Source: Mesaphorura yosii (Eukaryota > Arthropoda > Collembola > Poduromorpha > Tullbergiidae). From it: a stretch of 64,000 bases of DNA. Numbering within the stretch: position 1 is the stretch's first letter; the number at the start of each line of letters is the position of its first letter. A program made the translations under genes and the position numbers. The DNA is taken from positions 496,001 to 560,000 of the forward strand of contig WIXG01000001.1 of the NCBI GenBank assembly GCA_009869945.1. The letters are read 5' to 3'. Below are positions 1 through 64,000 of the stretch, piece by piece. The notes under the pieces were generated by a model that saw only the letters and a program-made list of their open reading frames with translations, made no database searches and was not told the DNA's origin.

Positions 1-642
1 AAGAATAGTATACGAATAACATGAATAACATTACACTGTAAATCTGGAGTGGGAAATTGACGCAATTCTGAATTATAGGTGAATTCAAAAATGGGGCAAT
101 TCTCTATGCGCTCATCATGGAATTAAGGCGCAATAAATAAGGCTTATCAACACGCGTGTTGCTTGCTAATTAACTGCGGTTCTTACTCGTAGCGACTCTG
201 TTTTGAGTTTGACATTGGGGTTATCGCCTATCTCGTTTTGAGTTCACACGTTCTTGTTTTGCGGTCTTGTTCGCTCATTAATTCTGAGCGTTCGGTTGTT
301 CATTTCAAGTGTACTCATACATCACAGTACATAATTTAAAGTTTGCAGATTGATTGCAGAGTAAACAACAAACCTGTCAAGTGAAGTTTCGGCATCACAA
401 GCAAATGTCCTGTCACAGCAGCACTGTGCTGTGATGAGCTCATGCTCAGTCAACGAAAAGGTCGTAGTACAATTTTTGCCTAATCTGCCCGTGTCAGAAC
501 AATAACAATTAGAAGAACCACACAAACTGGAGGAGTCGATAACACCCATCCGCATTTGGCATTCATTCTCGAGAACTCACGCATAGCGCTCTTGTTCGTT
601 CGCCTCTTCAGCCGACCGAGATTTATAGTTCACAGATTCCAA
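1..642. other. 5' flank without a supported gene
   Basis: AT-rich flank ahead of the death-domain gene. I see no conserved coding exon on either strand. A short Cys-rich minus-strand reading frame (322-555) has no clear signal peptide or homology I recognise. The promoter of the next gene presumably lies here, but I see no clean TATA box. Confidence 0.4.
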
Positions 643-1362
643 ATGGAGCCACTAAAAATGCCGACCGCGCATCAACGGACCGCGTTCACACGCCAAATCA
701 GCAGTCCCGGAATTCATGAGCAGTTGACCGAGTTTGAGAAGAACATTCAAAGTAAGCCCTATCATGCAAGTACGGAAATTGCACTGTCAACCGTTTAACA
801 AAAATGGACATATTTTAGTTGCCGGACGAGAGCACCTCATTGCAGAGGCACTGGAAGAATTCAACCACAATACATTTCATAACTATTTGGAGTACCTCCT
901 CGTCATCCTTGACATGCCCGCCAATATTGAAGAATACCAGAATCTGGACGGTTTCAGAGCGAAAGTAACTCAAATTTTACGAAACTGGACCCAGTCGCTT
1001 GGGAAAGACGCGAATCTTGGACTTCTGACTGAGAAACTTCGCAATCACAGATCAATTACTGGTAAGCATGTCGCGAGCAGCCAATTGCTTTTGCGAAAAC
1101 ACACAAGGGGCAAAGTGAAACGTGCCAATTTGCCAATTTCCTACACGCGTGCGTTTTGCTGTGCTTGCATGAGGCAAGCACGAGATCCTACTTGCAGTGC
1201 GTTGCAGAGCATGCGATTATAATTGTGAAATTGGTTTAGTAAACACCTGGACAAAGATGATGAAATGATTGCTCTGCATTGTACATCTAATCTATAAATT
1301 ACTTGTGTGTTGCAGATAAAATTTACAAGTCGACAATGGCCACCGTTGGGACCGCAGTGTAA
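643..1362 (+). CDS. small death-domain protein
   Basis: Three-exon model: 643-751, 819-1061, 1316-1362, both introns in phase 1 with GTAAGC donors and TTTTAG/TTGCAG acceptors. The product is about 132 aa. Residues 40-120 read like a death-fold domain: a run of amphipathic helices ending in ILRNWTQSLGKDANLGLLTE, which matches the conserved helix 5-6 block of death domains (RKW...G..AT...L...LR). Such domains build adaptor complexes in Toll/IMD or apoptotic signalling in the cytoplasm. There is no second recognisable domain, so the protein would be a stand-alone adaptor or an inhibitor. The first Met could also be at 658. The family call is by pattern only; the splice model is well supported by frame and phase. 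Confidence 0.6.
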
Positions 1363-1612
1363 CGCGCGAGGCAATCAATACGATTTTTGTCATAAAAAGG
1401 GATACAACTAACTCCAGCATTAAGAATTTTCTTTACTTTCCGTCTCGACGAAGCAGTAGGATGTTTCATGTTGTTTTGATTCGGTTGAAGATTGATTAAA
1501 TCACAAACTGATTTTTTTGGTTAAATCGATTTCCACATGAAATTACCGATTTGTTCAGTAGTACAAGAGACGATTCACTGTATTTTACTCAAACCAAAAT
1601 TCCTTCTGTACA
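1363..1612. other. intergenic spacer
   Basis: AT-rich spacer between the death-domain gene and the transposon remnant. Nothing recognisable. Confidence 0.4.
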
Positions 1613-1925
1613 TCATCTAACGCGATGGTGAATGTTTTTCATGTTTTCTATGTGTTCTCCACCCTTCTTTGCGACCAATCGTAGCATTCGTTTCCAGCCG
1701 CCAAAAGTTCTTGCCATCAAACCTTGATCAATCTTCGACCACTCCTCCTGCAGAAGTTTCCAAAGACCCTGGCGCGTGGAGAATCTTTTTTTTTGAACGT
1801 TCTTCTTTGACGTAAAAGAACCCGAAGAAGTCAATAGGGCTTACGTCGGGGGACTGCACAGGTATCAAGCTATTGGGTAGAATGGGGATTCCAAGTCTTT
1901 TCTTCTCCACACTCCACGTCCACAT
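1613..1925 (-). mobile_element. decayed Tc1/mariner-like transposase C-terminus
   Basis: Read on the minus strand, the sequence from 1925 encodes SPDVSPIDFFG, the end of a Tc1/mariner DDE catalytic core (usual form SPDLNPIE..W). After a frame change near the nine-T run at 1786-1794 it continues in another frame as LLQEEWSKIDQGLM...GGWKRMLRLVAKKGGEHI, the usual C-terminal LxxEWxxIP...RxxxVIxxKGGHT pattern. The catalytic domain upstream, the DNA-binding domain and terminal repeats are not visible. It is therefore a truncated, frameshifted fossil without activity. Confidence 0.7.
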
Positions 1926-2232
1926 TTGCCATATCTCGCATTAATATTACGAGTTGCCAAATTTCTGCCTACATATGAATAGGGTCGACCAGAGTTGAAT
2001 TGGGAAAGTGAGATTTACAATTCTCTCACATGGAAAACCATATGCAAACCCCTCGCAAAAACAAAGACAAAAACTTTCTAAAAATGAAATGATTCGTCCA
2101 CGAAACTAAGACAGGTTGAACATGTTTGACGTTGTAATTCAGAACTTTTATGCTGGATGAAGTATGGAGATAAACTTCAACTTTATTGAACTCCAATTCC
2201 ATATTTGAAACGGTCAATAATGACGACTACAG
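1926..2232. other. intergenic spacer, 3' side of serpin gene
   Basis: Probably holds the 3' UTR of the serpin gene. The minus-strand sequence just past its stop contains AATAAAG-like signals around 2185. No gene seen. Confidence 0.35.
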
Positions 2233-5021
2233 CTACAACGTGACCTTGTCAGAAGCTCCAGCCTGATCAGCTTCAACAACAGCTGCCGGTGAAGACACGG
2301 TATCGGCCACATCAGCAGGGGCTTCTGTTACCGCAACTGGAAGGGAAGGTTCCTCAAGCGCTGGCACTGAAACAACGCGGCCGATAGCCAACACACCAGC
2401 AGTGTCATCGACCAGATAAAATACGAATGGACGGTCCAAATTGATTCGTGTATTTGGCTTCTTGGTCCTGTACTTGGATACGCGGACTTTGTTTTTGGCG
2501 TCTAGAAGATATTGCGTACACTTTTAGCAAATTGAATTATGTTTCTGTTGTATGGTGCACGTTTACCTTCACTTCCTCTTAAGCTGACGCGCACATCTTG
2601 CACAATTCCATCCAGCAAAGCACCTCCAAGTCCTTCGAACTTCAATTCATCCCCACCGAGAACCTCTCTTACTTGAGGGTACACATCGGAGACGTAATGA
2701 ACGTCAAAGGCAGGGATTCTCAAGCGCACAAAGCGGTCAGCCATTTGACACAGCAATTTCGTGACGGAGAAGTCTTTGAGTCCTTCTTCGACAACGTGAA
2801 GTCCTGATTTCTCATTCGGAGAGAAGACGAGCAGGGACTGTGTTGGCTGCAACGAATCGACTCATACTGTCTGTTTGTCTCAAATCTTTTAAAGACCTTT
2901 TCATTTGTACTCACAGATACAAAAACTTGAATGGCTCTTGCGTCCCAATAGGGCAAGGAGACATAATTGATCCGTCCTATGTACTCGTAAAACGTAGAGT
3001 TGATTGAATCTCTCTCGTTTAGGAAAAATGTTTTGCGGAACCGTTTTGTCGATCGAAGTCTGGTTTCGAACGTGTAGTTATAAATTCCTTGGGTTCCTGC
3101 AATTATCAATTAATGCTTCGTGTGTTCTATCATCTCGAATATTGAAAGCTGTCTACACAGCCAAAGTCCGGCATATCTTACGCTCTTCTTCGGACGATTG
3201 AATCAAATTAGTTCCAAGCCCCGAAACTTGTTCCTGGAATGCACTCTCGATATTTCCGATAATGGTCGAACTGTTGCTCGACGTCCCGTTGAAGTACTGA
3301 ATATTATTGAACACTTCGAGGACCCCATCTCTCGAGTTGAGCGTCGAAAACAAGTGCTCTCGCACAGTTGGGCTTGCTCCAACCGCGTAGCTGGCCAGCA
3401 AATGTGCGAGCGAGACTGGAGAAATGGCGAAGCTGCCTTCTCCCGTGTTTCGGATGTGCTGGTACAAATTTCCACCGAGATCGTTGTAGTATCCGACAAA
3501 GTTCTTGGCGTTTTGGCTCAGCTTTGTGTCTACGTTATCAGACTTGAATCTGATTGGGAGAACGCTTTCGGTTGTCGGCAGCAAAACTTCGCCGTAATTC
3601 AAAACGCCGATTTCGGTATCGTAAAGCAGGAAGATGAAGGGATGATCCACGTAAAATCGAATGTCCTTCTTATTGACTCGAGTTCTTAAATGCTTGTACG
3701 AAGTTCGCTTGTGTTTCGATGCTCTGTTGTCAAATCCTGCGTACGTGAGCCGGATTGATCCAGATTGCAAGATTGTGACTGCTGACTTGGGTTGGAGAAC
3801 AAGCTGCGGCACAAACAAGACACAGTTGACAAATTACATAATAATAACAATTCCAACCGATTTCACTTTCATTGCATTGCTGTAAACCGGTTCTCCACCG
3901 GCATATCGCACAACTCGCGTCAGCAAGACGACAAATCACATACCTGTGAATCGATATCAAGCTTTGGGAGCAGCAACTGCGTTCTGACAGTCTTCAATCT
4001 CTGAATGATATTTCCAACTTTAACCTTTCCAAACTGTTCGCTCACTTCGGGCAGTCCCGAGTAATTGTTGGGAAGGACAATCAGAAAGAATGTCGTTGAT
4101 GTCTAAGAACGACGAAATATGAGTGCTAATTTTAAGTGTGGAAATGAAGATGGGCTAAACAACTTACGTTCCTCAGGGGCAATGCGAGCAAGCGTGCATC
4201 AACTCCTTCAATTTCACCGTACTTGAAGAATCCGATGTTGGTCATGTATTTTGTCTTCACGGCATTTGTCTCGTTGAGATAGAATCGGGACTTCGGAGCA
4301 TACCGGAATGGTGTCTCCCAAACTCCTCGCAGCAGCAGAGTCGTAAGGTACACTTGGTCGGTGGCGCTGAATGCTGCAGATTTAATGTAAAGGTAAGCTC
4401 CAAGCCGAAGTTAACGAAACGAAAGCCAATCTGATCTTACACTCTGGAAGGAAACCTTCCGGCACCTCGGACCCAATGGCTTTCTTGTAAGTGGCAGCCA
4501 GTTTCAGGTTGAGCTGAGCTTGATCAGCCACCGGTGGAATCACACTGACTCCATAATTCTGTGCAACTTCACTCACGGATTCGGCAGTCGTGTTGTCGAG
4601 ATAGTAAACTGCGCTCAGGCGCTTTACGCGGATTCCCTCAATCTCCTGCTTTATAATGCAACGGTTAACTTGCGATCTGCGAATAACTTCAGCTTGACAC
4701 TCCAGGGACTTACTTCAAGGTATACGAGGGACTTCTTGAACAAATCTTGCAGTGACAGATCACCATTCACAAGTGGAAGAACGTTGGCGACGGAGTAAGG
4801 GGACCACACGACTTGATTTCCATCGACTATCATTGCTTGAGCCAGTTCCGCACCTTGAGAATGAATCGTCTCGATGAAATCCGGCACTGGTGCTTCCGCT
4901 GCGACCAGCAGTGGAACCAGCAATATTATTAGTAAGTCTGGAAGAAGTAGATCGCCGATTAATTAGACTACTAACTAAAGACAAAAACGCTCTTTCTGTG
5001 AGGTTACTTCTGACCTTTCAT
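2233..5021 (-). CDS. secreted tandem (two-domain) serpin
   Basis: Nine-exon model, all phases consistent: 5015-5021 (ATGAAAG), 4714-4937, 4441-4645, 4168-4373, 3944-4102, 3182-3803, 2915-3096, 2567-2846, 2233-2501; 717 aa. The N-terminus MKDLLIILLVPLLVAAEAP is a signal peptide. Domain 1 (about 19-341) has the helix-A/B WSPYSVANVLP block, strand motifs FYLN..V.T.YM..IGFFKYGEI and the C-terminal DHPFIFLLYD...G.V signature. Domain 2 (about 360-672) repeats the plan with FAISPVSLAHLL, FFLNERDSIN and DRPFVFYLVDD..GVLAIGRV. Neither domain shows the inhibitory hinge (E-E-G-T-E-A-A-A). Between the sheet-B strands and DHPF/DRPF both carry short Lys/Arg-rich segments (about 292-313 and 631-647). A Pro/Ala/Val/Glu-rich tail of about 45 residues follows domain 2. 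Likely extracellular and non-inhibitory. The 7-nt first exon is the least certain part. Confidence 0.85.
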
Positions 5022-5717
5022 TGTGTTCGCTGGAATATCCAAGGCGGTGTGTAACAAATGACAGGGTGCGAGGTATCGGACTCAAGTCTTCAAGACGCCG
5101 AATGACATTGGCGAAGTTGTTCAACCCTTGGCTCTGTCTTGGGGACGAATGAATTCTCCATGCAACGAACTCATAATTTATGTCATTAAAGTCATAAAGC
5201 CTCTGCCTCTGGCATTTATAACTCCTCGCCTACTGCGACCACGTCTTCGTGAAGGCTCTCGTACGCACGCGAGGAGTGACAGATTTGTGATCAAGTTTTC
5301 AAGTAGAATTTCAAGTTTTGTAAACAAGTTTGCTGTTAGCATAAAAGATTGTCAGGTAGGAGTCGTGGATCCCTGTGAATGTGAGGAATTCTTGAAAAGA
5401 AAGCGTTCTGGATTGCAGTAAAGGCGTTGTGCAGCATGCTCACATGTTCTGAACTATGGCACTGGACAATTGTAGCCGCCCGTCAGCACTGAAAATCGGA
5501 ATCGTCATGTTTATAAACGCTTTTATATTCTCCAAAACGATCCCAACACCGAACGAGAAGTTTCGAACTGCTGCAATCGCGTCGCTTTAGCTGTTACTGA
5601 TGTTTGCTAATTCTTACATGCACATAACTCCTGACATTTCAGAACATCTTAAACCTTTTATAATTTATTTCTGTCATAATTAACATTAAAACGTATAAGT
5701 AACGGGGAGTTAAAAGT
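5022..5717. other. intergenic region between serpin and EB-module gene
   Basis: Holds the serpin promoter and 5' UTR on the minus strand and the 3' end of the EB-module gene. I see no further exon. Confidence 0.4.
5211..5220 (-). promoter_or_regulatory. candidate TATA box of the tandem serpin
   Basis: Minus-strand TATAAATGCC lies about 190 bp upstream of the proposed start codon. This would leave a 5' UTR of roughly 160 nt. No clear initiator was found, so the assignment is tentative. Confidence 0.35.
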
Positions 5718-7640
5718 TTAATTAGGCTTAGCGAAGTCGAATGTGAAGAACACCAAAACTGCCAATATGAACATTTGTGGTGTACCAGGGTCGAATCTTT
5801 CTCCGGAACTCGATGTAATCTTCTCGCAGCGTCCTTCAACATTCTGGAAGCCGTCCAAACATTTGCAGCGACCAATTTCATTGGTAGCGAACTCAATCTT
5901 TTGGCAGGTGGCATTACCCACGCAATTCAATTTCCTGTCGCCAATTTCGGCGGTGTAGCAATGGGATTCAGCGTGACTAACGCATTTCCCAGTCTCCTTG
6001 TTCAAGGTCATTGAGTTCGGGCTTTCGCAGCCACACTTCTCGTTGACCACATCGCAGAGCAAGAAGTCGAATGGGTTGCATCTGTTCGGCCCAGTGCAGT
6101 AATTGCCATAAGAAAGAAGGCATCTGTTATGAGGAGCTGGCGTGGCCGAGTAGCCTTCTCTGCATTGGCATTTCTTATCAGCCTGACGGCACTCAGCCAG
6201 TTCAAAGCAGTCAGAGTTCCTCGCACAAGTCGTGCCGACATAACCGACGCATTTTCTGGAGTCTGAACTGTACACGAAGTTCTGCATGCAATCGCATTTA
6301 CGATCTGTGGTAGTGCAGTTCAGATTATTGTCCCCGTCGCATAGATCGCTTGGTAAGTTGCAGTCGGCGCGGTACCCTCCAGCGCATTGTCCGCTAGAAG
6401 TCTGAATGAAATCTGCCTCGCATCTGCATTCCTTGTAACGTTCTGAGCACACAGCTCGCTCGACGCAAAACGCAGCTCCGGAGTTGGCTGATGACGGAGA
6501 ACACGGTTTTCCGGCGAGAATGGCACAGATCTGGAAGCGATCGTCGTACACGGTTCGATTCTTGTTGCAGAGACATTTAGTCACAGTTGCAGCCTGCGGA
6601 ATTTCCGCTTTCCTCTGCCCCTTTGACTTTGATCCGGTCGCGGTCGTGGTTGCATTCGTTGGAAGGCACTCGTAGTAAGGATGGCATTGGTCGCCACTTT
6701 CAGCATCACAAACCTGCTCGTAGTTCAGCAGGCAACGTTTGTCAGGCGTCTCTTTGAATGTGCTGTTCTTGCACTCACAACGGTTCGTCGAATTGTTGCA
6801 TACAGCGTTTTGAACGCACGGTCTCTTCACAAAAGCGTTGACGCCGTCGTTACAAAGACCTTTATCAGAATTAAGAGACAATTAAGTCCTACCACATGTG
6901 TTATTCAAAAGTGCATTGTATTTTATTACCTCCAACCAATGACAAGCACTTTGACTGGATTGGGTCCCAAACTTGGCTCTCCTGTCGGTCGCACTCGCAT
7001 CTGCCATTCTGGCAACTCAACAAGGCGTTTGTATTGCAATCTTCCGTTCGAGCACACTCTAAACCCGGTCCCGGGCGGCATGACTTATTTCCAGGAGTGG
7101 GCAGATACAGTTGTGCGCACTCACAAATCGCGCTTGTGGTATTATTCGCGTCGTCTGGAGCAATGCATACGGCATTTTCAATGCATCCTCGAATCGGACT
7201 GCCCGGATACGACTCGACGAAGTTACATGGCTGCCCGACTACTGAGACGCATGTCTTCCTGTCCTTCCCGAGCACCATGCCAGATTTACACACACAGTTT
7301 GAACCATCGCACTCCAGCCAGGCAGTTGCGTTGCAGGTTTGGGTATCGGCTCTAGTGCCAGTGGTGGGAGTTCCTTGTCCAGGTTGAGCTCCAGCTCCAG
7401 CTCCTGCGGCTGCTCCACCTGCGGCTGCAGCTGGTGATGTCTGAGTTGGAGGATTTTGGCAAGCGTCGCCGTACTCTAGGCTTGATACCACTGTGGTACC
7501 ACACATGACCAAAGCCACCGCCACTGTAAGGTAGACGGAAGTCTTGACCTTTTGGAACACAATGACTTTGTTTTTTACAGAGCATAACACATATGAACTC
7601 ACAATCAATACCGACGACTCACCTGTGAAACGGATGCCAT
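5718..7640 (-). CDS. cysteine-rich EB/EGF-like surface protein
   Basis: Three exons: 7623-7640, 6930-7548 and 5718-6859 (phases 0 and 1); 592 aa. MASVSQ from exon 1 joins VKTSVYLTVAVALVMCG to give a signal peptide. A Pro/Ala/Gly-rich linker (about 38-67) precedes many repeats with spacing like C-x(4-6)-C...C.C...C, for example CQNGRCECD, CECKNSTF and CKCLDGF, typical of arthropod EB modules and EGF-like repeats. The C-terminus (GTPQMFILAVLVFFTF then a few residues) is a single hydrophobic stretch preceded by small residues, so the protein is either GPI-anchored or ends in a short transmembrane helix. Function is not known to me; extracellular binding or adhesion is the usual guess for this architecture. 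The exon-3 acceptor (GATAAAG) is weak. Confidence 0.75.
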
Positions 7641-8677
7641 TCTATGAAATATTTCCAGAAACGCCTTTGGCACTCGACCTGCTTCACTTGAATTCTTACG
7701 GTTTCTGGTTGAATTTTTTTTGCGTGGTTGGGGCAGGTCCAAACTCGAGTTGAACAAAAACCAAATTAAGAAAATACAGTTTTTGATTGAGATTATCCAA
7801 ATTCACTTGGTACGTTGCTCAAGAGCTCGGATACTGTTCCGGAGGAATGTAGTACAGGAGTCCATACAAATAAAAGCACAGAGTGTTCTGAATGCTGACA
7901 ATGATAAGTAAAAGTTCACAGTTCGATTACGTTAGTGATTATTGATTCTGATTTGGAAGCACTTAATCCCAAGTAAAACGAAGAAAATCCCTTGATATAT
8001 AATTTATAGTATCAAAGACTGATAGCACAGGACGTCAGAGAACAGAGAGCATCCGAATGGAATGATGCGACAAAATGAGGCAGGCATTCGTTCGTGCATT
8101 GTGTATGCTGACATTAAGTCGACATTTATGACGTTAAAGCAATAATACGTACTCGAGTTGGGTGCTGAAACTGGAATTTGTAATGTGTATGCGGGTTGAT
8201 TTCAATAATAATGTCAATCGAACGACTTGCGTGGCTGTATTGGCATTTGGCTGACAGACTTCATTTATCTGTTTGACACAATTTCTCCATGTTCGCATTG
8301 CGGCTGAGCTAAACGTTATTTTGCGAGAATTACGACCAACCTTGTATTAATACGTACAACTATTCAACACTTTCGTGGAGTTCGATGCATAAAATTAACC
8401 ACCTATTGTTAGTCCATGAATACCTCGCCATACTTTAGTCTATTAGTCATTCAATTCACTTCCAGGCAAAGAATGGGTAAACAGTTTTAAAACCTGCCTT
8501 TCGCAACTGTGACTGTGACCTTGATAATGGTTTTAACATTGCGTTCAAGCTGACAAGTCTGTGGTTTGGAATTGACACTGACTGTTAGAACACAGATTAT
8601 TAATCATTACGCATGTACTTCATGGATGAATTAACTTGGAGCATTTATTAATTACTGTTGGCTCATTAGCACAAGAT
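7641..8677. other. intergenic region, about 1 kb
   Basis: AT-rich. It should contain the promoter of the EB-module gene (minus) and the 3' UTR of the TMEM272-like gene (minus). I found no conserved coding segment and no repeat. Confidence 0.4.
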
Positions 8678-9510
8678 TTATTGATCTCCCAGCAGGCAAA
8701 ACAGGATACAAGGAATCCATGAGAGGAATGCCAACGTGTACAGAAAGTTGAGAGTCAAGAAGCTAAACGAGTACCAATAAAGAACTTTGTCGCAGTGTCG
8801 GGTAGAATTCAGGCCTTCCGGTTGCGGATCTGTGTGCATGGTGGGGTAAAGCGGAAGGACCAGGACGCAGGAGAAAATGAAGAAGCCAAGGCAGATGAGC
8901 TGGAGGCCATTAAACAGAATAAACTGAAGACGCTTGCCAAAGAGGGACTTGGCCGTGGGTGGAGGTGTTCTGGATCTGGCGCTGGTAGGTGGAATTGTGC
9001 TTGAATCTGGCGTCTTGAACGACTCCTTGTTGTTCCAGATTGATAGCACGCTCTTAACGAAGCTGGTAAATGCGTACGCGAAGAGCGCTGGTGAGAGATT
9101 ATGCTGAAGCGGGCACTTCCCCAAGTAAACCAGGCTCAGCGCCATCATGATTACTGACAGAAGGTTGTCGAGTATGACAGCAGCTAGGAGGATCTTGAAC
9201 GAATCGAATACGATGAATATCACCGAGAAGCAGAGTCCGATTGATGTTAGCATGCGAAGGAGATATTTTGCGGGCGCAATTGATCTGTTATTATTGTAGC
9301 GGTCCATCAGCGCTTCATTGTTGAGCCTCCAGGGAAGGCCAAGGTCGTCGTCGGAGTGGTCATCGTCTGAGAGTAGCTTTCGGTTAAGCTGAAATTTTTA
9401 TTCAACGGAAACGGATATTGTCCTACATTTACTTTACATGTTCTTAATCTTTGTACCTCGATTTCTCGTTCACTTTTTCGAGTCTTCAAAGTAGCTTTCG
9501 ATTTCGACAT
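8678..9510 (-). CDS. TMEM272-like four-pass membrane protein (copy 1)
   Basis: Two exons, 9457-9510 and 8678-9388, joined in phase 0 (donor GTACAAAG, acceptor TTTCAG); 254 aa. An internal ATG at 9307 would make a shorter product, but the spliced upstream exon adds an in-frame acidic segment (SDDDHSDDD) and fits splice consensus. The protein has four hydrophobic helices. The loop after helix 2 carries YLGKCPLQ and the last loop carries HCDKVLYWYSFSFL, which match the DCPAQP and YC..V.YLFAFWFL signatures of the gene at 46079-46822 and of TMEM272-like proteins. The central loop is Ser/Thr/Pro-rich. Function of the family is unknown. The start lies 481 bp from the divergent gustatory receptor. 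Confidence 0.75.
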
Positions 9511-9991
9511 GACGAATGTCTTCTAGTGTTGTAGCTGGATGGATATCTTTTTCGTATTGGATAAGATGATACGGTATTTTGGAGGGTCAACTCATCGACA
9601 CAAATCAGACTCACACACGCGAACTGGGCCGGCGAACGAATTGAGAATTGATTGGACTCAACAAACGACGCGACGGGCAGAAATCGCATGCCAATTTATT
9701 CGTGTATTCAAGCACAAAGCATAAATAAGTGAAACGCCATGGGCACTTCGCTTTAACAGTCTTAATAAGAAGTACATTCGATTCAGGTATAGTTCGGTGA
9801 TCCTCGGCGTGCAATAAATTCATTACGAGTAATGGAATGAAAATGATGGCATTTTATAAAAAAAAATGCGCGGACTGGGTAAATAGGGCGGCTCATTTTA
9901 CGGCACATTTTATGCTGACTGTCAACGTCGAACTCTTCTCAGTTGCTCCACGGCAGGCTTGCTTACCGTGCTTGGCGTGAGTGAGTTAAAT
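9511..9991. promoter_or_regulatory. divergent promoter region
   Basis: This stretch separates the start codons of two outward-facing genes, the TMEM272-like gene (minus) and the gustatory receptor (plus). It must hold both promoters unless one has a far upstream leader exon. No TATA box was convincing. Confidence 0.4.
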
Positions 9992-11588
9992 ATGAAGGAC
10001 GCCAACCCCACCTTAGCCTTCCAACCTGGACCCTATCACCCGATCCATTTCTACTGGAAAACATACTTTGACATTGGCTACTACATTTGCATAATCCCGT
10101 ATCGCTTTCAATGGGATGACGACAAACAGGAATGGATTACGAGAAGGAGCTACTTTCAATTGGTGAGTCATGCAAGGAATCAATCTCTACTCTCGAGTTC
10201 CACTTTTTCCAATCTCTGACTAGGTTTTTCATATCTGCTTCATGTTTTTGGCGGATTTGTCAGTTTTGGGGACCGAAATTAGCCAGGTGCGACCGTCAAT
10301 CAACAACCCAATGTTCTACGTGGACTTTATATTTTCTGTTGCAATGTCTTTGTACTATTTGCCACTGCTTTACGTTCTATGGACGAAACAGAAGGAATTT
10401 GTCGCCATTTTTAATTTCAAACCTACACTATCGCCTGATGAGTTGAGTCTGATCAGAGCTGAGATAAGAGTCAGAGATAAGCATGGGTTTGAATTCTTCG
10501 GGGCAATTTCCAGTGGGGGCGGATGTCTGTACCACTCTTCTGCGGACAAGGCAGAGAGCCAGCCTAGGAATCTGCACAATCTGCAGCTGATTTGGTCTAG
10601 ACTGAAGCGAGTAAGTGCGGATCCATCCTTCATCCCGAAATGCGTCGTATTCCTGCTTCTGTTTCAACCAACGCTCACCGGGCTGCGAGTGTTGGAACGA
10701 CATAAATGGAACATCAACACTTTCATGATAGCCTACGCCAATCAATCCCAGTTCATGTTCTTCTTAGACAAACCACCGGCTCCGAACTCGGTCTATGCCT
10801 GGCTTGCATTCATATTTAGTTTGTATTCCCGGCTTACTTTAAATTTTGTGGACATGCTTTGTATCGTGACGACACTCTATTTTTGGAGGCTGGTCAACGA
10901 GTTCTCGAAAAAGTACGGCGAAGGGACGAAGTTAACAGTACATCAGGTTATGATTCACCACAAAATATTGAAGGACACGATGACACACGTCAACGAAGCA
11001 ATTTGCCTCCTCACTTTCGTATTCTCCATTATGACCATTCCATTCTTCTGCGAGATGTTCACGTCATTTTTCAATTTGTTCGAGACAGTCACAAGAATTC
11101 ACTGGGGTATTTACTCGTTCTATTACTTTGTGACACTTCGACTAGCCTCGTCGGGAGCCAGAAAAGTACGACAGTTACCGTCCTACAGTATTAGCTACTC
11201 ACAATTACGTAATTGACACTCTAACAAATTAATACCCTCAATTCTAATCGCATTATTGCAGATGGAAAATTTATACAATTGGTTCTTTCTCGGGAATCAC
11301 TTTGTCAAATGTTCTCAAATCGAAATTGACGTGTATCTGAATGAAATGAGGAGGGACGACATCGCCATGAAGGCAGGATTCGTTGCAATAAGGGATGGAC
11401 TCCTGAGATCGGTAATAAAATCATTAACTCGAAACTCTTGCTGAAAGTAAATGACATTCATGTGTGTGCATCAGATTCTTGGATTAATTCTGACGTATTC
11501 ATTCGTCCTCATGCAATTTGAGCAGCAACAGAAACTCATGGCGCAGAACCGGTCACAATATGCGCCTTCTGTCCGTGAAGTAGATTAG
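9992..11588 (+). CDS. gustatory receptor (insect chemoreceptor superfamily)
   Basis: Four exons, all phase 0: 9992-10162, 10224-11165, 11262-11411, 11475-11588; 458 aa. The protein has about seven hydrophobic helices. The last exon encodes ILGLILTYSFVLMQFEQ, containing TY-S-F-V-L-M-QF, the TY-x5-QF signature of arthropod gustatory receptors in helix 7. The three C-terminal phase-0 introns are also the ancestral arrangement in GR genes. It would act as a ligand-gated cation channel subunit in chemosensory neuron membranes; the ligand cannot be told. A long intracellular loop (about residues 135-185) is rich in charged residues and Ser. The exon-2 donor (GTACGA) is non-optimal. It overlaps by its 3' UTR with the convergent urea transporter gene. 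Confidence 0.88.
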
Positions 11589-11600
11589 AAAGAAATACAC

Positions 11601-11606
11601 TTTATT
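11601..11606 (-). terminator. poly(A) signal of urea transporter
   Basis: Minus-strand AATAAA, about 155 nt past the urea transporter stop codon and only 13 bp from the gustatory receptor stop codon. Confidence 0.6.
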
Positions 11607-11750
11607 TGTCAAAAATAGTATGAACTTACAATGCCTGTAGTGCATCTTATACATATATCTTATAGCCACTGCATTCCAGCACTCGATTTTGATTACACCA
11701 ACTCTTTGCTTTCCGGTGATGTCTGGATCCCACAATCCAATTAGTTAGTT

Positions 11751-11756
11751 AATAAA
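11751..11756 (+). terminator. poly(A) signal of gustatory receptor
   Basis: Plus-strand AATAAA 163 nt past the receptor stop; it abuts the stop codon of the convergent urea transporter (11759-11761). Confidence 0.6.
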
Positions 11757-11758
11757 CT

Positions 11759-13638
11759 TCAATATATACGGTTTTTCGTGTACGAGCTTACACTTGGCGA
11801 ATTCCTGTCGGCCCTCTTATTTCGCAGGCGCTGCACGTACTCGTACCGATGCATTTCCGGAAAAGTAATGTTCACAACCCGCTGAAGCTGGTCTCCCGAA
11901 GAAGTTATGGACACGAAGAGGAAGGTGCTCAGAATGAACGGCAGGGTGAAAAATGGAAGCCGGAGCTGCCAACAAACAGAACAAAATCTTCGACATCAGT
12001 TTGACCGCCTGATCACCTCGGGTCAAAGTTAATCTAGGTTGCATTGCTTCCTTACATGCCGGAAAGCCACGGCAAAACCTTGCTGGAGGATTGCAGTGAA
12101 GGCCACATTTCCAAGTACTGTCAGAAAACTGTGGAAAGTTGGGGCGTAAAAGAATCCGCTGGCGCTCGCTGCCAGAAGTGTGTTGTAACCACAAATGCCG
12201 ACGTAAACCACTTCAAAGTCGGGTGCAATGGTGAACAGGAGACCTGAACACAAAATTTGCAAGCTGTGAATCACGATCGAGGGAAGACGTGACCAAAGAC
12301 AATTTCCGATGCTGACTGTGGCAATACCTGCAAATGTTCCAATCGCGGCTCCCAGGATGCTCATCAGAAACAAAAGCGGCGAGTAAATTGCGACTGCGAT
12401 GTACATTAAAACGCTACCAAATACATTTTCTACCGCGAATACTTGGCCCATTGAGAGTATAATCCCGAGACAAACCTGTAACTCACATTATTACATGATT
12501 GCATGCAATTATGACACATTACTTGTCGATTTAATGTCTCACTTTGCTCCAATTGATTTCTTGCTCCGCGTCTTCGTCGTCGACCTTTGCGCTTGCTCTT
12601 CTCTTGTTATATCTCTGATCCTCACTGATCGACTTGTTCAGCACGTCGAAGTCATTGTCAATGACATGGCCGATGTTGGAGGGTGGTGGGATTGCAATTG
12701 TTGTGTTTGTATAATCAAATACGGGACCCTCGCGCACTGAGACCAACTCTGTCATTTGTGGTGTCGTTGTTGGTCCTGGCGGTGGCATCAAGCAAACGAA
12801 GAGCAGGATATTGACAATGTTGAAAGGAAGCGTTAAACAGGGAAGCGACAAGTTGGACAAAAGTTTCGCACAACCGGCCGTGATGAAAACACTGCGGAAA
12901 GGCGGACAACGTCAGTTTTCATTCCTACTTGCGTCGTTCGTAGTTACCTCAAAATTGATCCAACTACAATGAAGCCCCAGAGTTTCACTGACAATGACTC
13001 CCCGTAAATCGGGGTCCACAAGGCGGTAGTTACGCAGCCGACCAACAGCCCATTGTACGTGAATAGTCCAGCCTGAATACTTCCCACATCCTGCTTCATC
13101 AACTACGAAACAAGTGGCCAAAAGCACTATGCAGTGAGTGAAGTCTGAAATAGAAGGTCGTGGTTGCGAAAGGTAAAACTTACTACTGCTGTCAGGATTG
13201 TGACGGCAGCGCCAAGGACTGATCCGATTCCAACTGTCAAATCCACCCAAAGGAGAGCCACCAGAAGAAGCAGCCCACTGATCGGATTATTTGCGAATAA
13301 AACCTGAATAGCAGAACACGATGAACTCAACTACTTAATTAGGACGTTATACCAACATGACTCAAATGCAGAAGAACGAATGGTCACCAACCTGTGCGAA
13401 CCCACGCAGAAACGCATTCAAGAACTTTGGAGCTGCCCATGCGTACCCGGACTTCGAGTCCAAGTACGTGTCCAGAGCCTTGCAGTCGCCAACGTAAGAA
13501 ATCCATTTCTGGGCCTGTAATGTACAAAAATTGAGCAATCACATGGGAGGAGGCACGTCGACTTGACACTTTCAAAACGCCGGCTTCTATCAATGATAGG
13601 CTTACTTCTGATCCATGCCGTCTGTTACGAGTGCTCAT
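11759..13638 (-). CDS. urea transporter (SLC14/UT family)
   Basis: Seven exons: 13606-13638, 13392-13514, 13184-13303, 12948-13102, 12543-12891, 12056-12475, 11759-11965; 468 aa, consistent phases. The UT family hallmarks are present in order: FLNAFLRGFAQ, then VLFANNPISGLLLL (urea-transporter signature NNP.SG), AGLFTYNGLLVGC, TLPFNIVN at the end of the first half, then the repeat in the second half (SVLMYIAVAIYSP, GLLFTIAPDFEVVYVGICGYN, LRLPFFTLPFILSTFLFV). UT proteins are channel-like passive transporters with two homologous halves, each with a selectivity filter, in the plasma membrane. The loop joining the halves (about 80 aa) is unusually long and charged, with KRRASAKVDDEDAEQE. A possible extra donor (AGT|GTAAGC near 11785) leaves an alternative C-terminus open. 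Confidence 0.9.
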
Positions 13639-15617
13639 CGCATACTCAAAATGTGACTCACAGATTTACAACTTTTGGAATTTTTACTTCAATTGACGTG
13701 GCTCTTTCGCCTCTTCGAAAATGGCAAAACTAATTTGCGAACGGAGACTCAGCGACCACATTTGAAGTATGCAAATCAACGCTCAAGTGTGAAATGAAGC
13801 CCACAGTCAATGCAAAACAGTTTTCAGGGATTAACGGGTTTAAAGCAATTAAAGTAATCTCATGCGTATGTGTTGCAATGAGTATGGTTGTAACGACCCA
13901 ATTCAAAGACTTGCATAATCATGGCTCGGCTTGAAATAGATAAAAGAATTTATAATGCGAATGGGTGATTAATGAACTGTTTACTGTCACATAGCTATAA
14001 GTGATCAATGTGCTTAATGAATTCATATCCGACGATGCAGAAATTCAATCGAGAGCGTCTTCTTGCATTAATTTTTCCCACTACCTTCAATCTTTACATC
14101 ATTCTGCAAACACGCATGTCAAATCAGATGGAGAATGGCAGAAATAGCCTAGCATGTGCATTTTCAACACAGCTTCTGGCTATCTGACAGCTTGGCACAT
14201 TGTCAAAATGAGACGCAACGGAACGAGTTAAACTTGGATTGTCCTAATTCTAATCGTACAAACAGGGCATGACTTTAAAAAACCTGCAGATTACCATTCA
14301 ACGCATTCTACAGCACTAGGACACATCAAACCTTTCATAGGTCTCCTGCAAAAATCTTATTGATGTCTAACCTTCTGCTCTGGGTCCATCTCCAATAAAA
14401 ATCGACTCGACTGCCAAACCAAATCCAATCAGAATCAGATCTTCAAGGTTCAAGGCTTGATGAAGTTTCTAGCAGCCTCAACTTCGGCTGGTGTCACAGA
14501 CACAGAGATGTAAAAATTTCGGTCAAAATTAGCGATTGACCAGTTCAGAAAAAGCGGACGTCTACCGTGTGGGCACTGGTCACTCACTCTCTGTCCACTG
14601 GTTTAAGTGACATGGCACGATGTGGAGAAGAATCTGGTCAGAATGTTGTTGTTCCACATGATCAAATGATAAACTGTCCGATGGAAGTCCATTTCCAGGC
14701 CAGGCTCTGTCACACGCAAAAATTGTAGATACTCCCGATTGCAGTTGAGACCGGTCGGACGCGCACCCAGACAGGAAAGCGAGAGGATAGAAATTGAGGT
14801 CTATTGTTGATCTCACGTTTTGTTCACCTGCAGCAGTGATATCAAATTAGTCTTGCTCTGTTTTTAATTATAATTGACTATTGTGAGATGAGTTTCCTGA
14901 TGCATTGAAAAGAATTTGATACGACTCTACTGCACACTTGAGTAAAGCCACGAATACCACAACCAGTGCACAAATGTACAGCAAGGCTTGGCTTGAGTGA
15001 CCGCAACGCAAATACAAATGCAATCAACTACCAGGCCACTGCTTTAAATAACACATTTCGTCTCTAACTATTATGTAGTTGCACATGTGTACAGTGAATG
15101 AATGAATTTTGAATAGCTTAGTAATTGATACGACTCTTTATTAGGGTGGACGGTGATTGTATTACAGCGTACAACTACAAAGTGTATGAGGTCAAGCGGA
15201 TGACGAAGACAAGCAATGGAAAATTTTCGTGGCCTATTTGTGGCACCATCATTTGGCATGGCTGGGGCAGCCTCAACGGCAAAAAGTGAGAGTCAGTCAA
15301 AAATGATCTGCTCGATGTGCAGATTTCTCGCATGTATGAATCAGTTGAGAGCTAAGCGCAGGTAGGCGCAGGTGCTGACTAGTCCAAAGCAAAACTAATT
15401 CTTCAATTGTTCTTGCAGCAGCTGCAGTAGTGAGTTAGAAGAGTTATAATAAAGTTAGTACTAATTATAATTTCTTTTATTCTGACTGTAGCATGACAGG
15501 ATAATATGAATTTTGTGCACAATCGTTAATGCTGTTAATTATGGAATATTCCAGGTGGCTTGCCTTGCATCCGTATCCGTGGTTCATATGCGTTGCTTTG
15601 ATTAAAGTTTACTCCCA
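13639..15617. other. intergenic region, about 2 kb
   Basis: Upstream of the urea transporter and downstream of the Arg/Ser-rich gene. AT-rich with scattered short reading frames that show no conserved motif, signal peptide or phase-compatible splice partner. I see no tRNA-like B-box sequence and no long repeat. Confidence 0.35.
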
Positions 15618-15926
15618 TCACCTCCGACTGCGACTGGCGCTTTGAGATCTCCGAACCGATATTTCACGACCGCTACTACTTTGCGATCTGACACGACGAC
15701 GGTCACAACTGCCACTGCGATGAACTGCACTTAAACTGCGTTTTTGGTCGGTCCTTGACTTGGTCTTGGACTTGGACAGAGCTTTACGAATTTGGCTCGT
15801 ACTGTGCGAACGATGCTTGCTTTTGCTTCGATTGCGATTGACACGCATTTTCCTCCGAGCTCGACTGCTCTTACTACGATGAACGTGGCGATTCGAGCCA
15901 GAACTACGACCACCACGAGCAGCCAT
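15618..15926 (-). CDS. Arg/Ser-rich basic protein (SR or sperm-nuclear-basic-like)
   Basis: A 102-aa reading frame beginning MAARGGRSSGSNRHVHR and ending SQSASRSRR. Nearly half the residues are Arg, Lys or Ser, with repeated RS, SRS and SKSK pairs and almost no hydrophobic residues. The same frame is open upstream to about 16010 (ETRSRNRKQEPAGKRF), and Arg/Ser-rich coding bias reappears on the minus strand around 16088-16280 (RSGSNQSRSQRNG), so this may be the last exon of a longer gene. Possible roles are an SR-type splicing or RNA-binding tail, or a protamine-like nuclear protein. No RRM was found, so the function is not assigned. The first exon(s) and true start are unknown. Confidence 0.5.
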   Translation of the reverse strand: MAARGGRSSGSNRHVHRSKSSRARRKMRVNRNRSKSKHRSHSTSQIRKALSKSKTKSRTDQKRSLSAVHRSGSCDRRRVRSQSSSGREISVRRSQSASRSRR

Positions 15927-16574
15927 ACGTTTACTCCTTTGAAGTCGAAATCTTTTCCCAGCAGGTTCTTGTTTTCGGTTACGGCTTCTAGTTTCAAGTA
16001 ATTCCCGTGCTTAGGTCATATCAACTTGCATTATAGAGTAGCAGACAAGTGCTTGTTAACCTAGATGGCCTGGATCTTTTCTTTCATTTGAGTTTGTTTC
16101 GAGGCTTTGACTGCGCCCGAACTAGCATTTTCCTGGGAGTTGGTCCATTTCGCTGGCTGCGACTCTGATTGCTTCCGCTTCGAGACTGACCCAGCACACA
16201 GCGTCCACTCGAAGAACTTCGAGTACAGCTAAGGGAGGAAAAACTCGAGCGGTGAATTCGAACTCGCGTTCCACGTTGACCCAGGTTACTGAGGTGGATG
16301 TCGGTTTTTACGCTCGAGCCGGGCCTTCGATCAGCATAGTACTTGAGAGGTGCCTCCCGAGTTCATTCGTGCTTTCTGCTATTTGTTCCGACTCTGAGCT
16401 GTTGCTCAGAGTCAAAACACTCTTATCATTGCTGGCGATGATTCTGATTTCAGATAAACGCAAAGCTGCGGCCGCAATCGAGCATTGAATCTATTCTAGA
16501 GATTTGAAGTCAGAAGAGAGCAAGCTGCTCCCACACCAATATCAGCAAACGGTTCTTCGGCAGTATTGACGCGT
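15927..16574 (-). other. possible upstream coding remnants of the Arg/Ser-rich gene
   Basis: Minus-strand frame-conserved Arg/Ser-rich stretches occur at about 15935-16010 and 16088-16280, separated by stops. They could be exons I cannot join with confidence or a decaying copy. The segment nearest 16500 also carries a possible last exon of the PPPDE gene (acceptor TATTTAG near 16580). Confidence 0.3.
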
Positions 16575-17238
16575 TCATTGCCTAAATATTGGTGACATCA
16601 TTAACATGCGTATACATGCTAATATTTCATGGATAAACGAAATATACAGCACCTTCCACCGACGGTAATTTCTTGTCCGCAGATTTACTTTCAAATTAGA
16701 TTGCTTTCCCACTTGGCCACTTGCGCATTTGTGGTACGTGATACGCATTTGCGATGGCAAACTTAACTTGCAAAATGTGCTACAAAAATGGTTGCAATTT
16801 CTTGCCAAGAGATCGTAGTTGAGCCCGAGCCAGTTGCTATTGCCCCAGTGCACAAGCAAATCGACAATCTCGCTCTCTGGAAGGCTCGTCTTGCCGATTA
16901 GAATGGAAGTCCTGCAATTATTTTCACCAGCTTAATTTTCAGTTCAAGTTTGTGAAAAATGCAGACACGAGACCAACCCGCATCGGAGTGATTAACCTGT
17001 GTTTCAGCTTATTGTCGTGAGATTTTGGCTCTACGCTGTAAATTCCTGAGAAATAATGCTCATGACCAGCTAAGGAGTATTCTTCGCTGTACTGCTGGAC
17101 CCCGCAGTGGGAGGCACCAAGTCCCAAGAATTTTGTAATTCTCGTTGTCCAATGCACGTCGTACACGTACAGAATAACATCTTCATCTTCATGCTTGCAG
17201 TGTTCTGTCAATGAGTGTCGTGATCCTGGTCTGGACAT
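16575..17238 (-). CDS. PPPDE (DeSI-type) thiol peptidase
   Basis: Exon 1 (16997-17238) and exon 2 starting at 16916 join in phase 2. The start MSRPGSRHSL is followed by the PPPDE core: VILYVYDVHW, then FLGLGASHCGVQQYSEEYSLAG with the catalytic His at residue 44, the FSGIY...P motif, and GLNYDLLARNCNHF with the catalytic Cys at residue 120. PPPDE proteins are deSUMOylating/deubiquitinating or depalmitoylating cysteine peptidases in the cytoplasm. The C-terminus is unclear: reading straight through ends at 16575, but a splice from about 16733 (GTGGCC) to an acceptor at 16580 would replace the tail. The usual hydrophobic NRLA segment after NCNHF is not obvious. The gene lies 282 bp downstream of the Nab stop codon on the same strand. 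Confidence 0.78.
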
Positions 17239-17520
17239 GATGAAGATTTCAATGTCCAGGGTATTTGCTCAGGATATAATGCAATTGTGCGACTATGGGC
17301 GAAAATACATTTTATTCGTCAGGTCGAATTTAAACTTCTTCAAGCGCATTTGCATTGAAATGAATCATTACAAATGTCGCAAAATATTCTTAGAATTTGA
17401 CAACATTAATTAATATTGAAGCTCAATTTTTGAATCACAAGTCTCACATGTCTTTGTATTTGGTAATTGGAATTAATTCGTATACTTGCAGCGTTTAGCA
17501 ACTCGGACACTGTACATTCG

Positions 17521-20500
17521 TTATCTAGGTTCAGTCTTAAAGCGTAGATTTCGTGATCTGCTCGTTATGCCCGCACTCATCATCATGTTCATGCTAATTT
17601 GGAGCGGCTCAGACGAGCTGCTGTCATTCTGGCTCTGGTTTGGCTTCGGGATTGTGAGATCATCGGGCTCTGAAGAATCTCTTCGAGCATTCATCTGCGG
17701 CTGCAGTCCTCCACGCGAACGCGAAGTCTGCAATTATAAACGAAGGGAAATCAATCTTGACTCCTTGCCTCGAAACAATTTCACTCCGCATTCCTCACCT
17801 CGAATGGAAAGCGAGAATAGTCGGCAGCGGCTCCAGGAATCGACTCAGATCCAGCCGAGCAGGACGAGTGCTGTGACTGCGAACTCGTATCACTTTCCAG
17901 CTCGGGCCTTGAGCGATTGTATTCCTGCGGTGAAATGACAGCAATAATAAAATTATACCCTTTATCGCTCCGTCCGATCTGACAACGGAACGTCATACCT
18001 CTGACGAGTTCACACGCTTCCCATTGTTGTTATTGTTGAGGTGTTGGCACGAACTATCCGAACCCGTTTGAGAATACGAGTCGCTTCCTGCGCTAAACGT
18101 CTTTGAGTTTGTCGAATCTTTCCCCGCTGCTGGGGTTGCCAGTCCCACCGATGATGAGATTATGCACGAATATGGAAGTCCAGCGTCACGCACAACTTGT
18201 CTTGACAGCTGAAAGAGTTCGTCACGACGAGTCAGAAGACCGGGAATGCGAAAGCAGAGCTGAGCCGCGGCTTCGTTGACGGACAGCTCATGAATTGTTA
18301 ACGGTTTCTGCACTTTCCGTTTGCAATCATAGCGGCCGTAGATTGGGGAACATTTTCGGATTTCGGCCACGCGTCTCGGATCGTCCAACGACAATTTTAT
18401 CACATTCTGGGAGAAAAGGCATGTTTATGACATTGAAGCAGAAAGGTGAAACTTATGTAACCTTACTTCGTAATCCGCGGAAGCCTTTCGTTTTGAGACT
18501 CTTGGCTCGTTCATGTAATCTGGCAAAGTTTGGACCACATTAACAGCAGCGTCATGAATTTTCTTTATTTCATGATCTTGAAGAAATGGAATTGGCGACA
18601 GGGACGACCGACTATCAAATCGGGTTTCTGCTGGTCGTGAATCTGCGGCTGATTGTGCCAGCACCTGAGACGTATGTTCTGGTTCATTGGTAGCGAATGA
18701 CCTGTTGTCCAAGTAGGGACTTGGATTGGTCACCGGGACAAAGGGGTGCCTTGTTGGGTTTGGTTGCTGCGGCCGATACGCAGAAGTCGTAATTGCTGTT
18801 GCTACTGGCACTGGAATTGACAGAGGGAACATGCTCGTGCTAGTTGAGGATGACAATGTGGTTCTGGTTCCAACGAAACCACCGCTCAAAAGGGTGCTGG
18901 ACGTACTAAATAACGTCGGGCTTTGTGGCGGACACGGAAATGCTGCAGCCTGTTGTGTGTATGTCGGCGACGAAGTCACTGAAACCGAGGCTGGCTGTGT
19001 CACTGGACTGTTACTGTTACTCCTGTTTATCACATCGCCGCTTGTCGCATTGGCGGCTGGGATAAGTGAAGAATGTCTTAATGTGAGGTACTTCAGTTGG
19101 AGATTTTTGATTTCGTTGGGGTTCAGGTACGGGGCTCCAGGGGCCGCAGCCTGTGGTGGTGAAGGTGTGGAACCGGACGGAGAATGTAAGCCGCCAATAG
19201 TTGCCGGATATGGAATTGGTCGTATTGGCAATTGATGGCCGCTTCCAGTGCTCCCTGTTTCTTGTTTAGCTTCAGCGACTGGTGGCGCCTGGAGGGATTG
19301 GGGCTGACTCAGTGGGCTGGCAGAGAATGACGGTCCTATCATTGGTCCGGGAAATAAACCTGTGGAAGTGGCAGAAGATTTAATAAAATCACTCACAGCA
19401 AACGCCTTTATCGATAAGGCACAGTATATATGCGTACTCGGCTGAGTCATCCACTCCTGTAACGATTTCTGGAGCCTGCGTACATGCAGCGGCTTGGAGG
19501 CCATTCCCACAAGGGCCATGATCTCGAGGAATTCTTCTTCGCCTGCTTCACAGAGTTGTTGCACGTCATCTCCTCCTAACTCGATCATCACATCAAAGTA
19601 GCTCAGCAGATTGGCTCTTTGCAGAACGCGAAAGAGTTGCAACTCCGAGTCGTTGCTGGGGACGCTGGTGACAGCCACTGCAATAATACATTAGGATGAG
19701 GTACAATTTAGTTGGCCTACTAAACTGGTAAACTGGTGAGCAAGTTGTTTATGCTAAATACGAAATGTTATGAAATCAGTCAGAAGTCCGAACTCTGGCG
19801 ATATTTCCTAGTTTAGTGCTTTCGGTTGCCACACTAAAATGACGTTTCATAACGCATTTTGAAGCATCAAATTGGAAATTCCAACTTCAGGTGAATCTTG
19901 CACAGCGACGATCATGCCAAACGAGACAAACAAATTAAGGACCAGCATGTTAAGCTATGGACGTCAGTTGTCAATCGCAAACACCGGCATCGACCATCCA
20001 CGTGCTCAACAGAAAATGCAGTTGATCATCATACATGCCACATGCAAATGGACGTTTTTTTACCGAAGGAAGGAGGAAAAGAAGTCGCAAAGAAACCGTG
20101 AATTAAAAAATTAGCGAGCAAGACATAAAGTACGTAATCACAAGTGCGTAGTCTGGGGCTTCGCTTGGTAAAACCCAAACAGGTTCGACAAATGCTCCTG
20201 TTCGCTGTCTTTCTGTCGTATGACTTTGCCACACGTAACACGGCACTTGGCATTGAAAATTGAAACTTGTTTCTTGCTCTGTCCTTACGCGTTCAGAGGT
20301 TGATGAGTCTGAACTCTGTTACGTTACATATTCTCAGTCTCACGGTTATTTATTGTTTTTCATGAGGAAACTGACACTGACCATCTTAATCTCGCTCTCA
20401 TACTTCTCAGAAGTGCATTGACGTCAACGTGACTCGGTCAAACTGCATCATTCACCTCAGTACTGGCCCCGACTCGTCTTGCCATCTCGACGGGACTCGG

Positions 20501-23500
20501 CGCATCCACGCTCAGGACTCGGCACAGTCGAATAATTAATTCGAGACCACTCATAATTGTGACATATTGCGCGAGCGTGTTGGGAAAAACACGAATACCA
20601 CCAAAACTACGGAAATGAATAATTATCAACGAATGACGACCGACCAGGCAGGCGGCCAAGCCAGTCAGCCAGGCAGGTGTGGAATTCAATTCAATTCTCT
20701 GAACTCAACGAGTCTCGTCTCCAAATTCAATTCAATGCAATACATTCCATTTTTCATGTTCCACTGCAATGCGTTTCCAGAAACAAAAGATCACAACACC
20801 GAATCTTGTGCCGTGCCAGCCATTGGGTTTTTGAATTGGCTTGCATTGACTGATTTCACGACTCACGTCCAGACCAGCTTTTGTTTGTGCGTACACGTAC
20901 CAGAGTGACCACATAGCGAGCATTAATTACGTCCCAAGCATAACATGTAATCATCGAATTATAAATTCTATGCAAATTCCTTTCCTGTCCCATGCGGCGG
21001 GCTGCGGCGTTCATGGAATTAAAAAGTAGAGAATGCAGGGCACGCATTTGAAAAATTGTGCCATTGTTTATTCGCTTCTGCTGCAGCAGAGATAAATTAA
21101 GATAATGAAAAGAATCTCCGTACGCGGTACTCATTTTACGTTTACCGTTAACATACTCGTACGTGGATGAGAAAATTGCTGGAATGACGCACAAAAAATC
21201 CAAAGTGCACTTTTTTCGTAAATAACAATAAATTCAGCGTCAGTGTCAGCGGAGCTCACAGTGTGAGAAGATCCGACCGACCAAGAAGAGGAGGCCAAGA
21301 AAAAAGAGATAGGATAATGCAAATGAATTCCAGTTGCTTTTACCAGCAGCGGTCTGAAACAAAAAATTAAATTCAAGTCCTCTTCGCGAGCCTTCCCCTT
21401 TCAAGACCGGAGTCTGAAACTGAACTGCTTTCATGAATTATTATTATTAAGCTGTAAGAACAATGGCCAGGCCCGGTCGTAAGAATAAATATTAAATAGA
21501 AAAAAGGAGTTAAAAATAAAAAATTGAGAAGACTGAAGACGAAAGCTTTTCGCCTAAAGTTATCATGCGATGCAATTGAATGCCGTACGCGTACGGTAGA
21601 TAATTGTGGATCCCTTCAACAGCGCTGCGTTGAATTGTGGAAGTGGAAGCTCCTCTCATGCATACTAAATACACATTATCATCGTAGTATTGGAATTTTT
21701 CACAGCGTTCGCGTACAAAAGGACCCTCTTTTATCTAGCGGACGGAGAAGAGCGTTGGGAGAAAGGAACGCGCAACGGAGACTCCCTTCCGAGATGGCCA
21801 GACGTTTATTACCTCGCCTAGCGCGGTGGCCGCGCGTACATCTCCGTGGACGCAAATAAGTTCATTTATTATAATTCCTGAGCTGAGCGAGTCTACGCGT
21901 GTTAATGTATGCAAGGACAGGATGCGCACCCTTTTTGATTCATCATCTTCGTCCCATTACCCATTTCAGTAACTGCAACAGCAATGGAACATGATCATTT
22001 TTTCTATTTATCGGCCCGAGTGTAAAAAACGAAGAAGAATATATGCAAATTAAAGACAAGAGAGGATTCTAATTCAGACAATTCAGAGTCTTTGGCCTCG
22101 CTGCGTCTTTGTTCTGTTGGCGTTCGGGATTTTTAAATTATGGATCGGAGATTAATATTTCTTGGCGTGGCTTTCAATACCTTTGCAAGCAACGCAATCA
22201 CGCAGCAGCAGCCCGGCTCTGGCTCTGGGCCATATCAACTTCAGCATTGATGAGATTCAAATTTATTTCTCTATTCAGAGGGATGCAGGAGTGCCCTTAC
22301 CGTCTAAGACAATGCAGTGAGAACCTGAGCCTCAATCTCATCAGTCTGCATCTGAATTAATCAGACCGGGGTTAAGTTTCTAATGTGATGGCTCCAATCA
22401 CTCATCTTTCATTTCATCTCTCGGCTTTCACCTTCTATCAGTTTCGAGAGCTCACTCCATGAAGCCGAGCCCAGTCATGCGCCTGCTTTTGAATTAATTC
22501 GCCGATGAACATTTAAGAGCCTCATTTTCACACTGAATCACTCGACTCCGTGGTTGGCTGGCTTGGTTTCAACGTACTTTTACTCTTTTACCTGTGATAC
22601 ACGAATTTGCATAAGCGCACGCATAAAGAAGAGGATTTTCGGAAAGTCTTACTTCAGAATGACTCTGTGCATATTTTACCGACGACGCATAATTTATGAA
22701 TATAAACTGCGTGTTTACTCACAACTTGAAGGTAATAAATCACGGCGAGTTGAGAGCCGGGCTTTGTGCACTTTGAATGTGCTTTCTTTTAATTTCGTTG
22801 TTCGTATTTATTTATTCATTCCAATCTCCCGTTTCTTTATGGTATAGACATGGGCCCTTGCTCATATATCAATTTGGATATTCCAATATTTACTCTCGCC
22901 TTTCAGATCCGTGCCTTTGCCTTTCTCATGCGACGGAGACTGCGTCGGAATTTTTTATTTCTAGTCTTGAGGGTCTCGTCGTCAGATGAATATTCATAAG
23001 ATGTGCATAATTTGACAATTTGGAGAATCTGCCGATTAAGTTCAACGAATACCTTCGAAAAGCTGATAAAACGCATGGAAAAAGCTTCGCTAGAGACTGC
23101 TCGCCGCAGCCGACATCCCGAAACTGGCAATATGTATCATTGGCCATTGGGGGATGCTCCTGAATGCTGAACAATTTCAGACAAATCAGCCAACTGCGCT
23201 GCCGTGCCCAAAATGATAAATCAACATCCGTATTCTGTGAAAGTAAGCAACAAAGACAAAAAATCATTTCCCCTACTTGAACACGAGAATCATCGTCCCA
23301 TTGTCCGTCCTCAAAAAAGAAGCTGGCTTAAAGTATCATATCATGGACAAAAAATCTGCATACGAAATAATATGCAAATTGATACGAGCATGGAGACAAG
23401 GTGAGAGATCAGCACGGCAGAGCAGCGGAGGCAAAAAGTGAGAGAAAGAGGCAGATTGGAGATAAAAGGAAGCTGAACACCGAACACGGGATTTAAATAA

Positions 23501-26500
23501 TGACAAATGTAAAAACTGCGTGAAAGATGGATAATCATCATCGAATCGCCGTGGTCATGACGCGTACTGAATATTAAATAGGAATCCGTTCAGTACGCGA
23601 TAATTTATGCATGCACAATTTTTTCTTACTTATTATTCGAATTAATTCAATCTTTGCAACTGTTTCAAAAAATGTCTGGCATGAATGTGATGCAATGGCT
23701 TCACGCACGCATTAATAATGAAGACAAAACTGCATCGCGCCGCGTATTTAATATTCACCGGTTAATTTTATTTCACTACGCCGCTGCGCGAAGCGTTAAT
23801 CATTGTCTATCATCCCTTTCAGGGCCGGATCTGTTGAATTCTTTCAAATTGGTGAAACCGTTTCAAATTCTCCAAGCGATGGCAGCGGTGAACGAGTCGA
23901 AGCAAATGCAAGATGAACGAATCGAAGAAGAAATACCGCCGAATGCCGAATAGCTGCGAGTTAAGAGATGAATGATGTGTCATTTAAAGTCATTAGAGAA
24001 GGCGAAGAGAAGAACCGAACCCTTCAGTCCCTTGTCTCGACCTCGTTATGCAAAGTTGATGAGATGATTTCACGAACCCTCACCTCACTCACCAAAATCA
24101 AGACGCGCTTTCTCACCTTTACGCATATTACTCGGGTTTTGCTTTTTCTGCGCTTGTTGCATAATTGGCTCGTCTACGATGTTTCGAACCGTTGACGTGG
24201 AAGAATTTTTTCATGCCGTCGAAAATTGACTCGTTTGTCATTTACGACTGGCCCGAAGCAGGAATCACGATTGCGATCGCAAAATTGGAATTTTATCGGC
24301 GCATTATGCATATTTGTAATTGAATTCTGGCATGTTGAAAAAAGTCCCACAAATCTTTCAGTCAGCGCTCAGCGTCTTTTTACACTGCACTTTACACTTT
24401 ACTCTTAAATACAAAAATGCCAACCTCGCATCTTGTTGTGAATTCCAACAGAAAAACCGTCAAATTGTTTCAAACCCTTTTTATGCACCAAGTACGCGAA
24501 CACGATTTATAATCTCACTTCGCAGTTATTCACAGCCGTTATGCAGACGAGAGCTTTAATTTTTCTTGCAATGGGCCAGAGTCTCGGGTTTGAGGTCCAG
24601 GTCGAGATCATAAAAGATCAAAGCCGCCTTATACGCGCATAATAAATCCGTGGGTGCCATAAAAAGTGTCCTTCTGTTTACATTTGTATGCATAAACTGC
24701 ATTGTATACTGCACACAAAAAATCCAGTCACCACAATTCCATTGTGACCTGCACAAAACGCACACAATGTTGCGATTGCCATTGGGAAGCTCATTACGGT
24801 CTTCTTGAGATAGATTTTTTGTTCGGGCCATTTTATAATCTTTCATCGTCTCGTCAGAGAAAAAAGTCATTAGAATATTAAAATACGAAGCCTTGATGAA
24901 AATTTTTGAAATGCCTCGATGATGGGTGCAATAAGCAATCAGGGCAAATACAAAAAATGCTTCCAGTAACTGCTTCACTGCGCGCGCAGTTTTATGTTTC
25001 AGCGTCGAGTTGAGTGAGAAAAGGTTGGACCTTTTTTACAGTCGGTCGTGGCTCAAGATTTAACGCATGTGTCAAAGAGCACGGCGACAGCGGCGAATGA
25101 ATTACGAAGAATGGCCCATGAAAAGGTTCACGTTTCGAATATGCAAATACGCACGCAAAAAATGCAGCCCAAGATTTTTATTCGTGTTTGTATTTGCTTT
25201 CTGCGTTTGAAAATTTTTCTCGTTAACCTTTCAGCTTTGGGTGCTGGAACTCAGAGCCTGTCAGTTGCGAGGCTCAAGTGACTCTTTGGTTAAACAGAGC
25301 ATAAAATCGGCCCTAATTATTTCTCTAATCACCGTATTCAGAATGAAGTTGAAGTTGCGTGCATGATCTCATGCGATGGGATTGAAAAAGGTCCGTCAGC
25401 AATCTTGTACTTGTGGTTTTTCATAACGGTATTTGATTTTGGGTTTGTGGAGAAAGCCTTTGTGGTTGAAATTCAATTTTCCCAACAAAGCATGCAAGCT
25501 TGGCACGTTTATTTGCATTTGTGCTTAATTGCATTCGATTAGTCAATTCGTCATGCCTAATGAGATGAAATGTCATCTAATTTATTGAGCTAGGCACAAA
25601 TTAAGCTGTCCGCGCCCGTTTCTTGATTTTTAACACAAACTGCAGAGTAAAACTGTAAAATGAAATGTGATGAAAACGCCAACTTCGGAAGTCCAGGCTT
25701 TTATTTCACGCAAGACTGACTTGACTCTGACTTTGACTTCATTTGTTCGTTTAATTAGAAAAGCTACGCAACAAGTAGACGCAATTAATAGAAAGGATCG
25801 GCCTAGCCTTGTCTGTTCTGTTGTTTTCCAAACTGCATATACTTCATCTTATCTCACGATTTCATTCAACCCATCAACCTCATCCTGCGTCCTGCACCTC
25901 GTCCACCGGCACCGGAGATGGAACCCGAATCTTAATCACGTATTCCCTAAAACTTGGTACACCCAAAACACTAAAGCAGCACACCTTTTTATTGTTACCA
26001 GAAAACAGCATATAAAAAGTAAAACCTAAAACCGGTACGTTAAGTTGTGGGTTGAATGTTTTGAACTTGTTGCACGTATTATTATTATTGTTGTTGTGAT
26101 TACTATTATGATTTCAAATCTCGCCACTCGACAATGGCCTACAAAAAATTCAGAATGAATCTCATACATTTTTTCTTCGTCTACAGTCTACTTTTATTTT
26201 CACTCTTTCGAGGAATGGCAAAAGCAAAGTTTGTGAAAACTTCAGTGAATTGAATTATTAAGGTGCCACAACAAAAACAGGCAACAACCGCTTAGCTTAA
26301 ATGACCGTTTTATAATTTCATTGACCAACTCCACCGTCTACAAAGTTTACAACGCAGTCAAAACAGGTTCTATCAAATTTTTTCGTGAGTGAGTGTGGTT
26401 TTGGGTTTTTGTATGGCGAGATTGGGTGCAATAATTACCGCAGCTGATGCATTGTGTTTCTGGCGGAGGTTTCCCTCGCTGTCTCGCTTCACGTGTGTGA

Positions 26501-28068
26501 CTTTTTTGCCCATCGCAAAAAACGCCAAAATAAATGATTTCGATGCAATTAGGGGCTGGTTGCTGGTCAGTTGTTAAATTATGGCCACAGAAGAAAATTG
26601 GGCAATGCAAAACTTAACTTACCGGTTCCGTTGAGATTCTGGCTACAGATTTTGTTACTCGGGGCTGAGGCGGCGCTGGCACTGCCACTGGCAGCGTTGC
26701 TGACTGGACTGGGTTGAAAATTAGGCCCTGCTGCGTGTTGCTGTTGAGCTAGAAGGAAATGGGCTACCGCCTGTGGAGCGTTTGGGGCCGCCTGCGATGA
26801 CGGTGATGGCGAAGGCGAAGCTGGTGGATCTGAGCCACGTACTGATCCCGGTCCATGTTGATGCACGTCAGGTAAACTGTGATCTGCTCGGAACAAATTC
26901 AAAACAATGACTCAATTAGTAACGGGCTGAATTTGTCAAGAAAACGGTATAGAGATATTGAATAATTTCGCACCGAGACCTTTAGCCTTGAAAATTGCAG
27001 TAGTGAGGACTGAACAGAAAAATTAAACGAATTCAAAGCCGAAAGGCGAAGGTTTGACTTTTGGCTTTTATTTAGGCAAGATTTATTCATACCTTTCAAC
27101 AATTGCCATTTCTGCTATTGGCAGTGCTTATTTGGACAAAATTGATAAATGATTGCTCATCATCATTTATCAATACAAAATCCTCAATACTACCACAGCA
27201 AAAAGTGCAGTTGCCCTATCTACGCGGTATAACAGTTACCGATCGAAGATTAATCTCTCATGCTCAAAAAAAGGACCCGAGTCGTGAGTCCCTTAAACCT
27301 TTTCACGACTTGTTGAGTGGCAAAACATTACACTTACACACTCAACAACTCCTCAACAATCAATAGATCAAATACCGAAAAAGGTCGCGGCGAGCCTTTT
27401 ATCGGTATTCAATTATCATATCATAATCGTAAAAAGGTTACTCTGGTCTTTTTCACTTAGCACATTGTTACATTTACGAATGAATAAAAAATGGTGTAAA
27501 TCAAATTACGTGAGTTTATTGTTGCGGACGCGGAAAAAGAAGCCTGTTGATTCTGCGGCGCGGGTGATGAGCCTCCTTGATTGAGAATTAATGAGCCTTG
27601 TCCGCCACCGCCGTCGAGACCGTAGGACGAGTTGCGTCCAGCACTCGCACTTGTCATTGTCCCATTATTGCTACAACTTGTACTTATACTCGAACTTGTA
27701 CCCGCCGTGTAACTGTTGTTAATCGAACGTGTAAACGTCAGGTTGGCTCCCACACCCACGTTCTTCATTAGTGGGCTCGAAGTAGTAGCTCCAGAATTGG
27801 AATGTCCGTTCATCTCCATCGTTCTTCGTGAGTTGGGATGGCCCGAATTGCCATACTCGAAGGAGGCCGTCTCACTCCGTCCGTTTGCAGAATCGGGCGT
27901 TTCATGTTCCGAGCCGGGAGACGCGAGTCGAAGTTTCTTAGTCTTTTTATCACATGCTGCTGACCGCACCGAACCACTGCCGCACTGATCCATCACACTT
28001 GTTGGAATAACCGTCGAGTAGTTTGAGCACTGTCGTTTATTACTACTTGGACCATTGTTGCTTTCCAT
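17521..28068 (-). CDS. nab: Nab transcriptional co-regulator (NGFI-A-binding protein family)
   Basis: Seven exons: 27510-28068, 26623-26883, 19438-19677, 18467-19359, 17999-18406, 17799-17924, 17521-17727; 897 aa with every phase consistent. NCD1 (about 280-352) is nearly diagnostic: [20 protein letters not shown] and [20 protein letters not shown], then [21 protein letters not shown]2 begins near 652 ([16 protein letters not shown]) and includes VNEAAAQLC and [20 protein letters not shown]. Nab proteins bind EGR-type zinc-finger factors through NCD1 and repress or tune transcription in the nucleus. The N-terminal 273 residues are Ser/Asn/Gly/Pro-rich and lie before NCD1. The protein ends LRFKTEPR, which contains a psi-K-x-E sumoylation-type motif. 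The 6,945-bp second intron and about 4 kb of gene-free DNA upstream are large by the standards of this window, suggesting complex regulation. The link of exons 1-2 to NCD1 rests on phase and on the lack of other partners. Confidence 0.88.
19678..26622 (-). other. 6.9-kb Nab intron 2, no coding sequence seen
   Basis: AT-rich with many homeobox-like TAATTA and octamer ATGCAAAT motifs. On either strand: 20042, 20970, 22043, 22605, 23372, 25141 and 25511. Several open frames exist (for example 24556-24978 minus) but lack ATG starts, signal peptides or recognisable motifs. Best read as a regulatory intron. Confidence 0.5.
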
Positions 28069-31000
28069 AATTCAGCTTAGGCACTTAACTCAGAGTTGGA
28101 TAAAAGTGCATTTTGGTACGTATCACATTTAAACTTCATCTTGCAAGGCTCGGCATCAAAAACAAACTGAGACCGCCGCCACGCTGCTCAGAAATGAAAC
28201 AAAAATATTCTCAACTTGGAGTCGGACGTCGACCGTCTCGCCCAAAGAATGTTAATTATGAACATGGTAAAAGTAAAAACTCGGACAAGTAAGACAATGG
28301 ACGAGTGACATGCAAGGCAACAAGATATGGCTACAAGCACGACCGTAAAAATTTACGAGTACATTATTACTAGACAAATATTAGCCGAGGAGTGGACGCG
28401 GACACAAGACGAGACTCGAGATGAGATTTTAGTTTGTGTGATGCGAGCGCAGAGAGATTTGTTTTTATTGGGTAAGTATTCTCAGTCTCACATTATACAC
28501 ATAATATTAATATTATCATCCTGCCTGTACACTGAATGCGCCGAGACTTAACGTGGTAGTAAAACATACTTTGTAGAAATATCGTAATGCGTAATGCTAA
28601 TGCATTCATTTAAGTACTGTCTGCATGCATGCATGCATGCATACAGAATTCAGAAAAAAATGTTTGTATTCATATAAAAACTGAACCGTGTGCTCAGTGC
28701 GCAGTGTGCATGTGAGAGCGAGAGAGAATGAGAGTAAAAAAGGGTTAAGTTAATGTGGGTAAGTGTAAGTTAGCATTGCGGTACTCTGCGCAGAGCGATG
28801 ATGAATGTTTCGCCTATAGGAAAATGATCTTTGAAAGATGCTCTTTGAGAAAAAAGTCAATTTCTTCTTCCTCACATGGCATGGACAACAAAAAATCTCT
28901 TACGAGCCAAGATCTGAGAGTATGAGGATAAGGAAGGAAGGACGGACGGACTTCGACGGACGATGGACAGAAAAAAACGCCTGCCTGCCTCGCTCCGTCT
29001 CGTAAGATGATGATAAGTTCCAAGGCTTGTGTTTTGTGTGCAAGACAGATATTATTATTACCATTACCATTTACCATCATCAGGACTATTGAATAAGTTA
29101 TGTGTAATGTGTGGAGATAATAATGAGGAACGGGAATCGGAGGATGGACCACAGCAGCAGCAGCGGCAGCGTAAGAGCGCAAGTCTTAAGTGCCCTTAGG
29201 TACCACGCACGGAATATGTTCACGTATAAGGAAATCTCTTGTCGGGTTGAAAGGAGGACTCGGGCATAAAAAACGTACCATAATCCAATTGCGAAGCGAA
29301 GGAAAGGAAAGGGTTAAGTCGAGATTTAAGAATCTCGTCTTTGGCTTCGCATTCGCCTGGTCATGCTGACTGTTATCTTTACATTGTACGGAGCACAATT
29401 GACATCGTCTTCGACACGATGCCTTATTCGTATTTGTACTCGTGGTCGTAGTACTCGACGAAGGAATTTCTTTTATGCCGCACAGCGTCGTGGCCGTGGC
29501 GTGTCCGCGTTCGGATCGTATAAAAAATACAATTCTATCAAGATGATGCGAGGTTGAGTATAAAAAATTAAATTGTAAAGATGAGACAAAAAATGGGATG
29601 CTCATTTTCCGTCTTACAATACGCTTACAGCAGCGTAGATAACGAGCTGTGTATTTACAATGGGAACGAGCTGAGTTACAAAAGCAAAGATTGTCTTTCC
29701 TATTCAAGAAACGATTCCTTCCAAGATTCATGCCCGCTAGGAAACAAGCCACGGCTACAACTACGACTTAGAAGCGTCACAACCAAGCCTGATGACGCTA
29801 AACCGAAACCGAGACGCTCGTCTTCTTAATTATGCATTATGCACTTGATTTTCTTGATTATGTTTCAAACCTCACGTTCTCGTCTTCAAGCGAGGAGACT
29901 AAATGGGCTGTGAAACAGCTCACAGCTTGCCTCACAAGAAGCCAGGGCCAGCATGCAATATACGGGAAAACAAAGGAAGCTTAAAATTCGTGCATACAAG
30001 GCATTCGGTGGTTGGTGAGTCAGCTGGGTTATTAAAATGGAAAATAACATAGTCCAGATGTTAATTGAAATCGAATTATGAAGCATATTATTAAGATCAG
30101 GAAACGAAATGCTCAAGACATGCGAGCCAGACAAGGAGAAAATCTTTTCATCGCCATACAGCAACACACGAGAACCGAGACGAGCCGGGCAAATCGAGCG
30201 AAGCAGAGTGCGATTGTCCAGATGCCCTCTTCAACTACAAAGACCGCGTTTGCGCGTTTTGATGCAAATTAGCCAACTTAGACTCGGCCAGGCTCAGGCA
30301 CGGTGGGTTTAGTTACAGCTTTAGAGCCTGGCAAAAAACTGACCCACAGCCAACTGCACCGCACGGAGATAGTGGCCGGGTAGAAGCACAGCAAAACAAT
30401 AAACACGATGTTCGATTGTTGAGCAGGCTCTTAGAATTGTGTACAATCACATCCCATTTCATTTAATAAAAGGTAAAGACGGAAATATTATGCATCAACT
30501 CACGGGACCGGACGGACGTTGTTTTGAAATATGATGAATACGAGCAGAACGCATTCGTCGTAATATTTGTATTCATATTAAGAAAAGTCTCGCAGAAGCA
30601 GGAGAATGGCTAAAGGGTTAATTGAATTGACTCAATGGCAATAGTGAAATAGTGAAGTCCGGACTCGGTGAAGGGGCAGGATTCGATTTCACATTCAAAA
30701 GTTCAGTTCACAAGGGTTCTTCATACGCCAGTTCTGGTTGCTGGGCTCCATGTGGGCCCGCTTTTAACAAAAATTGAAAAAATGCTTTCGAAAAGGGGAA
30801 TTTTCGAAAAAATCGGCGGATTTTTTTATTTGTCCGGTTTTTGTTCTTATTTTCGTATTCGTATGCAAAATACTCGTAAGTTTTAATGTGTGGGGACTGT
30901 GCCCAGATGAGCCAATGAACAATTTCGAAAAAATATATGATTTACAAATGCTGCATAACAAGCGCAGGCGAAAAGGAAGAACGAGGAGACGAGGAAAAGG

Positions 31001-32060
31001 GTGAACATATTGAACATATTTTGAATGGATTCAGGCCACTGGATCCAGCCCTTTTCTCCCACCAACAACACTTTTATTCCCACAGCGGGCACATTTATCA
31101 TTGCGCAACAAAGCCGGCAATTTTTATTTTTTCGCATTTTTCGGGAAAATAAAAATCCAGTCCCGTACAGACTGAACACCGGTGTGCTTAATTCGCTCTT
31201 GGTGCGTTTTTGTTGGTTTCTGTAGTGCAGTGGCGTGGTGGTGTGTGAGAACCAAAAAACCCTTCACGGACCCGACCCCGATTTCGGCACTATTTTCCAG
31301 AACCACATTTTTATTTTTCTGGCTTTTTGCTGCAGATAAGCGCATTTTCATTAAATTCAATACGCAAGTTGTCATGCAATGTCATTAATGGAAAATGGAA
31401 ATGCAAATTAGAAAGCAGAATTAATTTTGATGGCCGGAGCGCAAAACAAAGAGCAAGATTGAATGACACGTTCACGTCAGTCAGTCATCAGATTTGGGGA
31501 CACTTTGTTTTATTTTGTTTGATACTTCGCGTCTAAACTGCGTGGCAGCGACTGGAAAAGCTAAACCGGAGTTCCATTAATGCTCACCGACTTGGCGGCT
31601 GGACATTTTTATTTCCTGACTCTCCTTCAGGCGACCTGAATTAGTATGCAGAATGTGTAACTTGACATTCAATTCCACGCCAAAATTGAGCAACTACGAA
31701 CTGCACATTGCGCTCTTGTTGTTCATCTTTCCGCGTGCCTCGTCATTCCAAGCCTCGCGATGCACTTAAAATCGATGAAGTAAAAAAGAAGAATGCCCGA
31801 ATACGGGACCGGAGTGCTAAATCAACAATTGTTATCTAGCATATGCTCATTATTTTTAAAAAAGTAGCCTCGTGCCTCCGATGATATCTTTTCGCACTGA
31901 AATAATGTGATGTCAATCGTGCAGACCCAGTATAAGCAAATTAAACACCGTTGCTCCGTCTTCAAGGTTTTTTTTCGAAAAGCCAGGCAGGTGTCTTGAT
32001 TCCTTTCACAAAACGACGGAACTTTCTCAGATTTCATCTTAAATTCAATATTCGATTAGC
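28069..32060. other. 4-kb gene-free region between divergent Nab and IR gene
   Basis: Divergent promoter region of Nab (minus) and the first ionotropic receptor (plus). It contains the GCAT microsatellite at 28623-28642, GGAC/GGAA-rich low-complexity sequence near 28930, and ATGCAAAT at 30262 and 31401. A 188-residue open frame at 29186-29752 (minus) has no ATG at its start and no recognisable domain. Nab 5' UTR exons may lie here. Confidence 0.4.
28623..28642. repeat. (GCAT)5 microsatellite
   Basis: Five perfect GCAT units upstream of Nab. Confidence 0.9.
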
Positions 32061-34250
32061 ATGAGTATAATTTTGGTCGCAATCATTTTGATTGTAATTT
32101 TTACCTGTCAAAGTGCTGCCAATTCAGGGTGCTTTCTGTTACCTCCAGGCACGAAGAGCAAGGACATTGTCGTCATGTCTGGTCATGACCCATCATCAAG
32201 TAAGAAAAATATTTTCAAATATGAAATCACTGAATGAGTAAAAAAAATTGATTATCTGAGTTTATTCTGAGGAGCTATAAAGGCGGATTTCCTCCATGGG
32301 CAGTGCGTGGAGCATAACTTGGCCGCATGGCGAAATTTATCTCTGAAGTCGCAAGAATCGCCTATTTTGGTCTTTATTCTGCCCGAATCAATACAAGAAC
32401 TTGTCGCAAATCTCTATCAAATTGGCCAATTATTGAAATTGGATGAAAATTCTATATCAGAATTCTGGAATCCTATGTTCTTTGTTTTCTGGTCAAGTCA
32501 AACCGGAGGCAGTGCTGGAAAAAATGCGATATCGCCAACATTTACAACTGCCGCGGATGTGGAAGCCTATCTACGGATTCATTTGCTCACAGAAATTCGT
32601 CTTGACGGTGACGTCTTTTTAATCTTTCCTTCACTAGTAAACATGTCATCAACGCACAGAACCAGAAGAGACATCTCATCCTATGAAATTTTCACCTCAT
32701 TTGACAAAACGTTGCAAATCCGACCACTTCATCTTCAGGAGAACAATGCATTTGAAGCCTACTTGATTAAGTCCGTGCGGAGGCAAAATTTGCAAGGAGC
32801 AGTGCTGAAGGTGGTTGGATTGGTACGTGAATTACGTAATGTAAATACATCTGCAACTGCTTCCACTAATTCTTTAATTTGTAGAAGGATCCAGATTTCA
32901 TTGATCAGTGCAATCTTGAAATTGTAAACGGTGCTGTTATTTTTGTCGATGGACTTGGAGTGGAGCTTCTGTTTGCATTGCAACACGCCATGAACTTTAG
33001 GTAATTAAAATCGTAATATTCAAAGCCCATCTCCAAAAGTTAAGTACTGACTAATTGCAGTTATTTTGGAGTGCAAGGCGAAGGCTGGATCGAGCAACTC
33101 GAAAATGGCTCCTGGACCGGAATGGCAAGGCAGGTTCGGGCTGGTGAGGCTGATCTCTCAATCAGCCTCTCCTCTCATCTCTTGTACAGATTTAAAGGAA
33201 TCGGTTTTCTGCATCCGATCGGCATGAGTCGAATATGCGTGTTCTTTCGGCAGCCACCTGTCAGCTCCATGCGGGACATTTTTCTGTCACCATTTAAAGC
33301 CAAAGTTTGGGCCTTGCTTGGCGTGCTTTGGCTCTTGTTCACATCGAGCATGTGGGCTATGTATTGGTTTCAAATTCGGCACGGCCATCACACGTCCTCA
33401 GATGGATACATGCAAGGAGAAAAGTTTTTTTGGTGCTTGAGGACTTTCTGTCAAAAGAGTGCTCACGTTTGTCCACAAACAACTTCCCTACGCGTAGTTT
33501 TCATCTGCAGTTTGTTTGTTGGTGGAATTTATTACGTCGCGTACTGCGCTTCGCTTGTCTCAACCTTATCCGTTGAGCCGGTTCCAATCAAGACAGTGGA
33601 GGAGCTCGCCCAGAGCGAGCTTGTCATCTTGGGAGACTTATGGCTGCCAAACAACCGCGAAATTGTACAGTCCATCGAAGACGGGCGGTCGAGCCCACAA
33701 ACTTCCGCGACAGAAGACGAAGAGCGGTACATAGTCATTGACAACGCAATTCAAAAGCTGCTTTCTTCCCCGACAGCCTTCGTGACCTTCGCAGATGGTT
33801 TCATGACAGCTTTCCATCGCCTCAATTACTCTGACCGATATTTCTGCGATACGTTTAGTGCAATCAATCCGAGCAAGGCTCCAATGTCTAGTGGCATGTT
33901 TGTCCAGCGCGGCTCGCCTCTCAAGGAGCTGATAAATCCAAAGTGCGTGTTTTCGTCAATTACTTTCAAGGTCTGAAGCACTTGATACTGATTGAGTAGT
34001 TATCATATTCTGTAGGATTTTAATGATGTGGGAGCGTGGAATCAATACGCGGGTGAACCAAAACTACATGATTCAGACGTCAGCGCAGTGCACGGAGAGG
34101 ACGAGGCTACGACAAAGCTTGCAAGCGTCGGACATGTTCACGGCGTACTTCCTAATTGGCGGCGGACTGCTGACCAGCTTGGCGCTGAGTGGCCTAGAAC
34201 ACTTTACATTTCAATGCGCGAAGAGAATTTCGAGCAGACGAGAAATATAA
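32061..34250 (+). CDS. divergent ionotropic receptor (IR) 1
   Basis: Five exons: 32061-32199, 32272-32822, 32885-33000, 33061-33942, 34016-34250; 640 aa, phases 1,0,2,2. The signal peptide is MSIILVAIILIVIFTCQSA. The C-terminal half has the ligand-binding lobe and channel of an ionotropic-glutamate-receptor-like IR: SISLSSHLLYRFKGIGFLHP, then RQPPVSSMRDIFLSPF leading into M1 (VWALLGVLWLLFTSSMWAMY), a pore region with CLRTFCQKS, M3 (SLRVVFICSLFVGGIYYVAY), an extracellular lobe ending in ILMMWERGI, and M4 (AYFLIGGGLLTSLALSGLEH). The glutamate-binding Arg/Thr are not evident, as in divergent IRs. It would serve as a chemosensory channel subunit. IR2 lies 548 bp downstream on the same strand. The exon-2 acceptor (TTCTGAG) is weak. 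Confidence 0.85.
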
Positions 34251-34798
34251 GCCCAAATTCTTCATTTCTGGGCTGTTTGGCAGCTCTTGGGAAGAAAATG
34301 CAACTTTTTTTGTCCCTCCAGCAGTCACTTTTCGTCGCTGGAATTTGGAACCTTGCCTCCAACGACACTTCGCATTGAGACCACACAAAATAATTTATTC
34401 CCTACTTGAGTAATTTTATTCTTATTTGAATGACTCTTACTTTTAACTGGAATCCAAAATCCTGTTAAAGCACCCAAGCATGACAGCAGCAGCGTACGAG
34501 AATCTCAAGTCCTATTTCTCGTGTCTGAATAAAAACTTTGTAATCTTGTGTCTTTTATTGTTAACGTCACTCTCTTCAGTGAAACTTTCTTTTGTCAGTG
34601 ACTTTGTCACATCACAACGCTATAGAGCTGTGGTGGTATTCCGTTGTGATTCAATTGCCCAGAAACTGGAGGGACCCACAATCATAAGAACCTTGCTTAT
34701 ATGCTCGCTCCGTGCCTTATAATTGCTGGGTCCGTAGTATCGAATAAGTATTTCATCGACGATTTTCTTTTCATTTGTGAACATTGAATTCGATTATT
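34251..34798. other. spacer between the IR genes
   Basis: Contains the 3' UTR of IR1, the possible relic at 34480-34722 and the promoter of IR2. Nothing else recognised. Confidence 0.35.
34480..34722 (+). pseudogene. 80-aa secreted ORF, possible IR N-terminal relic
   Basis: An ATG-initiated frame with a hydrophobic stretch FVILCLLLLTSLSSV followed by SFVSDFVTSQRYRAVVVFRC, reminiscent of the start of an IR amino-terminal domain. It lies between two IR genes in the same orientation but has no splice-compatible continuation I can identify before the next gene. It may be a relic of a deleted IR copy, an alternative first exon, or chance. Confidence 0.3.
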
Positions 34799-37229
34799 AT
34801 GTCAGCTTCCAGGAATGTGTTGCTGATCTTTTTCTGCACGCTACATTCTCTTCAACGATCTTACGGGGCTTGCCATAACCAAAGCATCGCGGAACAATTG
34901 GTTGACCTTCTGAATATTGGGAGTGAGGAAACGCGAAACGTGGAACTGGAGATTCGTCTAACAAATGGCACCTCTGGAGAAGGTAATTTCTAATTCAAGC
35001 GCTCAGGTCATAATTATTATACATTTTCTTGAGGAATTTACAGAAAGCGAAAAATGGATTCGAGATGTTTCCAATCAAGTTTTACGGTTACAATTTTCAA
35101 TTCCTTTCACAATCTTCACAAATTCTTCACAGCAAAGCCGTGAGTATTTGTCAGAGAACAAGACCGAGCTGCTCATACTCATTATCCCCGCGAACTTCGC
35201 GGAGTTCGATGCTGCGCTAAAACAGGTCCACATATGACTCCACATAAATCGTATTCACGGATCCAACCTTTTTCAATATCAATGAATACTATTAAAGCAG
35301 GCAGTAGAGGAAGATCCAGACAACACTCTAAAACCATCGCCAGAAAGTCCACACGAGTATCACCGCCATTGGCAGCCTAAGTATTTCTTCTATCTTCCTG
35401 AAGGAGCGATAGGACAAAGGCTCTTCAATGATACAATTTTGGGCTCCCTGATAAAGAACATTTCCGTGAACGAGGACATTTATATAATCACGTTTGGAGA
35501 TAGTGGAAATATTTCGCTGTGGGAATTCTACTCCATTGAGGGTGTAAACTTCTTTCAGCAAGCCCAACTATCTGCTACCTGTCGAATTGAATGGAAATAC
35601 TTCTACAACAAATTCAGTCGCCGGAAGAATTTCGGGAACGCAACAATCAAAGTCATTGCACCAGTAAGTTAGATAAGTAGCAAGTCTTATAAGTTTTCAA
35701 ATTCTTACTTTCTTACGTGTGCCTGTGTACCAGTTCGACAACCTGCATGAAGCCGAAGTTCATTTCGGAGAGACTCCAAATGGTGATGCAATATTTCTTG
35801 GTGGAACATCTGTATCGATGTTACGATTCCTAGCGCAAGGGCTGAATTTCTCGTGAGTGCTACTGTCACCACAAATGGTTACATGTCTTCGACAATGATT
35901 TCATTGAATCAGGGAGCGCGCAATGAGAGGAAGATGGACTTTCGACACGGAGGGCAACAAGGACGTACTTGGCGGAGACGCCGTTGATATTAGTAACGGC
36001 AACGCTGATTTGTCGATTGAACAGACGAGAATCACACCCGCTCGAAGGAAACAGGTGCTGTTTCTGCATCCCACATACTTTGATGGGTGGGTGACTGGAT
36101 AAACATCTTGTCTCATGTGAATGTGGATATTAAAGCATCTTTATTACAGAGTTGACGCGTTCTTTGTCCAACCACCTGTGAGCACAGCACGAAACTTGTA
36201 CATCGCTCCATTCAACGTCGACCTTTGGCTTGCGATGCTTGGAAGTTGGCTGCTGCTTATCATCGGCATGAAAGCATGTGCCTGGATAAAGAGCCTGCGT
36301 GCTGAGGTCGAAGAGGAGGACAGAGAAGTGTTGAAAGATGTGTTTCTGTGGGCAGTTGGAGCGATATGTCAACAAGGATGGCACATTCAGCCGGTTTCGA
36401 TGTCTTTGCGGATCATTTTCGTCGTCGGGTATCTTTGTGGACTCCTTTGCTTCGTGGCTTTCTCTGCAGCTATAGTTTCACTATTGAGCGTCAAAATTGT
36501 TCCGGTCAAGTCAATGGAGGATCTTTTGCGGAATTCGTTTCACATGTTCGCAAGTCCAAATAGCACGTCTTTGGAGGGTCTTGAATACGTAAGTACACTG
36601 TTCGTGCACAAGACGCGTCTGATGCCCGAATGAGATTCTGGTCTTGTGCACAGCTTATTGAGAAGCAGCCTGGATACCCGCTGGGGACGATCGTATCGGA
36701 ACCAGAAGCAATTCCACAGCTCACGAAATTCAAAAGCGCAATCTTGACATATCCCGACATATTCTACACGGGAATTCAAACAGCATTTGCTGCCGGAGTG
36801 GAAGAGAAAGACATTTGCAAAACGTACGATTGGGTTCCCATCAGTTCAACTCCACTGCGATCTGGCATGATGGTTAACCACAAGTCGCCGTTTATAGAGT
36901 TCTTCAATTGCCAGTATGTAGTAAGCTAATTAGAAATTGTTATGAAACATTTCTGTCTAATCTCTTGTTTCAGGATTCTGCTCATGCGTGAACGAGGCTT
37001 GAACTTTCGTTATGTGCACGAGTATTTCCAAAAGACGCAAGTGAAGTGTTTCGTCGAAACAGCCGGGTTTAAGCAAGCTCTTGGAATTCTGGACGTGTTA
37101 ACGGCATTCTATATCCTGGGTGCAGGTCACGTGCTTAGTTTTGCGATATTAGGAATCGAAATCACGTTGAGAAAATCTACGACGGCTACAGTGCACAGCA
37201 ATTCTAATGAAAACCTGATCGCTGGCTGA
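34799..37229 (+). CDS. divergent ionotropic receptor (IR) 2
   Basis: Eight exons: 34799-34982, 35044-35225, 35301-35663, 35734-35852, 35913-36086, 36150-36588, 36654-36913, 36974-37229; 658 aa with consistent phases. It starts MSASRNVLLIFFCTLHSLQRSYG (signal peptide). It shares with IR1 the IR channel plan: GNADLSIEQTRITPARRKQV lobe, FVQPPVSTARNLYIAPFNVD before M1 (LWLAMLGSWLLLIIG), pore with AVGAICQQGW, M3 (LRIIFVVGYLCGLLCFVAF) and SLLSVKIVPVKSMEDLL, then a lobe ending ILLMRERGL and M4. Identity to IR1 is clearest in QPPVS and at M3, so this is an old tandem duplicate with more introns. Chemosensory role is inferred; the ligand is unknown. The donor after exon 2 (GTCCAC) is weak. Confidence 0.83.
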
Positions 37230-37634
37230 AAAATCTTCACAATTTATTCACTACATGATGAGAACCTGGTTGTAGTTCGCTATAGCATTACATTATTTGT
37301 CGCTTAGTTACTTAGTCCCTTGCAATGACGTTAGAGTTAGTGGAAGGAGATCTAATAAACCTTAGACATTAATTATGGGTTATTATTTTGATCATGAGAA
37401 TACTGCAATTTTCCATGAAAACAATTATCTGTTCTCATTATCTTCTGTTACTCCGCCAGACGTTATTGTTACAAGGAGTAACACAAATAAATTTGATAGA
37501 GTATGAGCGACCCAAACTTTGCTACTGTTACTGCTGTTACTTTTGTTACTACGGTCAGCGAGCCGAACAAGTTTGAATTTACTTCTGTCAAAAAGTGAAC
37601 TGAAAGTGGTTTTAAGAAGTTGTCATTTCTCAAA
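37230..37634. other. intergenic spacer
   Basis: Holds the 3' UTR of IR2; nothing else seen except a TTACTGCTGTTACTTTTGTTA-like TTAC-rich patch near 37520. Confidence 0.3.
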
Positions 37635-37919
37635 ATGCCACGAAGAACTGAGAGATCCCGCTTGCTGGAGTTGGTGGAGCTGGACGGCCTTATAGGACTG
37701 AAATGTGCAAGGAACAAAGAGGAAGGAGTTCGATAAGGAGATGGAATCGGTCACCCAAAATCTGGAATTGGTCTTCTCGACTCGTTTCTTAATACCAAAG
37801 GCTAGAATACCGAAGTCGCACGAGTGGTTTTTGCAAGTACTTCCACAATTACACAACGATCGATTCAAACAGCAATTACGAGTGGCACGTGAAGAATTTA
37901 ACTCATTGTTGGCGTAAGC
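37635..37919 (+). mobile_element. fragment of PIF/Harbinger-type transposase N-terminus
   Basis: One frame opens with MPRRTERSRLLELVELDGLI and hits a stop near 37733. From about 37705 the neighbouring frame continues as RFLIPKARIPKSHEWFLQVL, then FKQQLRVAREEFNSLLA, ending at 37917. The order of a basic start, Leu-rich helix, R(Y/F)L.PR..(I/V)P.S...F, and F....R(M/V)(S/A)R..F matches the N-terminal part of HARBI1-like DDE transposases. The catalytic domain is missing and the two halves are out of frame, so it is a dead fragment. Terminal repeats were not found. Confidence 0.45.
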
Positions 37920-38608
37920 GTAAGTTTATTGGCGTTACACGAGTAACACGAGTAAACTATATAACGTGTGGCGAGCTAGAAAATGAGGAGCGTTTAGTTA
38001 TTTTGCATAACGCTACCTCTGCATGAAAATATTGACTTTATGCATTTAAATATTTCTTTGCTGCATAACGAATGCTTGCATGAAAGTAGTTTAAAAACTC
38101 ATGAGAATCCAGCGTGATGCGTACAAATTAGTTGATACTCAGTCCCTGTTAGATCCGTGCCTTTCTCGAAAAGGCATTTCCTGACCGCACGAAGACACTT
38201 CCTCCAATGTTTTCGTTGACTGAATACGTGCTCTAATGGGATGGAAGGACTGATTCTGACCCTAAGTTCCATTTCCGACCGGACGTAGGGGTCAATCTAA
38301 TCAATTTTAGGTTCGGTTTGTTTGGGAAGTGAGACTTGGGCACCTAAAACTGCAAATTTTGGACGTTTTGGGTGTTGTTTGGTTGAATGAACTCGAGGTA
38401 TTTTCCTGTAGTTTTCCAGTTTTCTCATGACCTTTTTGTATTGTTTCATGCACATTTGCGTCATGTTTAAAATAATTCCTCTAATGCAAAGCAGGGATTA
38501 TTTTCTTATGTTTGAGAGAAATAATGTCATGCAAAATTTCAGTTCTTTTATGGTCAGTTTTTTCATGCAATAATTTAGTATTCTCAGGCACTAAATAATT
38601 GACACGCG
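37920..38608. other. intergenic region
   Basis: About 0.7 kb with no recognisable gene. Two short TTGCATGAA/TGCATAACG-like repeats around 38010-38090. No tRNA. Confidence 0.3.
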
Positions 38609-39812
38609 TTATTTTTTACTAAGAATACTTTCTGCATCGACGATGGGATCAGACGCGAATCCATGATTGACATCACGGTGATTAGCCTCATCTGCAAATA
38701 AATATATTATTAATCAACGCGGAATAAATTATTAATTATTTATTGCGGGTTTACAAGTAGTTTGCCGTTTTCCTGACCTGCACGGATGTTTTCGATGATA
38801 TCGTAGACAGTGGCACCACTCTTGAGTTTATAATACGTGCTCCCGAAGTTAGGTGCCGGCTCTTTACCCCAGGAGACCACCTTCTTTCCTGATTTCAAGT
38901 CCGAAAGAAGTTTGGTGTACGAGTCTATCGTCTCTTCGTGGAAGTACCCAACGTATCGGTGGGCAGTGATTGGCGAAAGAAAATACAATAGGAAAAATGC
39001 ATTAAAATATATCGCTTGACCAATGCCAAGTTTCGCTCGATAGAAGAGTGATGGCTTCTTCATATCCAGCATGATCAGCAAATGCAGTCTCTCGTTCTCA
39101 GATTCTTCCAGCAGCGACGAGATCCAACCATAGTCACGGGTCATGTAACGAAGAGATCGTAAATGACGAGCCATGCCTAATTTTTAGAGATAAATAAGAT
39201 GAGGACTACCCAGATACATTAGGTGCTAATATTTTCGATACGAAGATACTCACTAGCAATCATTCCGTGGCATCCGGCTATAGTCTCCAGGAATATAATT
39301 CGATCCAACCAGTTGTCTTTGGTCATTTGATCAGTGCCTTTGTACCTGGATAGAATATTCATGACCATCCGCACAACACCCATCCACACCAATGCAGCTC
39401 GATCTCGACCCCCAGCTGGCGCATGATGTGTTTGCACAACTGAAAGGTCCTCGGGTAAATAAATGGAGTACTTGTCAGGGTTGTCCCAGTATGGATGATT
39501 TTCGCCAGCCCGTTTTTCTTGTTGTGGATTTGCGATTGAATGAATCTTTCCCTTCAACATAAAATGAACGTACTCCGTGTCGTAATGGAATACCGGGGTT
39601 GTGGCTGCGCCGGCTTTCGGACGAGTTGCCGGCCCCGAAGATGATGCTGACAAGGAAAGGAACCTGGTGCTTTGTGGTAAGTGTTTTACGTAATTTACGG
39701 TGAAGTGTCCGGGTCTCGTCCCGGTTGAACATTCTTGGAACTTGAGGTAGGCATTACGATGCAGGAGCGTTCGCAGCATGTCCCTGGATTCGACCGGGCC
39801 AGAACCTGCCAT
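38609..39812 (-). CDS. AOX: mitochondrial alternative oxidase
   Basis: Three exons: 39254-39812, 38778-39176, 38609-38691 (phase 1 at both introns); up to 346 aa. All diiron motifs are present: LETIAG (Glu176), SENERLH (Glu215, His218), HEET (Glu267/268) and RADEANHRDVNH (Glu321, His324). These ligate the iron pair that oxidises ubiquinol and reduces oxygen to water without proton pumping, in the mitochondrial inner membrane. RDYGWISSLLEESENERLHL and FNAFFLLYFLSP match the family closely. The first Met may be at residue 12 (39779): MLRTLLHRNAYLKF looks like an Arg-rich mitochondrial presequence, and the bases just before it could be a spliced leader exon. The gene is divergent from the Cys-peptide gene at 40355. 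AOX occurs patchily in animals. Confidence 0.93.
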
Positions 39813-40354
39813 TGTTTAATAGCACATGTAGATATATTTTCAGTCAGTAAGCAGTAAAACAGTAAACAATTAAGTTCCATCCACTCTTTGCTTACCTTAG
39901 CGGTAACAGCAATTGCTTCCGGGATCACGAGCAAATCATCAAGGATGACATGTGAATTTAGTCCTAAGTTAATAACTTAATCACACTAATTCACAATCGA
40001 GATTTGCAACTGGATGAATTAACAGCGATAATTTACCGTGTTTAAAGATTGGCGACCAGGTAAATTCCCAGAACAATACATGAAGTGACCACAGGTAGCT
40101 CCCAGCATCTTCTCTACTACGCCGTTACGAATGACATTTATTTCCATTTGAATACAAGCTTAAACAAGCAACATTAGGTGGGAATGATTTGGCTGCGAGT
40201 ACTTTCCTGTAATAACTACCAGGTTAATGTCACATGTTTGTGCTTTAATTAACGTCTATAAAATGAGAAGCAATAGACGGCGAAAAACCAGGACCAGCGT
40301 TCTTCACACAATCAGTGTCCTTAATCCTGTTGTAAAATCTCCACCATCACCGGC
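39813..40354. promoter_or_regulatory. divergent promoter region of AOX and Cys-peptide gene
   Basis: Shared 540-bp interval between two outward-facing start codons. On the plus strand TATAAAAT at 40257-40264 lies 91 bp ahead of the Cys-peptide ATG. AOX may have a 5' UTR exon on the minus strand here. Confidence 0.5.
40257..40264 (+). promoter_or_regulatory. TATA box of Cys-peptide gene
   Basis: TATAAAAT, about 98 bp upstream of the start codon at 40355. Transcription would begin near 40288, leaving a 5' UTR of roughly 65 nt. Confidence 0.55.
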
Positions 40355-40707
40355 ATGTGTTCCACCAGCTTCACGTGTCTGTTAATTTTGACTTTAGTAG
40401 TTTGTATTGCATTGTCCTCTTCGAAACCCATGCTTGGACATGAAAAAATATTCGACCCGGACGTCAGTAATGAGCTTTTCGAGCCGATGGATTCGGGTTC
40501 GAGTAAGTGTAATAATTAGGTGTCACTAATCAGGTGTAATTGTCTGTTTTGATTGTTGCAGAAGAACTTGCGCCTGATTTTATCAGAAAGAATTGTTCAG
40601 CCAGAACTGCGTGCAGGCTTAATAGCGTCACGATGATAGGCAAGTGCTGGCTGGAGATTCGATGCCCATTTGCAAATGACAACGACGACGAAGACAATGA
40701 AATGTAA
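40355..40707 (+). CDS. small secreted four-cysteine peptide precursor
   Basis: Two exons, 40355-40502 and 40562-40707, with a 59-bp phase-1 intron (donor GTAAGT, acceptor TTGCAG); 97 aa. MCSTSFTCLLILTLVVCIALSSS is a strong signal peptide. An acidic propeptide-like stretch (DPDVSNELFEPMD) follows. The mature C-terminal part has four cysteines spaced C-x6-C-x10-C-x5-C (in KNCSARTACRLNSVTMIGK and CWLEIRCPF) and an acidic tail DNDDEDNE. There is no dibasic cleavage pair that I would call canonical. The layout suits a secreted disulfide-bridged peptide (hormone, immune or cuticle-associated), but I do not recognise the family. A TATA box lies upstream and AATAAATAAA follows about 130 nt past the stop. 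It converges on the Gly-rich gene. Confidence 0.72.
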
Positions 40708-40981
40708 GGACACGCTGTGACAGTTGAAGGCAGCCGCACCCAAAAGTACGAAGAATTCTCATTTTATTCGTCCCAGCATGCAATTTTAGTAACAAAAATT
40801 AAAGTAGAAACCAAATTGGCAATGAGAGTCGGATTAAATAAATAAACTCAATATTCAATGGTAATGTTTTATCACAATTTTGAAATCAGTGAGAATAGTT
40901 GTAGAAGCTGAGCCTGATAAAACTATCGTCGGGCCGAACGCACACCTGCCAGTCTGAACTGTGGAGCATTCTTCATGAGCT

Positions 40982-42019
40982 TTAACCGTAATACCCGTAA
41001 CCACCATAGATTCCACCTGTGAAATAAAGTGAGACTTGGTTGAAGGCCTGGCATCTTCTTATGAAAGCAGCGTGGTGTAGATTAGAGTACTTACGTCCGC
41101 CGTAGCCACCATATCCTCCATACCCTCCTAAACCACCTCCATAACCTGTTGGCACATTCACAAGTTCTGATTACCTTCTGATATTTTGTTCTGAGCTCAA
41201 ACTGCAGCTAATGTAGCACTTACCTCCATAACCGCCATAGCCTCCGTATCCGCCATAGCCACCTACTTGAATAAGAAATTAGAAACTCGTAATTTCTGCC
41301 ACGTTTTTTTTCCAAAACGTTCAATGCGAAAGTCATTTTGCGTTTTCTGCAACCGCAAGCACATGCAAGAAGCAAACTTCGAAATTGGGAAAGATAAAAG
41401 CTAGGAGCACGTTACGTTAACTGGGCTTGAGTTTTTACTCACGTCGGTAATAACGTCGATAAGGGTAATAATGACCTGTGCAAAATTTAAAACGTCAACA
41501 AGGTGTCAGTGCCGCGATATTTGTACACTCCGGGACGTCCAGTTCCGTCTCGGAATTTGTCTAATAGGATGATGACTACAGTTGGACCAATGTTAGTCTA
41601 CTTACGTCCATAGCCGCCATAGCCTCCGTGACCAAGCCCACCGCCGTAGCCTAATCCTCCTAAACCGCCATAGCCTCCGTAGCCGCCATAACCACCATAA
41701 CCACCATAACCACCACCACCATAGCCAAGACCTCCGTATCCAAGTCCGCCATAACCTGCGGAAGATGAACTCGATTTAATTAGAACTTAAAGTATTTTCC
41801 GTTAGCAGGGTACCTCCATAACCGCCATATCCTCCGTATCCGCCATACAACCGCCCTTCTGCCGTCTGCAGATCTTCTTTCTTGTCAGCAATAGCGACTT
41901 CCTCAGCTGCAAAGGCGATCACCATCATACAGGCGAGAATTACCTGCGGAACGGGAATTGAGACCTTTAAATCTGTACTCAGGCAAATAAAGCACCACAC
42001 TTACAGCTGTCTTGTACAT
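40982..42019 (-). CDS. secreted Gly/Tyr-rich repeat protein
   Basis: Seven exons: 42005-42019, 41814-41943, 41606-41755, 41443-41475, 41224-41262, 41095-41145, 40982-41016; 150 aa. MYKTAVILACMMVIAFAAEE is a signal peptide, followed by a short acidic stretch (DKKEDLQTAEGR) and then GGYGGYGGYG repeats with GGLGYGGG variants. The small exon 41443-41475 encodes a Tyr/Arg block (HYYPYRRYYR) inside the Gly-rich array. Internal repeat exons are 150, 33, 39 and 51 nt, all multiples of three and flanked by phase-1 introns, so they can be skipped or duplicated without a frameshift. Such proteins are typical of cuticle, silk-like material, or antimicrobial glycine-rich peptides. Which applies here cannot be told. 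A good TATA plus initiator pair lies upstream. Confidence 0.82.
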
Positions 42020-42078
42020 GTTGACAGAAATTGCGATTTGCACAAAGATAAGAGGTTAAATACGGCACCGGATCCAAC

Positions 42079-42116
42079 AACTGAATGAGAAACAATGAAT
42101 TGTCATTGTATTTATA
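42079..42116 (-). promoter_or_regulatory. TATA box and initiator of Gly-rich gene
   Basis: Minus-strand TATAAATA at 42116-42109 and TCAGTT at 42084-42079, with 34 bp from the TATA start to the initiator A. This is the classic arthropod arrangement and predicts a 5' UTR of about 63 nt. Confidence 0.75.
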
Positions 42117-45100
42117 CTCGGACATGGAAATCACAATTCTGTCGTACGCACAGCCAGCAATTTACTATTGTCTTGTTCAATTGTATTCGCAGTCGTGTTC
42201 CTGCGTGCACTGTTGACCCCATCGTACTCTAGAGCACAGTTCAAGATAACACGTACTAATTTCACGAATAGCGAAGAATTATTCCAAAATTTTCAGGTAG
42301 ACAGAGCTCGTACGCGTACGTATATGTTGTACTCGCAAATTATTCCGTTCGCCATGCATCATTCACGTTCCCTTTCTTTCAAAGGTATGCCGTACGTGTA
42401 CGTGCATAAGATTAAGATTGTGTATGGAATCTGATGGTGCATGCATCCGGGATGAACGACGACAAATGTGCACGCGCACGTGTTACACAGTCTCATTCAT
42501 AAGATTTGTTACCATTTTTGACGACAGCAATGTTTGCAAACAGGACGACGCGCCGCCAACCCGATTGCAAAAGAGCATGATCAAGGCACAATGGTACCAC
42601 ACACAGATGAACACGCAATACACAGCCGTGTAAAAGATAGATTGCCTTTTAAGTATCCGTAAATTAATTTTTTGCACGAACATCAAGAATTCAAGGTAGC
42701 AGTGACAGTGGCACTGCGTACCAAAATTCTAACTTCCTTTTGTATGCCATATATTGACGTAAAAGTTGAGTGCAATTTTTACTCCTTTACCGCATGTGCG
42801 TGGTCGTTTACTACTTTTTATGTTTAGCGTCTTATGTCGAACTTGCTTCACTAGAGTGGTCAGGATTCTTCATGTTGAGCTGTAAGCTTTTCAGAGTCAA
42901 GACTTTGGTCACTGAATCGTCAACCCTGATTATGAAATTGACTCGCATCTCAGCAAGGCGGTACCTTCGCAGTTTGCTTATTAATTAACTTTTGTGGTTA
43001 ATTGAGGCTGAGGCCATAACTGATGAGAGGTTAAGATTGACCGAGTGGTCAGTGGTCAAAAGTCATGGCACAGTGGAAGTAGGGAATTCCTTGCTTGAAA
43101 TTGAAGCATGACCTTAGAAATTAATGTCGGCCATCGATAAGAGGGTCGCCGGTCAAATAATGTCAAATGATAATTAGCAAGTCAGTGCTAATTGCGCAAC
43201 CAAGTAATAAGCAGGCAGCACGATGAGTCATCGGGCAACTGAACTGACAGAACAACAGAGTAACGTCAAATCGTCAACCTGAATTTATTGTCAGGCTAAT
43301 GAAGTTTGGATTGAATGCTTTTGCGTGGCAGTCATAAAAACATGAATCCGTTCAGGTGCAAAGTAAAGTTTACAGTGGCAAGCACTAAACCTTGAGCATT
43401 CAACACGTACATGTAAACGAAAATTACACGAGACATAAATATGCATGATTTATTTGTCATTTCCTCTCTCGAGATAGATTTCATCACATGTTTGGCCGCA
43501 CGTAAATATTTTTATGCATATTGACTCGAGATTAGTAAAACTGCGTCACATTATTTCAGGCAACAATGTCGATTATCTTGCCAAGCTGTTGTTCACTTAC
43601 GAGCGGAAATTGAAACTCGGCGTGTAGGCGAGGACAGTGCGACTGCTACGAGTAGGCGTAGGAGTACGAATTCAGTCTCTGTCACCATTTCGACTGTCGA
43701 TGCATTAAGCAACGAGTTACGTGCTAATTGCTCAACGTACATGCGCTTGAACAGTCGTCATTCGAAAAGCGTAACGCGTTTGGACTTCGCAGTTAATAAA
43801 AGTTAATCTGGTTTGACTGACTCGCTCCAGCCGAGACTGGTACGATGATCTAATTTACTCTGACAAAATACCCTGCGTTGCATTTGTGATTTAAAAGGTA
43901 TTTAGTGATTTGTATTACAGGGCAGAGCAAAAGCAAATGAACCACAAAGAAGTTAAGTTGACAAGTGTTAACACAAATGCGTGTTGATGTCAATGCATTT
44001 ATCCATGCAAATTGAAGGACACTGTGAGTCAGGATGATGGTATTATAATTACTCAGCTTAATTTTCATGCTTGCCTACGATTTCCACATATGATGCAAGT
44101 ACGACTTCTTTTGTACCTCCAGGTCAAAGTCGAAACCAAATTAAAACGCTTAATGTACTCTTTGACATTAAGACCAGTCCGTGACAGCCACGAGTCTCGT
44201 TGCCAATTGCTCTGCACTGCGTTGCGCATGACGCATGCGCAACATCAGTAGTCATCATGGTCTTGTGATGAGATGACAGGCAGCAAATTGCACAGCTTAT
44301 GAAATCAGAAATGAATTAAATCTTTAAAGCTATATTTAATTGAAATTCTAATTGAAAATTTTTACTCCCAAGCTTTTGCTTCTCCCCTTTCGCTGTTCGA
44401 ATTCATGTTCATTTGGCGTAATGACAGTGACGTCTGACTGTCCTGGGGGACTTCAGTGGCTGCAATTAATGGCCGCAAGAACACACCGCACCCGCTGTGT
44501 GGGTTTCCGTTGGTATCCCTTTAATGAACCTCGCGTAGTAATGAGTCTGACAAGTTTTACATCAAGTCATGTAAGTTGTCGCTTAGTAGAATGATGAATT
44601 TGGGGTAAGTAAACAAGCCAACATGCTAAGGTTAAGCCGTGTGTTATTGAAAGACAGGAGCAGATAAGTCGGCTCACACTTGTGATAATGCGATAAATTA
44701 AGTCTCAATAACAGATTTTGACAGTGGCAGGGGTGAGATAAATGTGCTGTAACTGGCCGAAAGACATCACGTAATGCAAACTATGACATAGTTTCACTTA
44801 AGTTGCCTGTTTTATGTGATTTCTATCGGCACCTGCACCTAGCATTTCAGTCTGCGTTGTTCCAAACACAATTCCAATTTTGTCTCTGCTTGCCTCGTTT
44901 TAAAACTGAAAGAGGCATTTAGGACTTAAGGAACTTAAAGTTAATTTAGACTCATTTTGCTTGCGACAACGGAAATGAAAGCACTTGACATCGCTTTTAA
45001 TCGAGTTGTCTCACAATTAACATTAAGCAATTAAGAACTGAAATCAAGCATTAGTTTCTATTTTAAAAGGCGCACATGCGCGCTTAACACGCTCAATTGT

Positions 45101-46078
45101 TTTTAATTACTTACGCGCCGTGTGTCAGCCAAGTACGAAAATTAACTTAGCAATTATATTAGGCAAATGAGTTTATGAGTTTCTTGACACCTTCGCCAAT
45201 CATACATTAAGTCCATATGCGAGTACGAGTAAATCTTATGAATTAACCACCAGCTTGCGACGCGACCTATCAACTGTATTATAATAGATTGTACTTTATT
45301 CGTCCAACTCAGCATCATCAATAACAAAACGTATTTGAATAATAAATTGTACAAATCAGCATGTAGTTAAATAAACTCTCTTAATAGTGTGATAGTAATT
45401 GTGTAATATTTAGTATTAAGTTAAGGTAGTGCAATTGCATCGCATCGTCCAAGTTCGCCTTGTAACTAACTTATTGTCATACGATTCCGAATATCGGATT
45501 TCATTCATTGCGTTACGTTGCATGAAACACGAAGCAGTTTAAACTAGGCTACCCTTTTCCATGCTACAGCTACGCTACAACAAGTGCAAATGTCCATGAT
45601 AATGAGTCTGACTACTTTAGCTCACTATCCACAGGATTATCGGACCGACGGTGATTTCGCCGGGGCCGCGGTTTGCCTCTATCAACGCTAAATATCTGTG
45701 CATATCGAATCTGAAAACTGGTTTAGGCCACAGTTGCTTATAATGACCAGAACTCAACTACACTGACTAAATGACTTGCTTGCTACAATTTTCATTGACT
45801 ACAATTGACAGGAATGTGTATAAATTAACTATTTCATATCTCATAAGATTTGTACTGCAATTAAATAATGACACACGAGCTCATTCTTCTGACTTCAAAG
45901 CAATAGACCGGAAATACAGAAATTACAATTACTTTATGATTATGCAATTTTGAATGCTACCTGATATGAATACATATGCATTATCTCTATCTTTGTTCCG
46001 CTGTAGTAGCATATCCTTTGAAGATTCGACAGTTGAATGCTTAGACCATGGTCATATTAAGGCTTACACAATAGTTCA
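42117..46078. other. 4-kb intergenic region
   Basis: Separates the Gly-rich gene from the second TMEM272-like gene. AT-rich. Open frames such as 44352-44594 (+) and 43850-44068 (-) lack conserved motifs and splice partners. One ATGCAAAT octamer at 44005. I see no transposon, tRNA or long tandem repeat. Confidence 0.35.
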
Positions 46079-46822
46079 TTAGTCCGATGCGGCGACCAGA
46101 AGGGCACCAGCGCAGAAGCAGATACAGAGTAAGAAGACGAGCACAGCACCAAGAACAATTAGTGTGACCGTCAAGAACCAAAATGCAAACAAATAGACCA
46201 CTGAATGACAATAATGGTCCACTTGATCCGCAGCAAGATTCTCATTCTTAGTGTAGATGACAGTCGAGTAGATACGATAGACAATCACGCAGGTGTAGAC
46301 GAAGAGAACCAGTTGCATGGTCTTGAGAACAGAATTGATGCACACGAAGCATGATGGTTTCTTGATGTCCTCAGCGTCTTCGATCACAACGCCTCCACCT
46401 TGCATAGCTCGACGTTCTTTGGCCCGGTCCATTGTGTCCAGGACTCCAATCACAAAGGCAACGGTGCCCAGAGCAATCAACATGATCGGAATGTTTGGTT
46501 GGGCAGGACAGTCGTTTAAGTGCACAGCGCCAATGATAATAGATGTAATGGAGACGATGTTGAGTAATACCAAGACCACGACTGCGATGATCAGATTGCA
46601 GCAGAGGGTACCGCACATCAATGCGTAGACTCCAGCAGGTCCACCTTGAACTTGCGCGGCCGCCATTCGGATTCTGGTTGAGCGTGCCATGAAGTTAGCT
46701 CCTTGAGGGTAGTTTGGCTCCTGGTGGCGCAGTGGTGTAGATTGATCCGGTTCATTGCCAGCACCAGCCCCGCTTCGCTCAGTTTCAACTTCGCCTGCAC
46801 TTCCATTCTTTTCGGGGTCCAT
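46079..46822 (-). CDS. TMEM272-like four-pass membrane protein (copy 2)
   Basis: A single coding exon of 247 aa, ATG at 46822. An acceptor-like CTTTCAG lies about 20 nt upstream, so a 5' UTR intron is likely. The N-terminal 60 residues are Glu/Gly/Pro-rich and hydrophilic. Four helices follow. Between helices 1 and 2 the loop carries VHLNDCPAQPNIPIMLIALG, the TMEM272-like signature, and the loop before helix 4 carries YCHSVVYLFAFWFLT. The gene at 8678-9510 is a distant paralogue with the same Cys-Pro and Cys...Tyr landmarks. The function of the family is not known; a plasma- or endo-membrane location is expected. Confidence 0.78.
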   Translation of the reverse strand: MDPEKNGSAGEVETERSGAGAGNEPDQSTPLRHQEPNYPQGANFMARSTRIRMAAAQVQGGPAGVYALMCGTLCCNLIIAVVVLVLLNIVSITSIIIGAVHLNDCPAQPNIPIMLIALGTVAFVIGVLDTMDRAKERRAMQGGGVVIEDAEDIKKPSCFVCINSVLKTMQLVLFVYTCVIVYRIYSTVIYTKNENLAADQVDHYCHSVVYLFAFWFLTVTLIVLGAVLVFLLCICFCAGALLVAASD

Positions 46823-47978
46823 TATATTAAAAGCAGTTTTTACTCTGAAAGAAAGGAAATCAGTAAAATGTAAGTAATAGTATTACAAAGCAAGTCTCAA
46901 GTATGATCTTTAATCCGAAGGTGATGGTTGAAACGTGCAGTGAAGTTGAAGTTACCTTTCGGCTTTCGTTCCTGAATTTCAGACTCGATGCGACGAAATC
47001 GACCAAAATGATAATTGCGTAGTGGTTCACAGAATTCGAGTCCGAGAATCAGCAAATAGCTGACAGTGACAGTTGATACGATAAGCTGTATTTGACCATG
47101 CAACCTCAAAATATGCAGTCGTCAGTTCTGTTTCAGGTTGAAAGACAGCGGCAACAGAAACTAACCGATTTCGCCCGATGTCAATGACTCACTGTGTCAG
47201 CGTGTACACCGAAACTCGGTTTCCTGTCGCTTCCAGTTACTTGAGCACTACTTCTGCATTTATTTTAGAGTGAAATAAATTACAGCGTGCAACAGCGTAG
47301 GCGAAAAGAGAAACATCAATATTAACACAGACGAGCTGGAACCAGAGCCAAGACTGAACTGAAGAACGAATACACTGTGTATGCGAATGGGAACACTCTC
47401 ATCTCTCCTGTTTCAGTTCATATGGTTCGTGTACTGGAAATTGGAATCGTGCTCGTGGGTTTAAGTACGGTAGAGAAAAAACTGTTCCGATGTGAAACGA
47501 AAGCAGTTGGAGAACGGGAAACCGAGAGCCCACGGACACGCTGAGAAACTGCTTGAGACCTGGAGAACTTTGTTACATCCTGTTTTATAAATTCAGAACT
47601 GTTACGCTCCCAATTCGTATTCAATCTCGATACAAGTCACGTACTCGCCATTATTAGGAGAATTATGACAATCAAACACGGGACAGAGGAAATTTGTACA
47701 CGCCAAGCAGGGCAGGGTGTAGGAAAAGGAATGTACTTCGAATTTGGAGTAATCGATAAAAGTAATTCCCCTTTATTGAGGGCAGCTGCTGGGTGCAGGT
47801 GAGACTGTGAAAGAGACAGCACTAAATAAATTGGGGATTAACTGCAATGCGAACTGCTCGGTTCCAAGAGAATGAAAAATAAGAGACAGGCACGGGCTTC
47901 CGAGACACAGTTCGCTTTATTCCTGGACAGACGTCCAATTTGCACCAAGAGAAAGGCAGTATTAGTACTCTGACACCC
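46823..47978. other. intergenic region
   Basis: Holds the promoter of the TMEM272-like gene and the 3' UTR of GH31 gene A (both minus strand). No other gene recognised. Confidence 0.35.
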
Positions 47979-50450
47979 TTAAGCTTGGAGTTTGGCGAGC
48001 GTAGAGCTCTTAATGAAGTACGGCAACACAGTCAGCGAAGCTGGATAGTTAGTAAAAGTGCCAGGACCAAAGTACCGAACACCGTTCCTATCAACCCATT
48101 CTCCGCGTGGGAAATAAATGTTTCGAGACACTGCACCTTCTTCCACGACGGGCGCAACGAGTATGTCGTCCCCAAGCATATATTCTGAAAGCAAAAGAAA
48201 TAGCAGCAACAGCCACCGAATTCAAATTTCATCAGAGATAAAGATAGCTTACGGTCGTCAATTGTATAAGTGTTAGCGTCATCTGGGTCTTCCCACCAAA
48301 TTGGACGATTGATCGGACTCCCGTCGACCAGCGCCTGATCAACTGCCTTGTAAATCAGGTCCTGATACCGTTCTCGGAGAGCAAGCACGTCCTTGCAAAT
48401 TTGCACTGTCTAAATGGCATTAATAAGAGTAGGAGTGATTAAGTCGACAAGGCACTAACGTCCACTTCATCATTTGCTACGTACTTCAGCGTCGTAATCC
48501 CACGGTACAAGTGAAAATTGGACGGCAGGCATGAAAGCATTCGCTTGCATCCATCTTATGTACAGTTCTTTATTTGGTCGACCGCCGTATGCGTTGCCAC
48601 CAATCATATCGGGAAGGACGAATGGGTAGCCAAGAACACCGAAAAGGAGCAGTGTCGGAATCAGAGACTTCAATCCGTTGTCGTATCCCCATCTTGAGTC
48701 CTTGTCCAGCATGCGGGTGAAAATCGGTTCTCTCTTTTCATGGTTCATAACATTCATGATTATTCGTATTTATTCGAAAAAGCGAGGAGAAAGAGAAGTA
48801 TTTTACCTGATTTCTTCTCCCTGTTCGCACTTCCAGCATGCCTCCGAACGAGACAAGCGCCTCAACGTACTTTGTCGAGTACAAATTGGGTTCAAGCGCT
48901 GCGTCACCGGTTAGTCGGAATGACCGTGGCAGATAACCCGTTTCTCCTGCATCAAACTTGAAGGAATCGATGTTATATAGGGCCTGAAGTGCCTCCAACC
49001 GCGCCTTCCACCATGCAGTTGCAGCTTCATTTGTGTAATCAATTATACCGGCAACGCTTCCTTGCCACCAGTCCGTCATTGCAGGCATGCCTTTCTCGTC
49101 GTTGACAAAGAATCGGTTCTCGATTGCAGTTTGGAATGACGGACAATCTTAAATTGAAAAGTTCAACCTGAAGCATGTGTGAGCAATATACTGTGGAGTT
49201 TGTAGTTGGGACTTACTGAAATTGATGAAAGGGTGAATCCAAAGCGTGACCTTCAAGTCAAGGTCGTTTAATGTTTGCACCATTTGTGTCACGTCGGGAA
49301 ATTTCTGCGTATTGAACTGCGCTTCACCGTAGCAGTTTTCCCAGTCATCGTCGATTTCAATATGAGAATTGTTTACGAAGCCTTCACTTTTCAACCTCTG
49401 CGCATACTCAATAACACGAGTTTGGTCGACGCCCGTGTGATATTGGGCCCAAGTGGACCAGAAAGGATGCAGCAGCATTGTACGATCAGGAGCACCGCTT
49501 GGCGGGACTGGGTAATATTTCTTCAGTGACCGTTCATGCGCATCCTTCAGGTTCGCCCCGGTGCAAAATGTGTACTTGAGTTCGAGCACGTCCCTTTTCT
49601 TGTACGGGTGCTTGTCTTGAGCGGATAGACAGACCTGATTCGCGTGCTTGGTTCCCCAACCTGTGCCAATCAAGCAGATTGTAATCGTAGTTATCACAGG
49701 CCTAAATTAGATGCGTGAAGCCGATGCCCAGTTTAAGCGTACTTGTGAAAAGAGGAACATCTTCATCCACGATAAGCGCGACTCCAGACGATATTACCCA
49801 GTAATTTTCCACCAGGCTATCCCAACTCCACCCAGTTACCATTGGAGCCTCCTCTCGTGTGACCTCTTCAATTGGCCAAGTCTGATACCAAGTCTCTGTG
49901 CCGCCGTACCTGATAGCATTAATTTAGAATTTGCAGAGTAATTCAAGAAAATGTTGGAAAATGAAGGTAAGGTAAGTTTGTTGGTAAGTACCAATGAGAG
50001 TCGAGGTCAAAGCAGTCCTCGAGTTTCCTGGCTTGCGTGGATGTCCAAACGAGGCGGACACAGCGGTCGGCGTCTTCCACTATTTGAAGCTTTGCGTAGT
50101 CTCCGTAGCTGCGACACGCCTCGTACCCTGCATCGGGAACGCAGGCTTCAGACTGTCCAACGGACGATGGAGCGGACATTCCAAGATTGCCCCGCAACAG
50201 AACCCGACCTTAGAAAAGCCGTGCAAGGGCGTCATTTCACTGGCGGCTATTAACTTCTCGTAAACATTTGCTTACCATCTTCTGCATAAACTTCAAGAGG
50301 TATTGCATTGTCAGACTCTCTTGTGGTTAGCTTGACGATCTTGGCGATTGTATCGTCACCGACTTCACTTGGACTATTCTTGAAAGAACAGACCGTAGAG
50401 CTCAGCATCAGCAGGCTGCACCAGAAAATGAGAATCTTCATTCTCCCCAT
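47979..50450 (-). CDS. secreted GH31 glycosidase A (MYORG-like)
   Basis: Eight exons: 50276-50450, 49992-50208, 49743-49909, 49217-49660, 48807-49147, 48485-48733, 48253-48409, 47979-48184; 651 aa, consistent phases. [22 protein letters not shown] is a signal peptide. An N-terminal beta domain ([12 protein letters not shown]) precedes the GH31 barrel: [42 protein letters not shown] with the nucleophile Asp400, then [10 protein letters not shown] with candidate acid/base Asp458 or Asp460, and [14 protein letters not shown]. The set matches myogenesis-regulating glycosidase (MYORG/KIAA1161) homologues, a family with alpha-galactosidase activity. Unlike vertebrate MYORG it has a cleavable-looking signal rather than a type II anchor, so it may be a gut or extracellular enzyme. 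Tandem duplicate of gene B; one intron (49910-49991) is absent from gene B. Confidence 0.9.
49276..49385 (-). repeat. 110-bp identical tract shared by the GH31 genes (copy A)
   Basis: Base-for-base identical to 52399-52508 (offset 3123). It lies inside exon 4 and encodes the segment around [13 protein letters not shown]. Sequence on both sides is clearly diverged. Confidence 0.95.
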
Positions 50451-51066
50451 CTTGTCCTCTGCAGAAAGCTTGCCGTCTTTTCCCACCAACTTATTCTAGG
50501 GAAAAAATAATTAAAGATTGATTACAAATGGATGTTCTTTTAAGTAGCCTGCTCGGATAACGATGTGAGAACTGACGTGCATGCACTGTCGATCAAATCG
50601 ACAATCAACAGATGACATAATTTAGAAGTGCGAGCTGACATCGTCTGTTGTAAGGCTACAGTTATGCAAGCTGACTCCAGCTTCGGCCTCTGCCTCTTCA
50701 GAGTCCATCAAAATTAGATTTATGTCAAGTATGTCACTGCCGCACAAACACTTCACGCTTCAACATTTAATCGGATTTTTAAAAGGTGTGTACTTTAATG
50801 GAAACTAGTGGACGTGACCTTTATTTTCACCTTTCCCTTGTTGTCAGCTTGACTCAAGCTGACACACTTTGAGCTGCACTATTTTTTTCTCTGAACACAC
50901 TGAAGTCTATGTTGACGTAATCATGTTATGCTGTAGGCGCACGTGCTCAGGTAAAAGGAATCGATTACTGTGGTAGTTGTTTAAATCATTCACACTTAGG
51001 TGTCAATTGTTTTTATTTCAATTTATTTGCACATCAATTAGATGGGAAGCACAAAATATTCAGGAA
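50451..51066. other. spacer between the two GH31 genes
   Basis: About 0.6 kb, presumably promoter of gene A and 3' UTR of gene B. A minus-strand AATAAA-type signal lies near 51010-51020 (plus-strand TTTATT). No gene. Confidence 0.35.
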
Positions 51067-53567
51067 TTAATCTTTGGTAAGTTTTGCAAGCGTGCTGCTC
51101 TTGATGAAATACGGCAAAGTTCTCAGTGGAGCTGAGTAATCGGTCAAGGTGGCGGGGCCAATATGCGTCGTTCCATCGGGACCAACCCAGCTACCACGTG
51201 GCAGGTAAATATTGCGCGTGGTGGCGTTTTCGACTACGACCGGTGCAACGATAATATCTTCTCCGAGCATGTACTCTGAAAATTATAGCAGACACAGAGA
51301 CACAATGATCAATTTTTCGTCTTTGCTTCGTAACGACAACGCAGAGGAGGAATCTGCAGATCGCAAACACTCACGATCATCAATTGTGTACGTTGCAACG
51401 TCGTTGGGGTCTTCCCACCACATCGGACGGTTGATTGGGGTGCCATCGACCAGCGCCTGGTCAACGGCCTTGTAAATCAAGTCTTGGTACCTTATACGCA
51501 AGGCCAGAACCTCCAGACACACTTGCACTACCTGAAATGTTCAAATGCGGCATTGAGGGTTGTTGATAAGGGAAAGGATCTAGGAAGCAACCTGTTCTTA
51601 GATGCATTGCGGCATGATACTTACTTCCGCGTCGTAGTCCCACGGTACAATCGAGAATTGGACGGAGGGCATGAAGGAATTGGCCTGCATCCACCTGATG
51701 TACAGTTGTTTGTCAGGACGATTACCATAAGCGTTGCCACCAATCATGTCGGGAAGGACGAAGGGATATCCAATAAGACCAAAGTGAAGCAGGGTTGGGA
51801 TCAGAGAAGCAAGGCCATTGTCATGAAGCCACTTTGAGTCTTTGTCGAGCATTCTAGTGAAAATTGGCTCCCTCTGCAGAAACGAAAATAAATGTCAAAG
51901 GGAAGTACTGGAAAGAAATTCACCCAATTTCGATTTGTACCTGATTCCGTCTACCAGCTCTAACTTCCAGCATACCTCCAAACGATACCAGAGATTCCAC
52001 GTATTTGGTAGTGTACAAATTGGGTTCAAGGGCTTCGTCACCGTTCAGGCGGGTTGAATGTGGTAGCCAATTTGTCTCACCAGCATCGAACTTGAATGAA
52101 TCAATATTATACTGCGACTGAAGCCCCTCCAGGCGTGCCTTCCACCAAGTTACGGCTGCCTCATTTGTGAAGTCAATGATTCCACTCGGATTTCCTTGCC
52201 ACCAGGATGTCATTCCGGGCTTGCTTTTCTCATCCTTCACAAAGTAGGAGTTTGTGATGGCAGTTTGGAAGGATGGACAGTCTAAAATATGAATTTCAGT
52301 TAATAAGTCTTCGTTGGAATGTATAAATGTGTGCCCTACTGAAGTTAATGAAGGGATGAATCCAGAGTGTAACTTTCAGGTTTAGAGCGTTCAATCTCTG
52401 CACCATTTGTGTCACGTCGGGAAATTTCTGCGTATTGAACTGCGCTTCACCGTAGCAGTTTTCCCAGTCATCGTCGATTTCAATATGAGAATTGTTTACG
52501 AAGCCTTCGCTGATTAGTCTTTCAGCGTACTCGATGACGAGACTTTGATTGACAGCTACGTGATACTGTGCCCAGGTCGACCAGAAAGGATAAAGCAGCA
52601 TCGCACGGTCTGGAGGACCGCTTGGCGGAACCGGGTAGTATTTAGGAAGCGTCTTCTGGTGAACGTCTTTCAGATTCTCTCCCGTGCAAATGTCGTACTT
52701 CAGTTCCAAAGTCTCTCGCCGTTTGTAGGGATAAATATCTTGAGCAGACAGACAGACATGGTTGTCGTGCTTTGATTGCCAACCTAAGGTAAAAATAATG
52801 TACAGTCCATTTCGGCTGTCCCCTGGTGAAAATCATATACGAATGTGAAAGCATTCTAGCTTACTTATGAAGAGAGGTACATCTTCATCCGCCACGATCG
52901 ATACTCCGGTCGAGAGAAGCCAGTAATTCTCAGTTACTCCTCCATATTCCATTCCCGCCAGAGAATCACCAGTGACCATTGCCGCCTCGTTTCTCCAAAC
53001 CCCTTCAACAGGCCACGCTTGGTAGTACGTCTCGCCGCCACCATACCAATGGACGCCAGATTCCAGTAGGAAACAGTCCTCAATCTTCCGCGCAAATGTT
53101 GATTGCCAAACGAATCTGGTGCAGTTGTCGGTTCTTCGCACAAGTTGAAGCTTGGCGTAGTCTCCGTAATTGAAGCAATCAGTGAATCCAGCATCTGGAA
53201 TGCATGAGTCGACTTGGCCGACGGATGACGGGGCGCTCATGCCTAACGAGCCTCGGAGCAATGTTCGGCCTGGAATAGTAGCATCGAGTCTCAGTGTGTC
53301 TCATCTCATAGATAATTTTTCATAACAATTTTCTGTTTCATCCTGCCACCCCTACTTACCATCGACTCCGAAGACCTCCAGTGGTATTGCGTTATCACTC
53401 GCTTTAGCCGACCCGGGCGTCAGTCGGACATAACTAACATTGGCCTTCTTTCCAACTTGGTTGGCGGGTTTGTACTGGTTCACTGTAAAAGGGGTGCTTT
53501 TACTTCTGGACGAAGCGTAGGCGCAAGCCACGAGTAGAAAACACAAGAGTAGCTTCAGTGACTTCAT
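51067..53567 (-). CDS. secreted GH31 glycosidase B (MYORG-like)
   Basis: Seven exons: 53360-53567, 52865-53269, 52340-52783, 51941-52281, 51625-51873, 51375-51531, 51067-51275; 670 aa, consistent phases. MKSLKLLLCFLLVACAYASS is a clear signal peptide. The domain plan equals gene [44 protein letters not shown] (nucleophile Asp418), [10 protein letters not shown] (candidate acid/base Asp476 or Asp478), [14 protein letters not shown]. Exon 2 is unsplit, where gene A has an intron. The N-terminal region is 12 residues longer and Lys-rich. Likely a hydrolase of alpha-galactoside or related sugars outside the cell. A TATA-like ATAAAA and a TCAGTT initiator lie upstream, suggesting strong, regulated expression. 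Confidence 0.91.
52399..52508 (-). repeat. 110-bp identical tract shared by the GH31 genes (copy B)
   Basis: Partner of 49276-49385. Lies in exon 3 of gene B. Identity stops abruptly at both ends. Confidence 0.95.
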
Positions 53568-53614
53568 GTTGATCTGCTCTCTCTGGAGACTTCACAATTC
53601 GAACCCACACCCTG

Positions 53615-53657
53615 AACTGAGACAACTTCACTGCACTCTCCCGGCCGTGTGTTTTAT
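53615..53657 (-). promoter_or_regulatory. candidate TATA and initiator of GH31 gene B
   Basis: Minus-strand ATAAAA at 53657-53652 and TCAGTT at 53620-53615. The spacing is about 34-39 bp, slightly wide. The predicted 5' UTR would be about 50 nt. Confidence 0.45.
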
Positions 53658-54868
53658 TCTCAAGTATGAGGACGAGCGCAGCAAGAACTTGACAGGCGCT
53701 GAAACTGAAAGCAAGAACAGAAGGCTTATCTCATTGTCGTTAAAAACATGTTGACCCACTAGATCCACTCCAGCCGCTCACTCACACTGTCCTTCGTTTG
53801 TCATGTGCACTGTTGTACAATTGACATGCTCAGGCGTAACTTGAGGCGACACCACACACCAGTGACACCAGTAGAGTTTTAAAGGACGGTAAGCCTTATG
53901 CAAAAGCAGGACTTTGAACTCTCAGCAGTTGATTGTGTTAACTTCAAATTATGTCACTTGCCCGTTATCAACGTGTCTGATTAATCACTCAGTCGTGTAA
54001 ATCGCAAACACTTTCAATTTCAATTGTCCATTGTCCAACAAATTGAGTAGAAATTAGAAAAGCTGATACACCTTCCCCACCTTAGCTGCTCGTGTCGGAT
54101 CGTCGACTGTAACATGATTAGATTTTGGCTTTGACAACTGCGCTGCGACATTCGTTCATCGTAAAATTCTAAATTAAGACTCTGACTCCAGCGCACTGTA
54201 GCATGATCTGTGAGGATGATCTTGTCCGCGTTGTGTCCTTTCTGCTAATGTACTCCTCACATAATTTGTCTATATTTAGCTCAGTAAGAACAAAGACGTA
54301 TAAGGGCACAGTGAATGCGAAGATTTAACGACTTAGAATTGTTGCGAACGGGTTATGAAATGACCACGACATTCGATTGCGGAGTCACGGCTTGTTGTAT
54401 AGGCTGCATCGCATTCATGCGTCTCGTACCTCACCGGTCGGCTTATAAAACGAATCTATTCCATCGGGTCTGAGAGGAACGATGATGCTCACGAGTTGAC
54501 GGATAATTGAATCATTACAAACTTCAATCCAATCAGTTTAACTTTCAACAATTATCTAACTTTAGTGACTCTGCAATCCGCAGCTACTAGTTAGTCTGTA
54601 ACGTCTGCGTAATTATAACATTAATAATTAGTCCAAGAGCCCAAGCTAGTGACTGACCCAACTGTTTCCTAAAACTTCGTCACCAAATCCTCACTCTCGG
54701 GTAATACCAGTCTCCGACGAATCTAATTCGAAGTAAGTTACTATTTGGCCGTTGCCGGCTACTTGAGTTGTTGCTTAATCATCTAAGAACTAAATCACCG
54801 CTTTCAGTAAAGGGCAAAATCGAGGATGTTTCCAAGCATAAGCTGTTAGACATTGGTTCGTAATGTAA
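53658..54868. other. intergenic region, 1.2 kb, divergent promoters
   Basis: Lies between the start of GH31 gene B (minus) and the SAND/MYND gene (plus). No coding motif, repeat or RNA gene recognised. Confidence 0.4.
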
Positions 54869-56089
54869 ATGTGGAATGTCAGGGTGTGTGCTGCTTGTGG
54901 AAGCAGTACCAGGGCGAAGGAGCGTCTTCAAAAGCATCATGTCAATCAGAACTCATCTGGGCTCAAGCGCAGTGCTTCTCAAAAAGTAATTCTCACAACT
55001 CCACACGCCACAATGGAAGAGTCTCCTTGTTTCTTCATTTCAAATGGTCGAACCTTGGATTGGGAAGAGGAGGCCCGTAAACGTGCATCAATACCTGTTT
55101 TTTGCAAGGGTATCGGCGGTGAGCTCGATAAAAACAAGTTTGGAGCTTGGCAGAATGGAAAATGTATCCAAAAAGAAGGTCGCTTGATCACACCAAAAGA
55201 GTTCGTGGAAGAATGCGGAGGTTCTATACGAAATTGGAAGAGAATTCATGTTGGAGAAAAACTTGGAGAACCATTACTGGAACTCATTAAAAAAGAAGTC
55301 CTTCGTGTCCACGCTACCACATGCAAATGTGCCACCTGTATGGGCGACTCCAACACCGCCGTCGTACTAAGACAGCCGTACAAACGAGAACCTCCTCTGA
55401 CGCAAACTCGAACTTATCGAAGCGGTAGCAGCTTAAAGCAAGCGAAGTTAGCGACGGAAGTCACTGAAGAATCTGTACACCGTGGCATATCACACTACTC
55501 CCTCTCTGTCTGTACTCTTCTTCCTACTGCACCATTAGAAAGGGCAGTGAAAAAACTTTGGAAGGAATTCCCCGAAGACAATGACGATGAGGAATGGAAA
55601 ACGTTAGTGGACGAAGTGGACAAAATTTTCTTATCGGCAGAAAACTTGAGGGAGTTGGTACATGTGAGGAACGAGGCACGGACCAAACGGGTGGAGTTTG
55701 AACGATTGTCACTGCAAACTCAACGTGGGGCTTACGTATATGAACAGACTCCAGGACCTAGCTCCAACGCTACTGATCATGAGATGAATGAAATAATACA
55801 GCCAGGAGCGTTCGACTTCAACAGCAACCGTCAAATTTCATCTTATTACTGGCTTGGAATTGAAGACGGCCGCCAACTAGATCCGAGAGGTTTTGCGCGC
55901 ATCCATGAAAATGTTATTACGGCTAGGGTTTCATTATGTGACAACGAGAAATGTGGCCGAGAACTACGTGTGGAATACTTGGAATGTAAAGTCTGTCACT
56001 CTGCCCATTATTGCAACGCAATCTGCAGAATGGTTAGTCCGAAGCACAAGGCTCGTTGCCTTCCAGAACTGCGTCTGCTGCGCAATTAA
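54869..56089 (+). CDS. intronless SAND + MYND protein (DEAF1-like)
   Basis: A single uninterrupted frame of 406 aa. The SAND domain (about 76-148) shows VFCKGIGGELDKNKFG, the ITPKEFVEECGG block and SIRNWKRIHVGEKLGEPLLE, followed by CKCATCMGD as in DEAF1. SAND normally binds DNA through a KDWK core; here it is RNWK. The C-terminal 357-397 is a MYND zinc finger with C..C..........C..C....YC...C...H...C spacing. The middle is Ser/Thr-rich with a coiled-coil-like segment (about 240-300). The order SAND then MYND is the DEAF1 plan, so a nuclear transcription factor is likely. Absence of introns is striking because every other gene of this size in the window has several; retroposition of a Deaf1 mRNA is plausible. 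The N-terminus (VCAACGSS...HH) has a possible extra zinc-like motif. Confidence 0.82.
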   Translation: MWNVRVCAACGSSTRAKERLQKHHVNQNSSGLKRSASQKVILTTPHATMEESPCFFISNGRTLDWEEEARKRASIPVFCKGIGGELDKNKFGAWQNGKCIQKEGRLITPKEFVEECGGSIRNWKRIHVGEKLGEPLLELIKKEVLRVHATTCKCATCMGDSNTAVVLRQPYKREPPLTQTRTYRSGSSLKQAKLATEVTEESVHRGISHYSLSVCTLLPTAPLERAVKKLWKEFPEDNDDEEWKTLVDEVDKIFLSAENLRELVHVRNEARTKRVEFERLSLQTQRGAYVYEQTPGPSSNATDHEMNEIIQPGAFDFNSNRQISSYYWLGIEDGRQLDPRGFARIHENVITARVSLCDNEKCGRELRVEYLECKVCHSAHYCNAICRMVSPKHKARCLPELRLLRN

Positions 56090-56236
56090 TGCGATCATTG
56101 ATCAGCTCAATCCAGACACACTGACAAATCGTGCCATTGTCATTGACGGAAGAGAAGATATGTGGAGACAAGCTGGTTTGTTTCAGTTCTAACCATTTTC
56201 GTTCATATTGTGAAAAGCTGTCTGTTTATAATTGAC

Positions 56237-56242
56237 TTTATT
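56237..56242 (-). terminator. poly(A) signal of lysozyme gene
   Basis: Minus-strand AATAAA 22 nt past the lysozyme stop codon. Confidence 0.55.
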
Positions 56243-56257
56243 GATTTCTTAATTGTA

Positions 56258-56263
56258 AATAAA
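56258..56263 (+). terminator. poly(A) signal of SAND/MYND gene
   Basis: Plus-strand AATAAA 169 nt past the stop; it directly abuts the lysozyme stop codon (56264-56266). Confidence 0.55.
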
Positions 56264-56892
56264 TTAAACGTATAAGCTGGTGCAGTTGTTGATGTACGAA
56301 TTGACGTCACGCCCTTGACAGTGTTGCTTCCAAGCAGCCCATGCGTCGAAACCATTCTTTGTGTTGAATTTTGTGATGCGGAAGATTCTTCTAGCACAAA
56401 CAGAGTCATCCGTTATGTCATCATTTTCTAGATCTGCAGTCAAGATACTAATTTAGGTCAGCATAAGCCCCAGCGCAGCGAATGAAATGTGTAACCTTTG
56501 CAATTGATTCCACACGCGCCGTCAACCTTCCCATTGGCACACCAGAACTTGTCGCTGATCTGGAACAGGCCGTGATCCAGACTCCCGTCTGAATTCAGGT
56601 TCCCGACCGACGACGTGTCGAAGTTAGACTCGTGTCGAATTAGGCAAATCCCTGGAAGATAGACAGACACGTTATGTTAGTTTACTTGTAGACAAAAGGT
56701 GCTATTATTGTAGATCTGATTCATGTTGCTTTTACAGTCTGCGATGTCTTTGACTGGAAAACGATGCTTTTGGACCATCTCTTGTGCTAGTTCACATGGC
56801 TCGTATATTTTAGAGTCGACGCCTTTAAATAGTTGACAAGTGCCAACTACAACCAACAAAAGACGCAGACGACAAAAGACCAGCCCGCTCAT
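56264..56892 (-). CDS. c-type lysozyme (GH22)
   Basis: Three exons, 56736-56892, 56496-56651, 56264-56433, both introns in phase 1; 160 aa. MSGLVFCRLRLLLVVVGTCQ is the signal peptide. The mature part follows the c-type plan: CELAQEMV, WICLIRHESNFDTSSVGN with catalytic Glu60 (Glu35 of hen lysozyme), NSDGSLDHGLFQIS with Asp78 (Asp52), FWCANG, CGINC, then DLENDDITDDSVCARRIF, and the AW.AWK.HC motif near the end. Both catalytic acids and the conserved Cys are kept, so it should hydrolyse peptidoglycan as a digestive or immune enzyme. The C-terminus is a few residues longer than in typical members. It converges on the SAND/MYND gene with overlapping 3' ends. Confidence 0.92.
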
Positions 56893-57330
56893 GTTCCACA
56901 ACCCGGAGAATCTATCAGCTGCACAACAACGCCACGGTACAATTGGCGTCAGAATGATTGAAATCAGTGCAGCCAATTAAGTGTTTAAATAATTTCATTC
57001 TCGTCCCAATTTTCCTAATTCACCAGGAGTAATGACATTAATTTGAGGGTATTGACTCTTCTGTGGTGGCAATTTGTGGTATTGAGTCTATAGTTTATTT
57101 GAGATACAATGCTGTTCACCCTAAATATTCGAGCATATGTAAAATGTAATGTTAATACATTCAAATCAACTATTTCCTAGAACGATAGTTCCTCCTGGAA
57201 ATTCCTTGTCCTGCTTCGTGTGACTGACCGCTAGCATGTTCCCGGCTAAGTGTCCAAAGTATCTCACACCATGAAATAAATGCTAACTACATCAATTAAT
57301 CTTAACCAGGCAATAGTATCAATTTTATTA

Positions 57331-57356
57331 CATCGACATCGACATCGACTCATCGA
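57331..57356. repeat. CATCGA short tandem repeat
   Basis: Three perfect CATCGA units, then CT, then a fourth unit. Confidence 0.75.
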
Positions 57357-57654
57357 CAAGAGATGTTGCAGAAAAGAACCAAGGCAAAGACGCTTCTCTC
57401 AACTTCTCAACTCCGCGCGAGTTTTATAAGGATTTGTAACGTACCACATGTAGTTCAAAAGTTTGTTAGGATACGGGCTTGAAAGTTTTGAAAGCTTCTC
57501 ATCTGGAACAATGGCTGAACATTAGGCAGTAGGATCAGATCGTGATTGTCCACCGGAGTGTTAATCAGAGGGTTAGGCTAGTTTCAGTCTGCTCAGCGCC
57601 CCGCGCTATCTGCTTCACGGCAGACCCAAATTATGCTGACACATGTTCAGTGGA

Positions 57655-57662
57655 TATAAAAG
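57655..57662 (+). promoter_or_regulatory. TATA box of RBM34-like gene
   Basis: TATAAAAG 73 bp ahead of the start codon; transcription expected near 57686. Confidence 0.5.
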
Positions 57663-57727
57663 GATCCGATTCTTACTCTTGAATCTAGGTTGTTCCAGGA
57701 AAAGATTCCCAAAGTCCACCCAGCACG

Positions 57728-59719
57728 ATGGGCAAAGTTAAGAAAAACGTGAAGCCAAACGAAACTAAAAGAGGCAAAGCGGATGTGGACGAATCTAAGA
57801 TGCTGGAATTGGAGAATGGTGACAACAGTGCAACTAAATTCAGAAAGCCAAGTCCGGCGAAGGCAACCAAGCGCACTAAAGACCCGGGCGGCGTAACACA
57901 ATTCGATCCAAACTTGAATTTGGCAAGTTTATTCAGTTCCAATAGTAACAACAGTGGTAAAATACTCAAAACCGTCATTCGTGATAAACCAGCATTCCCA
58001 CCCATTAAGAAGACAATTGACCGTAATGCCAAGAAGTTTGGCAAGCTCAAGAATAAGGATGCAGCACAAATTCGCATTGATGCAAAAGCTAAGTTTGGGA
58101 AGTCGCCCAAAACTGAGGTAACCCATTCCATTTCTTGTGCTTGTGAGGTCTGCATTCGTAGGCGTTAATTTCATCTCATGCATTTTCGTTTGATAACCAT
58201 CCAGCCAAATACAGAGAAGAAATCAAAGAAAATTAGGAAACCAAAATTGACGAAGAATGCAACAGAAATTGTCGGAGCAGAGGAAGAATTGGAAGAATCT
58301 AAAATGGATGACGCTGAAGATTCTATAATAAATGAACAAGATGAAAAATCCGAAGCGAAGAATGATGACATAAAGCCACAAAAGTCATTCCTTGAATTAA
58401 ATCAGCCAAAACCCAAAAATGAAGAGCTAGAACATCGAACCGTATTTGTCGGGAATGTACCAAAGGAACTGATCAAAGATGCGAAGCATCACACATTGAA
58501 AAATTTATTCAAGCCGTTTGGCAAAATTGAGACCATTCGATACAGGAGTGTGACTTCTGCAAAGCCCACCATGTTGAAGAAGGTCGCCGCCTACAGGTAA
58601 TCGAGTATTATGTCTAAAGCATGATTCCAATCCAGAGATCCGGACACCCAATACGAAATATTTTGTATAGAAATGAAATTCATCAAAACCGGTCAAACGT
58701 GAGTGCATACATCCGATATGCTACTCGAGAAGAAGCGGAATTGGCAGCAAAAGAAGTCAATGGACTGAAACTTCAAAACCATCATCTAAGTGTGGACTTG
58801 GCTGACAACAGTGGGTCAAAAAGGGATAATAAGAAAGCAATATTTATTGGTAATCTTCAACTAAGTAGGTTTTCCAAAGAATTAGAAGTAGGAAAGCGTC
58901 TACTGCAAAAGAGTACATGTGTCGCGTTAAAATAGATACGCAGGATGAGGATTTGTGGACGTTTTTTGAGGATTGTGGCCCCATTCAGAGTGTGCGCATT
59001 GTTCGAGATCAAGCAAGTGGCCTTGGAAAGGGATTTGGATACATTAATTTCCAGGTGAATTTCAGTGAAAACAGTGAAAATACAACTCATGTTAAATACG
59101 AAATTTGCATTGCTTACTGCACTGTGGTAGGATGCTGCTTCTATTGAGTTGGCATTAACTAAGAATGAGGAAGTTTTAAACGGGCGTCCTTTGCGGATCT
59201 CACGTGCCGTAAAGAAACTAAAGAAAAAGAAGGAAGCATCGGGGCCCGCGGGAGAACAAAAAAATAAGACGAAGCAAAGTAAAGGAAAAGGAAAGCCGAA
59301 ACCGGGCTCCGAAAATCAAAGCGCTTTCACGGGCGATCGAATGTCGGAAATCGGAAAGCTGAAGGTATGAAAAGTTCAGCAATTGTGACAATACGAACTG
59401 AAATTTGAAAATTTCATGTGGATTCTTTTAATTCCAGAGAAATGCTAAGAAAATGAGTAAAGGCGACTTAAAGAAAGCACGCATTGCAAAGCAATTGACC
59501 GGCAAAGGCCCCGCAGTCGGAGTGAAGCTTACGCATTCAAACTTGAAAAGAAAGTTTGACGCAGGAGGCGTCAAGGAGAAAGCCAAGAAGCCCCGAAGCT
59601 CATCTGCCAGAAAGGTGCACTCACGAGAACGAAGTGCGAACTTCAAGAAACAAACTGCACTAGAGCCCGTGAACGTGACCAGGAAGAAAGCTCCTATCAA
59701 GAGATATTTTTCAAAATGA
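57728..59719 (+). CDS. RBM34: RNA-binding protein 34 homologue (Nop12 family)
   Basis: Six exons: 57728-58117, 58205-58596, 58671-58864, 58936-59054, 59131-59364, 59438-59719; 536 aa, consistent phases. The N-terminal 200 residues are Lys/Glu-rich. RRM1 (about 207-310) opens with RTVFVGNVPKELI and carries KIETIRYRS, then KKVAAYRNEIHQNRSNVSAYIRY, a long-loop RRM typical of RBM34. RRM2 (about 317-395) has AIFIGNLQL (RNP2), SVRIVRDQASGLGKGFGYINF (RNP1) and LNGRPLRISRA. The C-terminal 140 residues are very basic. RBM34/Nop12 proteins act in the nucleolus in large-subunit ribosome maturation. The exon-3 acceptor was chosen at 58671 rather than 58636 because the latter leads to a stop after 22 codons. 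Its stop lies 11 bp from the convergent CDPF1 stop. Confidence 0.88.
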
Positions 59720-59730
59720 GTAGTTAAGGT

Positions 59731-60105
59731 TTAATCTTTCTTTTTATTAAACTTGACTAAAACCTCTTGTGGTAATAAATGCTTGTTGGTGTCTACACAT
59801 GAGCTACACAACGTCTTGCTGAAGAAGAGGCTACAATCTTGACATGTCATTTCATTACAGGATGCACAGTTTGCTCCGAGTAACAAGAAGTTTCCAGTTG
59901 CTGAAGAGCTGGTACTTGAAGAGAATGGATCTTTCATGATGTAACTGTCTTGCTTAAATACGAGTCCCTTACAAAACGGTGGTTTCGTCCCGAAGTAGTC
60001 GTAGTTTTCACTCAAGTGGCATAAATAGCATGTAAATGTGGGTCTCTCTTTGTGTTCAGGATTTTGTTCAGTCGTATTGGCATTTGTATTAGATTTGGAT
60101 TCCAT
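59731..60105 (-). CDS. CDPF1: CDPF1 (cysteine-rich DPF motif protein)
   Basis: Single exon, 124 aa, normal length for the family. It contains the whole CDPF1 pattern: FTCYLCHLSENYDYFGTKPP, the VMKDPF-type motif IMKDPF, the strand NFLLLGANCASCNEMTC with paired cysteines, CSLFFSKTLCSSC and a final PQEV. The cysteine pairs suggest zinc binding. Biochemical function of the family is unknown. It starts 27 bp downstream of the IBA57 stop on the same strand and ends 11 bp from the convergent RBM34 stop, so its UTRs must overlap both neighbours, or it may be read from an IBA57 transcript. Confidence 0.9.
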   Translation of the reverse strand: MESKSNTNANTTEQNPEHKERPTFTCYLCHLSENYDYFGTKPPFCKGLVFKQDSYIMKDPFSSSTSSSATGNFLLLGANCASCNEMTCQDCSLFFSKTLCSSCVDTNKHLLPQEVLVKFNKKKD

Positions 60106-60132
60106 TTCGTAGCTTGCGTAATCATGCGGTAA

Positions 60133-61490
60133 TTAATTCTTGGAAACTCGTTCTTGTGAGGAGCTTTCAACCTTCGGCCACCAGAACGGTCGTTTAAGCG
60201 TTATCGCGTGATCACCAACTTTCAACTCTGGTGCTCCGAGCGCGTCTTCTACTCGAACAAGTGCTAGTCCGTTTGTGTCGATAATGTTCCGAACTTTGCC
60301 AACAGGACGTTTGGTTCCCGGGTTGACTATTTCCAATTTTGACTTGTCAATGTCTTCAGGAAATTTGACTCCAGGTGCTAAACTGCAAATTACAACGCAG
60401 CAATTGAATTTCACTCATTTTCATCCACATCATCCAGAAGCCACTGCACTTACGTGAATGGCATCAACCGTTTCCTAACAACACCAGTGTGATGAGTTCG
60501 TGCGGTCAGTTCTTGGCCAACGTAGCAGCCCTTGTGGAAATTGATTCCGTGCAAAATGTCTCCGTTGGACTCCAGAGGAAAGCAGTTTCCTTGAGGCAGG
60601 TCACCAATCCCTTCTCCAATACCCAATGAATACAAATTCTTCTTGTATTCCGTTTCGTTGCTTTCCACCTTGAGTGTTTGCTTTGTAGATTCTACTTTTC
60701 CATCACCTGCAGCAATGACTCTCCAACCGAGAAAGCCTATTCTTGGATCTGATGTTGGTCGGAGGTTTTTGTCAGTAAGTTCCAAGTTGTACGGACACTC
60801 TGCGGCGGCGGTGGAACTGTCCGAATGTAATGTTGTCAATCCCTTACACACTTCTGATGAGATTGCGTCCGCGTTTTGTAAAAGAATTTCTCCGTGCAAA
60901 ATGCTAATAGAAAGCAAACAGGAAACATTCAACTCATACGTATGACTTGGTTAATGTTTGATATGTTCATCTTACTCGGGGTCGAGTACCGCCCAAATCT
61001 TAAACTGGTCCTTTACGTCCTTTATCTCAACTTTCTTCTTCAGGCGATATAAACTCAAATGCTTGATTAGTTGTGACTGAACCGTCGTATCACATTCTAG
61101 AAGAGTGTCATCTGTCTCGGCTTGCTTAGCACTGCTGGGAAGTGCTTGTTTGGCGTTATATAAAATCACGTCATATAAAACCCGTCCTTGATGATTAAGA
61201 ATTAAAGCATAAATGCTAGGAACCGCTTCAAGATGCGTGACGTTGTTCGTGATTAGTCCTTGGAGGAATTGGAGCGTGTCAGGGCCAGAAAGACGGATCA
61301 AGGATCGTGACTTCAATTGAGTTCCAATTATATGACTACTTGTCGCAGGATTTGGTGCGAAGATGCTGAAGTTTCGGCGAAAACTTGAAATCGATGTCCG
61401 CTGATTGACGCAAGCCCTACATAATGAGGAAAATTTTTCCGTTTCTTGTAGCCGGGAAATGTGTGCCAGCTTTAACTGCCTGAACAACAT
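60133..61490 (-). CDS. IBA57: IBA57 mitochondrial Fe-S assembly factor
   Basis: Three exons, 60976-61490, 60454-60903, 60133-60382, both introns in phase 2; 404 aa. The first ATG is at 61490. MLFRQLKLAHISRL and Arg/Ser-rich residues up to about 45 form a mitochondrial presequence. The COG0354/YgfZ-GcvT fold is shown by SLIRLSGPDTLQFLQGLITN near the start and by the hallmark KGCYVGQELTARTHHTGVVR containing the conserved K-G-C-Y-x-G-Q-E heptamer with its Cys. The C-terminal GcvT-like barrel ends VGDHAITLKRPFWWP. IBA57 works with ISCA1/ISCA2 to make 4Fe-4S clusters in the matrix, feeding aconitase, lipoyl synthase and complex I. Confidence 0.93.
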
Positions 61491-61993
61491 TGAGCCACTT
61501 GTCACTCTAGTCACCTCCACAAGTTATTGCATTGTGTGCTGAATCTTAATTTTATAGCAAATAGCCGTATTAATTCATAATTTTATGTTCGTGCTGCTTG
61601 AACTTAATAAGATACGAGGATAGGCTAGCCAATGGTTCAAAATTCATCGTGCCGCCAAGCCTTCCAGCTGCTCGAAAGTGTTCTTTGTCGTCATTTTGAT
61701 GTTCTCTGTTTTTGCAATTGCTCATGATCGAGATGAAATTCGATGAGGTGTGGTGGAATATTTGCAGGATGCAATGGAGAATTGATGATTCAAAACTTCG
61801 GAATCTACTTTAAAATAGTTTATTTCAACTTATAATCAATGCAAAACAGTCATAATCATACGCTATAATCTAGTGTCGGTCGAAAATTAGTAGGATTAAC
61901 TTCGAAGTAATCAAGTAATTAAACAATGCGACGTTGCTGGTCACACGATTAGCATTTCGAATCAACACAGGACAACCCGACACTTGTCACGCT
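61491..61993. other. intergenic region
   Basis: Holds the IBA57 promoter and the 3' UTR of the channel gene, both on the minus strand. No other feature. Confidence 0.4.
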
Positions 61994-63922
61994 TCACGCG
62001 TCTTGTTGACTAGAAATTAACCATGTCCAATATATCATGTTGAAGAGCAAGAATAACAGCGCAAGTACAATCGGCGAGCTCTCCTCAAAGCATTTCGCGT
62101 AGTCGAAGAAAACAACCACGTTCGATATCTTCGGTCTCACCGTAACAGAGTTTGTGATTAGATTGTTCTCCTCAGCCGATATCGACTCGTCAACCCGCCT
62201 TTCATGTAGGTTGAGTAATCTGTGCATTCAACATAAAAATAGTATCAGTTTCGCTTATTTGGAAGAAACACTAATTATTATTGTGAATCACAAACTTACT
62301 TGAGAACGAGTGTAAATTCTGCGAGAGCAAGAAACACGAAAAAGACGCAGGCAACCATCCAGACGTCCAACGCTTTAATGTAAGCCACATTTGGAACCAA
62401 TTGTCTATTGAATGAAATGATCCATTTATAGAATTCAGATTTGTCAAAATAAGAGTGGCTAGTTCCTCATTTAACTAACCGTATCGAAGCAAACATGGTA
62501 ATGAGTGTAAGCAGGCATGTGATACAGATTGCCATTCGACCAGGCGTGGAGCTTGGAGGCACCAAGAAGGAGAGCCAGCTGACCGCCACCAACAACGCGC
62601 TTGGAATATAAGTTTGAATAATGTGGTAACTCAATTTCCGTTTCAGCGTCACTGTAAATCGCAGGCCAGGAAACGTCCCTGCAGAAAATTAAACGATGAG
62701 GCGTGCTTGACTCATCCATCACCACTTTAATTTAAGCTGATTAAGGAAATGATGAATTGCTTTGTTACCTGAACTGCTCGTGAATGAAAAGTACGCAGGC
62801 TTCTCAAGCCCGAGGTAGAAATTTGCCAGCTTGATTTCCTTACCAAATCTGACCCCATCTCGGTACCACGACAGTTGAAGCTGTTTATCGTTGTACCCGT
62901 CTGAAAGTTCGATAAGGATCTCTCGATACAAGTTATCAATCAAATAGGTAGCTCACGTTTGAAATCTGATCGTACAGCTTTTAAGGTCAATATTGCATTT
63001 TTGCGTGTCCGCCGGGTATAGCTCGAATCGCATTTCGCAAGCCATTCTCACTGCAATTCTGCGAAAGGCGAGAGAAATTGAAGAACATTCCAATTTCAAA
63101 TTCCATGCCGTACAAGTTCAATTACTTGCTAACCTGGCAGAATACCGTAGATAAGAATCATTGTAAATGCGCAGAGACGCCGGGGTTGACACCACGGTTG
63201 GTTGCGTGACGGACTTCATATTCTCTGTGTCAAGTGCCAAGGTGAAAGTCGTTAGCAGTAAATACGTGTTGGCATTCCTACCCCCAAAATGCTAAATTGC
63301 TTACCGTAGAATATGTCAGGGTGCCAAATGTCATTCAACAGCTTTGGTTTGAGAACCATAAATCTCTGTCCGTCCGAGTAGTCGTGTCGCGCTTTCAATC
63401 TTGTATCACGCCATTGCATGTACATGTTCATTTCCACCACCAATTCCTGCGCGATATGCGACAGAACTTTCTTTGCTAACTGATGATGGATTTCGTGTGT
63501 GGGCTCACCTCGGCAATTTCCTTAATGTCACGAACACTCATAATTAGCACAGAGAACGTCATCTCGTTCAGGCGGCCTTCAAACAATGCAGAATTTTCAA
63601 TATTTTGACGGATACATCAGCGCAGAAGTTACAGCGACACAGCACAAAAGATATACGTGTTAACTGTATCATACTGCAGTGGCTTGTCCTTACCATCTAT
63701 TTTCGGCGGAAGTTCGTGCACATTGTAATTGGCTGGAATTAAAGATCGCTCGGAGAACGGAATATCATCTGCCATTTCAGCAGCTTGAGTGATTGCTTCA
63801 GGAATTCGTAGAGGATACCCAGGTTGGCCCTCCGCATCGCCGATGGATGAGTTGAGGAGCAGGAACAAACTTATCACTAGAAAAACCCTTCTTTCGAAAT
63901 GTATCAAGTTTACCCTGCCCAT
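61994..63922 (-). CDS. Cys-loop ligand-gated ion channel subunit
   Basis: Nine exons: 63694-63922, 63509-63576, 63305-63446, 63134-63224, 62976-63058, 62769-62900, 62480-62678, 62300-62404, 61994-62219; 424 aa, all phases consistent. A signal peptide (RRVFLVISLFLLLNSSIG) precedes the ligand domain with QWRDTRL, IWHPDIFYG and the Cys loop Cys184-x13-Cys198 (CEMRFELYPADTQKC). TM1 to TM3 follow: YIPSALLVAVSWLSFLV, then the TM2 entrance TPGR (Pro294-Gly295-Arg296), MAICITCLLTLITMF, and ALDVWMVACVFFVFLAFAEF; TM4 is SPIVLALLFLLFNMIYWTWL. Pro-x-Arg at the TM2 entrance resembles the PAR motif of anion channels, so chloride selectivity is likely. TM2 itself has Cys300 and Cys303, unusual. The TM3-TM4 loop is short (about 45 aa). 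The ligand cannot be named; acetylcholine-type vicinal Cys are absent. Confidence 0.87.
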
Positions 63923-64000
63923 CGTTCGCTAAACTCAAAAAGGCACTCCAAAGATCTGCTGTAGCCAAAACAAAGTTTTAGGTGGATTTTCGAAAGGGCA

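Follow-up and report, generated by a model that had tools for sequence, protein, structure and literature searches.

The window, a 64,000-nucleotide stretch of DNA from the collembolan Mesaphorura yosii, carries on its minus strand a nine-exon gene for a secreted-type chain with two serpin domains (Table 1). In our splice model all eight introns are GT-AG, measure 77, 68, 67, 65, 140, 85, 68 and 65 nt, and include none with a length divisible by three. A first-pass annotation of the same DNA had given the same coordinates, strand, nine exons and 622-nt exon, and the splice model bears these out. GC content at third codon positions (GC3) is 0.52 in the coding region, versus a GC of 0.39 in the introns. 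The 717-residue chain has eight N-glycosylation sequons, one Cys, and Met solely at residues 1, 38, 189 and 570. Its start was judged by eye to resemble a signal peptide. The C-terminal tail, a feature absent from the first-pass annotation, contains 8 acidic residues and 1 basic residue.

Table 1. Features of the two-domain serpin gene, in window positions
Feature	Position	Strand	Basis
Whole coding region of the two-domain serpin gene	2233..5021	-	Splice model, 9 exons, 717 codons plus stop
Nine exons	5021-5015, 4937-4714, 4645-4441, 4373-4168, 4102-3944, 3803-3182, 3096-2915, 2846-2567, 2501-2233	-	Splice model
First coding exon, 7 nt (5021-5015), plus start of exon 2: signal-peptide-like MKDLLIILLVPLLVAAEA	4891..5021	-	By eye
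Serpin domain 1, residues 19-343, exons 2-6	3576..4890	-	Pfam, PDB matches, alignment
Domain 1 loop at the reactive-centre position, residues 290-318, 10 Lys/Arg of 29	3651..3737	-	
Exon 6, 622 nt: end of domain 1, linker (~25 residues) and start of domain 2 in one frame	3182..3803	-	Splice model
Inter-domain linker, residues 344-368, limits approximate	3501..3575	-	Splice model, alignment
Serpin domain 2, residues 369-672, exons 6-9, ~50 residues short before s1B	2371..3500	-	Pfam, PDB matches, alignment
Domain 2 loop, first part (GSE; end of exon 8)	2567..2576	-	
Domain 2 loop, remainder (exon 9); whole loop residues 626-649, 8 Lys/Arg of 24	2440..2501	-	
Acidic Ala/Pro/Val-rich C-terminal tail, 45 residues (673-717)	2236..2370	-	Composition
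AATAAA polyadenylation-type hexamer, ~45 nt past the stop codon	2182..2187	-	Read from sequence

Serpin homology was evident in each half of the chain. The Pfam Serpin profile (PF00079) matched the whole chain at 5.3e-36, residues 1-343 at 2.1e-19 (70.5 bits) and residues 344-717 at 2e-16 (60.6 bits), against a cut-off of 27 bits, and this homology rules out a chance origin of the 717-codon frame. Both domains contain the s4B-s5B motif D[HR]PF.F.L.D...GVL..G.V, which aligns with other serpins. Among the matches listed in three PDB searches (60 of 93, 15 of 15 and 60 of 147), all were serpins, either by name or, like ovalbumin, angiotensinogen and ICE inhibitor, as members of the family under other names. 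The arrangement proposed at first pass, two tandem serpin domains encoded by one gene, is thus supported by a profile match in each half.

We considered whether two genes had been wrongly joined and rejected this, as the junction falls within a single open, Met-less exon and no intron length is divisible by three. Exon 6 contains no in-frame stop, compared with 5 and 6 stops in the other two frames, and encodes no Met; in a simulation of 20000 first-order random sequences, 73 had an open reading frame of its size in at least one frame. The earlier argument that a linker lying inside this exon excludes a false gene join therefore stands. Met is absent between residues 190 and 569, so that domain 2 has its first Met only at residue 570, which makes separate production of domain 2 unlikely.

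The first-pass annotation was correct that serpins are normally single-domain, but twin-domain serpins have been published and are not rare in insects: the available text of PMC10513286, on an insect clade identified by homology to PpSerpin-1, reports multiple serpin domains (105 domains) in 45 of its 731 genes. Like the window gene, that clade shows duplication of domains within a gene; loss of the hinge in both domains is not described in that text. The closest published parallels in architecture are TmSPN93 of Tenebrio molitor and PpSPI3 of Pteromalus puparum, which, in the portion of PMC5691223 at hand, likewise have two tandem serpin domains in one chain (TmSPN93 appears also in the accessible part of PMC10629668). 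According to the same portion of PMC5691223, TmSPN93 was found in stable complexes with two proteases of the Toll cascade, and TmSPN93 and PpSPI3 have hinges and predicted P1 sites in both domains, whereas the window protein has two corrupted hinges and a truncated domain 2. The window protein therefore shares with TmSPN93 the two domains in one chain and lacks its pair of intact hinges.

To score the hinges we used a ten-position consensus as given in the available part of PMC2770083, and aligned the two domains to eight other serpins from this genome, which had been spliced by eye. Both domains retain the Gly at P15, and domain 2 has also preserved G-S-E-x-A. Domain 1 has F-D-N-R-A-S-K at P14-P8 and domain 2 has S-E-D-A-K-N-K there, compared with S-E-A-A-A-A-T at the loci C760 and C75; both loops carry charged residues within P12-P8. 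In register, domain 1 agrees with the consensus at 3/10 positions and domain 2 at 5/10. When the consensus was placed anywhere in the C-terminal stretch the best scores were 4 and 6, respectively, no better than chance (mean 4.4, maximum 7, in 500 shuffles of the last 110 residues of domain 1). The earlier statement that neither domain has a small-residue hinge holds for the charged P12-P8 stretch and the low scores, with the correction that the hinges, which keep P15 Gly, are corrupted rather than absent. Serpin homology without a small-residue hinge, the mark of a non-inhibitory serpin fold, is therefore what we find here.

An unannotated exon restoring a standard hinge had been named at first pass as a finding that would count against this description. 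No standard hinge motif was found by a pattern scan of the window's minus strand from 5100 to 1, and the xPF motifs on that stretch comprised the two known ones and a third, at 587, whose frame meets a stop and which does not resemble a serpin. A hidden hinge exon does not fit the gene itself either, with introns of 65-140 nt and none divisible by three, though mutually exclusive last exons might lie further downstream, beyond the window.

Eleven other serpin loci in the genome were read for the hinge, with the loop of a further one, C349, left out. The best-placed scores were 10 for C760, C75 and C63, 9 for C556 and C129, 8 for C262, 7 for C27 and 6 for C117 (7 once spliced by eye). Low scores were obtained for C465 (5), C805 (no more than 4) and C629 (4 as read, 2 when spliced by eye). 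Since these last three loci of the 11 look hinge-less, loss of the hinge as such is ordinary in this genome. It is also common in Drosophila, where 42% of serpins lack a hinge according to the accessible text of PMC2770083. Those Drosophila proteins resemble the window domains in lacking a small-residue hinge, but, Spn100A aside, that text describes neither a two-block structure for them nor basic loops.

Erosion extends beyond the hinge. In the alignment domain 2 lacks ~50 residues in the stretch from helix D to strand s1B, a deficit missed in the first-pass annotation, and its s3A stretch is polar where other serpins are hydrophobic. The gap falls mainly at s2A-hE-s1A by alignment, and a placement at hF/s3A is nearly as good by eye; the names of strands and helices rest on the alignment and on recall of the serpin fold, and exactly which element is lost depends on the alignment. 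The intron at this gap is 85 nt long, too short for a hidden exon plus two introns of usual size. Domain 1 is ~20 residues short around helices D/E and is also shortened before the loop. In neither domain does the alignment contain complete sheet A strands together with helices D-F.

These features suggest that neither domain is a suicide inhibitor. Neither is likely to inhibit proteases by the serpin mechanism, because the hinge residues are charged or bulky and domain 2 lacks part of sheet A or of helices E/F. A proximal hinge made of such residues would be unlikely to slip into beta-sheet A, and domain 2 is short by ~50 residues besides; insertion of its loop into sheet A appears unlikely regardless of the hinge. 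One or both domains might still inhibit proteases in a non-standard way, by binding without loop insertion, as basic residues in the loops would be available to a trypsin-like protease. We regard this as highly improbable given that both hinges contain charged or bulky residues and that domain 2 is missing sheet elements.

In both domains the segment at the reactive-centre position is rich in Lys and Arg, as the first-pass annotation had proposed. Lys/Arg make up 10/29 residues of loop 1 and 8/24 of loop 2, compared with 55/646 in the remaining mature chain (Fisher p 1.6e-4 and 8.6e-4, respectively). All 24 of the most positive segments listed (twelve of them 29 and twelve 24 residues long) lie at the two loops, with starts at residues 284-296 or 620-633. 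The net charge of the whole domains is only +3 for domain 1 and +1 for domain 2.

We made the same count in other serpins of the genome, using the xPF motif as an anchor. The 29 residues before it hold 10 Lys/Arg in each of the two window domains. In ten other loci, which supplied twelve strings (three of them under 29 residues long), the count was 0 to 6. The individual counts were 0 for C262, 2 for C805, 4 for C27, 3 for C129, 6 for C465, 1 for C556 and 3 for C629; 3, 4 (25 residues) and 4 for three exon-like pieces of C760; and 1 (20 residues) and 0 (24 residues) for the short pieces from C117 and C63. A C-terminal exon of C75, counted by eye on the open reading frame, has 6 Lys/Arg of 26. 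The window loops are thus the most basic of those read, and basic loops are not unique to them, occurring in milder form in C465 and C75. Given these two loci, part of the loop charge may be inherited or the product of drift.

Our preferred reading, which we hold tentatively on the strength of these sequence features, is that the protein may be a stable two-site scaffold whose basic loops dock onto acidic extracellular partners. The two loops at the reactive-centre position would provide two contact sites outside the cell; candidate partners include acidic proteins and the charged polymers found in extracellular matrix or cuticle, and the acidic C-terminal tail could possibly shield a loop. 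Of the first-pass proposal of a bivalent, non-inhibitory scaffold, the single secreted-type chain, the two domains and the corrupted hinges are found in the gene, while the scaffold role, with its suggested binding of acidic polymers or cutting at basic sites, is inferred. If correct, this would be a further case of the serpin fold kept as a plain scaffold, here twice per chain, and both copies would have acquired charge at one and the same loop site. It would also offer a concrete test of the nature of insect Spn100A.

The same loops could instead be protease bait, cut by trypsin-like or dibasic-specific proteases, with cleavage itself the function, as a decoy or as a step of release or activation. 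Both are Lys/Arg-rich where serpins present their bait; domain 1 has one Lys-Arg and one Lys-Lys pair and domain 2 one Lys-Lys pair, and C75, to which domain 1 is closest, combines an intact hinge with a fairly basic C-terminal exon. We nonetheless consider this possibility somewhat unlikely, as no cognate protease is known and the two loops differ in length from each other and from those of the genome's other serpins, so that no fixed scissile bond can be named.

The docking reading is weakened, and a rival based on decay strengthened, by the partly basic loops of C465 and C75. According to this rival, a former twin inhibitor of the TmSPN93 type has come under relaxed constraint and its loops have drifted without acquiring any special binding role. 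The published loops of non-inhibitory serpins are mostly weakly conserved, in the available text of PMC2770083. Both window domains sit on long branches (1.6-2.3 substitutions per site), domain 2 is truncated, there is no close paralog, and C465, with a damaged hinge (5/10) and stop codons, also reached a fairly basic loop. Set against decay are 717 codons that remain open across nine exons with eight canonical introns, and the arrival of both domains at the same strongly basic loop; we judge it unlikely.

A Pfam scan of the 93-Mb genome found 13 serpin loci, including that in the window, and among the matches listed none of the other 12 had the profile covered twice, though the same scan detects the window gene only at 7.9e-4 and other eroded copies could escape it. 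No close paralog of the twin serpin was found in the 93-Mb genome, the best match beyond its own exons being C760 at 8.9e-9. In BLAST comparisons among ten rows, domain 2 matched domain 1 best (52.8 bits) and then C760 (39.7), and domain 1 matched C75 (68.6 bits), C760 (57.0) and domain 2 (52.8). C75 and C760 (L028 and L030) are therefore the best matches of domain 1, and the C-terminal exon of C75 shares some of its basic character, but each has one serpin domain and a perfect 10/10 hinge.

A tree of eight rows and 353 columns, from which the partial rows C63 and C27 were omitted, as in the second tree, grouped the two window domains (SH-aLRT 88.3, bootstrap 85); once the loop end was removed, leaving 270 columns, they no longer grouped. 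An intron before 'LIVLPN' is common to both domains and seemingly present in C75 too, and is therefore uninformative on duplication versus fusion. With moderate confidence we prefer duplication within the gene, from a C75-like inhibitor, over fusion; the trees are indecisive.

Several of these loci have features of their own. At C760:10500-15500 (G000, L030, minus strand), a canonical, inhibitor-like serpin with the hinge EEGSEAAAAT precedes at least three distinct C-terminal exon-like pieces that carry xPF motifs, a layout that resembles serpin genes in which the reactive loop is swapped by alternative splicing. The serpin match at C465:36000-40500 (G000, L026) contains 2 TGA, 1 TAG and 1 TAA in frame, marking either a pseudogene or introns that were read through. 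At C556 (G000, L003/L032), a Pro-rich stretch of ~250 residues precedes the serpin match in the same open frame.

Among described proteins, Spn100A of insects invites comparison. The available portion of PMC2770083 describes it as a serpin-derived protein, secreted, with a signal peptide, 653 residues long and on the non-inhibitory list, with serpin homology in its N-terminal 44 and C-terminal 235 residues; the 294 residues in the middle are read there as a novel insertion, some hinge residues are kept, and orthologs are given only from insects. Bombyx serpin-10 and serpin-11 are its homologs according to the accessible text of a butterfly paper (PMC3654919). Compared by description, Spn100A resembles the 717-residue window protein in secretion, large size and two serpin-homology blocks, and differs from it in the middle part, the 294-residue insertion. 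The window gene could be an ortholog of Spn100A, which would be compatible with either docking or bait. The similar size and arrangement, secretion, paired homology blocks and non-inhibitory listing speak for orthology, but the novel insertion, the hinge residues kept and the insect-only orthologs in the same source make it quite unlikely. In the part of a grainy head study (PMC3348937) available to us, Spn100A appears at -5.39-fold in a table of misregulated genes; this hints at a role in the epidermal barrier, which would concern the window gene only if it is kin to Spn100A.

A broader conjecture, which we hold to be very doubtful, is that an old arthropod group of twin serpins uses both loops as polycationic docking arms, with Spn100A a more eroded member whose 'insertion' would be a diverged domain 1 end plus domain 2 start.

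A search of titles and abstract openings in the open-licence literature found no twin serpin with both hinges lost, and a search for serpins in Collembola listed nothing on topic. Searches at set term counts on atypical mosquito serpins and on Bombyx serpin-10/11 returned no paper. Twin domains and hinge loss are each already known, and it is their combination that is new; as it stands the locus is a modest addition, both twin and hinge-less serpins being documented in insects.

The NCBIfam search gave no match. The odorant receptor profile had no match in the genome, and the control genomes were unmatched too, so absence is not established; cuticle proteins gave 66 matches and gustatory receptors 61. 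This gene content points to an arthropod, perhaps other than a winged insect, and would suit a springtail or a crustacean. Elsewhere in the window, plus-strand open reading frames overlap 484-1222, and the neighbour on the minus strand at 5718-7641 is a Cys-rich, EGF-like-looking gene with two long open reading frames and no Pfam match at 0.01. At 33044-33973 on the plus strand lies an ionotropic-receptor-like open reading frame (Lig_chan 2.2e-8). Similar glycosyl hydrolase family 31 open reading frames at 49152-49706 and 52299-52832 on the minus strand are apparently neighbouring copies.
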